This document shows, one piece after another, positions 1 through 57,316 of a stretch of 57,316 bases of DNA. Every line of letters begins with the position of its first letter. The first letter of the stretch is position 1. The position numbers and the translations under genes are program-made. The stretch covers positions 1 through 57,316 of the forward strand of contig QEXX01000053.1 of NCBI GenBank assembly GCA_003130835.1, written 5' to 3'. Under the pieces are notes generated by a model, which had not been told where the DNA came from, did not search any database, and was given only the letters and a program-made list of their open reading frames with translations. The stretch comes from Anaerolineae bacterium. GTDB lineage: Bacteria; Chloroflexota; Anaerolineae; Anaerolineales; UBA4823.

Positions 1-963
1 AGGAGTAGGTGGTTCGGTCGGAGCCAGCGATTGGGGTTTTCTGCGCCGCCGTATCCAACGCCACACAGCCCGCAAAGGGAGAACAAAGATCACATAGCTT
101 AACAGCAATACGGGCAAGACGAAGATAACCACCCAAATGGCAGCATTGATCAAAAACTGAACGGCGTTGATCAGGGCTTGCAGGGCATCGCGGGCTACGC
201 CGACCGGCTTCCATTTGCCGATGGTCAACGGCTCAACCGCCTCTTGGGCGATCAGCTCTACACTAATTGAAGACAGCGCAACCGACTCGCGGTAATACTT
301 CATTTGTCCTTCAATGACTTCAATCTGCTCACGCACCTGGGTCAACTGCTGATAGACGTTCAAGACGTCTTCGGTGGAATAAGCCTGATCCATGATTTCT
401 TGCAGTTGCTCTTCCGCCCGTTTTAAGTTGCGCAGGCGTGATTCCAGGTCTGTATATTCGGCTGTAATATCCTGACTGTTGAGGTTTTCACTTTGGGGCA
501 GCTCATCCGAAAGGGCTTTGATCTCCTGAAGAGCTTGATCGAGTTTTTCGGCTGGCACGCGCACCGTAATCGACGCGCGCGGTACTTCCTTGCCGCTGGC
601 AGTGGTGGTTTGATACAGGTCAGCAGAAACCACATAGCCACCCATGCGCTGGGCGGTATCGGCGATAGCCTCCATCGCAGAAGGGGGATCTTTGACGATG
701 AGCGAGAGCTTGGCATTCTTGATCACCATTCGCTCGACCGAACTCGGGGCACTGCTGGGAAAACCACCTGTGCTTGGTTGCGGTAGAGCAGGGGCAGCCG
801 TCGGGGCGAACTCGTAGGGAGGAGCAAAACCTTCATCGCTGGAGATGCCCTTCATTGGGCTTTGGGGCACGTTGGAAACTCTGGCTGCACACGCAGAAAG
901 AAACCATGCGGCAATGAAAAGGGGAACGATCCAATGGAATTTCGAGAAAACGCTCGATTTCAT
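1..963 (-). CDS. DUF4349-family lipoprotein, 3' end outside window
   Basis: The reading frame opens at ATG 963 and is still open at position 1, so only the first 321 codons are seen. A hydrophobic signal sequence (residues about 10-22) ends in a lipobox LSAC (Cys about residue 25), so the protein should be lipid-anchored on the outer face of the membrane. A low-complexity Pro/Ser linker follows. The middle part (about 80-245) has the features of DUF4349: an RMVIKNAKLSL start, RVPAEKLDQAL, and a Leu/Glu-rich coiled coil. A strong membrane segment (about 275-300) and a basic tail follow. A GAGGAGA ribosome site lies just upstream of the ATG. DUF4349 proteins have no settled function. The family call is from recognised motifs. 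Confidence 0.8.
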   Translation of the reverse strand, partial: MKSSVFSKFHWIVPLFIAAWFLSACAARVSNVPQSPMKGISSDEGFAPPYEFAPTAAPALPQPSTGGFPSSAPSSVERMVIKNAKLSLIVKDPPSAMEAIADTAQRMGGYVVSADLYQTTTASGKEVPRASITVRVPAEKLDQALQEIKALSDELPQSENLNSQDITAEYTDLESRLRNLKRAEEQLQEIMDQAYSTEDVLNVYQQLTQVREQIEVIEGQMKYYRESVALSSISVELIAQEAVEPLTIGKWKPVGVARDALQALINAVQFLINAAIWVVIFVLPVLLLSYVIFVLPLRAVWRWIRRRRKPQSLAPTEPPTP

Positions 964-1055
964 CTTTCTTCTCCTCGGCGCAAATGAATGGGGGAAATCC
1001 TATTGATGGCTTGGTTGGTTTAAGGACGTTCGAGATGTCTAAAACGTTCCGCTTG

Positions 1056-1784
1056 CTACCAGCCTAGCGATAGGCGCTCGATATGGCGCATCGGTAAGGC
1101 TGCTAGACGCATGCGATGTTGCACCTGCGTCACATCGTACTCAACCCGGCGATGTTCAAAGCAATGCGTTTCGGTATCGTATATGGCATAAGCGGCGCGT
1201 GGATCCCGATCGCGGGGCTGCCCCACCGAGCCGGGATTGACAATCTCACGCGGGGTCAATTGCACCACTTGGTTCGGGGGCAGATACCCCCCAATTGGAT
1301 ACGAATCGAATTCATTCAGATGAAACAGGATGGGCAAGTGAGTATGTCCGACAAAACAAAACGAGGTGTCAAAGAAATCAAAGTTGTGCCGCGCGGTCTG
1401 GGCATCTAGCAGATATTCCCAAACCGGCTGACGTGGGCTGCCATGCACCAGGGTCACGTCTCCAATCACCACCCGCTCAGGTAAATTTTTCAAAAAATCT
1501 CGATTGGCATCGGTCAATTGCTGTTGCGTCCATTGGATCACCCGGCGGGCTTCATGATTGAACGCCTCGACCTCAATCAATCCGAGCACGGCTGCATCGT
1601 GATTGCCCAAAATGCATGTCAGGTTGGGTAAACGGCGGATGCATTCAACGCATTCATTCGGGTCTGGGCCGTAACCGACGACATCGCCTAAGCACCACAC
1701 CGCATCGCATGAACCAGCATCTGCGAGAATCCGCTCCAAAGCGGTCAAATTGGCATGAACATCGGAAAAAACAAGGACGCGCAT
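1056..1784 (-). CDS. Calcineurin-like metallophosphoesterase (YfcE/MJ0936-like)
   Basis: The 242-residue protein carries the complete metal-binding motif set of the calcineurin-like phosphoesterases: FSDVH (Asp8, His10), GDVVGYGP (Asp34), GNHD (Asn61, His62), VHGSP, and GHTH near residue 147. This layout fits the short bacterial phosphodiesterases of the YfcE/MJ0936 type, which hydrolyse phosphodiesters with two bound metal ions; the physiological substrate cannot be told from sequence. It is probably cytoplasmic, with no signal peptide. It is divergent from the Elp3 gene and lies 92 bases upstream of the DUF4349 lipoprotein gene on the same strand, so the two could share a transcript. Confidence 0.85.
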   Translation of the reverse strand: MRVLVFSDVHANLTALERILADAGSCDAVWCLGDVVGYGPDPNECVECIRRLPNLTCILGNHDAAVLGLIEVEAFNHEARRVIQWTQQQLTDANRDFLKNLPERVVIGDVTLVHGSPRQPVWEYLLDAQTARHNFDFFDTSFCFVGHTHLPILFHLNEFDSYPIGGYLPPNQVVQLTPREIVNPGSVGQPRDRDPRAAYAIYDTETHCFEHRRVEYDVTQVQHRMRLAALPMRHIERLSLGW

Positions 1785-1813
1785 GAAAGAAAGGTCGCTT
1801 AGGATATAAGGAT

Positions 1814-1819
1814 ATTATA
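1814..1819 (-). promoter_or_regulatory. Possible -10 box for the phosphoesterase gene
   Basis: The minus strand reads TATAAT here, 30 bases before the phosphoesterase ATG. No convincing -35 hexamer lies at the right distance, so only the -10 element is claimed. Confidence 0.35.
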
Positions 1820-1872
1820 CTCCTTTTCATCAAAAATTTTGGAGAACCGAAAATCGTGCGCTCAGGATGCTC

Positions 1873-1881
1873 TGGTAAAAT
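1873..1881 (+). promoter_or_regulatory. Possible extended -10 for the elp3 gene
   Basis: TGGTAAAAT matches the extended -10 form TGnTAnAAT. The same nine bases occur before uvrC on the other strand (13950-13958). The start point would be near 1888, which argues against the TTG at 1885 as the elp3 start. No good -35 is visible. Confidence 0.4.
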
Positions 1882-1929
1882 TAGTTGCGAAACAAGAGCG
1901 TCCTTCGGAACGCAAATCGTTCGATAAGC

Positions 1930-3594
1930 ATGGACAAGGATCGACAATCCACCACGGATGAACGAAAGCTTATAGGTATGGAACAAATGCAAAGAGAACT
2001 TTGGAAAGAGAAACGAGAGCGCTTATCTCAGTATCAAGAATTAGCCCAAAAGGTCGTGGATCAGGTTCGACAAGGCGTTGAGGTCGCCGAGGCATTGCGA
2101 AGGCATCCCTTGCCGGGTGGGGGATACCTAGGCAAGAACGCCTTGGTTGCAGCCTATCGCCAAATGGTTTCTGATGGCAGATTATCTCCCGATCCGCAGC
2201 TCTTGGCTCGTCTGCGCCTAAAGCCGGTGCGCACCAGTTCGGGTGTCACGACGGTGACTGTGCTCACCAAACCTTATCCCTGCCCGGCAAGGTGTATTTT
2301 CTGCCCCACCGAAGAGAATATGCCCAAAAGCTACATCTCCGATGAGCCCGGTGCCAGGCGGGCTGTGGAACATCAGTTTGATCCCTTCGATCAGGTTGCT
2401 TCGCGCATGCAAGCTCTTGCGGAAGTAGGTCACCCAACGGATAAAATCGAACTGCTCATCTTGGGAGGGACTTGGAGCGCCTATCGCCGCGATTATCAAC
2501 AGTGGTTTATCCAACGCTGCTTCGACGCCATGAATGGCATACCCAGCGCAACCCTAGAAGAAGCTTTTGCCCTCAATGAAACGGCTCTGCATCGTAACGT
2601 TGGTTTGGTGATCGAAACCCGCCCAGACGAAATTACGCCCCAAGAGATCGTTTGGTTGCGCCAATTAGGCGTCACCAAAGTCCAGATGGGTGCCCAAAGC
2701 TTTGACGATGCCATCTTAGCCCTGAACCGCCGTGGCCACACTGTTGCGCAAACCCGCCAAGCGGTCAACCTCTTGCGCATGGCTGGCTTTAAGATCGTGT
2801 TGCACTGGATGCCAAACCTGCTCGGCGCCACTCCCGAAACAGATCGGCAGGATTTCCAACGCATGTGGGAAGGTTTCTGCCCGGATGAAATCAAAATTTA
2901 TCCCACCCAATTGCTGGAAAACACCGAACTGTATTCCATTTGGCAAGCGGGAGGCTATCGGCCGTATTCAACCCAAGAGCTCATCGAACTGATTGCCGAC
3001 ATCAAACCCTCCATCCCTCGCTACTGCCGCGTCAATCGGGTGATTCGTGATATTCCCTCCACTTACGTCGTAGAGGGCAATAAAGTTACCAGCTTGCGCC
3101 AAGACGTTCATCGCGAGCTACAACGACGCGGCACACGCTGCCAATGCATCCGTTGTCGGGAGATCGGGCAACGCCCCCTTGATCAGCGGCGGCTGCACAG
3201 CGAGTCAATCGTCTATCCCACGGATGTTTCGGAGGAACACTTCCTGAGCTTTGTCACCGCAGAAGATCATCTGGCTGGTTTTTTGCGTCTGTCGCTACCC
3301 CATGATGGTGGTCGAAACGCTTTCATCGCTGAACTCAAAGAAGCTGCCCTCATCCGTGAGGTGCATGTCTATGGCCAATCCGTCGAATTGGGTAGAGAAC
3401 AACCTGGCGCTGCCCAGCACAGTGGCTTGGGAACACGGCTGATTCATTGGGCGGAACGGATAGCCCGCCAGCGCGGTTATCCCAAGCTAGCGGTCATTTC
3501 TGCGGTTGGCACCCGCCAGTATTATCTCCAACGCGGTTTTCAGCGCGGTCAACTTTACCTCATCAAAAATCTTGCAGAGAGAGAGGCATGTTAG
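1930..3594 (+). CDS. elp3: Elp3-family tRNA uridine(34) modification enzyme (radical SAM + GNAT)
   Basis: This encodes a two-domain Elp3. The radical SAM part has the cluster motif CxxxCxxC, with the three Cys codons at 2281, 2293 and 2302, in the family context CPARCIFCPTE. The C-terminal GNAT acetyltransferase part has the acetyl-CoA loop GLGTRLIHWAE and ends YYLQRGF. Elp3 makes the carboxymethyl group on C5 of wobble uridine 34; in bacteria and archaea that have it, it works without the other Elongator subunits, and the Dehalococcoides enzyme is a structural model. The start is uncertain: ATG 1930 (554 aa) and ATG 1978 are possible, and a TTG at 1885 is disfavoured by the likely promoter. 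The stop overlaps the start of the ROK kinase gene by seven bases, so the two are probably co-translated. Confidence 0.88.
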   Translation: MDKDRQSTTDERKLIGMEQMQRELWKEKRERLSQYQELAQKVVDQVRQGVEVAEALRRHPLPGGGYLGKNALVAAYRQMVSDGRLSPDPQLLARLRLKPVRTSSGVTTVTVLTKPYPCPARCIFCPTEENMPKSYISDEPGARRAVEHQFDPFDQVASRMQALAEVGHPTDKIELLILGGTWSAYRRDYQQWFIQRCFDAMNGIPSATLEEAFALNETALHRNVGLVIETRPDEITPQEIVWLRQLGVTKVQMGAQSFDDAILALNRRGHTVAQTRQAVNLLRMAGFKIVLHWMPNLLGATPETDRQDFQRMWEGFCPDEIKIYPTQLLENTELYSIWQAGGYRPYSTQELIELIADIKPSIPRYCRVNRVIRDIPSTYVVEGNKVTSLRQDVHRELQRRGTRCQCIRCREIGQRPLDQRRLHSESIVYPTDVSEEHFLSFVTAEDHLAGFLRLSLPHDGGRNAFIAELKEAALIREVHVYGQSVELGREQPGAAQHSGLGTRLIHWAERIARQRGYPKLAVISAVGTRQYYLQRGFQRGQLYLIKNLAEREAC

Positions 3595-4472
3595 GCGGTA
3601 TCGAAGCGGGCGGAACGAAAATGGTCTGTGTGGTCGGTTGCGACCCCGATCACCTCTTGTCACAAACCTCGATTCCCACCACCACGCCCTCCGAAACGCT
3701 CTCTTCCATCATAGCCTTTTTTAGGGACAGCCAGCAACACTTTGAACCCCTGCAAGCTATCGGCATAGCTGCCTTCGGCCCAATCGATGTAAACCCTCTC
3801 TCAGCGGATTACGGAAAAATCGGCTTAACCCCGAAACGAGCTTGGCAGGGTTTCAACTGGGTCCAGGCACTGCAAGAGGCATTTGGGCTGCCCGTTTATG
3901 TGGATACAGATGTCAATGGCGCTGCTTTGGGCGAATGGAAGTGGGGCGCAGCACAAAATTTGGACACCTTTCTCTACCTCACGGTTGGCACCGGCATTGG
4001 CGGGGGCGGCATGACACACGGTAACCTGCTCCACGGCCGCTTTCACCCAGAGATGGGGCACATTCGCATTCCGCACGATTGGCAACGGGATCCATTTCCC
4101 GGCTGCTGCCCTTATCACGGTAATTGTCTAGAAGGATTGGCAAGCGGTGAAGCGCTCTACCAGCGCTGGGGACAAAAAGCCCAATTTTTACCTGCCGACC
4201 ATCCTGCTTGGGAATTAGAAGCCGAGTACCTAGCCCTCTCGCTGACCAATTTCATCTTCACGCTAAGCCCGCAACGCATTCTGCTTGGGGGAGGGGTGAT
4301 GAAACATCCTGGATTACTCGAGAACATTCGCCAGAAAACCTTGCACTATTGCGCTGGCTATTTGCCCTATCTAGCCGACGAGATTGAAACCTTGATCACC
4401 ATCCCCCAATTGGGGGATCTGGCCGGCAGTTGTGGCGCTTTAGCCCTAGCCGCCAGTGGTTGCGGCCGATAG
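3588..4472 (+). CDS. ROK-family sugar kinase, fructokinase-like
   Basis: The 294-residue protein begins with the ROK phosphate-binding motif GIEAGGTK, in the wording typical of the fructokinase/mannokinase branch (YdhR/GmuE). A DTDVNGAALGE segment holds the catalytic Asp region, followed by TVGTGIGGGG. A zinc-site region runs from GHIRIP through CCPYHGNCLEGL. ROK kinases phosphorylate hexoses with ATP in the cytoplasm; fructose is a fair guess for the substrate but is not proven by sequence. ATG 3588 is chosen because the domain starts at once there; the same frame stays open upstream but only inside the elp3 gene. It overlaps elp3 by seven bases. No operon partner suggests a specific sugar. 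Confidence 0.82.
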   Translation: MLGGIEAGGTKMVCVVGCDPDHLLSQTSIPTTTPSETLSSIIAFFRDSQQHFEPLQAIGIAAFGPIDVNPLSADYGKIGLTPKRAWQGFNWVQALQEAFGLPVYVDTDVNGAALGEWKWGAAQNLDTFLYLTVGTGIGGGGMTHGNLLHGRFHPEMGHIRIPHDWQRDPFPGCCPYHGNCLEGLASGEALYQRWGQKAQFLPADHPAWELEAEYLALSLTNFIFTLSPQRILLGGGVMKHPGLLENIRQKTLHYCAGYLPYLADEIETLITIPQLGDLAGSCGALALAASGCGR

Positions 4473-4754
4473 CAAGGCGAGCGCCTCTGTTCGAGGGTTT
4501 CATTGCTTATCTAATCCGAAAGGACTTAAAATCCAAGACGTCTCTTCCAGTCATACCCTTCTTATCAAGAGCGACGAATGTTATGAACTTCCGTCTATTC
4601 AGACTATTGCAATATTTTTTACCAATATACTCTGATGACACAAAGCATATTTGAATAAGGAAAGGAATCCCTTGCCTTTTCGGCATTTCCCTGTAAAAAT
4701 ATACTGAGACAGACTCTTTTTTCTCAAAAACTACCAAAGGAAAGGGAATAAGTT

Positions 4755-6680
4755 ATGACTGCCTCGAAAAAAAATCTCGCCAGACAGCCTGTAGAATATA
4801 AACCCCTCAAGCGCGTCTTCCCCGTCCCTTCCGACATTGAAATCGCCCAAGCAGCCGAGCTGAAACCCATTCGGCAAATTGCGGCAGAATGTGGCATTTT
4901 GGAAGATGAACTCGAACTGCACGGTAATTACATCGCAAAGGTAAAACTTGAAATCCTTGAAAGGCTTAAGGACATCCCAGATGGAATTTATATTGATGTA
5001 ACGGCGATCACCCCAACCCCTCTAGGCGAAGGTAAAACGACCACAACCATGGGCTTGAGCCAAGCCCTAGGCGCTCACCTGAAGAAAAGCGTCTTTACCT
5101 GCATTCGTCAACCCAGCCAAGGGCCAACCTTTGGCATCAAGGGCGGCGCCGCCGGGGGTGGCTATAGCCAAGTGATCCCGATGGAGGACTTTAACCTGCA
5201 CCTCACCGGCGATATTCACGCCATCACCGCAGCGAACAATTTGCTTGCCGCAGCCATCGATGCGCGCATGTTCCACGAAGCCCAACAAGACGACGAAAAG
5301 CTCTTCAATGCGCTTTGTCCTCCCGACAAGGAAGGGAAGCGTCGTTTTTCGCCTTCGATGTTGCGCCGTCTCAGGAAACTAGGCATTGACAAGACCGATC
5401 CGAATGAATTGACCCCCGAAGAGCGCAGCCGCTTTGCCCGCCTAGATATTGATCCCGACTCCATCACATGGCGGCGGGTGATCGACACCAATGATCGCTT
5501 CTTGCGCGAAATCGAGATCGGTTTGGGCCCAGAAGAAAAAGGCATGACCCGCCGTACCGGCTTTGACATTACCGTCGCCAGCGAAATTATGGCCATCCTA
5601 GCCCTAACCACCGACCTTGCCGATATGCGCGAGCGCCTCGGGCGCATTGTGATCGGCACCAACCGTAAAGGGGAAGCCATCACCGCTGAAGATTTAGGGG
5701 TAGCGGGTGCCTTGACCGTGCTCATGAAAGATGCCATCAAGCCAACCTTGATGCAGAGCCTCGAGGGCACCCCGGTCTTCGTCCATGCCGGCCCATTTGC
5801 CAACATCGCCCATGGGAACAGCTCGATTATCGCCGATCGCATTGCCCTCAAGCTAGCGGACTATGTAGTCACGGAATCCGGCTTTGGTGCCGATATTGGC
5901 ATGGAAAAATTCTTCAACATCAAATGCCGCTACTCTGGCTTGATTCCGAATGTAGTGGTCTTGGTTGCCACGGTACGAGCTTTGAAGATGCACGGTGGCG
6001 GGCCGAAAGTTGTCGCAGGCAAGCCCCTCGACCCAGCCTACACTGAGGAGAACTTAGAGTTGCTTAAGGCTGGTTTGGGCAATATGCAACACCATATTAA
6101 GAACGTACTGAAATTCGGCATCCCCTGCGTGGTGGCAGTCAATTCATTTGCAACGGATACCGAAAAAGAGGTGCAGTTGGTGCGCGAAGCGGCTCTGGAG
6201 GCCGGCGCTGACGATGCCTGCGTCTGCACACATTGGATGCACGGCGGTGAAGGAGCGGTTGCCTTGGCTGAAGCGGTTGTCAAAGCCGCCGAAAAACCCA
6301 GCAACTTCAAATTCCTATACCCCTTGGATATCCCCATCAAAGATAAAATCGAGATCATCTGCAAGGAAATCTACGGCGCAGATGGAGTCGAGTATCTGCC
6401 CGAAGCCGAAAAGAAGATCGAGCTCTACACCCGCCTCGGGTTCGATAAATTACCGATCTGCATGGCAAAGACCCACCTCAGCCTCAGCCATGACCCATCC
6501 TTGAAAGGAGTCCCTAAAGGGTTTGTGGTTCCCATCCGTGATATTCGCGCCTCGGTCGGAGCAGGCTTCCTCTATCCCTTGTTGGGCGAGATGCGCACCA
6601 TGCCAGGCTTACCCACTCGTCCAGTCTTCTATGATGTTGACCTGGATCTGACTACTGGCAGAGTCGTTGGTCTGTTCTAA
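4755..6680 (+). CDS. fhs: Formate-tetrahydrofolate ligase, long form
   Basis: The enzyme joins formate to tetrahydrofolate with ATP to make 10-formyl-THF, in one-carbon metabolism or the methyl branch of the Wood-Ljungdahl pathway. Family marks are the ATP loop [13 protein letters not shown] (about residues 88-100), [46 protein letters not shown] and a C-terminus [16 protein letters not shown]. At 641 residues it is about 80 longer than the clostridial type (about 560). The extra part lies around residues 180-250 ([26 protein letters not shown]) and, with the VPSDIEIA start, reads like the synthetase domain of eukaryotic C1-THF synthase. It appears to be a single-gene unit ended by the terminator at 6738. 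Confidence 0.95.
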
Positions 6681-6737
6681 ACCCATTGCTCGATCGCCTT
6701 TCATCTCGCTGAAGGCAAATTTTTCCATCACTCCTCA

Positions 6738-6769
6738 CCCCTCTCCCAAAAGGAGAGGGGTTATTTTAT
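6738..6769 (+). terminator. Rho-independent terminator after fhs
   Basis: A perfect 9-base-pair stem (CCCCTCTCC with GGAGAGGGG) with loop CAAAA is followed by TTATTTTAT. It sits 57 bases after the fhs stop. Confidence 0.85.
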
Positions 6770-7269
6770 CGCTGCTTTGTTGCCAACATGGACAAAACCC
6801 TGCTCATGGCAATCATTGGTCTTCCTCAACGAAAATCCTTGATCAATTTCGGCAGACGAGCTTATCCTTACCTATAACCTGCAACATGATTTGCCTCAAA
6901 AACAACCAACGGGAAAAGACATCGTTGTTTATCCCTCATGACCCCATGCAAGAACAGATGAGGACAAACCTCCAAGCGGAGGCAGGCTGTTCGTGTGTCC
7001 CTGAACAACGCAAACACAGGCACCTGCCACTTTGGAAAGGCAAAGCGAGCATATCTTCGCTGCAGAGTCCCCCCGAGCGCAAGCGTCCCCATCCACCTAA
7101 ACCATGCAGGCACAGACCACTGCAACCTGCCAAACGGCTGGGTGAAGTTGAGACAATCCATGGGGGTCATCACCGACACACAGGCTTGCGCCTGCTCACA
7201 GCTTATCATTCTTCCGAACTAAGAAATCTGTAAGTGAAAATCAATGGATTTGGGTCTAAAATCAAAATG
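6770..7269 (+). other. 500-base stretch with no convincing gene
   Basis: Both strands hold open frames (the plus frame open across about 6667-7233, the minus frame across about 6868-7209), but neither has a ribosome site, a recognisable domain or a sensible composition; both are rich in Cys, His, Arg and Trp. Short inverted repeats occur, for example CAGGC-TTGC-GCCTG at 7181-7194 and CCTCC-AAG-CGGAGG near 6970. The stretch could be a dispersed repeat, a decayed element or a structured RNA. I cannot tell which. Confidence 0.4.
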
Positions 7270-7298
7270 TTGAACAACAACCGCCTAGGCGATATAAT
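7270..7298 (+). promoter_or_regulatory. Sigma-70 type promoter of the hybrid kinase gene
   Basis: TTGAAC (7270-7275), a 17-base spacer, then TATAAT (7293-7298). The spacer contains a perfect 10-base palindrome CGCCTAGGCG (7282-7291) touching the -10 side, a possible operator. The start point would be near 7305, giving a leader of about 64 bases. Confidence 0.75.
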
Positions 7299-7368
7299 AC
7301 GCTTTGTTCGGTGTTTTTTGTCCATTTCGAACATTTTTTAGGCGCTTATTTCCATAGAGAAGAGTAGA

Positions 7369-10300
7369 TTGGGTAAGACCATGCAAAAAACGAAGCCCGG
7401 GGTTGTAGACTCATCCAGAGACAGAACGCAACGGCTCATTAACCAATTAACTCAAATCCAAACCTTGTCCATGCAGGCGGGGGGAAATTTTGATCGGCGG
7501 TTTTTGCTTGAACGAATTGTACATGCAGCCATGGAATTGCTCGAAGTCGAAGGGGGTTGTCTTTATCTCGCTTATCCGGAACAACAGGAATTAGAAATCT
7601 ACATCGAAGCCAGCCCTTATGCCGACCAATATCACGGCGTACGGATAGCGTATGGAGAAGGAGCCGCCGGTTGGGTAGCCAAAGAAGGAAAACCTCTCCT
7701 AATTGACGATTATGCCACTTGGCCATTCCGTTCAAACAAGTTTGGGCCTCCCTATCCGTATCGTTCCGTAATTTCGGCGCCGCTATGCCTGGAAAATCGT
7801 CTCGAAGGGGTTTTGCAAGTGTTTGACTTGCAGACCCCCAACCGCTTTACCGAAGAGGAGCTTCAGTTGCTGTGCCTCTTTGCCAATCAAGCCAGCCTCG
7901 TCCTGCAAAGCGCAACCCTCCTGGAAGCCGAACATCAGCAGAGGGTGCTTGCAGAAAAATTAGCTCTAGCCGCTCAGGCGCTGACTTCAACACTCGATTT
8001 GGAAACGCTCTTCGTCACCATTCTCGACCAACTTGCCCAAGCCATTCCATACGATCACGCCTTACTTTTCCTTTATGATGAATGCGGCGCTCTTAAATTA
8101 GTAGCCCAGCGAGGGCTGGCGTGCGATCCGAGAGCAATTGAGCAAAAAGTCCCCCAGCTCAAGCCCTTATGGCAAGAAATGATCGACCAAAAGCGTGTCG
8201 TGCTGCTCCAAGACACACAGCTCGATCAACGTTTTTGCGACTGGTGTGAAAGTACACAGATCAAAGCTTGGATGGGAGTGCCTCTGCTGACGCACACGGA
8301 TGGGCTTGGATTTCTCACATTCGAAAGCGCCGAATCCAATGCCTTCCAAAAATACCATGCCGATTGGGCAACCACCTTTGCGCAACATGCTGCCCTCGCC
8401 ATCGAAAATGCCCGCCTCTTTCAGGCAAAAGAACAACAAGCCAACATGCTGGAAACTTTGCGCCAAACCAGCCTAAGTTTAACCAGCGAGTTAGATTTAG
8501 ATGCTGTGCTACATCAGATTTTAAACACTTTATCCCATTTCTTTTCGGATATTCGTAATGCCTATATCTTCCTCTACTCGCCCGAAAGCGAGACTGCCCT
8601 GCGTTTTGGGGCAGAACTCCATTTAGATGGACACAAACCGATTCGCCATGTCAAACCCAGACCCAACGGATTAACCATTCAGGTAGCTCATAGTGGGAAA
8701 ATGGTCGTGGTTAACGACATGACCGACCATCCGCTTTTCCAAGAAATGGACAATAACTGGAATGGCGCTATTGTTGGCATTCCGCTCAAAATTGGCGAGC
8801 GAGTCGTAGGGGTGATGAACGTCTCCTTTCCAACTCCACGCCAGTTCTCGTCTTTGGAACTGAATTTACTGGAGTTTTTGGGCGATCAAGCTGCCATTGC
8901 CATCGAAAACGCCAGCCTCTATCAAAAAGCAGAAAGCGACAAACAGAAACTCAGTGTGATCTACGCCATCGGTCATCAGCTTAATTCGAGCCTGGAACCG
9001 GATGAAATTCTGCAACACGCCATCCGCATGGCAACCCAATCGCTTAACGGCTATTTCGGTCTAGCGTATCGCTATTTGCCCGATCAGGATACCCTCTCCT
9101 TACGAGCTGTCTGGGGTGAATTTCCAACATCAATCGAAAAATATAACCGCACAATCCATTGGAGTGGCGATCGAGGCTTCATAGGTTGGGTAATGAAAAA
9201 TCGAACTGCTGATTTGATTCCCGATGTTCGCCAAGATGAGCGTTGGTGGCATCATGCAGGTTACGACGAAAATGTCCGTTCTGCGATCGCAGCCCCAATC
9301 CTGTTCGAGGATCAATTGTATGGCATTCTAGCCATTATGCATGATGAGACCAATGCCTTTAACGCTGCCGACCTCAACCTCATCAAAACGATCTGTCAAG
9401 AAGTAAGCTTAGCACTAAGCAATGCTGAACGTTTTCAAGAAGCTCAACATCATTTGCGTCAGGTGACCTTGCTCCAAAAATTGAGCCAAAACTTTTCACG
9501 CCATCTCAACCTACAAGAATTGCTTCAGACGGTTGTCGATGAGTTGGCTGCCAATTTTCATTACCCAATTATTGAAATCTTTTTGCGAGAAGCCAACCAG
9601 TTATGCTTGCGAGCTTCTCATGGTGACACCTTAGTCCTTCCCCAAATTCCCCTCGAGCGCGGTGTGATCGGCAAAGCAGTACGCACTGGACAACCTCAAG
9701 TGCTGTGGGATGTGTCCCAAGATGCGGATTATTTGCCCGACAATCCGCAAACCATTTCTGAATTTGTTCTGCCTATTCTCCTACACGGTGAAGTCGTCGG
9801 GGTGCTCAATATCGAAACGGATCAAACGGTTGCCTTAAGCCAGACCGATGTAGATTTCTTTCAACTGCTTGCCGGTCAAATCGCCATTGCGCTAGAAAAC
9901 GCAACGCTGTATGAGAACGTTCGCCGCTACGCCGATGAACTTGAAGAGGCTGTCTTGCAACGCACAGGCGAACTCTACGAGCTTTATAAGCTAAGCCAAG
10001 AGATCGGAACAGCTCTAACCCACCAAGATTTGCTACAAATCTTGCTTGGTCACTTGCGCACTGCCGTCAAATGCGATTTTGCCGTTGGTTGTCTTTTCTC
10101 TTCTACAACACCGACCCTATATGTAAACACTCAACGGCCACTCACGGACGAAGCTATGACTGCCCTTCAAGAACATTGCCAGAACGAACTCAGGCAAGTT
10201 CTTGGTCAGGAAAGTCTGCTTGCCTCGATTGAGGTGAATCTCGCCAACCCTTATCAGGGCACAGTGCCTATTCGGAGTTTTCACTCCATCCCCCATAATC

Positions 10301-11925
10301 CTATCATCTTGAACGATCAAATCGTGGGGATGTTGGGAATCGGCGACGAGCAGATTCAAACCTTTACTGAACAACAACTGCGCTTGTTACAGACCTTTAC
10401 CAACCAAGCCTCCATCGCTCTGCAACGCCTCGAAAGCGTGCGTGAAGCCGAAAAGAAACGCATGAGCAATCTGGTCGAAAATCTCTCCATTGGCATTGTA
10501 TTGCTCGATAGCGCACACCGCATTTTGCTGCTAAACCCGATTGCCGACCAATTGCTAGATTCCTTACAAGCAAAGATTGAAGGAAATATACTGCTCTCGC
10601 TTGGTTCGAGGCCAATCGGCGAATTGCTTGCTCACCCCGCCGATTCTCTCCCCTTTGAACTCATAGTCGAAGAACCCGCACGGCGGATTTTTGAAGCCCA
10701 AGCTAACCCCATCGGGCAGCCCCCCACTCAATGGGTGATCACGTTACGGGAGGTCACCTTAGAAAGGGAGATTCAAACCCGAGTTCAAATGCAGGAACGG
10801 CTTGCAACCGTCGGACAATTGGCAGCCGGCATTGCGCATGACTTCAACAACATCATGGCAGCCATTTTGGTATATACTGACCTCTTGCGCAACGATCCTT
10901 CGATAAACCAGTCTGCCCAAGACCGCTTAGCGATCATCCAACAGCAGGTACACCGTGCTGCCAGTCTCATCCGCCAGATTCTGGATTTCAGCCGCCGTTC
11001 CGTCATGGAACAAACCACGCTCGATCTCTTACCCTTTATCAAAGAGTTCGAAAAAATGCTCTCGCGGGTTCTACCGGAGACCATTCGCGTTGAGCTAAAG
11101 TATCAACCCTATAACTATTTTGTGCTGGCTGACCCCACTCGGCTGCAACAAATGCTCATGAACCTAGTGTTAAATGCTCGCGATGCCATGCCACACGGGG
11201 GAGTACTGAGCATTTCACTGGCCCGCCTCAGCATAAAGGAAACGGATTCAATGCCCAACCGTTTCATCCATGCCGGGGAATGGATCACTCTCCAAGTCCA
11301 AGATACAGGCCATGGCATCGCCCCCGAACACTTGCCTCATATCTTTGAACCGTTCTTCACCACCAAGCCAGTTGGGCTAGGCACCGGCTTGGGGTTAGCT
11401 CAAGTTTACGGCATCGTCAAACAACACGGCGGTTACATCGATGTCCATAGTCAGCCATCGGTTGGAACGACCTTTACAATCTACCTCCCCGCTCTCTTGC
11501 AACCGTCAAAGGAAGTTATCACCGAACAGCCTTCCTTGTTGGTCGATGGTAAAGGAAAGACAGCTCTGGTGGTCGAAGACGACCCAGCCACCCGCAACGC
11601 TTTGAAAGCCTTGTTAGAAGCTCAAAACTTCACAACCCTAACCGCCGCAGATGGCAGCCAAGCGCTTGAAGTATGGGAAACATACCGAGAACAAATCGAC
11701 TTACTGATCAGCGACATCGTGATGCCCCGCATGGGCGGTATCGAGCTTTATCAAACCCTCAAAACCAAACAAGCGCAGCTCAAAATGCTCCTCATTACAG
11801 GCCATCCGCTCACCGAAGAATATCGCACCGCTTTAGAGGGAGGGCAGATTCACTGGCTACAAAAGCCTTTTTCAATCCCTGAATTTAACCAGGCTATCCG
11901 AACGTTGTTTGAACAACACGCCTAG
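7369..11925 (+). CDS. Giant multi-GAF hybrid sensor histidine kinase/response regulator
   Basis: The 1,518-residue soluble protein starts with about six successive GAF domains (roughly 30-190, 200-355, 365-525, 535-690, 700-865 and 880-1030), several ending in the typical FANQASLVL or DQAAIAIENA helix. A short PAS-like segment follows (about 1055-1140), then a HisKA domain with GIAHDFNNIMA (phospho-His about 1155), an intact HATPase domain (LVLNARDAM, DTGHGIAPEHL, GTGLGLAQVYGIVKQHGG) and a C-terminal receiver (LVVEDDPATR, LLISDIVMPRMGG, phospho-Asp about 1449). No membrane segment is seen, so it should sense cytoplasmic or diffusible signals. TTG 7369 is favoured because AGAGAAGAG lies just before it; ATG 7381 is the alternative. 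It is a single-gene unit with its own promoter. The ligands are unknown. Confidence 0.88.
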   Translation: MGKTMQKTKPGVVDSSRDRTQRLINQLTQIQTLSMQAGGNFDRRFLLERIVHAAMELLEVEGGCLYLAYPEQQELEIYIEASPYADQYHGVRIAYGEGAAGWVAKEGKPLLIDDYATWPFRSNKFGPPYPYRSVISAPLCLENRLEGVLQVFDLQTPNRFTEEELQLLCLFANQASLVLQSATLLEAEHQQRVLAEKLALAAQALTSTLDLETLFVTILDQLAQAIPYDHALLFLYDECGALKLVAQRGLACDPRAIEQKVPQLKPLWQEMIDQKRVVLLQDTQLDQRFCDWCESTQIKAWMGVPLLTHTDGLGFLTFESAESNAFQKYHADWATTFAQHAALAIENARLFQAKEQQANMLETLRQTSLSLTSELDLDAVLHQILNTLSHFFSDIRNAYIFLYSPESETALRFGAELHLDGHKPIRHVKPRPNGLTIQVAHSGKMVVVNDMTDHPLFQEMDNNWNGAIVGIPLKIGERVVGVMNVSFPTPRQFSSLELNLLEFLGDQAAIAIENASLYQKAESDKQKLSVIYAIGHQLNSSLEPDEILQHAIRMATQSLNGYFGLAYRYLPDQDTLSLRAVWGEFPTSIEKYNRTIHWSGDRGFIGWVMKNRTADLIPDVRQDERWWHHAGYDENVRSAIAAPILFEDQLYGILAIMHDETNAFNAADLNLIKTICQEVSLALSNAERFQEAQHHLRQVTLLQKLSQNFSRHLNLQELLQTVVDELAANFHYPIIEIFLREANQLCLRASHGDTLVLPQIPLERGVIGKAVRTGQPQVLWDVSQDADYLPDNPQTISEFVLPILLHGEVVGVLNIETDQTVALSQTDVDFFQLLAGQIAIALENATLYENVRRYADELEEAVLQRTGELYELYKLSQEIGTALTHQDLLQILLGHLRTAVKCDFAVGCLFSSTTPTLYVNTQRPLTDEAMTALQEHCQNELRQVLGQESLLASIEVNLANPYQGTVPIRSFHSIPHNPIILNDQIVGMLGIGDEQIQTFTEQQLRLLQTFTNQASIALQRLESVREAEKKRMSNLVENLSIGIVLLDSAHRILLLNPIADQLLDSLQAKIEGNILLSLGSRPIGELLAHPADSLPFELIVEEPARRIFEAQANPIGQPPTQWVITLREVTLEREIQTRVQMQERLATVGQLAAGIAHDFNNIMAAILVYTDLLRNDPSINQSAQDRLAIIQQQVHRAASLIRQILDFSRRSVMEQTTLDLLPFIKEFEKMLSRVLPETIRVELKYQPYNYFVLADPTRLQQMLMNLVLNARDAMPHGGVLSISLARLSIKETDSMPNRFIHAGEWITLQVQDTGHGIAPEHLPHIFEPFFTTKPVGLGTGLGLAQVYGIVKQHGGYIDVHSQPSVGTTFTIYLPALLQPSKEVITEQPSLLVDGKGKTALVVEDDPATRNALKALLEAQNFTTLTAADGSQALEVWETYREQIDLLISDIVMPRMGGIELYQTLKTKQAQLKMLLITGHPLTEEYRTALEGGQIHWLQKPFSIPEFNQAIRTLFEQHA

Positions 11926-11938
11926 GCGAAGCGCCCTC

Positions 11939-12055
11939 TTAGCGCAGCGACCCAAGCACCATCGCCAAAATAATCAATATGGCAACCACAACGAATAGGA
12001 TTTGGCGAATGCGAATTTGACGCAACTCTCGGCGAGAGACTTGTTTTTTAGCCAT
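11939..12055 (-). CDS. 38-residue single-span membrane protein behind uvrC
   Basis: This short frame opens at ATG 12055 and ends at TAA 11939. The first 18 residues are basic (MAKKQVSRRELRQIRIRQ) and the next 16 are almost all Leu, Ile, Val, Ala and Phe, a typical one-pass membrane anchor with a cytoplasmic positive N-terminus. A good ribosome site (GAGAGGAAA) precedes the ATG, and the gene starts only 10 bases after the uvrC stop, so it should be co-transcribed with uvrC. I do not recognise the family and do not assign a function. Confidence 0.65.
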   Translation of the reverse strand: MAKKQVSRRELRQIRIRQILFVVVAILIILAMVLGSLR

Positions 12056-12065
12056 ACGTTTCCTC

Positions 12066-13940
12066 TCATTCAAGATTGGACTTAATCTGCAGTGCCAACT
12101 CAGGCGTAATGCCTGCCACTGAAGTTAACTCTTCTAGGCTGGCATTGCGGATGGACTCAAGATCGCCAAAACGTTGCAGCAGACGTTTGCGTTTGACCGG
12201 GCCAATGCCGGGGATCAGCTCCAAACGGGAAGACAGCCCCTGTTTGGTGCGCAGTTTGCGATGGGCGGTGATGGCAAAACGATGCGCTTCATCGCGGATA
12301 CGTTGAAGCAGATAAAATCCTTGCGAATGCCTTGGTAACAAAACGCTATCCGAGCGATGGGGCAAAAACATCTCTTCTTGTTGCTTTGCCAGACTCACCA
12401 CGCTTACCCGATCGAGCAGGTTAAAACGTTCTAAAACTCTGATGGCACGGTTCAACTGACCCTTTCCCCCATCCACAATCACCAAATCGGGCAAAATAGC
12501 AAAGGCCGCATCGGGTTTCTTGCCTGGGCTCTTTTCACTCTCTTGTGCGGCAAGCCAGCGGCGAAAACGGCGTTCGAGGGTTTCTTCCATGCTGGCGAAA
12601 TCATCCGGGCCGCTGACCGAGCGGATATTAAAGCGACGATAATGGCTCTTGCGGGGTGTTCCTTTTTCAAATACCACCATGCTACCGATCGCAGCCACCC
12701 CCTGCGTATTTGAAATATCATAGCATTCAATGCGGTTGAGAGGCTTCTCGATGCCCAAAGCTTCTTTTAGCTCTTCTAAGGCTTGTTCTTGACGATGGGT
12801 GTCGACCTCCCATTGTATCTTGAGAGTCGCTAGAGTCTGCGCTGCGTTCTCAGCCGCCATCTGGATTAACTCTTGCTGAATACCAGCGCGCGGCACACTG
12901 ATCTCCACCTTTTGCGAGCCTTTTTTTTGGCTTAACCATTGTCGGATGATTTGGGCTTCTTCGACTTCATGAGGCAAGAGGACTTGATCGGGTACCGTGG
13001 CTGCTTGATCGTAAAAATGTTTGATAAATTCAGCCATTACTGTTGAATCAGGAGTCTCCTCGGCTCCTTCCAACAGAAAATATTCGCGGCCGATTAATTT
13101 TCCGCCTCGGATAAAGAAAATCTGCACGCAAGCATCCCCATTGTCCCGCGCCAGGGCAATCACATCCGAGTCGGTCATCTCGCTTGAGATGACCTTTTGT
13201 TTCTCAACAACGTTTTCGATAGCACGAATTTGATCGCGGAGAACGGCTGCTTGTTCAAACTGCAGACTCTCGGCCGCTTTTTCCATTTTAGACTTCAGAC
13301 GGGCAACGATCTCCTCTGTATGCCCTTCAAGGAAATAGCATAAATCGGCAATCATTTGGCGATAATTCTCTCGGTCAATCGCCCCAATACAAGGTGCGCT
13401 ACATAATTTGATATCGTAGTATAAACATGCCCGTTCATCTTTGCCAGTGATCACCCGATCGCAAGTCAGGTAAGGAAAAATGCGGCGCAGCAAATCCAAG
13501 GTCTGATGCACAGCCCACACGCTGGTATAGGGGCCAAAATACCGCGATCCATCTTGCACCATCTGGCGGGTAACGGTCACCTTGGGAAAATCATCACCCC
13601 AATGCACCTTGATGTAGGGATACCGCTTATCGTCTTTGAGACGCACATTGTAATGCGGGCGGTATTTTTTGATCAAATTCATCTCAAGGATGAGCGCCTC
13701 GAGTTCTGAATCGACGATAATCCACTCGATATCGGCAATTTTCTCCACCATGCGGCGGATGCGTGGACTGAGTTGTTGGGTAGCATGGAAATACGAGCGC
13801 ACCCGATTACGCAAATTGACCGCTTTCCCAACATAGATAACCTTCCCCTCGCCATCCTTCATCAGATAGCAACCCGGGCGGGTGGGCAAAGTGGGCAACA
13901 GAGCTGCAATATTCGGCGGGATCGCAGGATTGGCGTTCAC
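12066..13940 (-). CDS. uvrC: UvrABC system protein C (excinuclease subunit)
   Basis: UvrC makes the two DNA cuts, 3' and 5' of a lesion, in nucleotide excision repair after loading by UvrA and UvrB. All domains are present in 624 residues: GIY-YIG nuclease (GCYLMKDGEGKVIYVGKA, about 23-41), a Cys-rich stretch around 155-180, the UVR UvrB-binding helix (about 205-240), the RNase H-like second nuclease (ECYDISNTQG about 402, VIVDGGKGQL) and the C-terminal helix-hairpin-helix pair (LIPGIGPVKRKRLL about 572). The start is GTG 13940. There is no Shine-Dalgarno sequence; an extended -10 lies only nine bases upstream, so the mRNA is probably leaderless or nearly so. It is divergent from pncC. Confidence 0.96.
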   Translation of the reverse strand: MNANPAIPPNIAALLPTLPTRPGCYLMKDGEGKVIYVGKAVNLRNRVRSYFHATQQLSPRIRRMVEKIADIEWIIVDSELEALILEMNLIKKYRPHYNVRLKDDKRYPYIKVHWGDDFPKVTVTRQMVQDGSRYFGPYTSVWAVHQTLDLLRRIFPYLTCDRVITGKDERACLYYDIKLCSAPCIGAIDRENYRQMIADLCYFLEGHTEEIVARLKSKMEKAAESLQFEQAAVLRDQIRAIENVVEKQKVISSEMTDSDVIALARDNGDACVQIFFIRGGKLIGREYFLLEGAEETPDSTVMAEFIKHFYDQAATVPDQVLLPHEVEEAQIIRQWLSQKKGSQKVEISVPRAGIQQELIQMAAENAAQTLATLKIQWEVDTHRQEQALEELKEALGIEKPLNRIECYDISNTQGVAAIGSMVVFEKGTPRKSHYRRFNIRSVSGPDDFASMEETLERRFRRWLAAQESEKSPGKKPDAAFAILPDLVIVDGGKGQLNRAIRVLERFNLLDRVSVVSLAKQQEEMFLPHRSDSVLLPRHSQGFYLLQRIRDEAHRFAITAHRKLRTKQGLSSRLELIPGIGPVKRKRLLQRFGDLESIRNASLEELTSVAGITPELALQIKSNLE

Positions 13941-13949
13941 GGCGGTTAA

Positions 13950-13958
13950 ATTTTACCA
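13950..13958 (-). promoter_or_regulatory. Extended -10 element of uvrC
   Basis: The minus strand reads TGGTAAAAT, ending nine bases before the GTG start codon. Transcription would begin about three bases from the start codon. No clear -35 is visible, as is usual for extended -10 promoters. Confidence 0.5.
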
Positions 13959-14087
13959 AGAGTTTCAGGCCACGGTTCTCTTTTCACTTGGAACCTCCCT
14001 CTCCCTAATTTGTAGAGAATCTAGCCATCAGCCGACAATAGCGCAATCAATTCTTCAGCGCCCTATAACCGATCGCAAAAGCTAAAA

Positions 14088-14115
14088 TTGCTCTAGCAAG
14101 TTTTCTATGTATAAT
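14088..14115 (+). promoter_or_regulatory. Promoter of pncC giving a leaderless mRNA
   Basis: TTGCTC (14088-14093), 16 bases, TATAAT (14110-14115). The ATG begins eight bases after the -10 box, so transcription should start at or next to the A of the ATG. No ribosome site is present. Confidence 0.6.
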
Positions 14116-14122
14116 TCCCTGC

Positions 14123-14872
14123 ATGGAAACTCACCCGATAGAAACCCTGCTGGCTGACCGGCTCAAATCGCTCCGCTGGTCTCTTTCTCTAGCTGAGTCC
14201 TGCACTGGCGGATTGATCAGTCATCGCCTCACCAATGTAGCTGGTGCGTCAGAATACTATTTGGGCGGAGTAGTTGCCTATTCCAACGCCGCGAAACAGC
14301 AACTACTTGGGGTGAAACAGGAAACACTTGAACGATTTGGCGCCGTAAGTGAACAAACGGTCAAAGAAATGGCGCAAGGGGTTCAGAAACTTTTTGTCAC
14401 ACAGACAGCCATCTCGGTCAGCGGCATCGCCGGCCCCGGGGGCGGTTCGCCTGAAAAGCCGGTCGGCACAGTGTGGATTGGGGTGGCGATCCTCGATCAG
14501 GTTCACGCTACCCAATATCGCTTTTTCGGAACGCGGGAGCAAATCAAACAACAAAGCGCAGAGAGCGCCCTCTGGCTGCTGGCAACGCGCCTCACCTTGC
14601 ATCAGGGCGACTCCGTCAAACTGAATCAGCTCAAAGCAACCCAGCCAATCGCAGTTGACTTCAGCGGTGAAGGACTCGATGCCATCCGGATACGCGCCAT
14701 CTATTGGCAAGAGAAATGGATTGCCATCGAATCGATGGGCCGGCGCTGGAAGGATGCGTTCGGCAACCATTTCCTGACCCAAAGCTATCAAGGCAACGTC
14801 TATGAAGTAATCCAAAGAGCGGACGGATGTTGGTATCTCCGTGCGCCAATGGAACGTCCCGATCTGGCTTAA
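14123..14872 (+). CDS. pncC: CinA C-terminal (nicotinamide-nucleotide amidase, PncC-type) protein with an extra C-terminal domain
   Basis: Residues 1-160 are a complete CinA C-terminal domain: SLAESCTGGLISHRLTNVAG, YYLGGVVAYSN, FGAVSEQTV, and SGIAGPGGGSPEKPVGTVWIG. Proteins of this family deamidate nicotinamide mononucleotide in the pyridine-nucleotide recycling pathway; the stand-alone E. coli form (PncC) is about 165 residues. This one has 249. The extra part, about residues 168-249, reads as a compact beta-rich domain with many Trp (IRIRAIYWQEKWIAIES, RRWKDAFG, CWYLRAP). I do not recognise it with confidence; it has the flavour of small Trp-rich domains of the DUF6504 kind. It ends seven bases before the convergent metG stop. 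Confidence 0.85.
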   Translation: METHPIETLLADRLKSLRWSLSLAESCTGGLISHRLTNVAGASEYYLGGVVAYSNAAKQQLLGVKQETLERFGAVSEQTVKEMAQGVQKLFVTQTAISVSGIAGPGGGSPEKPVGTVWIGVAILDQVHATQYRFFGTREQIKQQSAESALWLLATRLTLHQGDSVKLNQLKATQPIAVDFSGEGLDAIRIRAIYWQEKWIAIESMGRRWKDAFGNHFLTQSYQGNVYEVIQRADGCWYLRAPMERPDLA

Positions 14873-14879
14873 ACCTTCA

Positions 14880-16664
14880 TCAAGCTCCCAGGCGCGCCCG
14901 TTCCTCAGCAACGATCGTTTCGTCCAATTTTTTGAAGAGCGGCGCAGGCTGCATGAGCGCCTGACCCGGTGGCAAGTCGCTGATTTTCCAAGTACCGCTT
15001 GCCTGTGAGCCATCATAGAGCAAAACCCGGTGTTCACCCAGTTCATCGGTTAGCAGCTCGGTTTTTTGTTCGCCGAAGAAGGGCCGCTCATACCCGAAAA
15101 AGCGATGGAGTTTTTCCGTACTAAACGGCAGGAAAGGAGCAAAAAGCACCTTCAAGGTATCAATTGCCCGCAAGGCAGTGAAAATGGATTTAGCGGCCGC
15201 TTCTTTATTGGTTTTGATCTCAAACCAGGGGCCGGTCACATCGAGATATTTATTTACCTCGCTGGCAAGGTTCATCGTCTCTAAAAGGGCTGCCCGCAAA
15301 TGAACAGCTTCCAAGTGTTCACTTACGGTTTGGAAACCTTGGCGAACTTTTTCCAATAATTCCTGGTCAACGGCGCGTAACTCGCCTGCTTCTGGGACAT
15401 GTCCTTCCCAATGTTTGAAGGCAAAAGACAACACCCGATTGGCAAGATTGCCCCAGGTAGCCACCAATTCGCCATTGTTGCGCTGATAGAAATCTTGCCA
15501 ATCCCAATCGGTATCGCGGGTCTCGGGCATATTGGCAGTCAAGTAATAGCGCAGGGGGTCGGGATCATAACGGCTCAGAAAATCATTCCCCCACACCGCC
15601 CAGTTGCGACTGCCCGAGATTTTCTTGCCCTCCAAATTCATGAATTCATTGGCGGGCACGTCATATGGTAACGTCAATCGCTTTCCTTCAAGGTTGGCGA
15701 AGAGCTTCCCAAACCATTCCCCAGAGCCAATCAGCTGGCCTGGCCAGATAATTGCATGAAAGGGGATGTTATCTTTGCCGATAAAATAATAAGCCCGCGC
15801 TTCGGGATTAAACCACCAATCTTGCCAAGCGTCAGCCTGTCCTTGAATTTGCGCCCACTCAATGGTTGCTGAAAGATAGCCGATCACCGCTTCAAACCAA
15901 ACATAGAGACATTTCCCCTCCCAGCCTTCCATCGGCACCGGAATACCCCAATCCAAATCTCGGGTGATCGGTCGGCCGCGCAAGTTTTCGGCTTGGATTT
16001 GGCCCAACGATTGGCGCAAGACATTCGGACGCCAATAGGATTGACGCTCTTCTAAAAAGCGCACGATTTCCGGCTGCAACCTTGCCAGATCGAGGTAGAA
16101 GTGTGCTGTTTGGCGCAATTCGGGGGTCGAGCCATCGATCTTAGAACGCGGGTTAATCAATTGGGTGGCGTCGAGCAAGCTGCCGCAACCGTCACATTGA
16201 TCCCCTCGCGCTCCTTCATATCCACATAGGTAGCAGGTACCTTCGACATAGCGGTCGGGTAAAAACCGATTTTGGGTGGGCGAAAACCATTGTTGTTCGC
16301 TCTGGGTGTAGAGGTATCCATTTTGATTCAAAGCCAAGAAGATCGCCTGTGAGACCTTGAAATGATTGGTCGTATGGGTGCTGGTAAATAGATCATAGGT
16401 CAAGCCAGCTTTAAGGAATAATTCAATAAAGCCCTGATGGTACCGTTGATAAACCTGATATGGAGTAATGCCCTCGGCGTCGGCGCGTACGGTTACCGGC
16501 GTGCCGTGCGAGTCCGATCCCGAAACCATCGCTACTCGATTTCCCTTCAGACGCTGAAAACGGGCGAAGATGTCAGCCGGCAAGTAAGAACCGGTCAGAT
16601 TGCCGACATGAATCTCAGAGTTTGCGTACGGCCAAGCAACCGCCACCAGGATATTTTGGGTCAT
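14880..16664 (-). CDS. metG: Methionyl-tRNA synthetase
   Basis: The enzyme charges tRNA-Met. It is a class I synthetase: the HIGH motif appears as HVGN (residues 19-22, within AWPYANSEIHVGNLTG) and KMSKS as KISGS near residue 347. A zinc knuckle with CYLCGY and CDGCGSLL lies around 145-165, and an anticodon-binding helical domain follows with NGELVATWGNLANRVLSF. At 594 residues it lacks the C-terminal EMAP/Trbp tRNA-binding domain found in some bacterial enzymes. ATG 16664 is chosen because a strong GGAGGAG site lies seven bases upstream; a frame extension of seven codons upstream is not needed. It is preceded by a terminator and a Met-rich leader ORF that together look like an attenuator. 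Confidence 0.96.
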   Translation of the reverse strand: MTQNILVAVAWPYANSEIHVGNLTGSYLPADIFARFQRLKGNRVAMVSGSDSHGTPVTVRADAEGITPYQVYQRYHQGFIELFLKAGLTYDLFTSTHTTNHFKVSQAIFLALNQNGYLYTQSEQQWFSPTQNRFLPDRYVEGTCYLCGYEGARGDQCDGCGSLLDATQLINPRSKIDGSTPELRQTAHFYLDLARLQPEIVRFLEERQSYWRPNVLRQSLGQIQAENLRGRPITRDLDWGIPVPMEGWEGKCLYVWFEAVIGYLSATIEWAQIQGQADAWQDWWFNPEARAYYFIGKDNIPFHAIIWPGQLIGSGEWFGKLFANLEGKRLTLPYDVPANEFMNLEGKKISGSRNWAVWGNDFLSRYDPDPLRYYLTANMPETRDTDWDWQDFYQRNNGELVATWGNLANRVLSFAFKHWEGHVPEAGELRAVDQELLEKVRQGFQTVSEHLEAVHLRAALLETMNLASEVNKYLDVTGPWFEIKTNKEAAAKSIFTALRAIDTLKVLFAPFLPFSTEKLHRFFGYERPFFGEQKTELLTDELGEHRVLLYDGSQASGTWKISDLPPGQALMQPAPLFKKLDETIVAEERARLGA

Positions 16665-16690
16665 GGTATGTCTCCTCCAGAGCAAGAATT

Positions 16691-16716
16691 AAAAAGGCTG
16701 TCCTCTTTGGACAGCC
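16691..16716 (-). terminator. Rho-independent terminator (attenuator) before metG
   Basis: On the minus strand GGCTGTCC (16716-16709), loop AAAGA, and GGACAGCC (16703-16696) form a perfect 8-base-pair stem followed by five T (16695-16691). It lies between the leader ORF and the metG ribosome site, on the same transcript, so it would stop transcription before metG. Confidence 0.85.
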
Positions 16717-16772
16717 CATCAGGTTCGGTGTTTTTCTCTCTCAACCCGATTGGGAAGGTAACCGGGCTGTCC
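16709..16772 (-). promoter_or_regulatory. Predicted antiterminator helix of the metG leader
   Basis: GGACAGCCC at 16772-16764 is perfectly complementary to GGGCTGTCC at 16717-16709, which includes the whole 5' arm of the terminator. The helix can be lengthened by GGTT (16763-16760) with AACC (16725-16722) across a four-base bulge. Pairing this way excludes the terminator. The upstream arm starts 20 bases after the last Met codon of the leader ORF. Confidence 0.7.
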
Positions 16773-16848
16773 GTTTCCGCTGCGGCCTGGGCATCGCCGC
16801 CATCGAAAAGTTCATCATCTTCTTTGGCAACATCATCCAACCGTTCAT
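16741..16848 (-). CDS. Met-rich leader peptide of metG (predicted, 35 aa)
   Basis: The ORF opens at ATG 16848 and ends at TGA 16743-16741. Met is at residues 1, 5, 6, 11, 12, 16 and 19, that is seven of the first 19 codons; the rest is short and basic with no Met. The promoter at 16886-16858 puts the start point about two to four bases before the ATG, so translation would begin on a nearly leaderless mRNA, as proposed for other genes here. The position, length and codon bias match regulatory leader peptides such as PheM before pheST. A second frame over the same bases is rich in Asp and Glu and stays open to the metG start, but has no ATG or GTG, so the GATGATG runs could also be read that way. 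Confidence 0.65.
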   Translation of the reverse strand: MNGWMMLPKKMMNFSMAAMPRPQRKRTARLPSQSG

Positions 16849-16857
16849 ATTGGGGTC

Positions 16858-16886
16858 AGTTTATCCGCGCCGTCGGTTTTTGTCAA
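16858..16886 (-). promoter_or_regulatory. Sigma-70 promoter of the metG leader
   Basis: The minus strand reads TTGACA (16886-16881), a 17-base spacer and TAAACT (16863-16858). The -35 is perfect. It lies about 20 bases after the stop codon of the upstream sigma-factor gene, so metG has its own start in addition to possible read-through. Confidence 0.75.
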
Positions 16887-16906
16887 CCTCTGCTTTAACG
16901 CTGCGG

Positions 16907-17926
16907 CTAAAGATATTCGCGCAGGATTCTGGCTCGACTGGGATGCCGCAAGCGCCGTAAGGCCTGCAGTTCAATCTGACGAATGCGTTCTCGCGTCAAG
17001 CCAAATTTGTCACCCACTTCTTCCAAAGTCAACTGCCTGGGATACCCCAAGCCAAAACGCAAGCGCAGCACGCGCGCCTCACGCGGGCTGAGCGTAGAAA
17101 GCACCTGTTCCACCTGCTCCTGAAGCATCAATTGTTGGACAGCGTCATAGGGTTGCTCCGCCATTTCATCTTCGATGAAAGCTCCAAATTCCGCATCTTC
17201 CTCATCCCCATACGGGTCTTCAAGCGAGAGCGGTGGTTGAGACATCTGCAAGACCCAATCCACTTTTCCGGGTGGTACGTTCAGTTCTGAAGCCAATTCC
17301 TGCGAGGTGGGCATTCTGCCCAAGTCTTGCTCCAGGGCATGAGCCGCCTGTTGAAACTGGCGCACGCGATCGCCTAGATAGACCGGCAAGCGGATCGTGC
17401 GGCTCTGCATGGCAATGGCGCGCATGACGGCTTGACGGATCCACCAAGTAGCATAGGTGGAAAAACGAAATCCGCGCTGGTATTCGAACTTTTCGACGGC
17501 GCGGATTAGACCCAAATTGCCCTCTTGGATGAGGTCGCTCAGTGGCACCCCGCAGCCAATATAGCGCCGTGCGATGGAAATCACCAAACGTGTATTAGCC
17601 TTAATCAAATGTTCACGCGCTGCTAAGCCATCGCTGATCAAGGCTTTGAGTTTAGCCAACTTCCTCTTGCTAATTCTGCCTTTGGTGCTTGCAAGTTCAA
17701 GCTGGGCTTGTTTGCCTCGCTCAAAACGGCACGCTAATTCAATCTCTTCCTGATGACTCAGCAGGGGAACGGCCGCCATCTCACGCAGATAGATATCAAG
17801 GGTGTCATCGGGAAAATGATCCGAATTCTCATCGAAATCCTCCAGCTCCACCGATTCCACCTCGTTCAGAGACGGCAATAGAAACGGATTGACATCCTCA
17901 ACAAGCTTTGCCTCGGATAGAACCAT
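16907..17926 (-). CDS. RNA polymerase sigma factor, RpoD/SigA family (group 1 or 2)
   Basis: The 339-residue protein has region 1.2 (DTLDIYLREMAAVPLLSHQEE), a short charged insert (KGRISKRKLAKLKALI), region 2 with the core-binding and -10 recognition helices (LIQEGNLGLIRAVEKFEYQRGFRFSTYATWWIRQA, split here by function), region 3 (LASELNVPPGKVDWVL, SLEDPYGDEEDAEFG) and region 4 (LSPREARVLRLRFGL, LTLEEVG, TRERIRQIE). It is short for a principal sigma factor because region 1.1 is missing, so it may be the principal one in a short form or a secondary RpoD-like factor. ATG 17926 is chosen because AGGGAGGG lies six bases upstream; ATG 17932 abuts that site. It follows yceD by 42 bases and is probably in the same operon. 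Confidence 0.9.
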   Translation of the reverse strand: MVLSEAKLVEDVNPFLLPSLNEVESVELEDFDENSDHFPDDTLDIYLREMAAVPLLSHQEEIELACRFERGKQAQLELASTKGRISKRKLAKLKALISDGLAAREHLIKANTRLVISIARRYIGCGVPLSDLIQEGNLGLIRAVEKFEYQRGFRFSTYATWWIRQAVMRAIAMQSRTIRLPVYLGDRVRQFQQAAHALEQDLGRMPTSQELASELNVPPGKVDWVLQMSQPPLSLEDPYGDEEDAEFGAFIEDEMAEQPYDAVQQLMLQEQVEQVLSTLSPREARVLRLRFGLGYPRQLTLEEVGDKFGLTRERIRQIELQALRRLRHPSRARILREYL

Positions 17927-17968
17927 GCGCATCCCTCCCTCGCTAGAACAGGCAAACAAGACCAAAAG

Positions 17969-18490
17969 CTACTCGATTTCGTTGTGCTCGAACCACGTTT
18001 TTAATTTCGATAACCTTGGATCGAACTCTTCTTCAGGATGATAGCAGACACCTTCGTTTTGATCAGCGCCACAAATTGGACAAAGTCCTTTACAGCTTGG
18101 CATGCACAACGGCTGAATTGGAATGGCTAAAAGCATGTACTCGCGCACCAAAGGCGCAAGGTCGATCTGGGCATCATCGGGCAATAGCAAACCGCTTTCG
18201 CTCATCCCGTTGCGTGAGAAAGCGTACAATTCCGTAAAATCAACCTCTAAGGGTAAGGTAAAATCCTTCAAGCATCGCACACATTGACTCGGGGTTGTTG
18301 CGCCCATGACCGCGTGCAGCAACAACCCTTGAGCAGTGCGGGTAATATGTACGCTGCCACTTAAGTCATCTAAAATTAAGTCAGATTCAAGAACGATATG
18401 GGAGATGTCAATATCAAAATCTCGGCTCTCACCAACGGGAAGACCAACGATAAAACCAGCGTTGAGACGAAGGGGACCTTTCGCGACCAC
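17969..18490 (-). CDS. yceD: YceD/DUF177-family zinc-binding protein
   Basis: The 173-residue protein has the DUF177 layout: a beta-rich N-terminal half, a VRCLKDFTLPLEVDF segment, and the C-terminal signature CMPSCKGLCPICGADQNEG with its four-Cys zinc site. Homologues are linked to 23S rRNA maturation in bacteria and chloroplasts and usually stand just before rpmF (ribosomal protein L32). Here no rpmF follows; the next gene is a sigma factor. The start is GTG 18490, without a Shine-Dalgarno sequence, about 23 bases from the predicted transcription start of a perfect consensus promoter. Confidence 0.8.
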   Translation of the reverse strand: MVAKGPLRLNAGFIVGLPVGESRDFDIDISHIVLESDLILDDLSGSVHITRTAQGLLLHAVMGATTPSQCVRCLKDFTLPLEVDFTELYAFSRNGMSESGLLLPDDAQIDLAPLVREYMLLAIPIQPLCMPSCKGLCPICGADQNEGVCYHPEEEFDPRLSKLKTWFEHNEIE

Positions 18491-18519
18491 GGATCAACCA
18501 AATGCGGAAGGATACAAAA

Positions 18520-18548
18520 ATTATAGCATAACCCTTTCAATCTGTCAA
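18520..18548 (-). promoter_or_regulatory. Perfect consensus sigma-70 promoter for yceD and the sigma factor
   Basis: The minus strand reads TTGACA (18548-18543), exactly 17 bases, TATAAT (18525-18520). Both hexamers are perfect, which predicts strong constitutive expression. Confidence 0.88.
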
Positions 18549-18563
18549 GAATTACTATATATT

Positions 18564-18591
18564 TTGTATTTGCAGAATTTCAATGTAAAAT
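18564..18591 (+). promoter_or_regulatory. Possible promoter of rdgB
   Basis: TTGTAT (18564-18569), 16 bases, TAAAAT (18586-18591). The rdgB ATG is 12 bases after the -10 box, so the leader would be about six bases or less. It is divergent from the yceD promoter. Confidence 0.45.
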
Positions 18592-18603
18592 TTATTGGAC
18601 AAA

Positions 18604-19212
18604 ATGAACCCATTCGCTAAACTGTTGCTCGCCACCTCGAATGATGGAAAAATCCAGGAAATGCGCGCCTTCCTATCTGGTTTGCCGATCGAGCTTTTGG
18701 ATTTGCGCCATCTTGCGTTGCACCTCCACATCACCGAAGACGGTGCAACCTATGCGGAAAATGCAGCCAAAAAAGCTTTGGCGTACATCCATGCTAGCGG
18801 CCTGCCAACCCTGGCAGATGATTCCGGCTTGGAAGTTGATGCTCTCAATGGCGAACCCGGTATCCGTTCGGCGCGGTACACCAACATCCCCAACGCAACC
18901 GATGCCGACCGCTGTGAATACCTCTTGTCCCGTCTAAAGGACAAACCCCGCCCTTGGACAGCACGTTTCCGCTGCGTGCTTGCCCTGGCTCTGCCGGGAC
19001 AAGACGTGAGATTCTTTGAGGGAGTTTGTGAAGGGGAGATTATCCCCGAGCCGCGCGGCACAGGCGGTTTCGGTTACGATCCAATTTTCTTGCTCCCTGC
19101 CCTAAACCAAACCATGGCAGAACTCAGCACCCCCCAAAAGAATTCGCTTAGCCACCGTGGTCGCGCTTTACAAAGTTTGCTGTCTTACCTTACCAGATTG
19201 TTAAGCGAATAG
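18604..19212 (+). CDS. rdgB: Non-canonical purine NTP pyrophosphatase (RdgB/HAM1)
   Basis: The enzyme removes ITP, dITP and XTP from the nucleotide pool by hydrolysis to the monophosphates. Family motifs are intact: LLATSNDGKIQEM at the start, ITEDGATYAENAAKKA, the LADDSGLEVDALNGEPGIRSARY substrate-site segment, GTGGFGYDPIFLLP, and the closing NSLSHRGRAL. It is 202 residues, the usual size. ATG 18604 fits the family N-terminus; a TTG at 18595 in frame is less likely. The sensor-kinase gene begins about 10 bases after the stop and is probably in the same operon. Confidence 0.94.
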   Translation: MNPFAKLLLATSNDGKIQEMRAFLSGLPIELLDLRHLALHLHITEDGATYAENAAKKALAYIHASGLPTLADDSGLEVDALNGEPGIRSARYTNIPNATDADRCEYLLSRLKDKPRPWTARFRCVLALALPGQDVRFFEGVCEGEIIPEPRGTGGFGYDPIFLLPALNQTMAELSTPQKNSLSHRGRALQSLLSYLTRLLSE

Positions 19213-19222
19213 CTAGAAAAGT

Positions 19223-21010
19223 GTGTTTGAATCGACTTGGATCAAAAATATAGATAGAATGAACCGGTCCAAAACTCCACTCACCTTGTGGGATCTGCTG
19301 AGCGTCAGCCTGCGTTGGATGTTCCTGCTGTTGCTGGCACTCTCTGGTGAGATTCCTTTTCCTACGAAGCTCGTCCTTTTCGCTTATGGCAGCATAAATC
19401 TAGGGTACTTAATCTGGTTAGCTTATTCCTCCTTTGCCCTACAACTGCGAAGGTTGAGCGTAGTTTTGGATTTCGTCCTGAGTGCGTCGGTCTTACTGCT
19501 GAGCGGAGATTCGTTCTTCACCTTTGGGTGGGTATCCCTATTACCCTTCCTTAGCGCAGCGATGAACTTGCCATTCTACGGGTTGATTGGGGTCGCCATC
19601 CTTAATCTGATTTGCTTTGGCTGGCTGTTTTTCACCCGAGCGGTTTCCTCCCCATTCCTAACCATAATGCTTGCCTATTCGGTCAGCTATTTGTTGCTAG
19701 GCAGTGTAGTCAATTTTGGATTGCTGCAAATCCGACAGCATGTTTCCTCAAAACCAACCGCACCAAAACCATCGAACTCATCACGCCAAGAATTTGAAAG
19801 CGAACGGCGTCATGCCCTGTATCGGCTGATCAACACCATCAGTGCTACATTGAATTATCAGCGCGTGCTTGAAACGGCTCTGGATACCAGCACCCAAGCG
19901 CTCTTGTCTGATGACGGGTCAGAGAATCAATTGGTGTCTGCCGTATTGGAGGTCGAAGAAGCGCCCAACGGAAAGGCAGGTTTGCGAGTTGCCACTGCCC
20001 GCCACTTCACCCCCGCCGATCAGCGGATTGCTTTTTCTCTAAATAGCAAGATTTTACACGCCGCCCTCGAAAACGATCAGCCTACCCTGCAATACCATCC
20101 GATGCGAGACCCGGAGCTTAGCCGGGCAGTCTCTCTGCGCCATTGTCAAGCCGTCTACCTTTTACCGTTGCGTAAAGGTTTGCAAGTGTATGGCTTATTG
20201 CTCTATGCCCATCCCAAGATAGATTATTTCACCTCCGAACGCTGCGAAATTCTGCAAGTCATCGCAAACCAAGTGATGGTCGCCCTGGAAAACGCCTTGC
20301 TTTATCAAAAGTTGGAAGAAGAGAAGGAGCGGATTATCGAGATCCAAGAGGAAGCCCGCAAAAAATTAGCTCGCGATCTACACGATGGCCCAACCCAATC
20401 GGTCTCTGCCCTTGCCATGCGGGTCAACTTTGCCCGACGTTTGCTCGAGCGTGACCCACGCGCAACCGCCGAAGAACTCTACAAAATTGAGGAATTAGCT
20501 CGTCGCACAACCAAAGAGGTTCGGCACATGCTCTTCACCCTGCGGCCTTTGGTGCTGGAGTCACAGGGCTTAATTGCGGCTTTAGAGGCAATGGCTGAAA
20601 AAATGATGGAAACTTACCAGCAAAAAGTGATCGTCCAGGCTGATCCAACCACCATCCAAGATTTAGAGCTCAACAAACAAAGCGTGATCTTCGCTATCGC
20701 TGAGGAAGCCGTCAACAACGCCCGCAAACACGCCAAAGCCGACCATATCTGGGTGCGCTTGAATATCGCCGCTGCGGATATCTTGCTGTTAGAAATCGTG
20801 GATGACGGGGTTGGTTTTGATGCGGCCACGCTCGCTAATGGTTACGAACAGCGCGGCAGTCTTGGGATGGTCAATATGCGCGAGCGAACCGAATTAGTCA
20901 ACGGCATCTTTCAGATCGATTCACAGCCAGAAAAAGGCACAACCGTGCGGGTCTGGATCCCACTTAACGAAAATGCAGCCGACCGCCTCAAAAAAGGGTC
21001 TTTCAGATAA
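19223..21010 (+). CDS. Membrane sensor histidine kinase, NarL-partner type (GAF + HisKA_3)
   Basis: The first 170 residues hold about six hydrophobic segments, an integral membrane sensor of MASE-like form. A GAF domain follows (about 195-370), then a coiled helix and a HisKA_3 phosphotransfer domain (KLARDLHDGPTQSVSALAMR, phospho-His near 392). The ATPase domain has AEEAVNNARKHAKA, DDGVGFDAA and GSLGMVNMRER. Kinases of this class signal to LuxR/NarL-type regulators; no such regulator lies next to it here. GTG 19223 keeps the gene close to rdgB; ATG 19259 is an alternative and neither has a strong ribosome site. The alpha/beta hydrolase gene follows 12 bases later. Confidence 0.87.
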   Translation: MFESTWIKNIDRMNRSKTPLTLWDLLSVSLRWMFLLLLALSGEIPFPTKLVLFAYGSINLGYLIWLAYSSFALQLRRLSVVLDFVLSASVLLLSGDSFFTFGWVSLLPFLSAAMNLPFYGLIGVAILNLICFGWLFFTRAVSSPFLTIMLAYSVSYLLLGSVVNFGLLQIRQHVSSKPTAPKPSNSSRQEFESERRHALYRLINTISATLNYQRVLETALDTSTQALLSDDGSENQLVSAVLEVEEAPNGKAGLRVATARHFTPADQRIAFSLNSKILHAALENDQPTLQYHPMRDPELSRAVSLRHCQAVYLLPLRKGLQVYGLLLYAHPKIDYFTSERCEILQVIANQVMVALENALLYQKLEEEKERIIEIQEEARKKLARDLHDGPTQSVSALAMRVNFARRLLERDPRATAEELYKIEELARRTTKEVRHMLFTLRPLVLESQGLIAALEAMAEKMMETYQQKVIVQADPTTIQDLELNKQSVIFAIAEEAVNNARKHAKADHIWVRLNIAAADILLLEIVDDGVGFDAATLANGYEQRGSLGMVNMRERTELVNGIFQIDSQPEKGTTVRVWIPLNENAADRLKKGSFR

Positions 21011-21022
21011 AGGAGCAAAGTT

Positions 21023-21796
21023 ATGCCTTATACTGGAGGCATCTATTACACCCTCTCTCAACCCAAAAAGTCACCGTCAACTACGCCGCTTGTCCTCATT
21101 CACGGTGCCGGGGGGATGAGTTTTTCTTGGCCACCGCAAGTACGGCGTTTACCTAACCTCACCGTGCTCGCCCCAGACCTTCCGAACCACGGGAAATCGG
21201 CTGCTCAAGCCGTTCAAACCCTTGAGGAAATGGCTTTTACCCTGCTCAAATGGCTGGATCAGCTTGGCATTGCGCAAGTAGCGCTGTGTGGTCATTCCAT
21301 GGGGGCAGCCATCAGTTTACTGCTCGCCCTTCACGCCCCGCAGCGCGTGTGCAAGCTCATCCTGATCGGCACTGCAGCACGTTTGGCTGTTAACCCAACC
21401 CTATTGGAACTTGCCGCCCAGCCCGACACCTTGCCCAAAGCGGTTGAACTGCTCATCCAGTGGTCATTTGCCCCCAGCACCTCTCAGCGCATTAAAGAAC
21501 TTACTGCACGTCGCCTGCTCGAGAGTCATCCTGCCGTCCTGTATCAGGATTTGGCGGCTTGTAACCGCTTTGATCTCTCCACAGAACTCAGCCAAATTCA
21601 GCAACCGGCTCTCGTCTTAACCGGTGAGCTTGACCGCATGACTCCCGTTGCTAACGCTCAATGGCTGGCAAGTCACCTACCCAACGCCCAATTAGAAATC
21701 CTGCCTGGCGGCGGGCATATGGTCGTGTTAGAACAGCCCGACCAGATTACCCAAAAGCTCTTAGCATTCTTAACCAAATCGGCCTGTGACGCTTAA
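21023..21796 (+). CDS. Alpha/beta hydrolase
   Basis: A 257-residue alpha/beta-hydrolase-fold protein. The oxyanion-hole segment is HGAGGMSFSW (about residues 30-39), the nucleophile elbow is GHSMG (Ser near 93), the acid lies in the TGELDRMTPV strand, and the catalytic His in GGGHMVV near the C-terminus. The set is complete, so it should be an active esterase, lipase or related enzyme; the substrate is not evident. AAGGAG precedes ATG 21023. It is cytoplasmic by sequence and probably co-transcribed with the kinase and rdgB. Confidence 0.85.
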   Translation: MPYTGGIYYTLSQPKKSPSTTPLVLIHGAGGMSFSWPPQVRRLPNLTVLAPDLPNHGKSAAQAVQTLEEMAFTLLKWLDQLGIAQVALCGHSMGAAISLLLALHAPQRVCKLILIGTAARLAVNPTLLELAAQPDTLPKAVELLIQWSFAPSTSQRIKELTARRLLESHPAVLYQDLAACNRFDLSTELSQIQQPALVLTGELDRMTPVANAQWLASHLPNAQLEILPGGGHMVVLEQPDQITQKLLAFLTKSACDA

Positions 21797-21897
21797 TCCC
21801 ATTAACCCTTGCCCTTCAGGCAGGAAGCGGGACAACAGAATCAGGCTCTCCAAAAATGGCACTGTCCAGAAACCCATTGACCACTGAAAATTTTCCC

Positions 21898-21926
21898 TTG
21901 AAGACATCGCAAGTCTGGGTTATAAT
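21898..21926 (+). promoter_or_regulatory. Promoter of tRNA-Val, possibly also serving thrS
   Basis: TTGAAG (21898-21903), 17 bases, TATAAT (21921-21926). Transcription would start near 21933, six bases before the mature tRNA. No separate promoter is visible between the tRNA and the T-box. Confidence 0.75.
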
Positions 21927-21938
21927 TTCGGGGTGTGC

Positions 21939-22015
21939 GGGCGGATAGCTCAGTTGGTTAGAGCACTGCGTTGACATCGCAGAGGTCGCAGGTTCGAGCC
22001 CTGTTCCGCCCACCA
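21939..22015 (+). tRNA. tRNA-Val, anticodon GAC
   Basis: A 77-base cloverleaf: acceptor GGGCGGA with TCCGCCC, D-arm TAGCTCAGTTGGTTAGAGC, anticodon stem CTGCG/CGCAG around TTGACAT with anticodon GAC (reads GUC and GUU Val codons), T-arm with GGTTCGAGCC, discriminator A and an encoded CCA. The T-box leader begins about 10 bases after the CCA. Confidence 0.97.
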
Positions 22016-22025
22016 GAAACCGCGT

Positions 22026-22260
22026 TGATCGGGACGAGTAGCCCTGTCAACCTTGACCCAGAGAGCAGAGACCGCTGGCTGAGAGTCTTTGCACAAGGCA
22101 AGGGCGAAAACCACCCGGGAGCTTAACCCTGAACTGAGGCTGCTCATAGTAAGGGGAACGGAACACCCCGTTATCGGTGTAATGAGATGGACTGTGTATC
22201 AGTTCAATCTGGGTGGAACCGTGTGAGCAATCGCTCTCGCCCCAGGGCGGGAGTTTTTTT
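22026..22260 (+). ncRNA. T-box riboswitch controlling thrS
   Basis: The leader has the classic parts: GGGACGAGTAG at the base of stem I (22031-22041), the AGAGAGC-like and GCTGGCTGAGAG distal elements (about 22060-22085), a specifier region with ACC at 22110-22112 followed by A (a Thr codon, within GAAAACCACC), and the conserved T-box TGGGTGGAACCGTG (22210-22223). The terminator stem CTCTCGCC (22234-22241) with GGCGGGAG (22246-22253) is followed by seven T. Uncharged tRNA-Thr should bind the specifier and the T-box bulge and favour the antiterminator, turning on thrS when threonine charging falls. Confidence 0.92.
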
Positions 22261-22329
22261 GTTTTCCCTGACTCTGCGATCTGCTTTTTGAACATCTGTG
22301 CGTGTTGCATGCTGAATTTGGAGGTAGGA

Positions 22330-24120
22330 ATGAATAAAAAAGCCGAAAAACAACCTGAAGACGACTTGCTTTTTCGAATCCGTCATTCAACAGCCCATGT
22401 GATGGCGCAAGCGGTTTTGGAGTTGTTCCCGGACGGCAAATACACCATCGGGCCGGCGATCGAGGACGGTTTTTATTACGATTTTGACCTGCCACGCAAT
22501 TTGACCCCAGAGGACTTAGAGAAGATTGAACGGCGCATGAAAGAGATCATCCGCCAAAATCATGCTTTTAAGAAAAAGGTGGTCTCCGCCGAAGAAGCGC
22601 GCCAAATTTTCAAAGATCAGCCCTATAAACTCGAACTGATCAACGACTTGGAAAAGGGGGGCACGGATGAACACGGCAATCCCTTGACCGAAAAGCCAGA
22701 AATTTCCATTTATACCCATGATACGTTTGTCGATCTGTGTCGCGGCCCCCATGTCGAAAACACTTCGCAGATCAACCCAGAGGCTATCAAGCTCATTAAC
22801 GTTGCTGGAGCCTACTGGCGGGGCAACGAGAAAAACCCCATGTTGCAACGCATCTACGGCACAGCCTGGCACACCAAAGAAGAACTTGAAGAATATCTTT
22901 GGCGCTTGGAAGAAGCGAAAAAGCGCGATCATCGCCGCCTTGGTAAAGAGCTGGGCCTATTTAGCACCTCTCAAGAAGTCGGCAGCGGCCTGATTCTTTG
23001 GCATCCTAAGGGAGCCTTGATTCGACATCTGGCAGAAGAATATTGCAAACAAGAACACCTGGCAAACGGCTATGATTTGGTCTATTCCCCCCACATCGGT
23101 CGCGCAACGTTATGGGAAACCAGCGGTCATCTGGCATGGTACAAGGAAAACATGTATGCGCCAATTGATATCGAAGGGGAAGAGTATTTCTTAAAACCGA
23201 TGAACTGCCCTTTCCACATTATGATCTACAAAAGCCAGATTCACAGCTACCGCGACCTGCCCATGCGTCTCGCCGAGTGGGGCACGGTCTACCGCTACGA
23301 GCGCAGTGGGGTCTTACATGGGTTGATGCGGGTACGCGGTTTCACCCAAGATGATGCCCACCTCTTCTGTCGTCCCGATCAAATGCCCGAAGAGATCGAC
23401 CGCGTGCTCAATTTTTGCTTGCACATTTTACAAGCCTTCGGGATGAATGAATTTCACGCCTATCTTTCTACTCGCGACCCAGAAAAATCGGCTGGTGAAG
23501 CCAGCCGCTGGGAAGATGCCACCCAAGCCCTCAAGATGGCGCTCGACCGGGCTGGCTTGTCGTATGACATCGATCCGGGGGGAGCCGCCTTTTATGGGCC
23601 GAAGATCGACTTAAAAATGATCGATGCCCTGGGGCGCGAATGGCAACTCAGCACCATTCAATTTGACTTCAACCTACCCGAGCGCTTTGACCTGACCTTT
23701 ATCGGCGAAGATGGCAAAGCGTATCGACCGTATATGATTCATCGCGCCTTGTTGGGTTCGATGGAACGCTTCATGGGCGTCCTAATCGAACATTTCGCCG
23801 GCGCTTTTCCGGTTTGGTTGTCACCAGTACAAGCGGTCTTAATTCCGATTGCCGATCGTCACCTGGACTACGCTCGTCAGGTAGCCGCACAGCTCAAGGC
23901 AGCCGGTTTACGCGTCGAAGTCGACCAGCGTAGCGAACGGATGAACGCCAAAATCCGCGATGCGCAGACGCAGAAAATCCCCTATATGCTGGTGGTTGGA
24001 GATAAAGAACAGGAGAACAACCAAGTTGCCTTACGCCTGCGTTCGGGTGAAAACCCCGGCCCGATGAGCGTAGAAACTTTTCTCGAACGCGCCCGTCAAG
24101 ATATCGCTGCCCATCGCTAA
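22330..24120 (+). CDS. thrS: Threonyl-tRNA synthetase without TGS domain
   Basis: The enzyme charges tRNA-Thr. The 596-residue protein starts directly with the second editing-type domain: HSTAH (19-23) and CRGPH. The class II catalytic core follows, with LKPMNCPFHIMIYKS, YRYERSGVLHGLMRVRGFTQDDAH (split by an insert-free core) and GSMERFMGVLIEH, then the anticodon-binding domain to the end. The N-terminal TGS domain of the common bacterial enzyme is missing, so it is about 45 residues shorter. ATG 22330 is chosen because GGAGG lies five bases before it; the frame is open upstream, but only across the T-box. Confidence 0.96.
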   Translation: MNKKAEKQPEDDLLFRIRHSTAHVMAQAVLELFPDGKYTIGPAIEDGFYYDFDLPRNLTPEDLEKIERRMKEIIRQNHAFKKKVVSAEEARQIFKDQPYKLELINDLEKGGTDEHGNPLTEKPEISIYTHDTFVDLCRGPHVENTSQINPEAIKLINVAGAYWRGNEKNPMLQRIYGTAWHTKEELEEYLWRLEEAKKRDHRRLGKELGLFSTSQEVGSGLILWHPKGALIRHLAEEYCKQEHLANGYDLVYSPHIGRATLWETSGHLAWYKENMYAPIDIEGEEYFLKPMNCPFHIMIYKSQIHSYRDLPMRLAEWGTVYRYERSGVLHGLMRVRGFTQDDAHLFCRPDQMPEEIDRVLNFCLHILQAFGMNEFHAYLSTRDPEKSAGEASRWEDATQALKMALDRAGLSYDIDPGGAAFYGPKIDLKMIDALGREWQLSTIQFDFNLPERFDLTFIGEDGKAYRPYMIHRALLGSMERFMGVLIEHFAGAFPVWLSPVQAVLIPIADRHLDYARQVAAQLKAAGLRVEVDQRSERMNAKIRDAQTQKIPYMLVVGDKEQENNQVALRLRSGENPGPMSVETFLERARQDIAAHR

Positions 24121-24161
24121 GCAAGCCTGACACCAGCATAAAATTTAAATTTCTCTTTATG

Positions 24162-24201
24162 GACCTTGCAGGACAATCGCTGTTCTGCAAGGTCTTTCCT
24201 T
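24162..24201 (+). terminator. Rho-independent terminator after thrS
   Basis: GACCTTGCAG (24162-24171) pairs perfectly with CTGCAAGGTC (24185-24194), followed by TTTCCTT. It lies about 40 bases after the thrS stop. Confidence 0.8.
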
Positions 24202-24389
24202 AAGAAAACGCTGAAAACCACCACGCCATGAACGACTCACCCAGCGACCATAGATGCCTCGCTACAAAATTGCAATGGATTTCCCTAGCCATTTTACAAA
24301 TTTGTGAGGTAAATCTTGGCATTCTGCGAATAAAATGAGGATAAGCAACATCGCTTATATGGTGTCATTGCTTGATTTCCTAACTCACC

Positions 24390-24470
24390 TTACGCAGTAG
24401 CGCGAGATTTATCTCGTGGTTTCAGGCGACATGAATGTCGCGGCACGAATGAACTGCGTAACGTCAGTTC
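24390..24470 (+). promoter_or_regulatory. Structured 5' leader before the pilin-like gene
   Basis: TTACGCAGT (24390-24398) is complementary to ACTGCGTAA (24453-24461) and would enclose two hairpins, CGAGA-TTTA-TCTCG (24403-24416) and GCGACA-TGAA-TGTCGC (24426-24441). A competing hairpin GAACTG/CAGTTC (24451-24456, 24465-24470) shares bases with the outer helix. The ribosome site GGAGGTG follows at 24483. I see no match to a known riboswitch class. The rest of the 24202-24493 gap holds no gene that I can support. Confidence 0.5.
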
Positions 24471-24493
24471 CTAAGTCTCAGCGGAGGTGCGCA

Positions 24494-25186
24494 ATGGGTT
24501 CCAGTGAAGAAGGCCAAGGCTTGGTCGAATATGCGATCTTGATCAGCCTTGTGGCTATCTCAAGCTTGTTAGTTCTGCAGGTATTTGGAGTCTCTGTAGG
24601 ACAGCTCTACTGCGATGTCGCCGAAGCCATCAACCTGAAATCTGCTTGCACTGCCAAAGCCATCTGTGAAGATACCTTTGACTCATTGGACAATTGGAAG
24701 ACCCACTATGGAAAGCCGCTTGCCAATCAAGGACAAGTTTGCCTTAGTAAGGGCGTCCAAATGTATAACCTCTGTTCTATGGAGGCTAATGTCCAAAACT
24801 ACACTGTTCGGTTGGAAAACGCCTATCTGTATCAGGGAGATGGCTATGGTATTTTCTTCCGCACCAGCTATAACGCAAAAGGCGCTAACGGATATATTTT
24901 TCAATATGATCCAGGCTTAAAGGCCTTTGTGATCCGTAAGTGGATAAATGGCAAAGAAATTTGGCAACCCATCGCCAAAACGCCGATCCCCAAAGATTAT
25001 CCCATCTACAACACCCCCCATACCGTAGAAATTCGCGTTCAAGATAATCTCTACACCGTGATCCTTGATGGAGAGAAAATTCTTGAAGCCACAGATGACA
25101 CCTACACCAAAGGCGGCATTGGCTTGCGCACTTGGGATGATACACAATTCTGCGGCGACCAAATCTCTTTGCTGTCGAATCCATAA
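24494..25186 (+). CDS. Flp/Tad pilin-like N-terminus fused to a LamG-like domain
   Basis: Residues 1-35 are a type IVb pilin start: a short polar leader ending in Gly7, then QGLVEYAILISLVAIS, with Glu at +5 and Tyr at +6 after the Gly, exactly as in Flp pilins cut by a prepilin peptidase. Instead of stopping at 50-70 residues the protein goes on to 230. The C-terminal part (about 60-230; EDTFDSLDNWKTHYG, GYGIFFRTSYN, YIFQYDPGLKAFVIRKW, GGIGLRTWDDTQF) looks like a concanavalin-like or DUF1080-type beta sandwich that often binds sugars. It is likely an envelope-anchored or pilus-tip protein. ATG 24494 has a strong GGAGGTG site; the in-frame GTG at 24416 lies inside the leader structure. Confidence 0.72.
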   Translation: MGSSEEGQGLVEYAILISLVAISSLLVLQVFGVSVGQLYCDVAEAINLKSACTAKAICEDTFDSLDNWKTHYGKPLANQGQVCLSKGVQMYNLCSMEANVQNYTVRLENAYLYQGDGYGIFFRTSYNAKGANGYIFQYDPGLKAFVIRKWINGKEIWQPIAKTPIPKDYPIYNTPHTVEIRVQDNLYTVILDGEKILEATDDTYTKGGIGLRTWDDTQFCGDQISLLSNP

Positions 25187-25207
25187 CTGAGACAACGGGA
25201 GGTCAAG

Positions 25208-25645
25208 ATGCGCTCTGAGAACTCACCCTCTTTCGAAAATTATTCTGTATTCGATCAACCTTCAGCGCCCGATCCACAAGCAAAGAAACGCAACCTCAGG
25301 CGCTGGATTGGTTTCTTTTTGATCCTCAGTCTTTTCTTGTCTACAGCTTCTCTCTTGCAAACCCGCAAAGTTTCCACCCTATTTGGCACTGGCTCGATTC
25401 ACGGGCAAGTCATCACTTCCAATGGCTCACCGTTTCAAGGTGAAATTTACATCTTGGGCACCTCTCTGGAAACCAAAACAGCTCCTGATGGAACTTTCCT
25501 GATGCAAGGCGTCCCAAGCGGCCAGCAGGTCTTGATCGTTGCTGACGATCAGATCGGTCGCGACTTTCCGATCCAAGTCGTTGCCGGCAAGCAGCTCGAT
25601 CTCGGACAGATTCGCTTTGAAGCTACAGCGGTTCCTTCACCGTAG
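25208..25645 (+). CDS. Membrane-anchored protein with carboxypeptidase-regulatory-like beta domain
   Basis: The 145-residue protein has a polar cytoplasmic head (about 1-33), one membrane span (about 34-52, IGFFLILSLFLSTASLL), and an outer domain GSIHGQVITSNGSPFQGEIYILG ... APDGTFLMQGVPSG that fits the CarboxypepD_reg/Ig-like beta fold found in surface and secretion proteins. A strong GGGAGGT site precedes ATG 25208 and the gene follows the pilin-fusion gene by 21 bases, so they form an operon and may act together at the cell surface. No specific function can be named. Confidence 0.68.
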   Translation: MRSENSPSFENYSVFDQPSAPDPQAKKRNLRRWIGFFLILSLFLSTASLLQTRKVSTLFGTGSIHGQVITSNGSPFQGEIYILGTSLETKTAPDGTFLMQGVPSGQQVLIVADDQIGRDFPIQVVAGKQLDLGQIRFEATAVPSP

Positions 25646-25787
25646 TCTCTGTCATCCTCTGTACTTAAGGGTCGGCTAACCTTTCAAAAATATCAAGTCT
25701 TCTTTATGCAAAATTTATGGTGATTTAATAAAGCCCGCATTATAAACCCTTCAAGCATACCGTGATTTTGCATCAGTGTAATCAGAG

Positions 25788-27275
25788 ATGACTGCGCCGA
25801 CCGTCCCGCTGACCATTCGGGTTCTCCTCGTCGAGGATGATGCCCAACAAGCGCAATTGGTGATCGAACGTTTGCGTTTTGCTGAAGGATTCGAGGTCAC
25901 CGTTGCCAATTCGCTGAAGCAGTTATGGCAAATTCTCCCCCAAAGCAAACCCGATGTCATCTTGATGGACTATCGCCTGCCAGACGGAACAGGGCTAGAA
26001 GCCTTAGAGCGATTACAAAATCAGAACATCCATCTGCCCATTCTGATGGTCACCGGACAAGGTGACGAACAAATTGCTGTTCAAGCCTTGAAAAGCGGCG
26101 CCATTGATTATCTCGTTAAGGGAAGTAACTACTGGCAAGATTTGCCTCAACGGATTGAAAAAGCTGTCGCTACCCAACGACTAAAGCAAGCGTTGCAGAA
26201 ACAGCACGAGCACATTCGCTATCAAGCCCTCTTACTGCAAAACATGCGCGATGCCGTAGTCGTTTGGGACACACAAGGTAAGATCACGTATTGGAATCAT
26301 GAAGCGGAAAAGCTCTTCAACCTGCCAGCCCACATGGTCATTGGAAAATCTGTGCAAGAGGTCTATCGTCACTTATTCAACCCCCTGCCCCCCTTTCCCC
26401 TTGAGGATAAAACCTTGCCTGGGGATGTGGAGCGAAAGGTGCTGGTGGGCAACCAGGAGCGTTGGGTCAGCTCGCGACTGTCCCCGCTGCGCGATGTCAG
26501 CGCAGATAATCGTTTGCTCGGATATATTGACGTCATCCGCGATGTGACCCAGCGAAAAAAGATGGAGGAGCGCATCCAAAACGCCCAACGTCAGCTAGAG
26601 CGATCTTTCCAATTGGCAGCCATTGGGGACTTAGCAGCCGGCGTTGCCCACCATATCAATAATCCCCTAACTACCATTATTGCCGAAGCGCAAATTTTGC
26701 TCAACGAAATCCAACCCGGACAAGCCGGGCGGGAGTCGGTGTTGGCAATCGAACAAGCCGGCTGGCGCGTGCAAAAAGCGGTGCAACAATTGATTGAGTT
26801 CAGCCGCCCTCCCACAGAGACTCAGGAGCTTATTGATCTAAACCAAAGCCTGCAAAAAGCCATTGCCTTGATCGGTGACCAAATCAAAGCCGAAGGCATT
26901 GCCCTTGAAACCAACTTTGCCAAAGACGTTGCCCCCATTCGCGGCAATCCCCAAAAACTGACTGCGCTATGGGTTAATCTCCTCATCCTAGCTCGAGATG
27001 GAGTCATGGGCGTCCCTGAGGGCCGCATTTGGATCGCTACTTCCCAAGAAGAGTTTCCCCAAGTCGTCTTGCGAGATAATGGGCGAGTGATTCCCTCACA
27101 AGACCTACAAGCGATCGGGGCTACTAGTTTTTTCAAGACACTTGGTGGAAGGGGCAACGGAATTGAAATCAACCTATGCTTAGAAATCCTTCGTCAGCAC
27201 TCAGCAGAACTCACCATCACAAGTGATTATTCACAAGGAACGATTTTTCGGGTATCATTCTTAAGTGGAGGTTAA
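25788..27275 (+). CDS. Receiver-PAS-histidine kinase with a degenerate ATPase domain
   Basis: The 495-residue protein has an N-terminal receiver (LLVEDDAQQ, VILMDYRLPDGTG with the acceptor Asp, Lys near 108), a PAS domain (about 150-260, AVVVWDTQGKITYWNHEA) and a HisKA domain with the phospho-His motif GVAHHINNPLTTII. The HATPase part is damaged: the N-box reads VNLLILARDG, without the usual Asn before Ala; G1 reads DNGRVIP instead of DxGxGI; and the G2 loop reads GGRGNGIEI. It may be a weak kinase, a phosphatase or a pseudokinase scaffold for its neighbours. The OmpR-type regulator begins six bases later, and a full kinase follows that. Confidence 0.82.
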   Translation: MTAPTVPLTIRVLLVEDDAQQAQLVIERLRFAEGFEVTVANSLKQLWQILPQSKPDVILMDYRLPDGTGLEALERLQNQNIHLPILMVTGQGDEQIAVQALKSGAIDYLVKGSNYWQDLPQRIEKAVATQRLKQALQKQHEHIRYQALLLQNMRDAVVVWDTQGKITYWNHEAEKLFNLPAHMVIGKSVQEVYRHLFNPLPPFPLEDKTLPGDVERKVLVGNQERWVSSRLSPLRDVSADNRLLGYIDVIRDVTQRKKMEERIQNAQRQLERSFQLAAIGDLAAGVAHHINNPLTTIIAEAQILLNEIQPGQAGRESVLAIEQAGWRVQKAVQQLIEFSRPPTETQELIDLNQSLQKAIALIGDQIKAEGIALETNFAKDVAPIRGNPQKLTALWVNLLILARDGVMGVPEGRIWIATSQEEFPQVVLRDNGRVIPSQDLQAIGATSFFKTLGGRGNGIEINLCLEILRQHSAELTITSDYSQGTIFRVSFLSGG

Positions 27276-27281
27276 TGGAGG

Positions 27282-28094
27282 ATGAGCGTAAAAAATGTAT
27301 TGGTGATTGAAGATGACGAGATTGTGGCACGCACCATTGAGCGTAGTCTGCGCGGGGAGGAGTTCAAGATCACGGTTGCCAACAGCGGTGTAGAAGGTTT
27401 GAAACTTGCCCGCAAACTCGTGCCGGATATCGTTATTCTGGATGTTGTCATGCCCGGCATGGACGGCTACACGGTCTGTCGCGAGATGCGCGCCGACCCT
27501 GTGTTATCCGACGTGCCGATTTTGTTCCTAACAGCCAAAATCAAGGACGAAGACAAAATCGCCGGTTTCAACGCCGGTGCCGATGATTATCTAAGCAAGC
27601 CCTTTAATATTGACGAGTTGATCTTACGCGTGCGGGCAATCCTGCGGCGCAGCCAGCGAGCACGCTCAGCCTCCTTATCTGAGAGCCAATCTGCCAAAAA
27701 AGACGACGCGCTTCCACCCCGTGTTCAAACGATCCTCCAGAAGATCAGCGCCGAAAACAAAGCCATCGAAGCTGAACATTGCCTGATCGTCGGGGAATAT
27801 GTGCTTGATACGCGATCCTATGAGCTTTATACGCCACATAAAGGCAAATTACGCTTGACCCCTGTTCAATACGACCTACTCTTTCACTTAATGAGCCATG
27901 CGGGGCAAATTTTCTCGCCAGCTCGGTTGCTTGATGAGGTATGGGACTACCCTTCAGATGCCGGCAGCCCGGATCTCGTCCGCGTGCATATTAAAAACTT
28001 ACGTGAACGCATTGAGGAAGATCCCTCGCAGCCAAAATTCATCCGCACCGTACCCGGTTACGGCTATACCATCAATCCAACTGAAGAGAGCTAA
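27282..28094 (+). CDS. OmpR/PhoB-family response regulator
   Basis: Residues 1-125 are a receiver: VLVIEDDEIVA (acidic pair), IVILDVVMPGMDGYTV (phospho-Asp near 54), LTAK and YLSKPF (Lys near 105). A linker of about 50 residues precedes the C-terminal winged-helix DNA-binding domain (about 165-268; LTPVQYDLLFHLMSHAGQIFS, VRVHIKNLRERIEEDP, IRTVPGYGYTI). It should activate or repress genes when phosphorylated by one of the flanking kinases. It begins six bases after the degenerate kinase gene and its stop codon abuts the ATG of the next kinase, so the three are one operon. Confidence 0.92.
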   Translation: MSVKNVLVIEDDEIVARTIERSLRGEEFKITVANSGVEGLKLARKLVPDIVILDVVMPGMDGYTVCREMRADPVLSDVPILFLTAKIKDEDKIAGFNAGADDYLSKPFNIDELILRVRAILRRSQRARSASLSESQSAKKDDALPPRVQTILQKISAENKAIEAEHCLIVGEYVLDTRSYELYTPHKGKLRLTPVQYDLLFHLMSHAGQIFSPARLLDEVWDYPSDAGSPDLVRVHIKNLRERIEEDPSQPKFIRTVPGYGYTINPTEES

Positions 28095-29705
28095 ATGTCT
28101 CTGCAACCCCAAGGCATTCTCTTTGAGCTGTTGACTCAGATTTGCCCAGAAAATATCGAAGTTGCAGCTCTGCAGGAAGACTTTGTCGAAAAACTTTGTC
28201 AGGCGTTTCAAGCAGAAGGCGGTGCCTTTTTGCTTATTCGCCCCGATGGGCTGGAACAAACGCTTAAGGTCTCTCGCACAGCAAAGCCCACTTGGAGCAT
28301 TGCGTCACAATCCAATTGGCAAGCTCATCCGCTTGCAAAACATCTTTTGAGTCAGAAATCTGGCTTCGTTGCACCCAATTCTGAAATCCCGCACTGGTTT
28401 CAATCAGAAGCATTCTCCCTCACTTCCCTCTACATCCAACCCTTAGCTTGGGAGGATGAATTGCTGGGAGCGATTGCTCTCTTTAACCTCAGTCAAGAAC
28501 GGTTTAGCGAAGAGGATCAGAAAAGCTTTGCTCAATTTGCCGCTCTGCTCTCAAAGGCTATTGCCCAGCAGCGTCAACTCAATCAACTTAAAATCCAAAA
28601 CGCCAATCTCGAAGTCAATCAATGGCAGCTCTTACGCTCGCGCAATACCCTGCGAGCGCTCTTCGATAATATCCCTGTATCGATGTATATTATCGACAAA
28701 AAATACAACTTAATTGCGGTTAACATGGATCGGGCGAAACGCATTAACAGTCTCCCAAACGAACTAGTGGGGCGCCGTTGCTATGAAGCCCTTTATAATT
28801 ATGAGGACATCTGCCCCGATTGCAAAGTGATCGAATCGTTATTCGGCGGTAAAGTTACTACCCGCACCAAACGGGAATGGCAAAAAGACGATCAATCTTT
28901 GGAGTGGGAGATCAGCACCTACCCCATCTTTGACGAGAACAATCAGGTCATCCAAGCGATCCTCTTTGAGCAAGATGTAACCGAGAAGCGCCGTTTGGAG
29001 GCAAGTTTAGCGCAATCGGAGAAGTTAGCAGCGGTGGGACAATTAGCGGCTGGCTTGGCACATGAGATCAACAACCCCTTGACCGCGATTATTGCCAATA
29101 CCCAGTTGCTCCAACGGGAACTCAAAGAGGATACCGACAAATTGGAGATGATCGATCTGATTGCCAAGGCCGGCCAGCGAGCTGCCCAAGTAGTGCGCAA
29201 TTTGCTCGACCTAGCTCGGAAAGAGGAATATCTCTTTGAGCCCACCGATGTCAACCAAACCCTAAATCGCGCCATTTCTCTGATGCAACACGAACTGGTT
29301 TCACGCCACATCACATTGATCTATGAACCCAGCGAGAACTTGCCCCAAATCATGGCAAGCCAGGACCGTCTGCAAGGGGTCTGGGTGAACTTACTTGCCA
29401 ACGCGATTGACTCATTTGACGAAAGTGAACAGCGCATGATCCGTATTACAACTTCAGCCAACTCCAGCGAGGTGCGCGTGGTCGTCAGTGACACCGGGAA
29501 GGGCATCCCACCCGAAAAACTTAACCGCATTTTCGAACCCTTCTACACTACCAAAGCGCCCGGCAAAGGCACCGGCTTAGGACTGTCCCTGGTTCATCGC
29601 ATTATCAAACAACACGGGGGAAACATTCATGTTGACAGCCAAGTGGGAGTGGGAACGATTTTTACGATCTCTTCGCCCATCAATTCACTTGAAACCAACT
29701 CGTAA
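28095..29705 (+). CDS. Soluble GAF-PAS sensor histidine kinase
   Basis: The 536-residue protein has a GAF domain (about 20-165), a PAS domain (about 185-290) with an unusual CPDC pair (EDICPDCKVIE), and an intact kinase core: GLAHEINNPLTAIIA (phospho-His near 324), VNLLANAIDSF, VSDTGKGIPPEKL and GTGLGLSLVHRIIKQHGG. No membrane span is seen. The PAS Cys pair could bind a metal or respond to redox state, but this is only a suggestion. It is probably the active kinase for the regulator just upstream, whose stop codon directly precedes this ATG. It is the last gene before the flagellar operon. Confidence 0.88.
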   Translation: MSLQPQGILFELLTQICPENIEVAALQEDFVEKLCQAFQAEGGAFLLIRPDGLEQTLKVSRTAKPTWSIASQSNWQAHPLAKHLLSQKSGFVAPNSEIPHWFQSEAFSLTSLYIQPLAWEDELLGAIALFNLSQERFSEEDQKSFAQFAALLSKAIAQQRQLNQLKIQNANLEVNQWQLLRSRNTLRALFDNIPVSMYIIDKKYNLIAVNMDRAKRINSLPNELVGRRCYEALYNYEDICPDCKVIESLFGGKVTTRTKREWQKDDQSLEWEISTYPIFDENNQVIQAILFEQDVTEKRRLEASLAQSEKLAAVGQLAAGLAHEINNPLTAIIANTQLLQRELKEDTDKLEMIDLIAKAGQRAAQVVRNLLDLARKEEYLFEPTDVNQTLNRAISLMQHELVSRHITLIYEPSENLPQIMASQDRLQGVWVNLLANAIDSFDESEQRMIRITTSANSSEVRVVVSDTGKGIPPEKLNRIFEPFYTTKAPGKGTGLGLSLVHRIIKQHGGNIHVDSQVGVGTIFTISSPINSLETNS

Positions 29706-29779
29706 AAAGCCCTCATCCATTTTTTAGGCGTTCTTAACTCACCCTTCACGACCAATTTATGCACTTCCCCATCACTCTA

Positions 29780-29788
29780 TGCTAAATT
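29780..29788 (+). promoter_or_regulatory. Possible extended -10 for the flagellar operon
   Basis: TGCTAAATT fits an extended -10 form and lies 58 bases before flbD in the only gap of the region. No good -35 and no sigma-28 motif are seen here, so the operon head is probably read by the housekeeping polymerase. Confidence 0.3.
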
Positions 29789-29846
29789 GTAGCACAGAGC
29801 AATGCAAGGTTTGAAAAGATTGATGGACTAGACCAAGGCAAACCCC

Positions 29847-30062
29847 ATGATTCAGGTCACACGCTTTAACGGCGCAACATACTTTCTCAATGCGGAATTG
29901 ATTCAATCCGTTGAGGCCACTCCCGACACAGTGATCACCCTTGTTAACCATGAAAAAGTGGTGGTCAAAGAGAGCGTTGCGCAAATTATCGAAGCGTTTA
30001 TCCGCTATCAGAGATTGGTACATAACCCTAACCTAGAGATCAAGCACAACGGAGAAAGATAA
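29847..30062 (+). CDS. flbD: FlbD-family small flagellar protein
   Basis: The 71-residue protein matches the short FlbD family of monoderm and spirochaete flagellar operons: MIQVTRFNGATYFLNAELIQSVEATPDTVITL, then a VVKESVAQIIEAFIRYQRLV helix (quoted in parts). It is unrelated to the Caulobacter regulator of the same name. Its role is not well defined; it is always next to motA in such clusters, as here, where motA begins two bases after its stop. AAGG lies a few bases before the ATG. It is the first gene of the long flagellar operon. Confidence 0.88.
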   Translation: MIQVTRFNGATYFLNAELIQSVEATPDTVITLVNHEKVVVKESVAQIIEAFIRYQRLVHNPNLEIKHNGER

Positions 30063-30063
30063 G

Positions 30064-30891
30064 ATGGATCTTGCTACGATTCTGGGACTAGTACTTGCCA
30101 TGGTCATCATCACCGTCGTGATGATCATGGATGGTGGTTCACCGGCTGAACTGTTTGCTCACCCTCAAGCCATTTTGTTAACTGTTGGGGGTGCTTTCGT
30201 GGCAACCTTGATTTCCTACCCGATGAAAGCCCTCGGCACAATCCCCATGTGGTTCAAAAATGCCTTTTTGGGTGGGCATAAGAGCAATCCTAGCGAAGCC
30301 ATCGACTTGCTTGCCAAAATGGCAGACAAAGCTCGTCGCGAAGGCTTGTTAGCCCTCGAAGACGAAGCTAAGAAAATTAAGGACGAATTTTTACGCAAGG
30401 GTGTCCAGATGGTTGTCGATGGCGTTGACCCCTCGCAAGTGCGTGCCATCATGGAGATCGAGATTCACCACATGCAAGAGCGCCATGCCCAAGGGATTAA
30501 CTTCTTCAGCGCAGCCGGCGGTTACGGTCCAACAATGGGGATTATCGGTACCGTGATGGGGTTGATTTCAGTCCTGCAGAAATTGGATGACCCAGGTTCC
30601 TTGGGCAAATCCATTGCAGCCGCCTTCTTGGCAACCTTGTGGGGCATCCTTTCGGCAAATGTCTTTTGGTTGCCCATCAGTGGCAAACTGCGCGCCAATA
30701 GCGAAGAGGAAGTCGCCTATCGACACATGATTCTCGAAGGCATTTTATCCTTGCAAGCCGGCGAAAACCCCCGCATCGTCAGAGAGAAACTCAGTGCCTT
30801 CTTACCGCCTAAGGAACGCGCCGGCGAAGGACAAAAAGGCAAAGGCAAAGCAGCGGCTGGCGCCCAGCAACCTGCGGAGGCTGAAGCATGA
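30064..30891 (+). CDS. motA: Flagellar stator protein MotA
   Basis: MotA, with MotB, forms the ion channel that drives flagellar rotation. The 275-residue protein has four membrane spans (about 3-22, 34-52, 147-170 and 180-205), the conserved GGYGPTMGIIGTVMGLI and IAAAFLATLWGI segments, and a large cytoplasmic loop with the charged residues that contact FliG. An Ala/Lys/Glu-rich tail follows. The stop overlaps the motB start by four bases (ATGA), the usual coupling of this pair. Confidence 0.96.
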   Translation: MDLATILGLVLAMVIITVVMIMDGGSPAELFAHPQAILLTVGGAFVATLISYPMKALGTIPMWFKNAFLGGHKSNPSEAIDLLAKMADKARREGLLALEDEAKKIKDEFLRKGVQMVVDGVDPSQVRAIMEIEIHHMQERHAQGINFFSAAGGYGPTMGIIGTVMGLISVLQKLDDPGSLGKSIAAAFLATLWGILSANVFWLPISGKLRANSEEEVAYRHMILEGILSLQAGENPRIVREKLSAFLPPKERAGEGQKGKGKAAAGAQQPAEAEA

Positions 30892-31649
30892 GCGGGCATG
30901 GTGGTGGCGGTTCCGAACGGTGGCTGGTGAGTTACGCCGACTTCATTACCCTGCTGATGGTGTTGTTTGTCGTGCTGTACTCCATGAGTCAATTGGATAT
31001 TATTCGCTATAAACAATTAGCTGAGAGCTTGAGTGTGGCTTTCGGCGGTGGCCCAAGCCGAATTGTTGACCCCGGTATCGACCGCTCAGGGGGTGTGGAT
31101 GAAAACAAACAATCGGCCCCGATCGTGATTCCAGGCATTCCCAAAGCGCCCGTCACCAATACAGAGGTAGCCGGGCAACTTACCCAAATGCTTTCTTCGG
31201 CCGATCTGGGTGGCGTTGTCTCCGTCCAGAACAACATTGAGGGCGTGCTCATTTCACTCAGCGAACAACTAATCTTTGAGCCAGGCACTGCAAATTTGAA
31301 CCCGGATGCTTATCCGGTGCTCGATACGATTATTGAGATGGTCAAGGGTATCGAAAATGAAATCCGCATTATCGGACATACCGACAACACGCCGCCGACC
31401 GACCCAGCCTACCGCAACAATTGGGAATTATCTTTGGCACGCGCCTTAGTGATCGGTGAATATCTAACCAAAGGTGGCATTAACCCAAAACGCATTTTAG
31501 TCGCCGGTCGAGGGGACACTCAGCCCATCTTTCCCAATGACACACCCCAACACCGCGCCCTGAATAGCCGCGCTGAAATTATCGTCGTTTATGCGGTCAG
31601 TCAAGACGTGATCAACCTGAATCTGAATGTTGCTCCACAACAACCCTAG
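30888..31649 (+). CDS. motB: Flagellar stator protein MotB
   Basis: MotB anchors the stator to peptidoglycan and holds the ion-binding Asp. The 253-residue protein has one N-terminal span with YADFITLLMVLFVVLYSMS, where Asp18 is the ion-binding residue. A linker follows, then a C-terminal OmpA-like peptidoglycan-binding domain (about 120-240; IRIIGHTDNTPP, NWELSLARALVIGEYL, GRGDTQPI, NSRAEIIV). The sequence does not settle whether protons or sodium are used. Confidence 0.96.
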   Translation: MSGHGGGGSERWLVSYADFITLLMVLFVVLYSMSQLDIIRYKQLAESLSVAFGGGPSRIVDPGIDRSGGVDENKQSAPIVIPGIPKAPVTNTEVAGQLTQMLSSADLGGVVSVQNNIEGVLISLSEQLIFEPGTANLNPDAYPVLDTIIEMVKGIENEIRIIGHTDNTPPTDPAYRNNWELSLARALVIGEYLTKGGINPKRILVAGRGDTQPIFPNDTPQHRALNSRAEIIVVYAVSQDVINLNLNVAPQQP

Positions 31650-31660
31650 GGAGAAAGAGT

Positions 31661-32236
31661 ATGAAAAATATCCTCTCATTATTACCCAAAATCTTACTCG
31701 GTTTGGCTTTGTTGATCCTTGTCGTCACGAACCTAGCGATTGCCTATATCTTCTTCGCTCCCGACACTTTTCCCAAACCCTTTTATCCCATCTATGCGGT
31801 GCCCCAAGGCGTTGCGGCAGCTTCGGGCGATCAGCAGGAAGAGAAAAGTGAGACAATCGATTTATCTCACCTGCCGCCAGGGCAAGGTCTCATGGTCGAC
31901 ACAGGCAGCAAAATCGTCAACCTCGTTGATCCCACCGGACGGAAATATTTGCGTGTCGGAGTGGTTCTAGAATTTGCCCCAACCGATCCAAAGTTCTTTG
32001 AGATGTCAGAAGAAGAGAAAAATGCCTATATCACTACCTTTAATCAAGAAATGGAAAGCCGTCTGCCGGTGATTAACGACATTTTGATCACCCTCTTTGC
32101 CAGTCAGACCTTTGAAAAGGTCTATACGGCCGAAGGCAAGGAAAATTTGCGGCAACAGATCAAAGAATTGATCAATCAACAACTGCCGGAATATCATGTC
32201 ATCTACGTCTATTTCACCGAATTTGTCGTCCAGTAA
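31661..32236 (+). CDS. fliL: Flagellar basal body-associated protein FliL
   Basis: The 191-residue protein has one N-terminal membrane span (about 9-33) and a long outer linker, then a FliL domain (about 90-190) with YLRVGVVLEFAP, NQEMESRLPVINDILITLFAS and the C-terminal VYFTEFVVQ. FliL rings surround the stator and support torque under load. AGGGAGAAAG lies just before the ATG. It stands between motB and fliM as in many monoderm clusters. Confidence 0.9.
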   Translation: MKNILSLLPKILLGLALLILVVTNLAIAYIFFAPDTFPKPFYPIYAVPQGVAAASGDQQEEKSETIDLSHLPPGQGLMVDTGSKIVNLVDPTGRKYLRVGVVLEFAPTDPKFFEMSEEEKNAYITTFNQEMESRLPVINDILITLFASQTFEKVYTAEGKENLRQQIKELINQQLPEYHVIYVYFTEFVVQ

Positions 32237-32275
32237 GTTCGTTGAGTAGTCAAACCAAACCGTAGGTGCAGAAGG

Positions 32276-33304
32276 ATGTTATCGCAAGCAGAAATTGATG
32301 CCTTACTCGCTGGAGCCATCGAAATCGAGCAGTCCGCCTCCGAAGGCAGTGTTAACCTTGCTGAGCTGATGGAACAACAAAGCGGCAAGGCGGAAAAGGC
32401 TGTCTCCGAAAAGCAGGTACGCCCGTATAACTTCTGGTCGCCCGACCATTTCTCCAAGGATCAAATGCGGGCGGTTGAATTAGTGCACGAGGACTTGGCC
32501 GAGCGCTTAACCAGTTCCTTGCCCACGTTTGTCCGCAGCAATATGCGTCCCCGCGTTGTCCACACCGAGCAAGGCCGCTTTCACGATTTCCTGAAAGACT
32601 TGCCAGCCGGATCGCTGTTTCACATGATCACCTTAGCCCCCTTGCCAGGGCAGATGGTGATGACGATCAGCCCAGAGATCAGTTACACCATCCTTGAGCA
32701 GCGTCTCGGTGGGCAAAGCTCACGGGGTGGCAAGGTGCGCGTATTGACCGAAATCGACCAATTCCTGCTGCGCGGGCTTGTCGAACACATGCTCAATGAC
32801 ATCAAAGCCGCATGGAGCAAGGTGGTCGCCATTGAACCAAGCCTTGAAGACAGCACTACCAACCAACATTGGGTACAAATGGTGATGGGCAATGAACGGG
32901 TGATGCTCGTTGCTTTTGAACTTAACCTCAACAATGTGAGCGGCTTGATGAACATTTACATTCCCTTCCCCATGCTCAAGCCGATCGCCAATATCTTGAA
33001 ACCGCACATCTGGTTTACCGGAAGAAAAGAGAAACAAGTCGACCCCGATGCGCGCCGCAAAAACATTGAAAATCTGACCGTTGTGCGCCTGACGACTCGA
33101 GTTTTTCTCGGGACTGCCAAACGCACCTTTGGGGAGCTTATGAAGCTCAAGGTGGGTGATGTCATCACCTTAGATACCTCAATCCATCAAGATGTGGTGG
33201 TTCAAATCTCAAACAAAAAATGTTTCTTAGGAAAGATAGGCAAATCCGGAAAATACTATGCTGTTCAAATTACCGAAAAGATTCTAAATAACGGGAATCC
33301 CTAA
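32276..33304 (+). CDS. fliM: Flagellar C-ring switch protein FliM
   Basis: FliM is the middle part of the switch complex and receives CheY-P. The 342-residue protein has the N-terminal CheY-binding motif LSQAEIDALL (2-11), a middle CheC-like domain (about 45-245; YNFWSPDHFSKDQMRAVELVHE, EISYTILEQRLGG, MNIYIPFPMLKPI, each quoted in part) and a C-terminal SpoA domain (about 265-340). The CheY-binding motif suggests that chemotaxis control exists although no che gene is in the window. Confidence 0.95.
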   Translation: MLSQAEIDALLAGAIEIEQSASEGSVNLAELMEQQSGKAEKAVSEKQVRPYNFWSPDHFSKDQMRAVELVHEDLAERLTSSLPTFVRSNMRPRVVHTEQGRFHDFLKDLPAGSLFHMITLAPLPGQMVMTISPEISYTILEQRLGGQSSRGGKVRVLTEIDQFLLRGLVEHMLNDIKAAWSKVVAIEPSLEDSTTNQHWVQMVMGNERVMLVAFELNLNNVSGLMNIYIPFPMLKPIANILKPHIWFTGRKEKQVDPDARRKNIENLTVVRLTTRVFLGTAKRTFGELMKLKVGDVITLDTSIHQDVVVQISNKKCFLGKIGKSGKYYAVQITEKILNNGNP

Positions 33305-33322
33305 GGGTTAAAGAGGTGAATC

Positions 33323-33715
33323 ATGAGCGATGAAACCTTAGAAATTGAAATGGAGCAAGAAAGCACCGTTGGCGAAGTCCGTCAGGAAGAAGCCTCCACT
33401 CAGGTAGCCATACGGCCTTCCCACCCCCCCACATCTCCCAAAGCCACCGAAGCAGCTTCGTTGGACATGCTGATGGATGTCATCCTCAATTTGACGGTCG
33501 AATTGGGGCGAACCGAACTCACGGTTCGTCAGGTCCTTGATCTTCAAAAAGGCTCGGTAGTTGAGTTAGACCGCATTGCAGGGGATGCGGTGGATGTCTT
33601 TGTTAATGACCACTTGATCGCCAAAGGCGAGGTGGTGGTGGTAGATGATAAATTCGGCGTGCGCATCACCGAACTGGTCTCTCCGATGCGAGAAAGCGTT
33701 GAGGCAGCGTTATGA
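33323..33715 (+). CDS. fliN: Flagellar C-ring protein FliN
   Basis: A 130-residue protein with an acidic, disordered start (about 1-45) and a C-terminal SpoA domain: MDVILNLTVELGRTELTV, LDLQKGSVVELD, and FVNDHLIAKGEVVVVDDKFG. FliN forms the base of the C-ring and the docking site for the FliH-FliI export complex. It is of the simple FliN type, not the longer FliY type of Bacillus. The stop overlaps the fliO start by four bases. Confidence 0.93.
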   Translation: MSDETLEIEMEQESTVGEVRQEEASTQVAIRPSHPPTSPKATEAASLDMLMDVILNLTVELGRTELTVRQVLDLQKGSVVELDRIAGDAVDVFVNDHLIAKGEVVVVDDKFGVRITELVSPMRESVEAAL

Positions 33716-34089
33716 TCACTCAAGAGGCGGTCTCTACCACCACCTTATTCTTCAATGTGTTTCTCAAGCTAGGTTTGATTCTGCTGTTGATCTACAGCGG
33801 AGCAATCTATCTTCGGCGCAGGCAGAATGTCAGACATCCCCTGCACCGTAAACAAATTCAAATTCTGGAGACCACCCATCTCTCCCCTCATCGGGCACTA
33901 CACCTCGTCAAAGTAGGCTCTCAGACGTATTTGATTGGAGCCACCGACCACAACATTCAATTGCTCAGTCAGTTCGAGCCAGCTGATTCCATCCCAACAG
34001 AAGAAGCCGGAGTTAACCATCCCCTGCCGCTGCCAGATTTTTCAGCCTTCTTCCTACGAAGTTTGAACAAGATTAAAGCCAAGCCATGA
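33712..34089 (+). CDS. fliO: Flagellar biosynthesis protein FliO
   Basis: The 125-residue protein has one membrane span near residues 13-31 and a basic stretch RRRQNVRH. A small cytoplasmic FliO domain follows (IQILETTHLSP, RALHLVKVGSQTYLIGAT, IQLLSQFE). FliO helps FliP assemble into the export gate. Position between fliN and fliP, with four-base overlaps at both ends, supports the call despite the weak sequence conservation of the family. Confidence 0.85.
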   Translation: MITQEAVSTTTLFFNVFLKLGLILLLIYSGAIYLRRRQNVRHPLHRKQIQILETTHLSPHRALHLVKVGSQTYLIGATDHNIQLLSQFEPADSIPTEEAGVNHPLPLPDFSAFFLRSLNKIKAKP

Positions 34090-34868
34090 ACACGACCGCT
34101 CGATCGAAATCGAAACTTCTTTTCACCCTGTTAATCGGTCTTGCCCTTGCCTCCATCTTCTTAGCTGGGTGTTCAGCCGAGTCGCAATGGTCCGCACCTG
34201 GGCTAACCTTGACGGTTGAGCCGGCCGGACAGCCCAAGCAGGTCAGCTCTGGGGTGCAGTTGCTCATCCTCATCACCATCCTATCCCTCGCCCCATCGCT
34301 ATTGGTGATGACCACTTCTTTTGCCCGAATCATTATCGTGCTCTCGCTCTTGCGCAACGCCATTGGCACACCTCAAATTCCACCCAACCAAGTCTTGGTC
34401 GGGTTAGCCTTAATTTTGACCTTTTTTATTATGTCGCCGGTGTATGGACAAATCGATCAACAAGCTTTGAAACCCTATATGGCTGGGCAGATTGATCAAT
34501 CCACTGCCTTCAAGAACGCCATGGCGCCCTTGCGCGAATTCATGTTCAAACAAACCCGCCAAAAAGACCTAGAGCTTTTCTTGGAGATGAACCACCAAGA
34601 AAGGCCAAACACACTCGATGACATTCCCACCGTGGTTTTGCTGCCTGCCTTTGTTTTGAGCGAGCTTCGCACGGCTTTCATTATGGGCTTCGCCATCTAC
34701 ATTCCTTTTCTGATTATTGATATGGTGATTTCTTCTATCTTACTTTCGATGGGGATGATGATGTTACCCCCATCGTTGATCTCATTGCCTTTCAAGATTC
34801 TGCTCTTTGTGATGGTAGATGGTTGGTATTTGATCATCCGCTCACTATCGATGAGTTTCTTTCAATGA
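34086..34868 (+). CDS. fliP: Flagellar export gate protein FliP, with a lipobox-like signal
   Basis: FliP is the main subunit of the FliPQR export gate. The 260-residue protein has the family core: TTSFARIIIVLSLLRNAIG, PPNQVLVGLALILTFFIM, VLLPAFVLSELRTAF and FLIIDMVISSILLSMGMMM. FliP normally has a cleaved signal peptide; here the signal (KLLFTLLIGLALASIFLAGC) ends in LAGC, which fits a lipoprotein signal peptidase site with Cys near residue 28. The mature N-terminus could be lipid-modified. The start overlaps fliO by four bases. Confidence 0.95.
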   Translation: MNTTARSKSKLLFTLLIGLALASIFLAGCSAESQWSAPGLTLTVEPAGQPKQVSSGVQLLILITILSLAPSLLVMTTSFARIIIVLSLLRNAIGTPQIPPNQVLVGLALILTFFIMSPVYGQIDQQALKPYMAGQIDQSTAFKNAMAPLREFMFKQTRQKDLELFLEMNHQERPNTLDDIPTVVLLPAFVLSELRTAFIMGFAIYIPFLIIDMVISSILLSMGMMMLPPSLISLPFKILLFVMVDGWYLIIRSLSMSFFQ

Positions 34869-34876
34869 GGTGAACT

Positions 34877-35146
34877 ATGACCGAATCATACATCATGGGT
34901 TTCGCTCAAAATGCCTTGATCACCGTTCTAATTGTCGGAGGACCAATCCTTCTGGTTAGTTTAGTGGTCGGCAGCCTGGTCAGTTTGTTCCAAGCCGCCA
35001 CCCAAATTCACGAAGCCACTTTGACTTTTGTACCCAAAATCATCGGCATCGGTTTCGTGATCGCCATTCTCGGCTCTTGGATGGGGCAAAAAATGCTCTC
35101 CTTCACGATTATGATCTTCACGAGTCTAGCAGAACTGCCTCGCTGA
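34877..35146 (+). CDS. fliQ: Flagellar export gate protein FliQ
   Basis: An 89-residue protein with two membrane helices and the family core GPILLVSLVVGSLVSLFQAATQI and TLTFVPKIIG. FliQ packs around FliP in the export gate. AGGTG precedes the ATG and the gene starts eight bases after fliP. In most species fliR follows directly; here two signalling genes come in between. Confidence 0.94.
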   Translation: MTESYIMGFAQNALITVLIVGGPILLVSLVVGSLVSLFQAATQIHEATLTFVPKIIGIGFVIAILGSWMGQKMLSFTIMIFTSLAELPR

Positions 35147-35162
35147 TGGTGAAGAGAAAACT

Positions 35163-36038
35163 ATGCCCATGACTCCTGCAAACGTGACAGCCCGGCGCCG
35201 TTTAGATGAGATCATCCGCAGCGTCCATCGTCTGCGCCCGTTGCCGGCTAGCGCCACCCGCCTGCTTAAGGAATTGGATGATCCTCACGCTACCGCCCGC
35301 ACAGTGGCAGAACTGATCGCTTTAGATCAAGCTTTAACGGCTTACGTATTGAAGGTTGCCAATTCTGCCGCCTTGGGATACCTGATTCCCTGTGCCTCGA
35401 TTCAAGAAGCCGTGGTACGTCTGGGCTTTCAGCAAATCCGCTCCCTGGTTTACAGTACCATAACAGCAGGGCCACTGAGCGCCCGGCTGTCAGGCTATCG
35501 CTTGGGGGATCAGGGGTTATGGTATCACAGTGTGGCAGTGGCAAGTTCTGCTCACTGGTTAGCCACCGCCCTCCATTACCCCGACCCGGAGAAAGCGTAT
35601 GTGGCTGGCTTACTGCACGACATCGGTAAACTGGTCTTAGACCAATATGTTATGGCAGACTATAACCAAATCGCCAGCATGATGCGCGCCAATCGTCTTC
35701 CGATGTGGCAGGTTGAAGAACGGTTGTTTGGCATCGATCACGCTGGCGTGGGAGGCTTAGCCGCCACGCATTGGCAATTCCCCACCGAATTAACCGAAGC
35801 CATCCGTTACCATCACGCCCCGAACGCTGATCTTCCCGACCAGCGGTTGGCTGCTCTGGTCAACCTTGCCAATGCCTTAGCTCCCGAAGACCAAACCGAA
35901 GACCCCGTTCTGGCAGGAAAAATCATCCATCCAACCACTATGGTAATCCTTAAACTGACACCCGAGAAGATTGCTCCCCTTGCCGAGCGGCTCAAGGAAG
36001 GCTTATTTGTCTATCAAGATCGCCTGCAACTACCCTAA
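35163..36038 (+). CDS. HDOD-domain protein inside the flagellar operon
   Basis: The 291-residue protein is one HDOD domain: LPASATRLLKELDDP, IALDQALTAYVLKVANSAA, IQEAVVRLGFQQIRSLV, and an HD-like segment with LLHDIGK (about 160) and YHHAP near 225. HDOD proteins are signalling modules often tied to motility, c-di-GMP or chemotaxis; most are not active phosphohydrolases. The HDIGK motif is intact here, so catalytic activity cannot be ruled out. It starts 16 bases after fliQ and the receiver protein follows 15 bases later, splitting fliQ from fliR. Confidence 0.85.
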   Translation: MPMTPANVTARRRLDEIIRSVHRLRPLPASATRLLKELDDPHATARTVAELIALDQALTAYVLKVANSAALGYLIPCASIQEAVVRLGFQQIRSLVYSTITAGPLSARLSGYRLGDQGLWYHSVAVASSAHWLATALHYPDPEKAYVAGLLHDIGKLVLDQYVMADYNQIASMMRANRLPMWQVEERLFGIDHAGVGGLAATHWQFPTELTEAIRYHHAPNADLPDQRLAALVNLANALAPEDQTEDPVLAGKIIHPTTMVILKLTPEKIAPLAERLKEGLFVYQDRLQLP

Positions 36039-36053
36039 GGAGAGAATGCTCAA

Positions 36054-36437
36054 ATGCGCAATCCTATTCTGTTAATTGTTGAGGACGACCCGCTCATGCG
36101 AGACCTTCTCGAGCTTGCTTTGCGCCAGCATTTCTCACCGCCATTCGAGATTCAATTGGCTACGGACGGAGCCAAAGCCCTTGAGATGATTCAAGCATCC
36201 TCCCCCAGCTTAATTGTTTTGGATATCTTGTTGCCCCAGATGAACGGACTGCAAATATTGCAACACCTGCGCGAGCGCCCAAACAATGGGCAGCATCCAC
36301 GAATTTTGGTGATCTCTGCATTAGGTGTCCGCGAAGTGGTGCAACAAGCGGTTGATCGAGGGGCAGATGACTTTTTGGTCAAACCCTTTGACATCGAAAC
36401 CCTAATTGCGCGCCTAAAAGCGGTCTTGGTACAATAA
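36054..36437 (+). CDS. Single-domain response regulator (CheY-like)
   Basis: The 127-residue protein is a receiver only: LLIVEDDPLMRDLLE (acidic pair), SLIVLDILLPQMNGLQIL (phospho-Asp near 57), VISALG and DFLVKPFDIETL (Lys near 109). It has no output domain, so it acts by binding a partner. Its place after the HDOD gene and before fliR suggests that they form a pair that modulates export or the motor. It is not certain that it is the CheY that binds FliM. Confidence 0.9.
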   Translation: MRNPILLIVEDDPLMRDLLELALRQHFSPPFEIQLATDGAKALEMIQASSPSLIVLDILLPQMNGLQILQHLRERPNNGQHPRILVISALGVREVVQQAVDRGADDFLVKPFDIETLIARLKAVLVQ

Positions 36438-36589
36438 ATCCCTGATAATCTCTTGCTATCGGCAAGACGGTTAAAATCTTGAGCTTTTTTCGGCATTTTT
36501 TACGCAATATTTAGTTGACCTTCATCTCTCATTTACTGCAGAATTGACTAGGTCTGGGTATCCTTAGGGTGGAGATAGAAGCAAAAGCC

Positions 36590-37360
36590 ATGAACGAATC
36601 ATTGGTCAACGTTGCTCAATTTCAAGCCTTTTTCCTGACTTTTACCAGGATTATGGCAGCCCTGATCCATGTTCCGGTTTTGGCAGGTCGTTCGATCCCC
36701 AATCCGATCAAGATCGGACTTGGGCTCATCTTAGCGATTTTCATGACTCCCCTGAACTTTGCCGGCTTTGGTCGGTTGGGAATGGACATCCTTTCGTTCT
36801 CTATTGCGATCGGAAAGGAAATTCTCATTGGCACTCTGGCTGGCTATGCTGCCAATTTAGCCTTTGGCGCCTTGAGCATCGCCGGCAACCTGATCGGTTT
36901 GGGCAGTGGTTTTGCGGCAGCCCAAATCCTTAATCCCACTTTGGAAGAACAAGGTACACCACTGGATCAAATCCTTGTAATCACCGCTTTTCTCATCTTT
37001 TTAGCTATTAACGGGCATCACAGCTTTATTATTGGGCTTCAGCACACCTTTGAGATCTTGCCGCTCAATTCGGATCTCCCCACCGTCGCTCAAGAACCGG
37101 TGCTTCGCTTGACAGCCAACCTCATCAAGATCGGCGTGCAGATGTCGTTTCCCTTACTAGCCACCTTGTTATTGACCGATCTGGCTTTAGGGCTGCTTGC
37201 CCGCGTTGCCCCGCAAATTCAGGTGTTCTTCTTGGGCATTCCGCTCAAGATTGGTTTAGGCATTTTTGCATTCTCGATTGCCATTCCTGCTCTGTTGCCA
37301 TTGATTCGTACCGTTTTTAGCAATATGGCAACGCAAATGTTGCTGCTGCTTGGAAAGTAA
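36590..37360 (+). CDS. fliR: Flagellar export gate protein FliR
   Basis: The protein (256 residues from ATG 36590) has six membrane spans and the FliR core: FFLTFTRIMAALIHVPVL, KIGLGLILAIFMTP, GKEILIGTLAGYAANLAFGAL and HHSFIIGLQHTF. FliR completes the FliPQR channel. A GTG at 36569 in the same frame would add seven polar residues; GGGTGGAGA lies between the two, too far from the ATG to decide. One base separates its stop from flhB. The 130-base gap before it has no clear promoter. Confidence 0.93.
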   Translation: MNESLVNVAQFQAFFLTFTRIMAALIHVPVLAGRSIPNPIKIGLGLILAIFMTPLNFAGFGRLGMDILSFSIAIGKEILIGTLAGYAANLAFGALSIAGNLIGLGSGFAAAQILNPTLEEQGTPLDQILVITAFLIFLAINGHHSFIIGLQHTFEILPLNSDLPTVAQEPVLRLTANLIKIGVQMSFPLLATLLLTDLALGLLARVAPQIQVFFLGIPLKIGLGIFAFSIAIPALLPLIRTVFSNMATQMLLLLGK

Positions 37361-37361
37361 C

Positions 37362-38429
37362 ATGCCTGAGAAGACCGAACCACCGACCAGCCGTAAGATT
37401 CAAGAAGCCCGTAAAGAGGGCATGGTAGCGTTGAGCCAAGAGCTGAACGCTGCAGCCGCCATGCTCATCGGTGTTTGGCTGCTGAGTTCGCCAGGCAAAA
37501 AGGTGATTGCTGAGCTCCAAGCCATGATCGTTGAAACCGTGACGTCCTTGCCAAGCGGTGAGGTCAGCAGCGTTTGGTTTACCCAACGAATCATCAACGA
37601 CTTGCTGCGGGTCGGCAAAGACCTGCTACTGATCATCTTAGGATTAGGGCTGGTTGGGGTTTCCATCACGCTGGTGCAGACCAATTTTCTATGGTCAAGC
37701 AAACGCATTACCTTCAACCTCAGTCGGCTTAACCCGCTCAATGGCTTTAAGCGGCTTTTCTCCCTGCAAGGTTTGGTTGAATGGATCAAAGCCCTGCTCA
37801 AATTGTCCCTGATTGGGTGGGTGGTGTATGCCTACCTGCGCAATCAACTTTCGCCCTTGCTTCACTTAACCGATTTGGATTTCAATAGTGCCGTTACTGT
37901 TTGGGGTGATATTGCCATTCAGTTGGCATTACGGGTTGGAGCGGCCTTCCTGATCCTCGCCTTTGCCGATTATGCCTACCAACGCTGGACTTACCGACGC
38001 TCCTTGATGATGACAAAAGAAGAGGTTAAGGAAGAAATGAAACGCAGCGAGGGCGATCCGATGATCAAGAATCGCATCCGCGGGCAAATGCGCAAGATGT
38101 TGCGCTCGATCATGATGGCAAATGTCCCCAAAGCGGATGTGATCATCACGAACCCCACCCACCTTGCCATTGCCATCCGCTATGATCCCGAAACCATGAA
38201 TGCTCCTGTTGTGGTTGCCAAAGGTGCTTATTTGATTGCGCAACGAATCGTGCAAATTGCCATTGCCAACCACATTCCCGTGATTCAGAATATCCCGCTC
38301 GCCCGCGCCCTTTATAAGACGGTTGAAATTGACCAAGAAATTCCTCCCGAACTGTACGTAGCCATGGCGGAAGTTTTAGCTCACGTTTACGCTCTGCGCC
38401 AAAAGGTGCCTGCAGCCGTAGCATCCTAA
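37362..38429 (+). CDS. flhB: Flagellar export gate and substrate-switch protein FlhB
   Basis: FlhB opens the export gate and switches export from rod/hook to filament proteins after self-cleavage. The 355-residue protein has the family start EKTEPPTSRKIQEARKEGMV, four membrane spans (about 28-215), and a cytoplasmic domain with the self-cleavage motif NPTH (within VIITNPTHLAIAIRYDP, about residue 262), followed by IPVIQNIPLARALY and IPPELYVAMAEVLAHVY. ATG 37362 has GGAAAG just before it. A second, stand-alone copy of the C-terminal part is encoded at 48627-48929. Confidence 0.96.
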   Translation: MPEKTEPPTSRKIQEARKEGMVALSQELNAAAAMLIGVWLLSSPGKKVIAELQAMIVETVTSLPSGEVSSVWFTQRIINDLLRVGKDLLLIILGLGLVGVSITLVQTNFLWSSKRITFNLSRLNPLNGFKRLFSLQGLVEWIKALLKLSLIGWVVYAYLRNQLSPLLHLTDLDFNSAVTVWGDIAIQLALRVGAAFLILAFADYAYQRWTYRRSLMMTKEEVKEEMKRSEGDPMIKNRIRGQMRKMLRSIMMANVPKADVIITNPTHLAIAIRYDPETMNAPVVVAKGAYLIAQRIVQIAIANHIPVIQNIPLARALYKTVEIDQEIPPELYVAMAEVLAHVYALRQKVPAAVAS

Positions 38430-38450
38430 CCCCATGAGGTAGCATAGGTT

Positions 38451-40523
38451 ATGACCGTTCGCACAGAACCACTCCCTACCAATCAATGGATCAACCTCCT
38501 GCGCTCGAAAGACATTGTCTTGGCATTGGCGGTCATCCTGATCATCGGCTTGATGTTGGTACCCCTGCCGCCGATTGCTATGGACTTTCTCATTGTCTTC
38601 AACCTTGCCCTGTCGATCGGGGTGATGTTGCTCTCGATGTACATCGCCCGGCCGATGGATTTTTCGGTGTTCCCCTCGGTGCTCTTACTGGTAACCTTGT
38701 TTCGACTAGGCTTGAATATCGCTGCCAGTCGCCTGATTCTGATTCAAGGTGATGCCGGCAAAGTCATCAGCACATTCGGCTCCCTAATTCTGGGTGGCAA
38801 CTACGTTGTCGGTGTGGTTGTGTTCCTGATGTTAATGGTAATCCAGTTCGTTGTGATCACCAATGGCGCCGGGCGCGTCGCCGAAGTGGCTGCTCGTTTT
38901 ACTTTGGATGCCATGCCGGGCAAACAACTCTCGATTGACGCCGAATTGAACGCCGGCTTGATCGATGAGACCCAAGCCCGCGCTCGCCGCCGTGAAATCG
39001 AGATCGAAGCTGATTTCTACGGCGCTATGGATGGCGCCAGCAAGTTCGTGCGCGGCGATGCGATCGCTGCAGTGATCGTGATGATCGTCAACATCATCGG
39101 CGGTTTTGTGATCGGCATCGTTCAGCGCCAGCTCTCCCTGCTAGATGCCCTGCAAACTTACACCCTGTTGACCGTCGGCGCTGGCTTAGCGGTGCAAATT
39201 CCCGCTCTAATCGTTTCCTCTGCTTCCGGATTAATCGTCACCCGCACTACCAGCGATCTATCGCTTGGTTCCGATATGATCGGACAGCTTTCCAACTTCA
39301 GTGCCCTAGGGATTGGAACCCTGATTATCGCCATCATCGGTCTAATACCCGGCTTGCCAAAGCTGCCCTTCCTGTTGGTAGCGGCGGGTTTCGGCGCAGC
39401 CGCATACGCAGCCTGGAATTTACAGCAAAAGCAAGTTCAAAAACCGGTCGAAGAGGTGATTACCGCCGAACCTGAGTCACCCCAGGATATGCTCGAAATG
39501 GTGGTCGCCGATCCGTTGGAGATCGAGATCGGCTACGGACTCATCCCTCTCATTGATGATAGCCAGCCCGATAATTTGTTACGGCGCATCACCGGTATCC
39601 GCCGCCAACTGATGAACGAACTAGGGTTTGTCCTACCCATTGTGCGCGTGCGCGATAACTTACGCCTCTCCCCTCAGGAATACCGCATCAAAATTCGGCG
39701 CGAAGAGGTGGTGCGCGGGGAACTGCTCATTGACCGCTATCTCGCCATTCCAGGCAACGAGACCGAGGAGAAAATCCATGGCATTCCAACTACCGAACCG
39801 GCTTTCGGTCTGCCAGCGATCTGGATTGGAGATGCCGAAAAGGGTCGTGCAGAATTGCTCGGCTATACCGTGGTCACGCCGCTTTCTGTGCTGAGCACTC
39901 ACCTGACGGAAGTGGTACGCAACTATGCCGCCGACCTGCTGAACCGCCAGATGGTTCAGGAAATGATCGACCAACTGCGCGCCCGCACCCCTGCCATGGT
40001 CGAAGGTGTCGTTCCCGAACAAATCACCCTAGGAGAATTACAAGCCGTTCTGCGCTGCCTGCTCAAAGAACGCATCCCGATTCGCGACCTGGGTGGCATC
40101 CTTGAAGTCATCGCCGATAATGCTGCGGTCACCCGCAATCCTTTCATCTTGGCGGAAGCCGTGCGCCAATCCATGGCCCGCACCATCACCAATCTCTATC
40201 GGGAAGAAGATGGCAGCCTCCATGTCTTTACCCTATCGCCTCAATTAGAAAGCCTGTTGCGTGACAATCTTATTTCTAACGAAAACGGTATTGGCTTTAG
40301 CATTGACGCTCAAACCGCCCAGCAAATCTTAATCCGCACTGGTGAGCAGATGGAAAAACTAGCTCAAGCTGGACATTATCCGATTCTGCTCTGCCCCCGC
40401 GAAATCCGCCTTGCCTTTCGCAAGTTAGTTGAGCAATCGTTGCCCAATTTAGTGGTGCTGGCCTTCTCCGAAGTCAGCCCCGGCACAAAAGTCAAATCAC
40501 ACGGCATGGTAATGGAAGGGTAA
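38451..40523 (+). CDS. flhA: Flagellar export gate protein FlhA
   Basis: FlhA forms the nonameric ring of the export gate that takes substrates from chaperones. The 690-residue protein has eight membrane spans in the first 325 residues, with the conserved VFPSVLLLVTLFRLGLNIA (split by turns) and the cytoplasmic loop AEVAARFTLDAMPGKQLSID (about 143-162). The large C-terminal cytoplasmic domain (about 350-690) is complete. GAGGTAG precedes the ATG. It is followed by flhF after three bases. Confidence 0.97.
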   Translation: MTVRTEPLPTNQWINLLRSKDIVLALAVILIIGLMLVPLPPIAMDFLIVFNLALSIGVMLLSMYIARPMDFSVFPSVLLLVTLFRLGLNIAASRLILIQGDAGKVISTFGSLILGGNYVVGVVVFLMLMVIQFVVITNGAGRVAEVAARFTLDAMPGKQLSIDAELNAGLIDETQARARRREIEIEADFYGAMDGASKFVRGDAIAAVIVMIVNIIGGFVIGIVQRQLSLLDALQTYTLLTVGAGLAVQIPALIVSSASGLIVTRTTSDLSLGSDMIGQLSNFSALGIGTLIIAIIGLIPGLPKLPFLLVAAGFGAAAYAAWNLQQKQVQKPVEEVITAEPESPQDMLEMVVADPLEIEIGYGLIPLIDDSQPDNLLRRITGIRRQLMNELGFVLPIVRVRDNLRLSPQEYRIKIRREEVVRGELLIDRYLAIPGNETEEKIHGIPTTEPAFGLPAIWIGDAEKGRAELLGYTVVTPLSVLSTHLTEVVRNYAADLLNRQMVQEMIDQLRARTPAMVEGVVPEQITLGELQAVLRCLLKERIPIRDLGGILEVIADNAAVTRNPFILAEAVRQSMARTITNLYREEDGSLHVFTLSPQLESLLRDNLISNENGIGFSIDAQTAQQILIRTGEQMEKLAQAGHYPILLCPREIRLAFRKLVEQSLPNLVVLAFSEVSPGTKVKSHGMVMEG

Positions 40524-40526
40524 GCG

Positions 40527-41738
40527 ATGGAACCGAAAACTTTTACTGCTCCGTCGAGTCAAGAAGCTTTAGAGCTTGTGCAAAACGAATTCGGGCCTGA
40601 GGCCATAATTCTATCTGTCCGCCAAGTGCCAGGCGGCCCAGCCTGGGAAGTCTGGAAACAACCCCTCGTTGAAGTGTTGGCAATGCCGGGCACACCCAGC
40701 GTTGCCATTCCAACTCAAAAAAGTCAATCGAAACTTTCGTCTCAGCAAGCCCAAAAGGGAGCCCTCGCTTCGGCAATCGCCAACGCACTCTTGAAAAAAC
40801 CAGCCGAAGCCGCCGTAAATGAGATTGACCCCCAAGCTTACCTTGCCCAATTGGCGGAGAAATTAGCAAGGCAGCAAGTCGAACAAACCTTGCCCAAGCC
40901 TGAACCTCAACCCCCCACTCAAGAGAAACCCGCTCTTAACATTCCACCTGCTTTGGTGCGCGCCCGTCAGGAACTGACAGAACAAGGTCTTGATGCGGAA
41001 ATCATCAAAGACCTCCTACGCCGCACTGCAGAGACTGTCAATCCCAAGGTCTTCAACGATGAAGAACGCATCCGTCAAACCCTGCGTAAGCAGCTTGAAA
41101 CCTATTTGCGCATTGTGCGCCTTGAACGCTGGCAAGCCGGCAAGACACGCATGGCGCGCATCATGTACGTAATTGGTCCAAGCGGGGCAGGAAAAACCAG
41201 CTTTTGCGCCCGACTAACTGCCCATCTCCGCCAAACCGACTCACGTCGCATTGCGTGGGTATGCGCCGATACGATCCGTACCGGAGCCATTGCGCAAACC
41301 CGAGCTTATGCCGAAGCGTTTGGAATTGAACCCCACTTTGTTTACACAACAGCCGACTTACAACAAACCTTTGCCAAGCTGGAAAACGAAGACCTGATCC
41401 TGGTCGATACACCTGCTCGGAATCCATACAACCCTCAGGAAGTGATCGAATTAGGTGAACTGTTGACCGTTGCGCCGCAAAAGATCACTTTTTTAGTGCT
41501 TGCAGCTTCGGCGAAGGAAGCTGACCTTCAACAGGCTGTCGCGGCCTTTACCCCATTGGGGGTGAACGCCTTTGTATTCACCAAACTCGATGAAACCGGT
41601 CAGCATGGCAGTCTCTTTAACCTGGTGTGGAAGAGCAAAATCCCCATCGCTTACTTATGCGACGGCAATCCGATCTTGGATCATCTTCACCCCGCCCAAG
41701 CAAGTGCTTTGTCTGAACTTGTTCTGAAGAAGAGTTGA
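40527..41738 (+). CDS. flhF: Flagellar GTPase FlhF (SRP family)
   Basis: FlhF sets the place and number of flagella. The 403-residue protein has the FlhF start (KTFTAPSSQEALELVQNEFGPEAIILSVRQV in family terms), a long Gln/Pro-rich B domain (about 60-205) and an NG GTPase domain: P-loop GPSGAGKTSFCARLTAHL (about 215), an ADTIRTGAI segment, and FVFTKLDETGQHGSL. The G3 motif reads VDTPARNPYN where DTAGR is usual, so GTP switching may be altered. The partner gene flhG is not found next to it. Confidence 0.92.
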   Translation: MEPKTFTAPSSQEALELVQNEFGPEAIILSVRQVPGGPAWEVWKQPLVEVLAMPGTPSVAIPTQKSQSKLSSQQAQKGALASAIANALLKKPAEAAVNEIDPQAYLAQLAEKLARQQVEQTLPKPEPQPPTQEKPALNIPPALVRARQELTEQGLDAEIIKDLLRRTAETVNPKVFNDEERIRQTLRKQLETYLRIVRLERWQAGKTRMARIMYVIGPSGAGKTSFCARLTAHLRQTDSRRIAWVCADTIRTGAIAQTRAYAEAFGIEPHFVYTTADLQQTFAKLENEDLILVDTPARNPYNPQEVIELGELLTVAPQKITFLVLAASAKEADLQQAVAAFTPLGVNAFVFTKLDETGQHGSLFNLVWKSKIPIAYLCDGNPILDHLHPAQASALSELVLKKS

Positions 41739-41742
41739 GAAA

Positions 41743-42102
41743 ATGGCGAAGAAACAAGACGCAAAACCACCAAAGGAACAAAAAAAGCCTAAACAACCCA
41801 AGACGCAAGCAGCCGTTCGGCACGCTGCACCCTTACCTTCGCTGTTGGACGTTTCTTTTTCGCTCGCCAGCCTGATTGTCCTCTTAGCCGGAGTGACGAC
41901 TGCTGGCGTCTCGCTGCTCAAAGGCTCTACGGTGCTCATGGCGGCTGTGCGAGGCTGTGTTGCCATTTTCTCTTTCGGAGCGATCTTCTGGCTGCTCAAC
42001 TACTTCCTTGCCCTGCAGGTCATCGAAAGCGCCAAAAAAGATCTTGAGGCGGCAAAATCCGAAATGGATCAAGGAGAGAGTACGCTTGAAGTACAAGCAT
42101 AA
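41743..42102 (+). CDS. Small two-span membrane protein of unknown function
   Basis: The 119-residue protein has a very basic, Lys/Pro/Gln-rich head (about 1-27), two membrane spans (about 34-56 and 64-88) and an acidic helical tail (AKKDLEAAKSEMDQGES). It fills the place between flhF and fliA that flhG holds in many species, but has no nucleotide-binding motif. I do not recognise it. Close spacing on both sides (4 and 13 bases) shows that it belongs to the operon, so a role in export or in placing the motor is possible. Confidence 0.65.
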   Translation: MAKKQDAKPPKEQKKPKQPKTQAAVRHAAPLPSLLDVSFSLASLIVLLAGVTTAGVSLLKGSTVLMAAVRGCVAIFSFGAIFWLLNYFLALQVIESAKKDLEAAKSEMDQGESTLEVQA

Positions 42103-42115
42103 GTTGATCTAATCT

Positions 42116-42970
42116 ATGGACACACGAAAAGACGACGCCGAATTAATCCAACATTTCTTGAAAACCCGCGACCCCCAAACGCGCGAGGAGATTATTTTAC
42201 GCTACATCCCCTTGGTGCATTTCGTCTTGGGCAGGTTGGGCATCTCTCAAGCGCTCGGCGCCGACTACGAAGACGCAGCCAGCCAAGGCATTCTCGGTCT
42301 GATCGAAGCCGTCGATCGGTACGACGCCTCTCATGGTACACAATTCAGCACCTATGCCATTTTGCGCATCCGTGGTAAGGTGATCGATCAACTGCGCTCT
42401 CACGATTGGCTCTCGCGCGGCGCACGCCAGCGCGCCCGCCAATTACAAGGGGCAATCGACAGCTTTTGGGAAAAGAATCACCGACCTCCGAGCGAGGAAG
42501 AATTAGCCGAAGTCTTACACTGGGATGAGGAGGGACTGCGCCAGGCATTCATTGACAGCAGCCATATTTTACTCTCGTTAGATACGGTCATCACCTCTGA
42601 AGGAGATGAAACCATCTCGTTACATGAAATCTTAGCCGATGAAGAACAACAAAACCCCGATACGCTGGTCGAAAACGAAGAACTCAAAGAAATCCTGATC
42701 CAGATTCTACAATCTCTACCCGAACGGGAGCAATTGGTTCTTTCATTATATTACTACGAGCGATTGACCTTTAAGGAAATCGGCATGGTTTTAGATGTAT
42801 CCGAGTCACGCGTTTGTCAATTACACACCAAAGCTATTTTGTCTTTGCGTGCCAAACTTAAGCGAGCACTGATGCAAACCGAAAATCACACGCAACCAGC
42901 CCATCTATTGCGTCAAGCTTCGCTTCACCGTTCAGAAAGCATCTCTGATCAGGGAGGTGCAACGCTATGA
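42116..42970 (+). CDS. fliA: Flagellar sigma factor FliA (sigma-28/WhiG family)
   Basis: FliA directs RNA polymerase to late flagellar genes and is held back by FlgM. The 284-residue protein has region 2 (YIPLVHFVLGRL, DYEDAASQGILGLIEAVDRYD, FSTYAILRIRGKVIDQLR), the WLSRGARQRARQL segment typical of sigma-28, region 3 (PPSEEELAEVLHWDEE) and region 4 (LPEREQLVLSLYYYERLTFKEIG with SRVCQLHTKA, in parts). A promoter that fits its recognition sequence lies before flgM at 44953. The stop overlaps the next start by four bases. Confidence 0.95.
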   Translation: MDTRKDDAELIQHFLKTRDPQTREEIILRYIPLVHFVLGRLGISQALGADYEDAASQGILGLIEAVDRYDASHGTQFSTYAILRIRGKVIDQLRSHDWLSRGARQRARQLQGAIDSFWEKNHRPPSEEELAEVLHWDEEGLRQAFIDSSHILLSLDTVITSEGDETISLHEILADEEQQNPDTLVENEELKEILIQILQSLPEREQLVLSLYYYERLTFKEIGMVLDVSESRVCQLHTKAILSLRAKLKRALMQTENHTQPAHLLRQASLHRSESISDQGGATL

Positions 42971-43434
42971 ATAACATTTCGTCGGTTCTACTGAGCGATA
43001 CCCTCAAGCTCATCCAGCTTGCTCGTGAAACGGCGCGGGTCCAGGGGCAACCCGAACAAGCCGAGAAGCTCAAACCGGTGGTTGAACAATTGAAAAGCTT
43101 GGCTGAAGGAGCTGCTCAAGCCAAAGCAGTTCCTGCCCCCCAACGAATCACCCCTCAGGCTGTAGCTCCTAGCAGCAGTATTTTGGCACAAGACGACTTT
43201 AAGACCCTACTGGCAGCGGTTCAGAAAAGCCAAAATCAACCCAGCCAAAATTTGCCCGCCGGACTAAGGCCCAGCGGCAATCTCGAACGAAATCAGATTG
43301 TCGTCTCCATGGCAAGCAGTGGCATGAGCGCTTTGGATATCGCCCGCCAAATGGGGATGACCCTCGATGAAGTAAACATGGTGATTCGGCTGCACCAGAA
43401 CACCACCGAAAAACGGAAGGAGGTCTCACGATGA
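42967..43434 (+). CDS. Flagellar-operon protein with a C-terminal helix-turn-helix-like tail
   Basis: The 155-residue protein has a helical N-terminus (LIQLARETARVQGQPEQAEKLKPVVEQLKSLAEG, in family terms a coiled coil), a disordered Pro/Gln/Ala middle part (about 50-110) and a C-terminal helix pair VSMASSGMSALDIARQMGMT-LDEVNMVIRL that looks like the HTH-like tail of DUF6115/DUF2802 proteins often found in flagellar operons between fliA and the rod genes. No function is established. It overlaps fliA and flgF by four bases each, which implies tight translational coupling. Confidence 0.62.
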   Translation: MNNISSVLLSDTLKLIQLARETARVQGQPEQAEKLKPVVEQLKSLAEGAAQAKAVPAPQRITPQAVAPSSSILAQDDFKTLLAAVQKSQNQPSQNLPAGLRPSGNLERNQIVVSMASSGMSALDIARQMGMTLDEVNMVIRLHQNTTEKRKEVSR

Positions 43435-44189
43435 TTAAGGGTCTTTATGCGGCTGCCTCAGCCATGTTAGCTAACCTCTACCGTCAAGGCCTGTTGGCGC
43501 ATAATATCGCCAATGTTGACACGCCAGGCTTCAAGCAAGTGCTAACCAGTTTGGATGACTTCAAAGAAACCGCCGCGATCTATCCGTTTGGACCAACAGC
43601 CGGATTGGCTAACCTGAGTTGGATTGGCAATTTTGGTTTAGGCGTTCAAACTTCATCGGAAGTCACCGACTTTCTACAAGGCGGTCTACGACTAACTGGT
43701 CACCCCTTTGATCTTGCCATTCAAGGAGAGGGTTTCTTCCGTATTCAGACGCCGGATGGTGAACGCTATACGCGGGATGGTCGTTTTTATCGCGATATCG
43801 ATGGGAATCTGGTCACGGTAGATGGGTATCAGGTGTTGGATGAGGGTGGGCAACCGATCAACCTCCCCGAAGGGGAATTTGCCGTCAGCCCAAGCGGCGT
43901 CATTCTCGTCAATGGGCAAACGATTGCCACCCTAGGGCTTGCAGCTTTTGAAGACCCGGCCACCGAACTCACGCGCGACGGCTCCAATTATTTTATCGCT
44001 GAGGGAGGTCCAACCAGCGACGCAGTCGGCACCGTCGCACAAGGCTACCTGGAGATGTCCAATGCAAACCCAGCCCAACTGATGACCCAGATGATTGCCG
44101 TTGCACGAGCCTACGAGGCTGCCCAAAAGATGGTGCAGACTCAGGATGAACTGCTGGGCAAAGCGATTAATTCCTTAGGAACCTTTTAG
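43431..44189 (+). CDS. flgF: Flagellar rod protein, FlgF-like
   Basis: The 252-residue protein has the axial-protein start (YAAASAMLANLYRQGLLAHNIANVDTPGFK in family terms, with NIANVDTPGFK clear), the PFDLAIQGEGFFRIQTPDG segment, YTRDGRFYRD, and the C-terminal GYLEMSNANPAQLMTQMI and RAYEAAQKMVQ helices. These are shared by FlgF and FlgG. It stands first of the pair and is slightly more divergent, so it is called FlgF (proximal rod, FlhO-like). GGAGG precedes the ATG. Confidence 0.88.
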   Translation: MIKGLYAAASAMLANLYRQGLLAHNIANVDTPGFKQVLTSLDDFKETAAIYPFGPTAGLANLSWIGNFGLGVQTSSEVTDFLQGGLRLTGHPFDLAIQGEGFFRIQTPDGERYTRDGRFYRDIDGNLVTVDGYQVLDEGGQPINLPEGEFAVSPSGVILVNGQTIATLGLAAFEDPATELTRDGSNYFIAEGGPTSDAVGTVAQGYLEMSNANPAQLMTQMIAVARAYEAAQKMVQTQDELLGKAINSLGTF

Positions 44190-44215
44190 AAGCACCGCAT
44201 AAGGGAAGGGCACTT

Positions 44216-44956
44216 ATGACACTCTCAATCCATCAAATCCTCCAGATCAGTCGCAGTGGCATGATGACCCGGCTCCTCGACTTAGATGTCGTCAGCCACA
44301 ATTTAGCCAACATCAATACCAGTGGCTTCAAAGCAAGCCGCTCCAATTTTCAGGAGATGTTTCAACAACGCCTCTACAGCGGTGTGCAATTGCGCAGCAC
44401 ACAACGCTTTATGGATCAAGGCGCATTCAAACTAACCTCACGGGAACTTGATCTTGCCATCAATGGGGCAGGGTTCTTCAGCGTGACCTTACCCGATGGG
44501 CGCACTGCTTATACCCGCGATGGCGAATTTACCCTCGACTCTCAACGGCGCATCGTTAACGGCAACGGATTCCCCTTGGTATGGGATGGGGCCTTGCCCG
44601 AAGAGTTTGAAGAGATCAACATCGAAACGGATGGCTCTGTAATGGTGCTCCAAAACGGGGTCTGGAATCAAGTTGGCACGATTCCGTTGGCGCGTTTTCC
44701 AAACCCCAACGGGCTGGACAGTTATGGAGGCAATCTCTGGCTCGAAACCGAAGTCTCTGGCCCAGTAACGGTTGGCACAGCAACCAACGAAGGGTTTGGA
44801 GAAATCCGCAATCATGTCTTAGAGATGTCGAATGTGAACCTAGCCAACGAATTAACCCAGATGATCCTGTTACAGCGCTCCTTCAGCCTGTCCCAACGCA
44901 CCTTTCAACAAACCGATACGATGTTAGAGCAAGCTATCCAAATGCGCAGGATTTAA
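44216..44956 (+). CDS. flgG: Flagellar distal rod protein, FlgG-like
   Basis: The 246-residue protein has SHNLANINTSGFKASRSNFQ at the start, a loop with LRSTQRFMDQGAFKLTSRELDLAINGAGFF (in parts), AYTRDGEFTLDS and the C-terminal HVLEMSNVNLANELTQMILLQR helix. This is the FlgG/FlgF axial family; it is the second of the tandem pair and is taken as FlgG. Its stop codon TAA lies inside the -35 element of the sigma-28 promoter for flgM. Confidence 0.88.
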   Translation: MTLSIHQILQISRSGMMTRLLDLDVVSHNLANINTSGFKASRSNFQEMFQQRLYSGVQLRSTQRFMDQGAFKLTSRELDLAINGAGFFSVTLPDGRTAYTRDGEFTLDSQRRIVNGNGFPLVWDGALPEEFEEINIETDGSVMVLQNGVWNQVGTIPLARFPNPNGLDSYGGNLWLETEVSGPVTVGTATNEGFGEIRNHVLEMSNVNLANELTQMILLQRSFSLSQRTFQQTDTMLEQAIQMRRI

Positions 44957-44979
44957 GTTTTGGAGAAACCTGCCGATAA
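44953..44979 (+). promoter_or_regulatory. Sigma-28 (FliA) promoter before flgM
   Basis: TTAAGTTT (44953-44960), exactly 11 bases, GCCGATAA (44972-44979). The enterobacterial sigma-28 consensus is TAAAGTTT-N11-GCCGATAA, so 15 of 16 positions match. It overlaps the flgG stop codon. Transcription should start near 44986, inside the 5' arm of the hairpin at 44973-45030. Confidence 0.88.
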
Positions 44980-45030
44980 CAGGTTAGGGTCAACATCCCC
45001 CAATGTCGTCAGCCTAACCTGTCCTGTCGG
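44973..45030 (+). repeat. Inverted repeat in the flgG-flgM gap
   Basis: ACAGGTTAGG (44979-44988) and CCTAACCTGT (45013-45022) are perfect inverted repeats with a 24-base loop; CCGA (44973-44976) and TCGG (45027-45030) extend the stem past a small internal loop. No T-run follows, so it is not a standard terminator. The flgM ribosome site AAAGGAG begins two bases after it. Confidence 0.75.
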
Positions 45031-45045
45031 TAAAGGAGAAAGACT

Positions 45046-45345
45046 ATGAAAGTTGAGCCCTCTCAAAACAATCGCATTGTTCAGAAACAAGCCGAAAACA
45101 CGGCGGCGATCGAGCGTCAGCAACGAGCTCAGGCAAACGATCGCGCCGAGCGCTCGACAAACCGAGACCAAGCCTCGTTATCTGAGAGCGCCCGTTTGCT
45201 TGCCAAAGCGCGTCTGAGCTTGCAAGAGCTCCCAGATATGCGCACCGAGCGCGTCGCTGCCCTACGAGAACAAGTGCAAGCTGGCACATACCAAGTTCCG
45301 GTGGAGAAATTGGCTTCTCTATTTTTGAAAGGTCTCCGCTCTTAA
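45046..45345 (+). CDS. flgM: Anti-sigma-28 factor FlgM
   Basis: FlgM binds and silences FliA until the hook is finished, then is exported. The 99-residue protein has a disordered Gln/Arg-rich half, then the family segment LSESARLLAKARLSLQELPDMRTERVAALREQVQAGTY (in parts) that binds sigma-28, ending KLASLFLKGL. The promoter at 44953 is of the FliA type, giving the expected feedback loop. AAAGGAG precedes ATG 45046. Confidence 0.88.
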   Translation: MKVEPSQNNRIVQKQAENTAAIERQQRAQANDRAERSTNRDQASLSESARLLAKARLSLQELPDMRTERVAALREQVQAGTYQVPVEKLASLFLKGLRS

Positions 45346-45381
45346 TCCATTACGCAGTTGACAGGAAAGGCTTGACGACCC

Positions 45382-45894
45382 ATGAATGATCTTCTTACCC
45401 TTGCTGCAACCTTGGAAGAACTGCTCGTCCAAGAATTCCGCGCTTGCCAGTCCTTACACCAATTAACGAAAGAGGAACGCCAGGCTTTATCCAAGAACGA
45501 CCTGTCCAGTTTGGAAGTCATCCTAGAACAAAAAGAGGTCGTTCTGGACGAGTTAGGTCAAATTGAAGACCGCCGTCGCATGGTGACCCAAAACCTTGGC
45601 GATCAAGTCGGTCTGAAAGACCCCAACCCAACCATCACGGCAATTTGCCAAAAGTTAAACAACGAAACGGGGAGGCGGATTAAACATCTCAAAGATGGCA
45701 TCTCCGCTCTGGCAGAAGAAGTGAAAATCCTAACCAGTGGCAACCATGCCTTAGCCCTAATCGCCTTAGAACGCGTGGACGCACTCCAAACCATCTTAAT
45801 TGACTCCTTTCGTCCATCCCTAACCTATGATCGGCCCGGTGCAAAGTCTTCCAATAACTTCGACATGGTTTGGGATGTCGATCAAAGGGCTTAG
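45382..45894 (+). CDS. flgN: Flagellar chaperone FlgN
   Basis: The 170-residue protein is almost all alpha-helix, with the FlgN pattern LAATLEELLVQEFRACQSLHQL, then LSSLEVILEQKEVVLDELGQIE and a long C-terminal helix. FlgN is the export chaperone for the hook-filament junction proteins FlgK and FlgL, which are encoded just downstream; this context makes the call firm although the family is divergent. It begins 36 bases after flgM and ends nine bases before flgK. Confidence 0.83.
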   Translation: MNDLLTLAATLEELLVQEFRACQSLHQLTKEERQALSKNDLSSLEVILEQKEVVLDELGQIEDRRRMVTQNLGDQVGLKDPNPTITAICQKLNNETGRRIKHLKDGISALAEEVKILTSGNHALALIALERVDALQTILIDSFRPSLTYDRPGAKSSNNFDMVWDVDQRA

Positions 45895-45903
45895 GAGGGA
45901 GAA

Positions 45904-47310
45904 ATGTCCAACATTCTCTACGGTCTCAATATAGCGCTCAAGGCGATGCTCAGCCAACAAATCGCCATTCAAGTCACCGAGCACAATGTCGCCAATGCCA
46001 CCACACCCGGTTACCGACGCCAAGAAGCGATGATGAGCGCTGATTTGCCGCACATCTTCCCCTCCCTTAGAGCGAACGTTGTACCTGGCCAATTGGGTAT
46101 GGGGGTGGTCGTCAACCGAATCCGTCAATACAATCTGGAATTCTTTGATGACCGCTATCGGCGCGCTCTAAGTGAAAGCAAAGGTTGGCAAATGCAAGCC
46201 GACCTTTTGAAACAAGTAGAAGCAACGCTCGCTGAAACCAGCGAAGATGGCCTGATTCCGAAATTAGACGCGTTCTGGAGCGGCTGGCAAGCGCTGAGCA
46301 ACGACCCAACCAACACAGCCATTCGGTCAGACCTGTTAGAGCGCGGCGCAGCCCTCGCCAAAGCCATTAACTGGCGGGCTCAAGCCTTGGTGCGCATCCA
46401 ACAAGATCAAAACTCCCTAATCTTACAGAGAGTGAATGAAATAAACAGCCTAGCCAGCAAAATCGCCGCCCTAAACGTGGAGATTGTGGCGGTCAAATCG
46501 GCTGGGAGCGCGCCGAATGACTTGATGGATCAAAGGGATCAACTCATCACCCGCCTAGCGGAACTGAGCGGAGCAACCGCTGCTATTCAAGAAAATGGAG
46601 AGGCTCTTGTTTCTATTGGTGGACATGCCTTAGTGATCGGGGCTACCACCTTTAAGCTGGCAACCACCAGTGGATACCTAGCCTCCATCTACTGGGAAGC
46701 TGACGGCAATGCTTTCACCCCATCAAGGGGTGAATTAGCAGGCTTGCTGCAAGCCAGAGATGTCATTATCCCTCGTATGCTCAGCAGTTTAGACGCCCTT
46801 GCCCAGAATTTGGTCACCCAAGTTAATACACTCCACGCAGCCGGATATGCTCTGGACGGTTCAACCACTGGTTTGAACTTCTTCGATCCAACCGGTGTAA
46901 CTGCCCTTAGCATTCGCCTCTCTACGGATGTTGCCAATCAGCCAGAGCGCATTGCGGCAGCAGAACAAAGTGCGTCTCCAGCCGATAGCAACAATGCCGT
47001 TGCCTTGGCAAGCCTGCGCGAAAGACTGGTCATGAACAGCAATACCGAGACGTTCAACCAATATTACACGCGCCAGATCACCCAAATGGGCATTGATATC
47101 CAACGCGCCGAAGCTTTTGCTCGCGACCGCCTAGAGGTAGCAAAGTCTTTGGAAACCCTAAAGGAAGCGGTCGTCGGTGTAAACTTAGATGAAGAAGCCG
47201 CTAACCTGATTAAGTACCAACGTGCCTTTCAAGCGGCTACCCGCATGGTCACTGCCATGGATGAAATGCTGGACAAAATCATCAACGGAATGGGAGTAGT
47301 TGGCCGCTAA
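45904..47310 (+). CDS. flgK: Flagellar hook-associated protein 1 FlgK
   Basis: FlgK joins the hook to the filament. The 468-residue protein has the axial start VTEHNVANATTPGYRRQEAMM, a central helical part with ERGAALAKAINWRAQALVRI and MDQRDQLITRLAELSG, and the C-terminal FlgK helix VNLDEEAANLIKYQRAFQAATRMVTAMDEMLD (in parts). It is a short but complete form. GGAGGGAGA precedes the ATG. Confidence 0.94.
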   Translation: MSNILYGLNIALKAMLSQQIAIQVTEHNVANATTPGYRRQEAMMSADLPHIFPSLRANVVPGQLGMGVVVNRIRQYNLEFFDDRYRRALSESKGWQMQADLLKQVEATLAETSEDGLIPKLDAFWSGWQALSNDPTNTAIRSDLLERGAALAKAINWRAQALVRIQQDQNSLILQRVNEINSLASKIAALNVEIVAVKSAGSAPNDLMDQRDQLITRLAELSGATAAIQENGEALVSIGGHALVIGATTFKLATTSGYLASIYWEADGNAFTPSRGELAGLLQARDVIIPRMLSSLDALAQNLVTQVNTLHAAGYALDGSTTGLNFFDPTGVTALSIRLSTDVANQPERIAAAEQSASPADSNNAVALASLRERLVMNSNTETFNQYYTRQITQMGIDIQRAEAFARDRLEVAKSLETLKEAVVGVNLDEEAANLIKYQRAFQAATRMVTAMDEMLDKIINGMGVVGR

Positions 47311-47333
47311 CTCACTAGAACACGGAGGTTCGT

Positions 47334-48245
47334 ATGCGCATCACCCAACGGATGATGACGGAAAGGGCAATTGAATACATGGACGAAAACCTGAAACGCC
47401 TATACCAACTGCAAGAAAAGGTGGCTTCAGGCAAAGAATTTCTACGTCCCTCGGATAACCCGAGTGGGGTGACCAGCGCCCTCAATCTCCGCTCTGTGCT
47501 GAAAATGAACAATGCTTACTTGGATAGCGCGGCAACTACTGAGAGCTGGATGTCCGCCACCGATTTCGCCCTAATCCAAACCACCCAATTAGCTACACGC
47601 GCCCTGAATCTGACCCGTCAAGGTATGACGGATACGCTAGGCACCGAGCAACGCAACACCCTAGCCGCTGAGCTTGATATGGTGCTCCAACAAGTCCTGA
47701 GTGTAGCCAACACCAACCATCAAGGCAGCTACATCTTTGGGGGTCTTAAGACCCTCAACCCGCCCTTCGCCTTGATCGACAGCAACAGCGATAGTACACT
47801 CGATAGCGTGGTGCGTAATGGTGATAATGGGACGATCTATCGACTGATCAGTCCAAACCTTACAGTCGCCCAGAACATCAGTGGATACGAATTATTTCCT
47901 GAGCTATTGGAAGCCATTATGGACGCCCGCGATGCCCTGCGAAACAATGGAGATCCCAATCAGTTCAATCAACTTCAAAGTGCCATTGGAGCATTGGAAA
48001 CCCAAATTAACAGAGTCAATGAAGCCTTGACCACCAACGGAGCCCGACAACGCGAAGTGCGTTTGACCAAAGATCGCCTTGAAAAGTCTCAAATTGAATT
48101 GAAGAGTCTGCTCTCTCAAAAAGAGGATGTCAATATGACCGAGGCGATCTCCTACTTGCAACACCAACAGACGGTCTATCAAACTGTCTTAGAGGTGGGG
48201 AAACGCGCCATCTCAGCCCTCAGTCTCTTTGATTTGCTCGGCTAA
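47334..48245 (+). CDS. flgL: Flagellar hook-associated protein 3 FlgL
   Basis: FlgL lies between FlgK and flagellin. The 303-residue protein has the flagellin-like N-terminus [20 protein letters not shown], then [30 protein letters not shown], and a C-terminal coiled coil ending [28 protein letters not shown] precedes ATG 47334. It follows flgK by 23 bases. Confidence 0.94.
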
Positions 48246-48256
48246 GGATAGCTACC

Positions 48257-48550
48257 ATGTTGGTCTTAACCCGTAAAGCAGAGGAAAGTCTAGTCATCGG
48301 CGATCAAATTACCCTAACCATCCTAGCCATCGAAGGGGATCGGGTGAAGATCGGCATCCAAGCCCCCCGTGAGATTAGAATTTACCGCAAAGAAGTCTGG
48401 GATGCTATTCACGAGCAAAACCGCTTGGCAGAATTGTTGGCACAAGATGGGCATGGCGAGCGTTTCAAAGAATTACGCCAATTTTTGGCAGACGAATTGG
48501 ATGCGAACAAGGAAGTTCTTCTGCCAAGCAAAGAGTCACAGGAAAGTTAG
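48257..48550 (+). CDS. csrA: Translational regulator CsrA, with C-terminal extension
   Basis: CsrA is a dimeric RNA-binding protein that covers ribosome sites with GGA motifs and often controls flagellin. Residues 1-60 are a complete CsrA core: [47 protein letters not shown] (in parts). The protein is 97 residues, about 30 longer than usual; the tail ([31 protein letters not shown]) is helical and charged. The usual antagonist gene fliW is not adjacent. It ends the plus-strand flagellar operon. Confidence 0.93.
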
Positions 48551-48626
48551 TGTCTCAAGAATAACCAGCGGGCAACAGCCCTGTTGTGCCAAAGATGGCT
48601 ACTAGGCTGTGCCTCTTACCGAGCGC

Positions 48627-48929
48627 CTAAAGCGTCCTTCCTTGTAAGCGATAAATATAAGCCAGTACTTCCGCTACCAACGGATATAATTCAGGGGGAA
48701 TGGCTTGACCGATATCAACCTTGGAGAGCGCTTCAGCCAGGATTGGGTCTTCACGAATCGGGATTCCATTCGCTTTGGCAATGGCAATGATTTGTTCAGC
48801 AAGCAACCCCTCTCCCGAAGCCAGCACTTTTGGAGCCTCGTCATGTTCGGGGTCATACCCCAAAGCAGTCGCTTTGGGACGACGTTGGTTCAAGTAACCC
48901 GCATTTCGCAAATAGAGTCGTTTCTCCAT
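48627..48929 (-). CDS. Stand-alone FlhB C-terminal-domain protein (YlqH-like)
   Basis: The 100-residue protein matches the cytoplasmic part of FlhB after the cleavage site: TALGYDPEHDEAPKVLASGEGLLAEQIIAIAKANGIPI, then IPPELYPLVAEVLAYIYRLQG. The NPTH motif is absent. Such proteins (YlqH in Bacillus, FlhX elsewhere) can stand in for the cleaved FlhB domain. ATG 48929 is five bases after the stop of the upstream gene; a TTG at 48944 in frame lies inside that gene. It is the last gene of the minus-strand operon, convergent with csrA. Confidence 0.85.
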   Translation of the reverse strand: MEKRLYLRNAGYLNQRRPKATALGYDPEHDEAPKVLASGEGLLAEQIIAIAKANGIPIREDPILAEALSKVDIGQAIPPELYPLVAEVLAYIYRLQGRTL

Positions 48930-48933
48930 CGCT

Positions 48934-50289
48934 TCACACTTCAATCTTTAATTCACCCACGCCTGACCACATGTTGGTCGCCATAGACTGGCTCTGGAAG
49001 GGTTCACCTAACTCACAACGAGTGGTTTGGACTTGATAGCCCAATTGCTCAAATCCTTGCTTCAAAGATTGAAGCTCTTTTTCAGCTCGTTCAAGCAAAG
49101 GCTGATTCGAAGCAGTGACTAGCACCCCCACTTTTCGTTGTGCCACCGAAACATCCACAGCGACCGAACCATCCTCAAGGGCTACGCGGACGATAAAGCG
49201 AGTTTGTTTAGCATCAATCGTTGGTAATGTCTCATCTGGAAGATAGGCGATACGCAGTTCAGCATGCGGATACGCTTGAGACGATGGCTCATGTTGACCC
49301 ATCAATGCTAATCCCCCCAAAGGTAAATTCAACCTTAACCATTGCCCTTGCGTTCTGGTTGGGTCTGGTTCAGAGTTGAGAAACTGCAGTAGTCTTAAGC
49401 CGTCGACAAAGCGATCGATGGCTGCCACCAAAGCTGGATGATGGTTTTCCTTTGCCAATTCACGCCGCAGTAAAACGAACCCCAATAATCCTTTGCTCAA
49501 CTGCTCGTCTTGACCCTCGAGTTGACGGATTAAGTCTGCCAACTCGCGCTCGATCGAACGTCCAATGACCTGAATGGCAAGTTGCAATTTTTGTTGAAGC
49601 GAACTTGAATCCGACTCCAGCGGTAATAGGATGTTTGATAAGAGTTGTTGGGCTTCCTTCGCCAGTGCAGCCAGCTCAGGGGCTGGCTTGCTGTTCAAGA
49701 GCGATTCCAATTGGTTCCTTAAGGTCTGAATCATCTCACCCAGAGAGGGCAATTGCAAACGAGCTAAATCCACTGTAGCCGCCGTAACTGGTAACCCGGC
49801 TGACTTCAATAACGCTGCCGCAAGCGCATCCCCTTCCGTCCATTCCCCGATATGCTGCAGCGCCCGCAGGATTTCTTCAACCATCTCAGCTTCCACCGAC
49901 AAACCGCTGGCTAAGAGCATCTTCGCAATGGTGACCGTTTGAGCATTAATCGGTAAGCCCGCTTGAAGGAGAAGCGATTGAATCAAACGCGGCGATAGGG
50001 CTGTCGCAGGTTGTTCGGTCTCAGCTCCTCGAGGGACAAGTTGCAAAGTCACCAAAGATTGGCTGAGATCACGCACAATAAACTGCGCCGTGCGCCGTTC
50101 CAAGAGTTGTGCAGCTTGGTCGGAGGAGGTCAAGCGGGCAACCAATTGGACGCCATTAATTGAGAGCACAACTCGGTCGCCGGATACTTGCAGAACTTCA
50201 GCTGCAATGCGCTGGTTCATGCGCAACACACTGTCGGTGTTGTCATATCGCTGCACTATGGCTATCGGCGCCGGCCCGCTTACGTTCAT
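48934..50289 (-). CDS. YlqG-like protein with FliK-type C-terminal domain
   Basis: The 451-residue protein starts with a small beta domain (VAEVLQVSGDRVVLSINGVQL type, about 25-95), goes through a long Leu-rich helical region (about 100-310), and ends in a domain resembling the Flg_hook domain of FliK (WLRLNLPLGGLALMG, LRIAYLPDETLPTIDAKQTRFIVRVALEDGS, then a Gln/Leu helix; in parts). It is followed by a YlqH-like gene, the same pair as ylqG-ylqH of Bacillus. Function is unknown. ATG 50289 has GGAG five bases upstream; the frame extends into a hairpin. Confidence 0.7.
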   Translation of the reverse strand: MNVSGPAPIAIVQRYDNTDSVLRMNQRIAAEVLQVSGDRVVLSINGVQLVARLTSSDQAAQLLERRTAQFIVRDLSQSLVTLQLVPRGAETEQPATALSPRLIQSLLLQAGLPINAQTVTIAKMLLASGLSVEAEMVEEILRALQHIGEWTEGDALAAALLKSAGLPVTAATVDLARLQLPSLGEMIQTLRNQLESLLNSKPAPELAALAKEAQQLLSNILLPLESDSSSLQQKLQLAIQVIGRSIERELADLIRQLEGQDEQLSKGLLGFVLLRRELAKENHHPALVAAIDRFVDGLRLLQFLNSEPDPTRTQGQWLRLNLPLGGLALMGQHEPSSQAYPHAELRIAYLPDETLPTIDAKQTRFIVRVALEDGSVAVDVSVAQRKVGVLVTASNQPLLERAEKELQSLKQGFEQLGYQVQTTRCELGEPFQSQSMATNMWSGVGELKIEV

Positions 50290-50301
50290 ATAGACTCCAT
50301 T

Positions 50302-50334
50302 CCCCTCCCGCAGGTTAAACACCTGCGGGAGGGG
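50302..50334 (-). repeat. Perfect 14-bp hairpin before the YlqG-like gene
   Basis: CCCCTCCCGCAGGT (50302-50315) and ACCTGCGGGAGGGG (50321-50334) form a perfect stem with a five-base loop. No T-run follows on either strand, so it is not a standard terminator. On the minus-strand mRNA it lies between the flgE stop (50344) and the ribosome site of the next gene, and may stabilise the flgE mRNA end or lower downstream expression. Confidence 0.85.
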
Positions 50335-50343
50335 TGTTCAGAC

Positions 50344-51552
50344 TTATCGCTTCAAATTCACGATCTCCATCAGCATTTCATCCGAGGTGGTGATGATTCG
50401 CGACGAAGCTTGAAAGCCGCGTTGAGCAACGATCATATTGGTAAATTCCTGCCCGAGATCGACGTTGGAACCCTCCAGATACCCTGCAGCAATCGTACCG
50501 CGTGTTCCTGTTCCAGATTGTCCAATTGCCGGATCTCCCGAGTTTGGGCCCACCATATAGAGATTTTGCCCCTGCTGCAATAAACCAGCCGGATTGACAA
50601 AATTTGCCAGCGCTAACTGTCCGATTAGGCGTTGCATCCCGTTGGAATAAACACCAACGATCTCACCGGTTTGGGGCGTGACAAAGAAAGTTGAGAACGT
50701 TCCGGCGGCTAAACCGTCCTGGAAGGTCATGGAAAGATCACTCTCTGATGCCAATTGGGTTAGACGGCTCATATCCACCGTAAATGTAAAGTTATTGGCG
50801 CCGGTGATCCCGCTTGCAGCGACCGATACATTTCCCGTACTTGAGACATATTGACCATTTGCATCAAAAGTAAGGTTACCACTTCCAGAAACACCCGCTC
50901 CGGATGCAGCCCAGGTCCAAGTGTTTCCGGCGCCGGGGGTAAAGGTAAGGGTTACGGAATGTAAATTGCCTAACGAATCGTAAACCCCGATAGCTACCTG
51001 ATAGGGTGAGGTCGCTCGCGAATCCAGGTTGCCGAACAATTGGGAGTTTGTCGTTTGGCGTGCCAAAGTAGCACCTAAAGGCAATTGAATATCTTGAAGC
51101 GCAGCGCCAACATCGATGGTACCGTCATCAGCAGCCATCCATCCTTGAATGCGCAACCCGGTGGCTCCATTGACAAGATAACCCTCCGAATCCATTTCCA
51201 ACGAACCATCGCGTGAGTACAAATTTGTAACCGCATTTCTATAGATGAAGAAACCATCCCCTTGAATGGCTAAATCGGTATTACGGTTGGTCGCTTGCAG
51301 CATCCCCTGGGTAAACGTCGGAGAAATGACCCCCAAGCGCACTCCCAAACCAATCTGGGCTGGATTGATGCCACCGAGGTTATCGGAAGGCGCCGAGCCG
51401 CTCCATAACGTTTGCGCAAACTGATCTTGAAAGGTCACTCGGCTACTCTTAAAGCCATAGGTGTTTACATTGGCAAGGTTGTTCGCCACTACGTCCATAA
51501 AAGCCTGATGTAGGCTCAAGGAACTAATTGCAGTAAACATCGATCGTAACAT
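50344..51552 (-). CDS. flgE: Flagellar hook protein FlgE
   Basis: FlgE polymerises into the hook. The 402-residue protein has the start MFTAISSLSLHQAFMDVVANNLANVNTYGFK (in parts), then LAIQGDGFFIY, a central Ser/Gly/Thr-rich outer domain (about 140-290), a PQTGEIVGVYSNGMQR segment, FVNPAGLLQQGQNLY, and the C-terminal helix GSNVDLGQEFTNMIVAQRGF. The hook-specific middle domain makes FlgE the best name rather than FlgG. The gene follows the YvyF-family gene by 63 bases, with GGAGG upstream. Confidence 0.94.
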   Translation of the reverse strand: MLRSMFTAISSLSLHQAFMDVVANNLANVNTYGFKSSRVTFQDQFAQTLWSGSAPSDNLGGINPAQIGLGVRLGVISPTFTQGMLQATNRNTDLAIQGDGFFIYRNAVTNLYSRDGSLEMDSEGYLVNGATGLRIQGWMAADDGTIDVGAALQDIQLPLGATLARQTTNSQLFGNLDSRATSPYQVAIGVYDSLGNLHSVTLTFTPGAGNTWTWAASGAGVSGSGNLTFDANGQYVSSTGNVSVAASGITGANNFTFTVDMSRLTQLASESDLSMTFQDGLAAGTFSTFFVTPQTGEIVGVYSNGMQRLIGQLALANFVNPAGLLQQGQNLYMVGPNSGDPAIGQSGTGTRGTIAAGYLEGSNVDLGQEFTNMIVAQRGFQASSRIITTSDEMLMEIVNLKR

Positions 51553-51615
51553 TTTGTGCCTCCTGAAGTTGAATATTCCAGGCTTCCTCCAAGAGGGCCA
51601 GCCTGGTGCAAAGGA

Positions 51616-51996
51616 CTAATCTGCCAGCACAACGCTGTCAATTTGGGTAAACACTCCTTCGCCCCGTTCGCGGGCATCTAGAGCTGTAACGACCAAACGC
51701 TGACGGACATTGACGATAAACGCCAAATCATCCATCAGAACCAACGATTCTTTTCCGCCGCGCTTTTCGACCTTCTCCACTGCTTGTGCCAAGCGGGCTA
51801 AGCCTTCATCAGAAAGGGAGATGTCTCGGCTTTGCAGGCGCTTCTGGGCATGGTTTGAAAAACGAATTTCTTGTTCACGGGTTTTCTGCTCCAACGCCTG
51901 CGCGAACCCTTGACCTTGCGCGGCTGTTTTTGCAGTCGGATGCGAAGCCGTTTTTTGGATCGCAGGATGATTGTGGATACGAATCGGATCGGTCAT
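51616..51996 (-). CDS. Flagellar operon protein, TIGR02530/YvyF family
   Basis: The 126-residue protein matches the 'putative flagellar operon protein' family: IRFSNHAQKRLQSRDISLSDEGLARLAQAVEKVEKRGG and ESLVLMDDLAFIVNVRQRLVVTALD, with a disordered Gln/Thr-rich head. It is always found between flgD and flgE in monoderm flagellar operons, as here. It is thought to aid hook assembly, without firm proof. ATG 51996 is chosen because AGGAG lies about seven bases upstream. Confidence 0.85.
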   Translation of the reverse strand: MTDPIRIHNHPAIQKTASHPTAKTAAQGQGFAQALEQKTREQEIRFSNHAQKRLQSRDISLSDEGLARLAQAVEKVEKRGGKESLVLMDDLAFIVNVRQRLVVTALDARERGEGVFTQIDSVVLAD

Positions 51997-52017
51997 GCCC
52001 ACTCTCCTAGCGGAAAA

Positions 52018-52269
52018 TTACGCTTCTTGTGACAATTTGATCAAGGTTTCGATGCCAGCGCTGATCTTTTTCAGCTCCTCGAGAGAGTTCAATTGCGCCA
52101 TTTGAGCGATCAAATCCTTGTCATCCATCGGCTCAAGGGGATTTTGGTTGCGCAATTGCACTAGCAAGATCGCCATAAAGGCATTGGCATCAAAACCGCT
52201 TAAAGCTGATGTAGTGCTTTGCAGGGTGTTTTGTGAATAATTAGATGAAGAAACTGCGGTTATATTCAT
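52018..52269 (-). CDS. flgD: Flagellar hook-cap protein FlgD, short form
   Basis: FlgD caps the growing hook. Only 83 residues are encoded, covering the conserved N-terminal segment FDANAFMAILLVQLRNQNPLEPMDDKDLIAQMAQLNSLEEL (in parts). The C-terminal Tudor and FnIII-like domains present in the 140-230-residue proteins of other species are missing. No frameshifted remains of them follow: the stop is 16-22 bases before the next gene. Its place between fliK and the YvyF gene supports the call. Confidence 0.87.
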   Translation of the reverse strand: MNITAVSSSNYSQNTLQSTTSALSGFDANAFMAILLVQLRNQNPLEPMDDKDLIAQMAQLNSLEELKKISAGIETLIKLSQEA

Positions 52270-52284
52270 AAGGTACTCCTTTCC

Positions 52285-53634
52285 TTATACTCGGTAATCG
52301 AGAGTTGAACTTGAATCTCGCCATCCTTGTAAAACAGACTTTGGAGAAGGCTCGCCATGTCGCTCTGCCTCACCAAACCTGCCGTCTCTGGGGTTGGGTG
52401 AATAGAATTGGCTTTGGGAGAGATCGGAGCCAGTTTGCGGCTGCCCGTGTCCGACAGTCAAGCCGCTCAGATTGACCCCAGCCTGCACTAGGCTTTCGCG
52501 CAAGAAATTCAAATCTCGCTGCAGCAAGAAAGCCGTGGAAGCCTGATCGGCATGAATGACGATCTGGACGCCATCGCTTTTGGATACCAAACGCACATCA
52601 ATGTGTCCAAGTTGTTCCGGATAAAGTTGGATGCGCAGGCTGGTTTGTCCCGATTTCCCAAAAATTTCTAATTCCCTCGCCACCTGCTGGACGATTTCAG
52701 GTCGGTGAGCTTCCGCCAAGCGGGCCGGCTCAATCGGTTTTGCCGTCACGGCACTAGGTGGAGGCCCGCTTGACTGAACAATTTCAGGTTGAGCTCCTTC
52801 TTTGATTGGGGCGGGCTGAGCTTCCGAGTCGCCTACTTTGCTGCCCTCAACCACAACCGATTTGGCGACCACCCGCTCTTGGGCAAGCTCCGCATGCTCC
52901 CCCCAAGCTTTCTCACGAACGGTCGAAGGTGTATATTGGGTGGATTCGCCGCCGGTCTTTTCTGGATGGATCACCGAGCGAAGACCAGCTTTTTCGCTCG
53001 TTTGCTCTACTGAAGTTTGAGCTTCAGGCGTGACAAGCCCTTTCGGTTGCCCGGCAACCTTCTCGTCCTGCTCTGTGTCTTCCAGAACAGGGGCATACGC
53101 TTCACCCTGAATCAATTGAGCAAAGCGCTGCTCTGTAGCCGCATTTTGCTTCTGCACAACTTGCTGACCATCTTGGCTCAGGGAGTCGATTAGAGAGAGA
53201 TCGTTCGCCGATTCTTGAAGGTTCCCCGCGATGCCTTCCAAGCCACGACCCGCAGCTTCTTCTTGCAACTGTGTGGTTTCGTCACCGTCAGGCTGGAGAG
53301 AGGATGGTGGTTCAACGGCAACCACGTTGGCTGCTTCCGCCACCGCAGGTTGAGCGAGCGAATCGACGGCATCCTTTTCAGAAGAGCGATCTTGGTTCTC
53401 AATGGGTGGCTCAACCGCTTCCCGCTCTTCAAGCGCTTTGGCATCGTTATGCTGGATTGGGTCGGAATGACGATCGGCGCCTTTTACGAAGGGCTTTTCC
53501 GGGGCGCTCTTCGCCTGCTCCAAAACCTTGCGGAAAGACAGGCCATCCTGAAGGACCGAGCGCTTTTCGGTTGGTTTGGTTTGAGGCAGAAAGAGTGTTT
53601 CAGCAGGTGTTGGTAATAGAAAGACTTCTTTCAC
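52285..53634 (-). CDS. fliK: Flagellar hook-length control protein FliK
   Basis: FliK measures the hook and triggers the FlhB switch. The 449-residue protein has a long, disordered, Glu/Gln/Pro/Ala-rich part (about 1-310) and a C-terminal Flg_hook domain: LRIQLYPEQLGHIDVRLVSK, VQIVIHADQASTAFLLQRDL, LRESLVQAGVNLSGL. This layout is typical. The start is GTG 53634, with GGGAGGT five bases upstream, inside the end of flgB. flgD follows after 15 bases. Confidence 0.9.
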   Translation of the reverse strand: MKEVFLLPTPAETLFLPQTKPTEKRSVLQDGLSFRKVLEQAKSAPEKPFVKGADRHSDPIQHNDAKALEEREAVEPPIENQDRSSEKDAVDSLAQPAVAEAANVVAVEPPSSLQPDGDETTQLQEEAAGRGLEGIAGNLQESANDLSLIDSLSQDGQQVVQKQNAATEQRFAQLIQGEAYAPVLEDTEQDEKVAGQPKGLVTPEAQTSVEQTSEKAGLRSVIHPEKTGGESTQYTPSTVREKAWGEHAELAQERVVAKSVVVEGSKVGDSEAQPAPIKEGAQPEIVQSSGPPPSAVTAKPIEPARLAEAHRPEIVQQVARELEIFGKSGQTSLRIQLYPEQLGHIDVRLVSKSDGVQIVIHADQASTAFLLQRDLNFLRESLVQAGVNLSGLTVGHGQPQTGSDLSQSQFYSPNPRDGRFGEAERHGEPSPKSVLQGWRDSSSTLDYRV

Positions 53635-53637
53635 ATT

Positions 53638-54039
53638 TTACCTCCCGATGATCTGTTTGATCCCGGCAAATTTTTTGCTGATCAATTGTGCCAGGGCTTG
53701 ATATTGGATAACGGTTTCCGTCATTTGGGTTAGTTCGACATCGATATCAACATTATTGCCATCGGCTCGTAAGGCACCTCCTTCGCGCAGTGAGATTTGA
53801 AAATGGTCAAGCGGTTGAATAGAACTCAAATGTGCTTTGTGGGTTGTTTGCATCACCACCTTTCCGTCTTGATTTAACGCCCTCCGCAAGGCTGCTTTGA
53901 AATCAACCTTTTGGGCGCGATATCCCGGGGTATCAACATTGGAAATATTCTGTCCAATCACTTCTTGTTGGGCAGATAAGCCATCTAAAGCTTTTTTCAA
54001 CGTTTGAACGGCAGAACCAAAAAGGATTGGGTCGGTCAT
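53638..54039 (-). CDS. flgB: Flagellar proximal rod protein FlgB
   Basis: The 133-residue protein has the FlgB pattern: KALDGLSAQQEVIGQNISNVDTPGYRAQKVDFKAALRRAL (in parts) near the start and NNVDIDVELTQMTETVIQYQAL at the end. FlgB forms the rod base with FlgC and FliE. In most clusters flgC and fliE follow at once; here fliK follows. ATG 54039 has GGAG eight bases upstream; a GTG at 54048 lies inside the previous gene. Confidence 0.92.
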   Translation of the reverse strand: MTDPILFGSAVQTLKKALDGLSAQQEVIGQNISNVDTPGYRAQKVDFKAALRRALNQDGKVVMQTTHKAHLSSIQPLDHFQISLREGGALRADGNNVDIDVELTQMTETVIQYQALAQLISKKFAGIKQIIGR

Positions 54040-54040
54040 C

Positions 54041-54589
54041 TCAAGCACTCCATTCTTGAGCAGACTTGTAGTACTGCATCACTCTCTGTACGTACACACG
54101 CGTCTGGGTGTAAGGCGGGATGCCGCCATACCGATCTACGGCGCCGGGGCCGGCATTATAGGCAGCTAAAGCCAAGCTCACGTTGTTTTTGTATTTTTGC
54201 AACAAACGCGAGAGAAATTTCGTGCCCCCAAAGATATTCTCTTTCGGATCATACGGGTCTGTGACGCCCAGACTGGCAGCCGTGGCAGGCATGAGTTGCA
54301 TTAGACCCATCGCTCCGGCTGAAGAGGTTGCCTTAGGGTTGAAATTTGACTCAGCGCGAATAACCGCTTGGATCAGGCGCGGATCGACATTGTATTTTTG
54401 TGCTGCCTGTTGAATAATCTCAGCAAATTTCCCTTGAAGAGGTTCTCCTCCTGCTGTCTGACTTTTATGGCTCACAGCTGCCGGAAGAGTAACCTTCGAT
54501 TCCTCGCCCCCCAGATATTGATCTAAGAGCCGAAAGATCAAATCATATAAAATCATCTGATATTGAGAACTAAAAAACGATCCATCCAT
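54041..54589 (-). CDS. Lytic transglycosylase, SLT family
   Basis: The 182-residue protein has a C-terminal SLT domain (about 75-180): DPRLIQAVIRAESNFNPKATSS with the catalytic Glu, GAMGLMQLMPATAASLGV, NIFGGTKFLSRLLQKY and LALAAYNAGPGAVDRYGG. Such enzymes cut peptidoglycan, here probably to let the rod pass through the wall. There is no clear signal peptide, so it may leave through the flagellar export system or act from the inside. Its ATG overlaps the fliJ stop by one base and flgB begins right after it. Confidence 0.9.
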   Translation of the reverse strand: MDGSFFSSQYQMILYDLIFRLLDQYLGGEESKVTLPAAVSHKSQTAGGEPLQGKFAEIIQQAAQKYNVDPRLIQAVIRAESNFNPKATSSAGAMGLMQLMPATAASLGVTDPYDPKENIFGGTKFLSRLLQKYKNNVSLALAAYNAGPGAVDRYGGIPPYTQTRVYVQRVMQYYKSAQEWSA

Positions 54590-55041
54590 TAACCAACTCC
54601 ATTGGAACGGCGATAGGCACGCGAAATATACAGATCATCCTGCAGGCGATTCTCACGCTGTGCTTCTTCCTTCCGATATCGTTCAATTTCCTGTTCTTTG
54701 AGTTTATGTAAGGCTTCCGCATCCTGTTTCGCCAGGATAATTTCTTGTTGTTTTTCGGCAATTTGTCGCGCCAGTTCCGCCAGACGGGCTTCTTGCTCGG
54801 CTATGCGCTGGTTCACCACTTGCAAATTGGAGCGCAAACGCGACAATAAAAACAGATCCACTTCTCCAATCTGCCGTTTGCCCATTTCCTCTAGCAAGCG
54901 CATGCGGCTGCTTTGAAGCGCTTCCAAAAAGGTTTGACCGCGCTGGCGGGATTGCATCAAACGCCCTAATTCGATCTCTAGAATTTCCACTCGCGTCTCG
55001 CGATAATCTAAGACCGGCTGTAAAGAGAATTTCGGCGTCAT
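54589..55041 (-). CDS. fliJ: Flagellar export chaperone FliJ
   Basis: The 150-residue protein is a long antiparallel coiled coil (FSLQPVLDYRETRVEILEIELGRL at the start, then Glu/Gln/Arg-rich heptads), the form of FliJ, the stalk of the export ATPase. Sequence identity in the family is low, so the call rests on fold, length and position right after fliI, which it overlaps by four bases. GGAGG precedes the ATG. Confidence 0.9.
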   Translation of the reverse strand: MTPKFSLQPVLDYRETRVEILEIELGRLMQSRQRGQTFLEALQSSRMRLLEEMGKRQIGEVDLFLLSRLRSNLQVVNQRIAEQEARLAELARQIAEKQQEIILAKQDAEALHKLKEQEIERYRKEEAQRENRLQDDLYISRAYRRSNGVG

Positions 55042-56375
55042 GCGTCAGACCCTCCTGTGCAAATTTGTTCCATGCGTGCCAGAGTGTCCTCTAAGGGCGA
55101 AAACGAATCGGGGGGTTGTTGGAGCAAATCTAAAATGGCCGGCAAGGCGCGTAACGCAGCATCAATATCGGGATCGGACCCTTCTACATAAGCACCGATG
55201 TTAATCAAATCGCGCGCTTTTTCATAAGCAGCCATCAACTTGCGAATCTGATGAGCAAAGGCGCGATGGTTGGGTTGGGTTACACTTGGCATCACGCGGC
55301 TAACGCTGTTTAATACGTCGATGGCTGGATAGTGATTTCGGGCAGCCAAGTCGCGGCTGAGAATGATGTGTCCATCTAGAATCGACCGTGCGGCATCGCA
55401 AATCGGCTCATTGAAATCATCACCTTCAACGAGAACCGTATAAAATCCGGTGATTGAACCATACTCATTTGTCCCTGCCCGCTCCAACAATTTGGGCAGA
55501 AGCGCAAAAACGGACGGCGTATAGCCTTTACTTGCCGGCGGTTCACCAATTGCCAGACCGACTTCTCGTTGTGCCATGGCAAAGCGGGTCACCGAGTCCA
55601 TCAACAAGGTGACATCCAGACCACAATCCCGAAAATACTCTGCAATCGATGTCGCCACCCAGGCCGCTTTTAGGCGGATCAAAGCCGGCTGATCCGAAGT
55701 CGAAACAACTACAACCGAGCGCTGCAGGCCTTCCCAACCTAAATCCCTTTCAATAAATTCGTGCACTTCACGGCCGCGCTCACCCACTAGGGCAACAACA
55801 CTGACATCCGAACGAGAGCTCCGGGCAATGCTACCGAGCAAGGTGCTTTTACCCACTCCACTCCCTGAAAAGATGCCAATTCTCTGCCCCTTACCGCAGG
55901 TGAGTAAGCCATCAATGGCACGTACTCCTGTTACCAGCGGTTGCGTGATCGACCGTCTAGTGAGCGGGTGAGGTGCCGCTCGATAGGTGGGCACCAACTC
56001 AAAATCGGTCAGTTCTCCTAGACCGTCAATGGGTTTGCCTAACCCATCTAACACTCGTCCTAAGAGGGACTTGCCAACCGGGGCTTGGAAGGAACTGCCG
56101 GTTGGGAAAACCGGGCTACCGGGTTGAATTCCCTGCATTTCCCCTAAGGGCATTAAGAGTATGCGTTGTTCTCGAAAACCGACCACCTCTGCGATCAATT
56201 TGCCATTTGCGTTGGATTGAATTTCACACACTTCGCCGATCTGACAATCCAAACCGGTGGCTTCAATGGTCAATCCAACCACCTGTACAACCCGGCCGGA
56301 GAGGCGGATGGTATTCAAGCGGTTCAGCACCGAATGATAGCGAGTTAGATCAGGTAAGGAATAAGGTCTTGACAT
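55038..56375 (-). CDS. fliI: Flagellar export ATPase FliI
   Basis: FliI is the F1-like hexameric ATPase of the export apparatus. The 445-residue protein has the N-terminal beta barrel (about 20-95), Walker A GSGVGKST (171-178), ALVGERGREVHEF, the Walker B region VTLLMDSVTRFAMAQREVGLA (split), SKGYTPSVFALLPKLLERAG and a C-terminal helical domain. ATG 56375 starts four bases after the fliH stop; its ribosome site is weak, which suggests coupling to fliH. Confidence 0.96.
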   Translation of the reverse strand: MSRPYSLPDLTRYHSVLNRLNTIRLSGRVVQVVGLTIEATGLDCQIGEVCEIQSNANGKLIAEVVGFREQRILLMPLGEMQGIQPGSPVFPTGSSFQAPVGKSLLGRVLDGLGKPIDGLGELTDFELVPTYRAAPHPLTRRSITQPLVTGVRAIDGLLTCGKGQRIGIFSGSGVGKSTLLGSIARSSRSDVSVVALVGERGREVHEFIERDLGWEGLQRSVVVVSTSDQPALIRLKAAWVATSIAEYFRDCGLDVTLLMDSVTRFAMAQREVGLAIGEPPASKGYTPSVFALLPKLLERAGTNEYGSITGFYTVLVEGDDFNEPICDAARSILDGHIILSRDLAARNHYPAIDVLNSVSRVMPSVTQPNHRAFAHQIRKLMAAYEKARDLINIGAYVEGSDPDIDAALRALPAILDLLQQPPDSFSPLEDTLARMEQICTGGSDA

Positions 56376-56379
56376 CGAA

Positions 56380-57294
56380 TCACCCAGCTTGGTTTCTCTC
56401 CAAACCTGCTAATAAGGCATCCGTAGCCAACTGGAATTGCGTTTCTACCCGCGCATCCACGGTGCCATATTGACCTTCAATATAGCAACCGCCGCGCTTA
56501 ATCAGGTCAGATGGAATCAACTCAACCTTCTGACCAGCCGCGACTCCTTGCAGTTTATCCCAATGGGCGCTGATGATCGCTGCGTCTTCCGGATGGAGAT
56601 AAACCCGCAAGTCACCCAACGATTTTGCCTGGCTCAAAGCACGCGTAAATGCCTGTCCCAACGTGTCAGGGTCAAGAGGCAAACCATCGCCAAAAATCGT
56701 TTGGGCAATCTCAATGACCAAACGCAACATCATCATTTCCCCCTGTTCGAAGAGGTCTTCTTTCCATTTTTGCACTTCATCCACAATCGCGCGAGCAACC
56801 TTTAGCATTCCTTGTGCTTCGGCGTTGGCGGCTGCCTGACCATCTGCATACGCTTGACGCTGGATGAAGTTCGCTTGCTCCTGAGCTTCTCTGAGCATTC
56901 GATCTGCTTCTGCCTGAGCGTTCGCAAGAATCTGTTCAGCTTCGATCTTTGCTTGGCGTAACGTTGCCTCTGCTTGCTGAACTAACTCTCGGCTGCGCAA
57001 ATGGTCATGAGTATTCCCTTCAACATTCTCGATAGCGACCAACGCTTGCGGTTGCCATAGCTTTACCTCTTTTGTAGCAGCATCAGGCATTTGGGCTGGT
57101 GCATTTGCCACAGCGAAAATTTTTTCCTTGACAATTTCCACCAATCCGACAAATTCGCTAAAGCCCTCGCTTGCCTGAGCGTTACAGCGGAGAGGAGGGG
57201 AACTGCTCTCCGAATTGCCACTTTGGAAATCGAAGGGCTTCCACACCTGAACTTGGGGAGAAGGTTTCTGGCTCTGCTCAGACGATGATGGCAT
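56380..57294 (-). CDS. fliH: Flagellar export ATPase regulator FliH
   Basis: The 304-residue protein has a disordered head, a long Ala/Glu/Gln coiled coil (about 95-170; ATLRQAKIEAEQILANAQAE and so on), and a C-terminal V-ATPase-E-like domain with MLRLVIEIAQTIFG, VYLHPEDAAII and GGCYIEGQYGTVDARVETQF, the usual FliH ending. FliH links FliI to FliN. It is longer than the E. coli protein, mainly in the head. GGAGCGG precedes ATG 57294. Confidence 0.93.
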   Translation of the reverse strand: MPSSSEQSQKPSPQVQVWKPFDFQSGNSESSSPPLRCNAQASEGFSEFVGLVEIVKEKIFAVANAPAQMPDAATKEVKLWQPQALVAIENVEGNTHDHLRSRELVQQAEATLRQAKIEAEQILANAQAEADRMLREAQEQANFIQRQAYADGQAAANAEAQGMLKVARAIVDEVQKWKEDLFEQGEMMMLRLVIEIAQTIFGDGLPLDPDTLGQAFTRALSQAKSLGDLRVYLHPEDAAIISAHWDKLQGVAAGQKVELIPSDLIKRGGCYIEGQYGTVDARVETQFQLATDALLAGLERNQAG

Positions 57295-57316
57295 ATTCCG
57301 CTCCTGCGCCGCCGAT
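57278..57316 (-). CDS. fliG: C-terminal end of an upstream flagellar gene, probably fliG
   Basis: A frame entering from the window edge ends at TGA 57280-57278, overlapping the fliH start by 17 bases. The visible residues are IGGAGAEYAIIV. FliG proteins usually end in a similar short Gly/Glu-rich strand, and fliG is the normal gene before fliH, but 12 residues are too few for certainty. Confidence 0.45.
   Translation of the reverse strand: MGGAGAEYAIIV

Follow-up and report, generated by a model that had tools for sequence, protein, structure and literature searches.

Leader-peptide attenuation is textbook regulation for Trp, His, Phe, Leu, Thr and other amino acids, and PheM/pheST of Escherichia coli, in which a peptide rich in the cognate amino acid is combined with alternative antiterminator and terminator structures, shows that its target can be an aminoacyl-tRNA synthetase. 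T-box leaders (RF00230) bind tRNA directly, and uncharged cognate tRNA makes them raise synthetase expression. Classical attenuators, with leader peptides, a terminator and an antiterminator, have been predicted for trpS2 and leuS of Streptomyces (Seliverstov 2005, PMC1262725), and in bacilli His leader peptides before hisS or hisZ stand in for the T-box (Naville and Gautheret 2010, PMC2965389). The former study reported no conserved upstream RNA structure for the methionine operons of Actinobacteria and described mycobacterial cys leaders without an obvious terminator (PMC1262725); the latter does not mention metG (PMC2965389). Leader ORFs can also begin at the very 5′ end of the transcript, as peTrpL of Sinorhizobium meliloti does (PMC7298713) and as described for the leaderless polycysteine uORFs found in mycobacteria (Canestrari 2020, cited in PMC13236596).

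Here we describe a locus of an Anaerolineae bacterium at which metG, encoding methionyl-tRNA synthetase, appears to be controlled by a ribosome-mediated transcription attenuator that senses charged Met-tRNA. We put the probability of this reading at about 0.87 in the absence of expression data; its basis is sequence and comparison, which cover the ORF, its Met frame, the terminator, region 2 and its position (see below), the specificity for metG and the distribution among genomes. The metG leader resembles PheM/pheST in its cognate-rich peptide, its alternative antiterminator and terminator and its synthetase target, but differs in using Met rather than Phe, in its unrelated sequence, in being probably leaderless in many members and in belonging to Chloroflexota. 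With Streptomyces trpS2 and leuS, which use Trp or Leu, it shares the leader peptide, terminator and antiterminator at a synthetase gene; with hisS and hisZ of bacilli, which use His and belong to Firmicutes, it shares a peptide leader at such a gene; and with peTrpL and the mycobacterial Cys uORFs, which concern Trp or Cys and biosynthesis genes, it shares the start at the 5′ end. Like a T-box it would raise synthetase expression on uncharged tRNA (the response of metG being inferred), whereas a T-box binds the tRNA directly. We found no report of a Met leader peptide, of metG attenuation or of leaders in Chloroflexi/Anaerolineae in the open literature, which leaves subscription papers uncovered and is not proof of absence. 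Ribosome-mediated attenuation is a known mechanism, and it is the methionine version for which we found no earlier report in that literature.

A Met-rich leader ORF and an intrinsic terminator precede metG

The window (the whole stretch of DNA that was analysed, 57,316 nucleotides) carries the following features upstream of and including metG.

16858–16886, minus strand: promoter of the leader transcript (−35 TTGACA at 16886–16881, 17 nt, −10 TAAACT at 16863–16858; 10 of 12 matches)
16741–16848, minus strand: leader ORF of 35 codons with ATG at 16848 and no Shine-Dalgarno sequence; translation MNGWMMLPKKMMNFSMAAMPRPQRKRTARLPSQSG, then stop
16792–16836, minus strand: putative control codons, the internal Met codons 5, 6, 11, 12, 16 and 19 (codon 19 at 16794–16792)
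16764–16772, minus strand: region 2, GGACAGCCC, predicted 5′ strand of the antiterminator, inside the ORF and 19 nt past the last Met codon
16718–16750, minus strand: predicted inner stem of the antiterminator, AUCGGGUU (16750–16743) with AACCUGAU (16725–16718), reaching the leader stop codon
16709–16717, minus strand: region 3, GGGCTGTCC, the shared strand (predicted 3′ strand of the antiterminator and 5′ arm of the terminator)
16691–16703, minus strand: region 4 and U tract, GGACAGCC TTTTT, 3′ arm of the intrinsic terminator
14880–16664, minus strand: metG, methionyl-tRNA synthetase, the putatively controlled gene (start codon 16664–16662; Shine-Dalgarno GGAGG 16678–16674)

The first-pass annotation of this DNA had described the TTGACA-17-TAAACT promoter, the ATG at 16848, the 35-codon ORF, its Met positions and metG as the next gene, and the sequence reads as described: Met occupies positions 1, 5, 6, 11, 12, 16 and 19, seven of the first 19 codons. 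What had been overlooked were an intrinsic terminator between the ORF and metG, GGGCTGTCC-AAAGA-GGACAGCC-TTTTT (16717–16691, minus strand), and a segment of the ORF (16772–16764) that is complementary to the 5′ arm of this terminator. This segment, region 2, is the exact complement of the arm, and the duplex (−20.0 kcal/mol) is stronger than that of shuffled segments (p = 0.003). When the genome was searched for further copies of the attenuator, the pair of region 2 and terminator proved to be single copy. We read the leader ORF as sitting on a complete, putative four-part attenuator consisting of the Met codons, region 2, region 3 and region 4.

The identity of metG is supported by TIGR00398 at 488.8 bits (cut-off 336.4), with which Pfam agrees, and the gene is probably transcribed alone because a convergent gene comes next. 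A sigma-70 gene upstream of the leader ends at 16907. The terminator is within about 200 nt of that end and could in principle belong to the sigma-factor gene, with metG having its own promoter and the Met ORF arising by chance, but the sole promoter-like site on the minus strand within 16400–17100 is 5′ of the terminator, the U tract is only ~27 nt from metG, and the Met ORF recurs far more often than chance allows (see below), which makes this explanation very improbable. Elsewhere in the window (21939–24120, plus strand) a tRNA-Val(GAC) gene is directly followed by a T-box leader (22016–22247) before thrS; the window thus holds two synthetase genes, metG and thrS, ~5–6 kb apart, each with a different type of attenuation.

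The −10 element is 9 nt from the leader ATG, and both the promoter and this spacing are kept in five same-genus genomes. From the promoter spacing we infer that transcription starts 2–4 nt 5′ of the ATG, and the leader ORF in the window is probably leaderless or nearly so. The near-leaderless peptide proposed at first pass is in keeping with the relatives, 45 of the 73 leaders with a scored promoter having their first in-frame ATG 6–9 nt past the −10 element (most commonly 7), again with transcription starts inferred; many of the remaining scored leaders have a Shine-Dalgarno-like sequence. Because the start codon is 6–9 nt past the −10 element in ~60% of scored leaders, most leaders are probably leaderless, and a start at or near the 5′ terminus is thus a recurring trait of metG leaders, as far as inferred and unmapped start sites allow.

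The Met frame is kept while neighbouring codons change

The expectation at first pass that ATG codons of this frame would be kept while other codons drift was borne out in four of the five same-genus genomes (G000, G004, G001 and G003), in which ATG codons 11, 12, 16 and 19 remain as neighbouring codons change; in the fifth, G002, an insertion that preserves the frame has displaced the Met codons. No stop interrupts the Met frame in any of the five. In the Met-dense stretches of 86 leaders, drawn from 21 families, ATG trinucleotides are distributed over the three frames as 420:12:6, with the leader frame first. Part of this bias stems from picking the densest frame, which does not account for the near absence of out-of-frame ATGs.

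The region has a second open frame, acidic and uninterrupted across 59 codons in the window (DDVAKEDDELFDGGDA...), and if this encoded a conserved small protein the Met codons might be a mere by-product of GATGATG. Homologues keeping the Asp/Glu frame instead of the Met frame had been named as what would refute the leader peptide. They were not found among the same-genus genomes: the acidic frame contains stops in G003 and in G002, it has no Pfam match, and the 420:12:6 bias goes against it. We therefore rejected it as a gene and regard this explanation as having very little chance of being right.

A sister species, G005, shows what remains when the leader decays. Its start codon is lost (ACG at the expected place, by eye) and its internal Met codons and U tract are gone; regions 2 and 3 are still present. 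This joint decay suggests, from sequence alone, that sensor and terminator work together. The inner antiterminator stem of the window species was not evident in the sister species.

Met-rich leaders are widespread in Anaerolineae and specific for metG

For a broader comparison we sampled the sequence upstream of metG in 240 genomes, one region per genome, and scored as Met-rich leaders those ORFs with at least 4 ATG codons in 20 that lay no more than 300 nt from metG. Such leaders preceded metG in 67% of 86 same-order genomes (1.3% of dinucleotide shuffles) and in 29.5% of 95 other genomes of the class (0.9% of shuffles), compared with 1.9% in other Chloroflexota classes (0.5% of shuffles); one third of the order-level genomes had no clear Met leader. 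Within the order 9 of 15 families were represented, as were 12 of 31 families outside it, making at least 21 Anaerolineae families. More stringent thresholds, applied to the 300 nt before metG, gave the same picture: at least 5 Met in 20 codons occurred in 46.5% of the 86 same-order genomes (dinucleotide shuffles 0.1%, reverse complements 0%), and at least 7 in 8% (null 0). Because leader recurrence so far exceeds that in shuffles and reverse complements, the Met density in the window is not a product of chance. A strong terminator lay between leader and metG in 69 of the 86 leaders, with 0.1 expected from mononucleotide shuffles.

None of 78 upstream regions of hisS, trpS or leuS in the relatives had 4 Met in 15 codons, compared with 51% of 57 metG regions, and among these synthetase genes the Met-rich leader is, on this evidence, confined to metG. 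We also considered that a T-box, a SAM riboswitch or another known sensor of metabolites or tRNA controls metG and that the ORF is incidental. A T-box does occur 5 kb away, before thrS, but the metG leader itself gave no match to RF00230 (specifier loop, T-box sequence) and no credible match to the Rfam amino-acid leader families or SAM riboswitches, and no Rfam family matched any of 20 Met-leader regions from the window and its relatives; given the evidence for the ORF as well, we consider this explanation extremely unlikely. Rfam likewise identified no known regulatory RNA at 20 metG loci taken from other Chloroflexota classes.

The survey also turned up several variants. The metG leader peptide of one genome (L104, G388) contains 12 Met (MEMRLVQVMIFMMRAMRVMMMRAMRDTMMRYTCWRGYPAYARSY). 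In another (L017, G017) the Met ORF is gone and a terminator, GAAGCTGTCC...GACAGCTTTATTTT, still stands before metG; its sister genome G031 has a leader with 3 Met. In three further families of the order, His-rich leader peptides stand before hisS (L254 in G038, L265 in G046 and L266 in G039; e.g. ...MNKYCLLTHATASHHHHHHNGHFSLG), and leader-peptide control of synthetases may accordingly be broader in Anaerolineae.

In several families the leader ORF and the terminator change in concert and still pair

In f1, the family of the window species, the duplex of regions 2 and 3 was stronger than that of shuffled segments (p < 0.05) in 22 of 27 leaders. The terminator sequence differs in other families and region 2 changes with it, giving strong pairs in f1, f30 and part of f34; the two strands have both changed in f30 and f34 and still pair, for example TGGCGCGGCT with AGGCCGCGCC (G235) and ACAGGCGGC with GCCGCCTGT (G319). 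A simple duplex of regions 2 and 3 was no better than chance in f12 (2 of 23 leaders at p < 0.05) and likewise not significant in several GC-rich families, so the antiterminator is imperfect or different there. When arms of all types were compared, a leader's own terminator arm was its best partner in 30 of 93 cases, a count that carries no information because GC-rich arms stick to everything.

In three separate family groups, complementarity to the terminator arm peaked 11–20 nt past the last Met codon: at 13–15 and 19–20 nt in f1, at 16–18 nt in f12 and at 11–19 nt in the other families (one extra Met that abuts region 2 in G001 was left out). Once its A site holds the last Met codon, a ribosome covers roughly 10–12 nt past that codon. 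As judged from this positional profile, region 2 is placed where stalling at Met would require it.

These data bear on the possibility that the Met ORF and the terminator are real and no internal antiterminator exists, in which case translation to the stop codon would permit the terminator, or control would run through Rho or translational coupling. The weak duplexes of f12 and the GC-rich families fit such an arrangement, but the strong, co-changing pairs of f1, f30 and part of f34 do not, and the positional peak is seen in f12 and other families too. We consider it unlikely, though less easily set aside than the other alternatives, and retain the attenuator with a competing antiterminator as the preferred reading.

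Two further features of these leaders were seen. Towards their C-termini, the metG leader peptides of f1, f12, f64 and f67 have a [W/R]-x-A or PWR motif in common, which apparently arises from the constant frame in which region 2 (YGG-NNN-GCN or TGGCGG) is read. In L102 and L108 (families f67 and f64), a possible second hairpin, in which TGCCGTGG pairs with CCACGGCA, competes with TGGCGG:CCGCCA pairing, which suggests a different internal switch architecture.

RNA folding predicts a ribosome-controlled switch

To model the switch, we folded the RNA left free beyond the front edge of a ribosome placed at a given codon. With the ribosome at Met12 or Met19 and RNA up to region 3, the minimum-energy fold paired regions 2 and 3 (−35.9 and −26.0 kcal/mol, respectively), and with the ribosome at Met19 this antiterminator survived the addition of region 4 and the U tract (−32.3 kcal/mol). 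Moving the ribosome over region 2 or to the stop codon gave the terminator as the predicted fold. When the ribosome was placed at the last Met of 34 leaders, the median probability of pairing between regions 2 and 3 before region 4 was made was 0.98. In complete RNAs with a stalled ribosome the terminator was often still favoured thermodynamically (median probability 0.96), and comparing the probabilities of terminator and antiterminator in complete RNAs did not separate the two states. The decision must therefore fall during transcription, as is usual for attenuation. In free leader RNA of the window species, before region 4, regions 2 and 3 paired with a probability of 1.0 and no upstream hairpin blocked region 2; among other leaders this free-RNA probability ranged from 0 to 1.

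Discussion

Our results favour the following model, in which the transcription start, the actual translation, the stalling and the response to Met-tRNA are inferred. Transcription would begin a few bases 5′ of the leader ATG, and a ribosome would start the Met-rich ORF close behind RNA polymerase. When Met-tRNA is ample, this ribosome would reach the 3′ end of the ORF and cover or separate region 2 (GGACAGCCC); with region 2 sequestered, region 3 (GGGCUGUCC) would pair with region 4 and transcription would stop before metG. When Met-tRNA is scarce, the ribosome would stall at a Met codon with its front edge leaving region 2 free, and region 2 could then pair with region 3, preventing the terminator and allowing metG to be transcribed. 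Three things expected of an attenuator are present, namely an ORF rich in cognate codons, an intrinsic terminator and a conserved leader frame; a fourth, a mutually exclusive antiterminator under ribosome control, is predicted for the window and f1. The analogy with PheM-pheST drawn in the first-pass annotation is thus strengthened by the terminator and competing antiterminator, and by the wide occurrence of the Met-rich ORF in Anaerolineae and its specificity for metG, with stalling and Met-tRNA dependence remaining inferences.

Methionine is an awkward case for a leader peptide, as the same synthetase supplies the initiator tRNA for leader translation. Because MetG also charges this initiator tRNA, a severe shortage should lower initiation on the leader. 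Region 2 has no protecting upstream hairpin in the window species and some relatives, and since none blocks it in the window, an untranslated leader may be ON there too. We tentatively raise the possibility, in which our confidence is low, that the attenuator is fail-safe: the leader may sense initiator as well as elongator Met-tRNA, with the antiterminator free to form whether the ribosome is absent or stalled and with initiation at the 5′-terminal AUG as part of the sensor. Such a design, if true, would avoid the shut-off expected of classical attenuators with an untranslated leader.

The complementarity that starts 11–20 nt past the last Met codon offers a natural measure of the ribosome footprint and of coupling, and the frequent leaderless starts could be used to test 70S initiation when fMet-tRNA is short. 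Anaerolineae are a poorly studied class, and leaders of this kind occur in at least 21 of its families.
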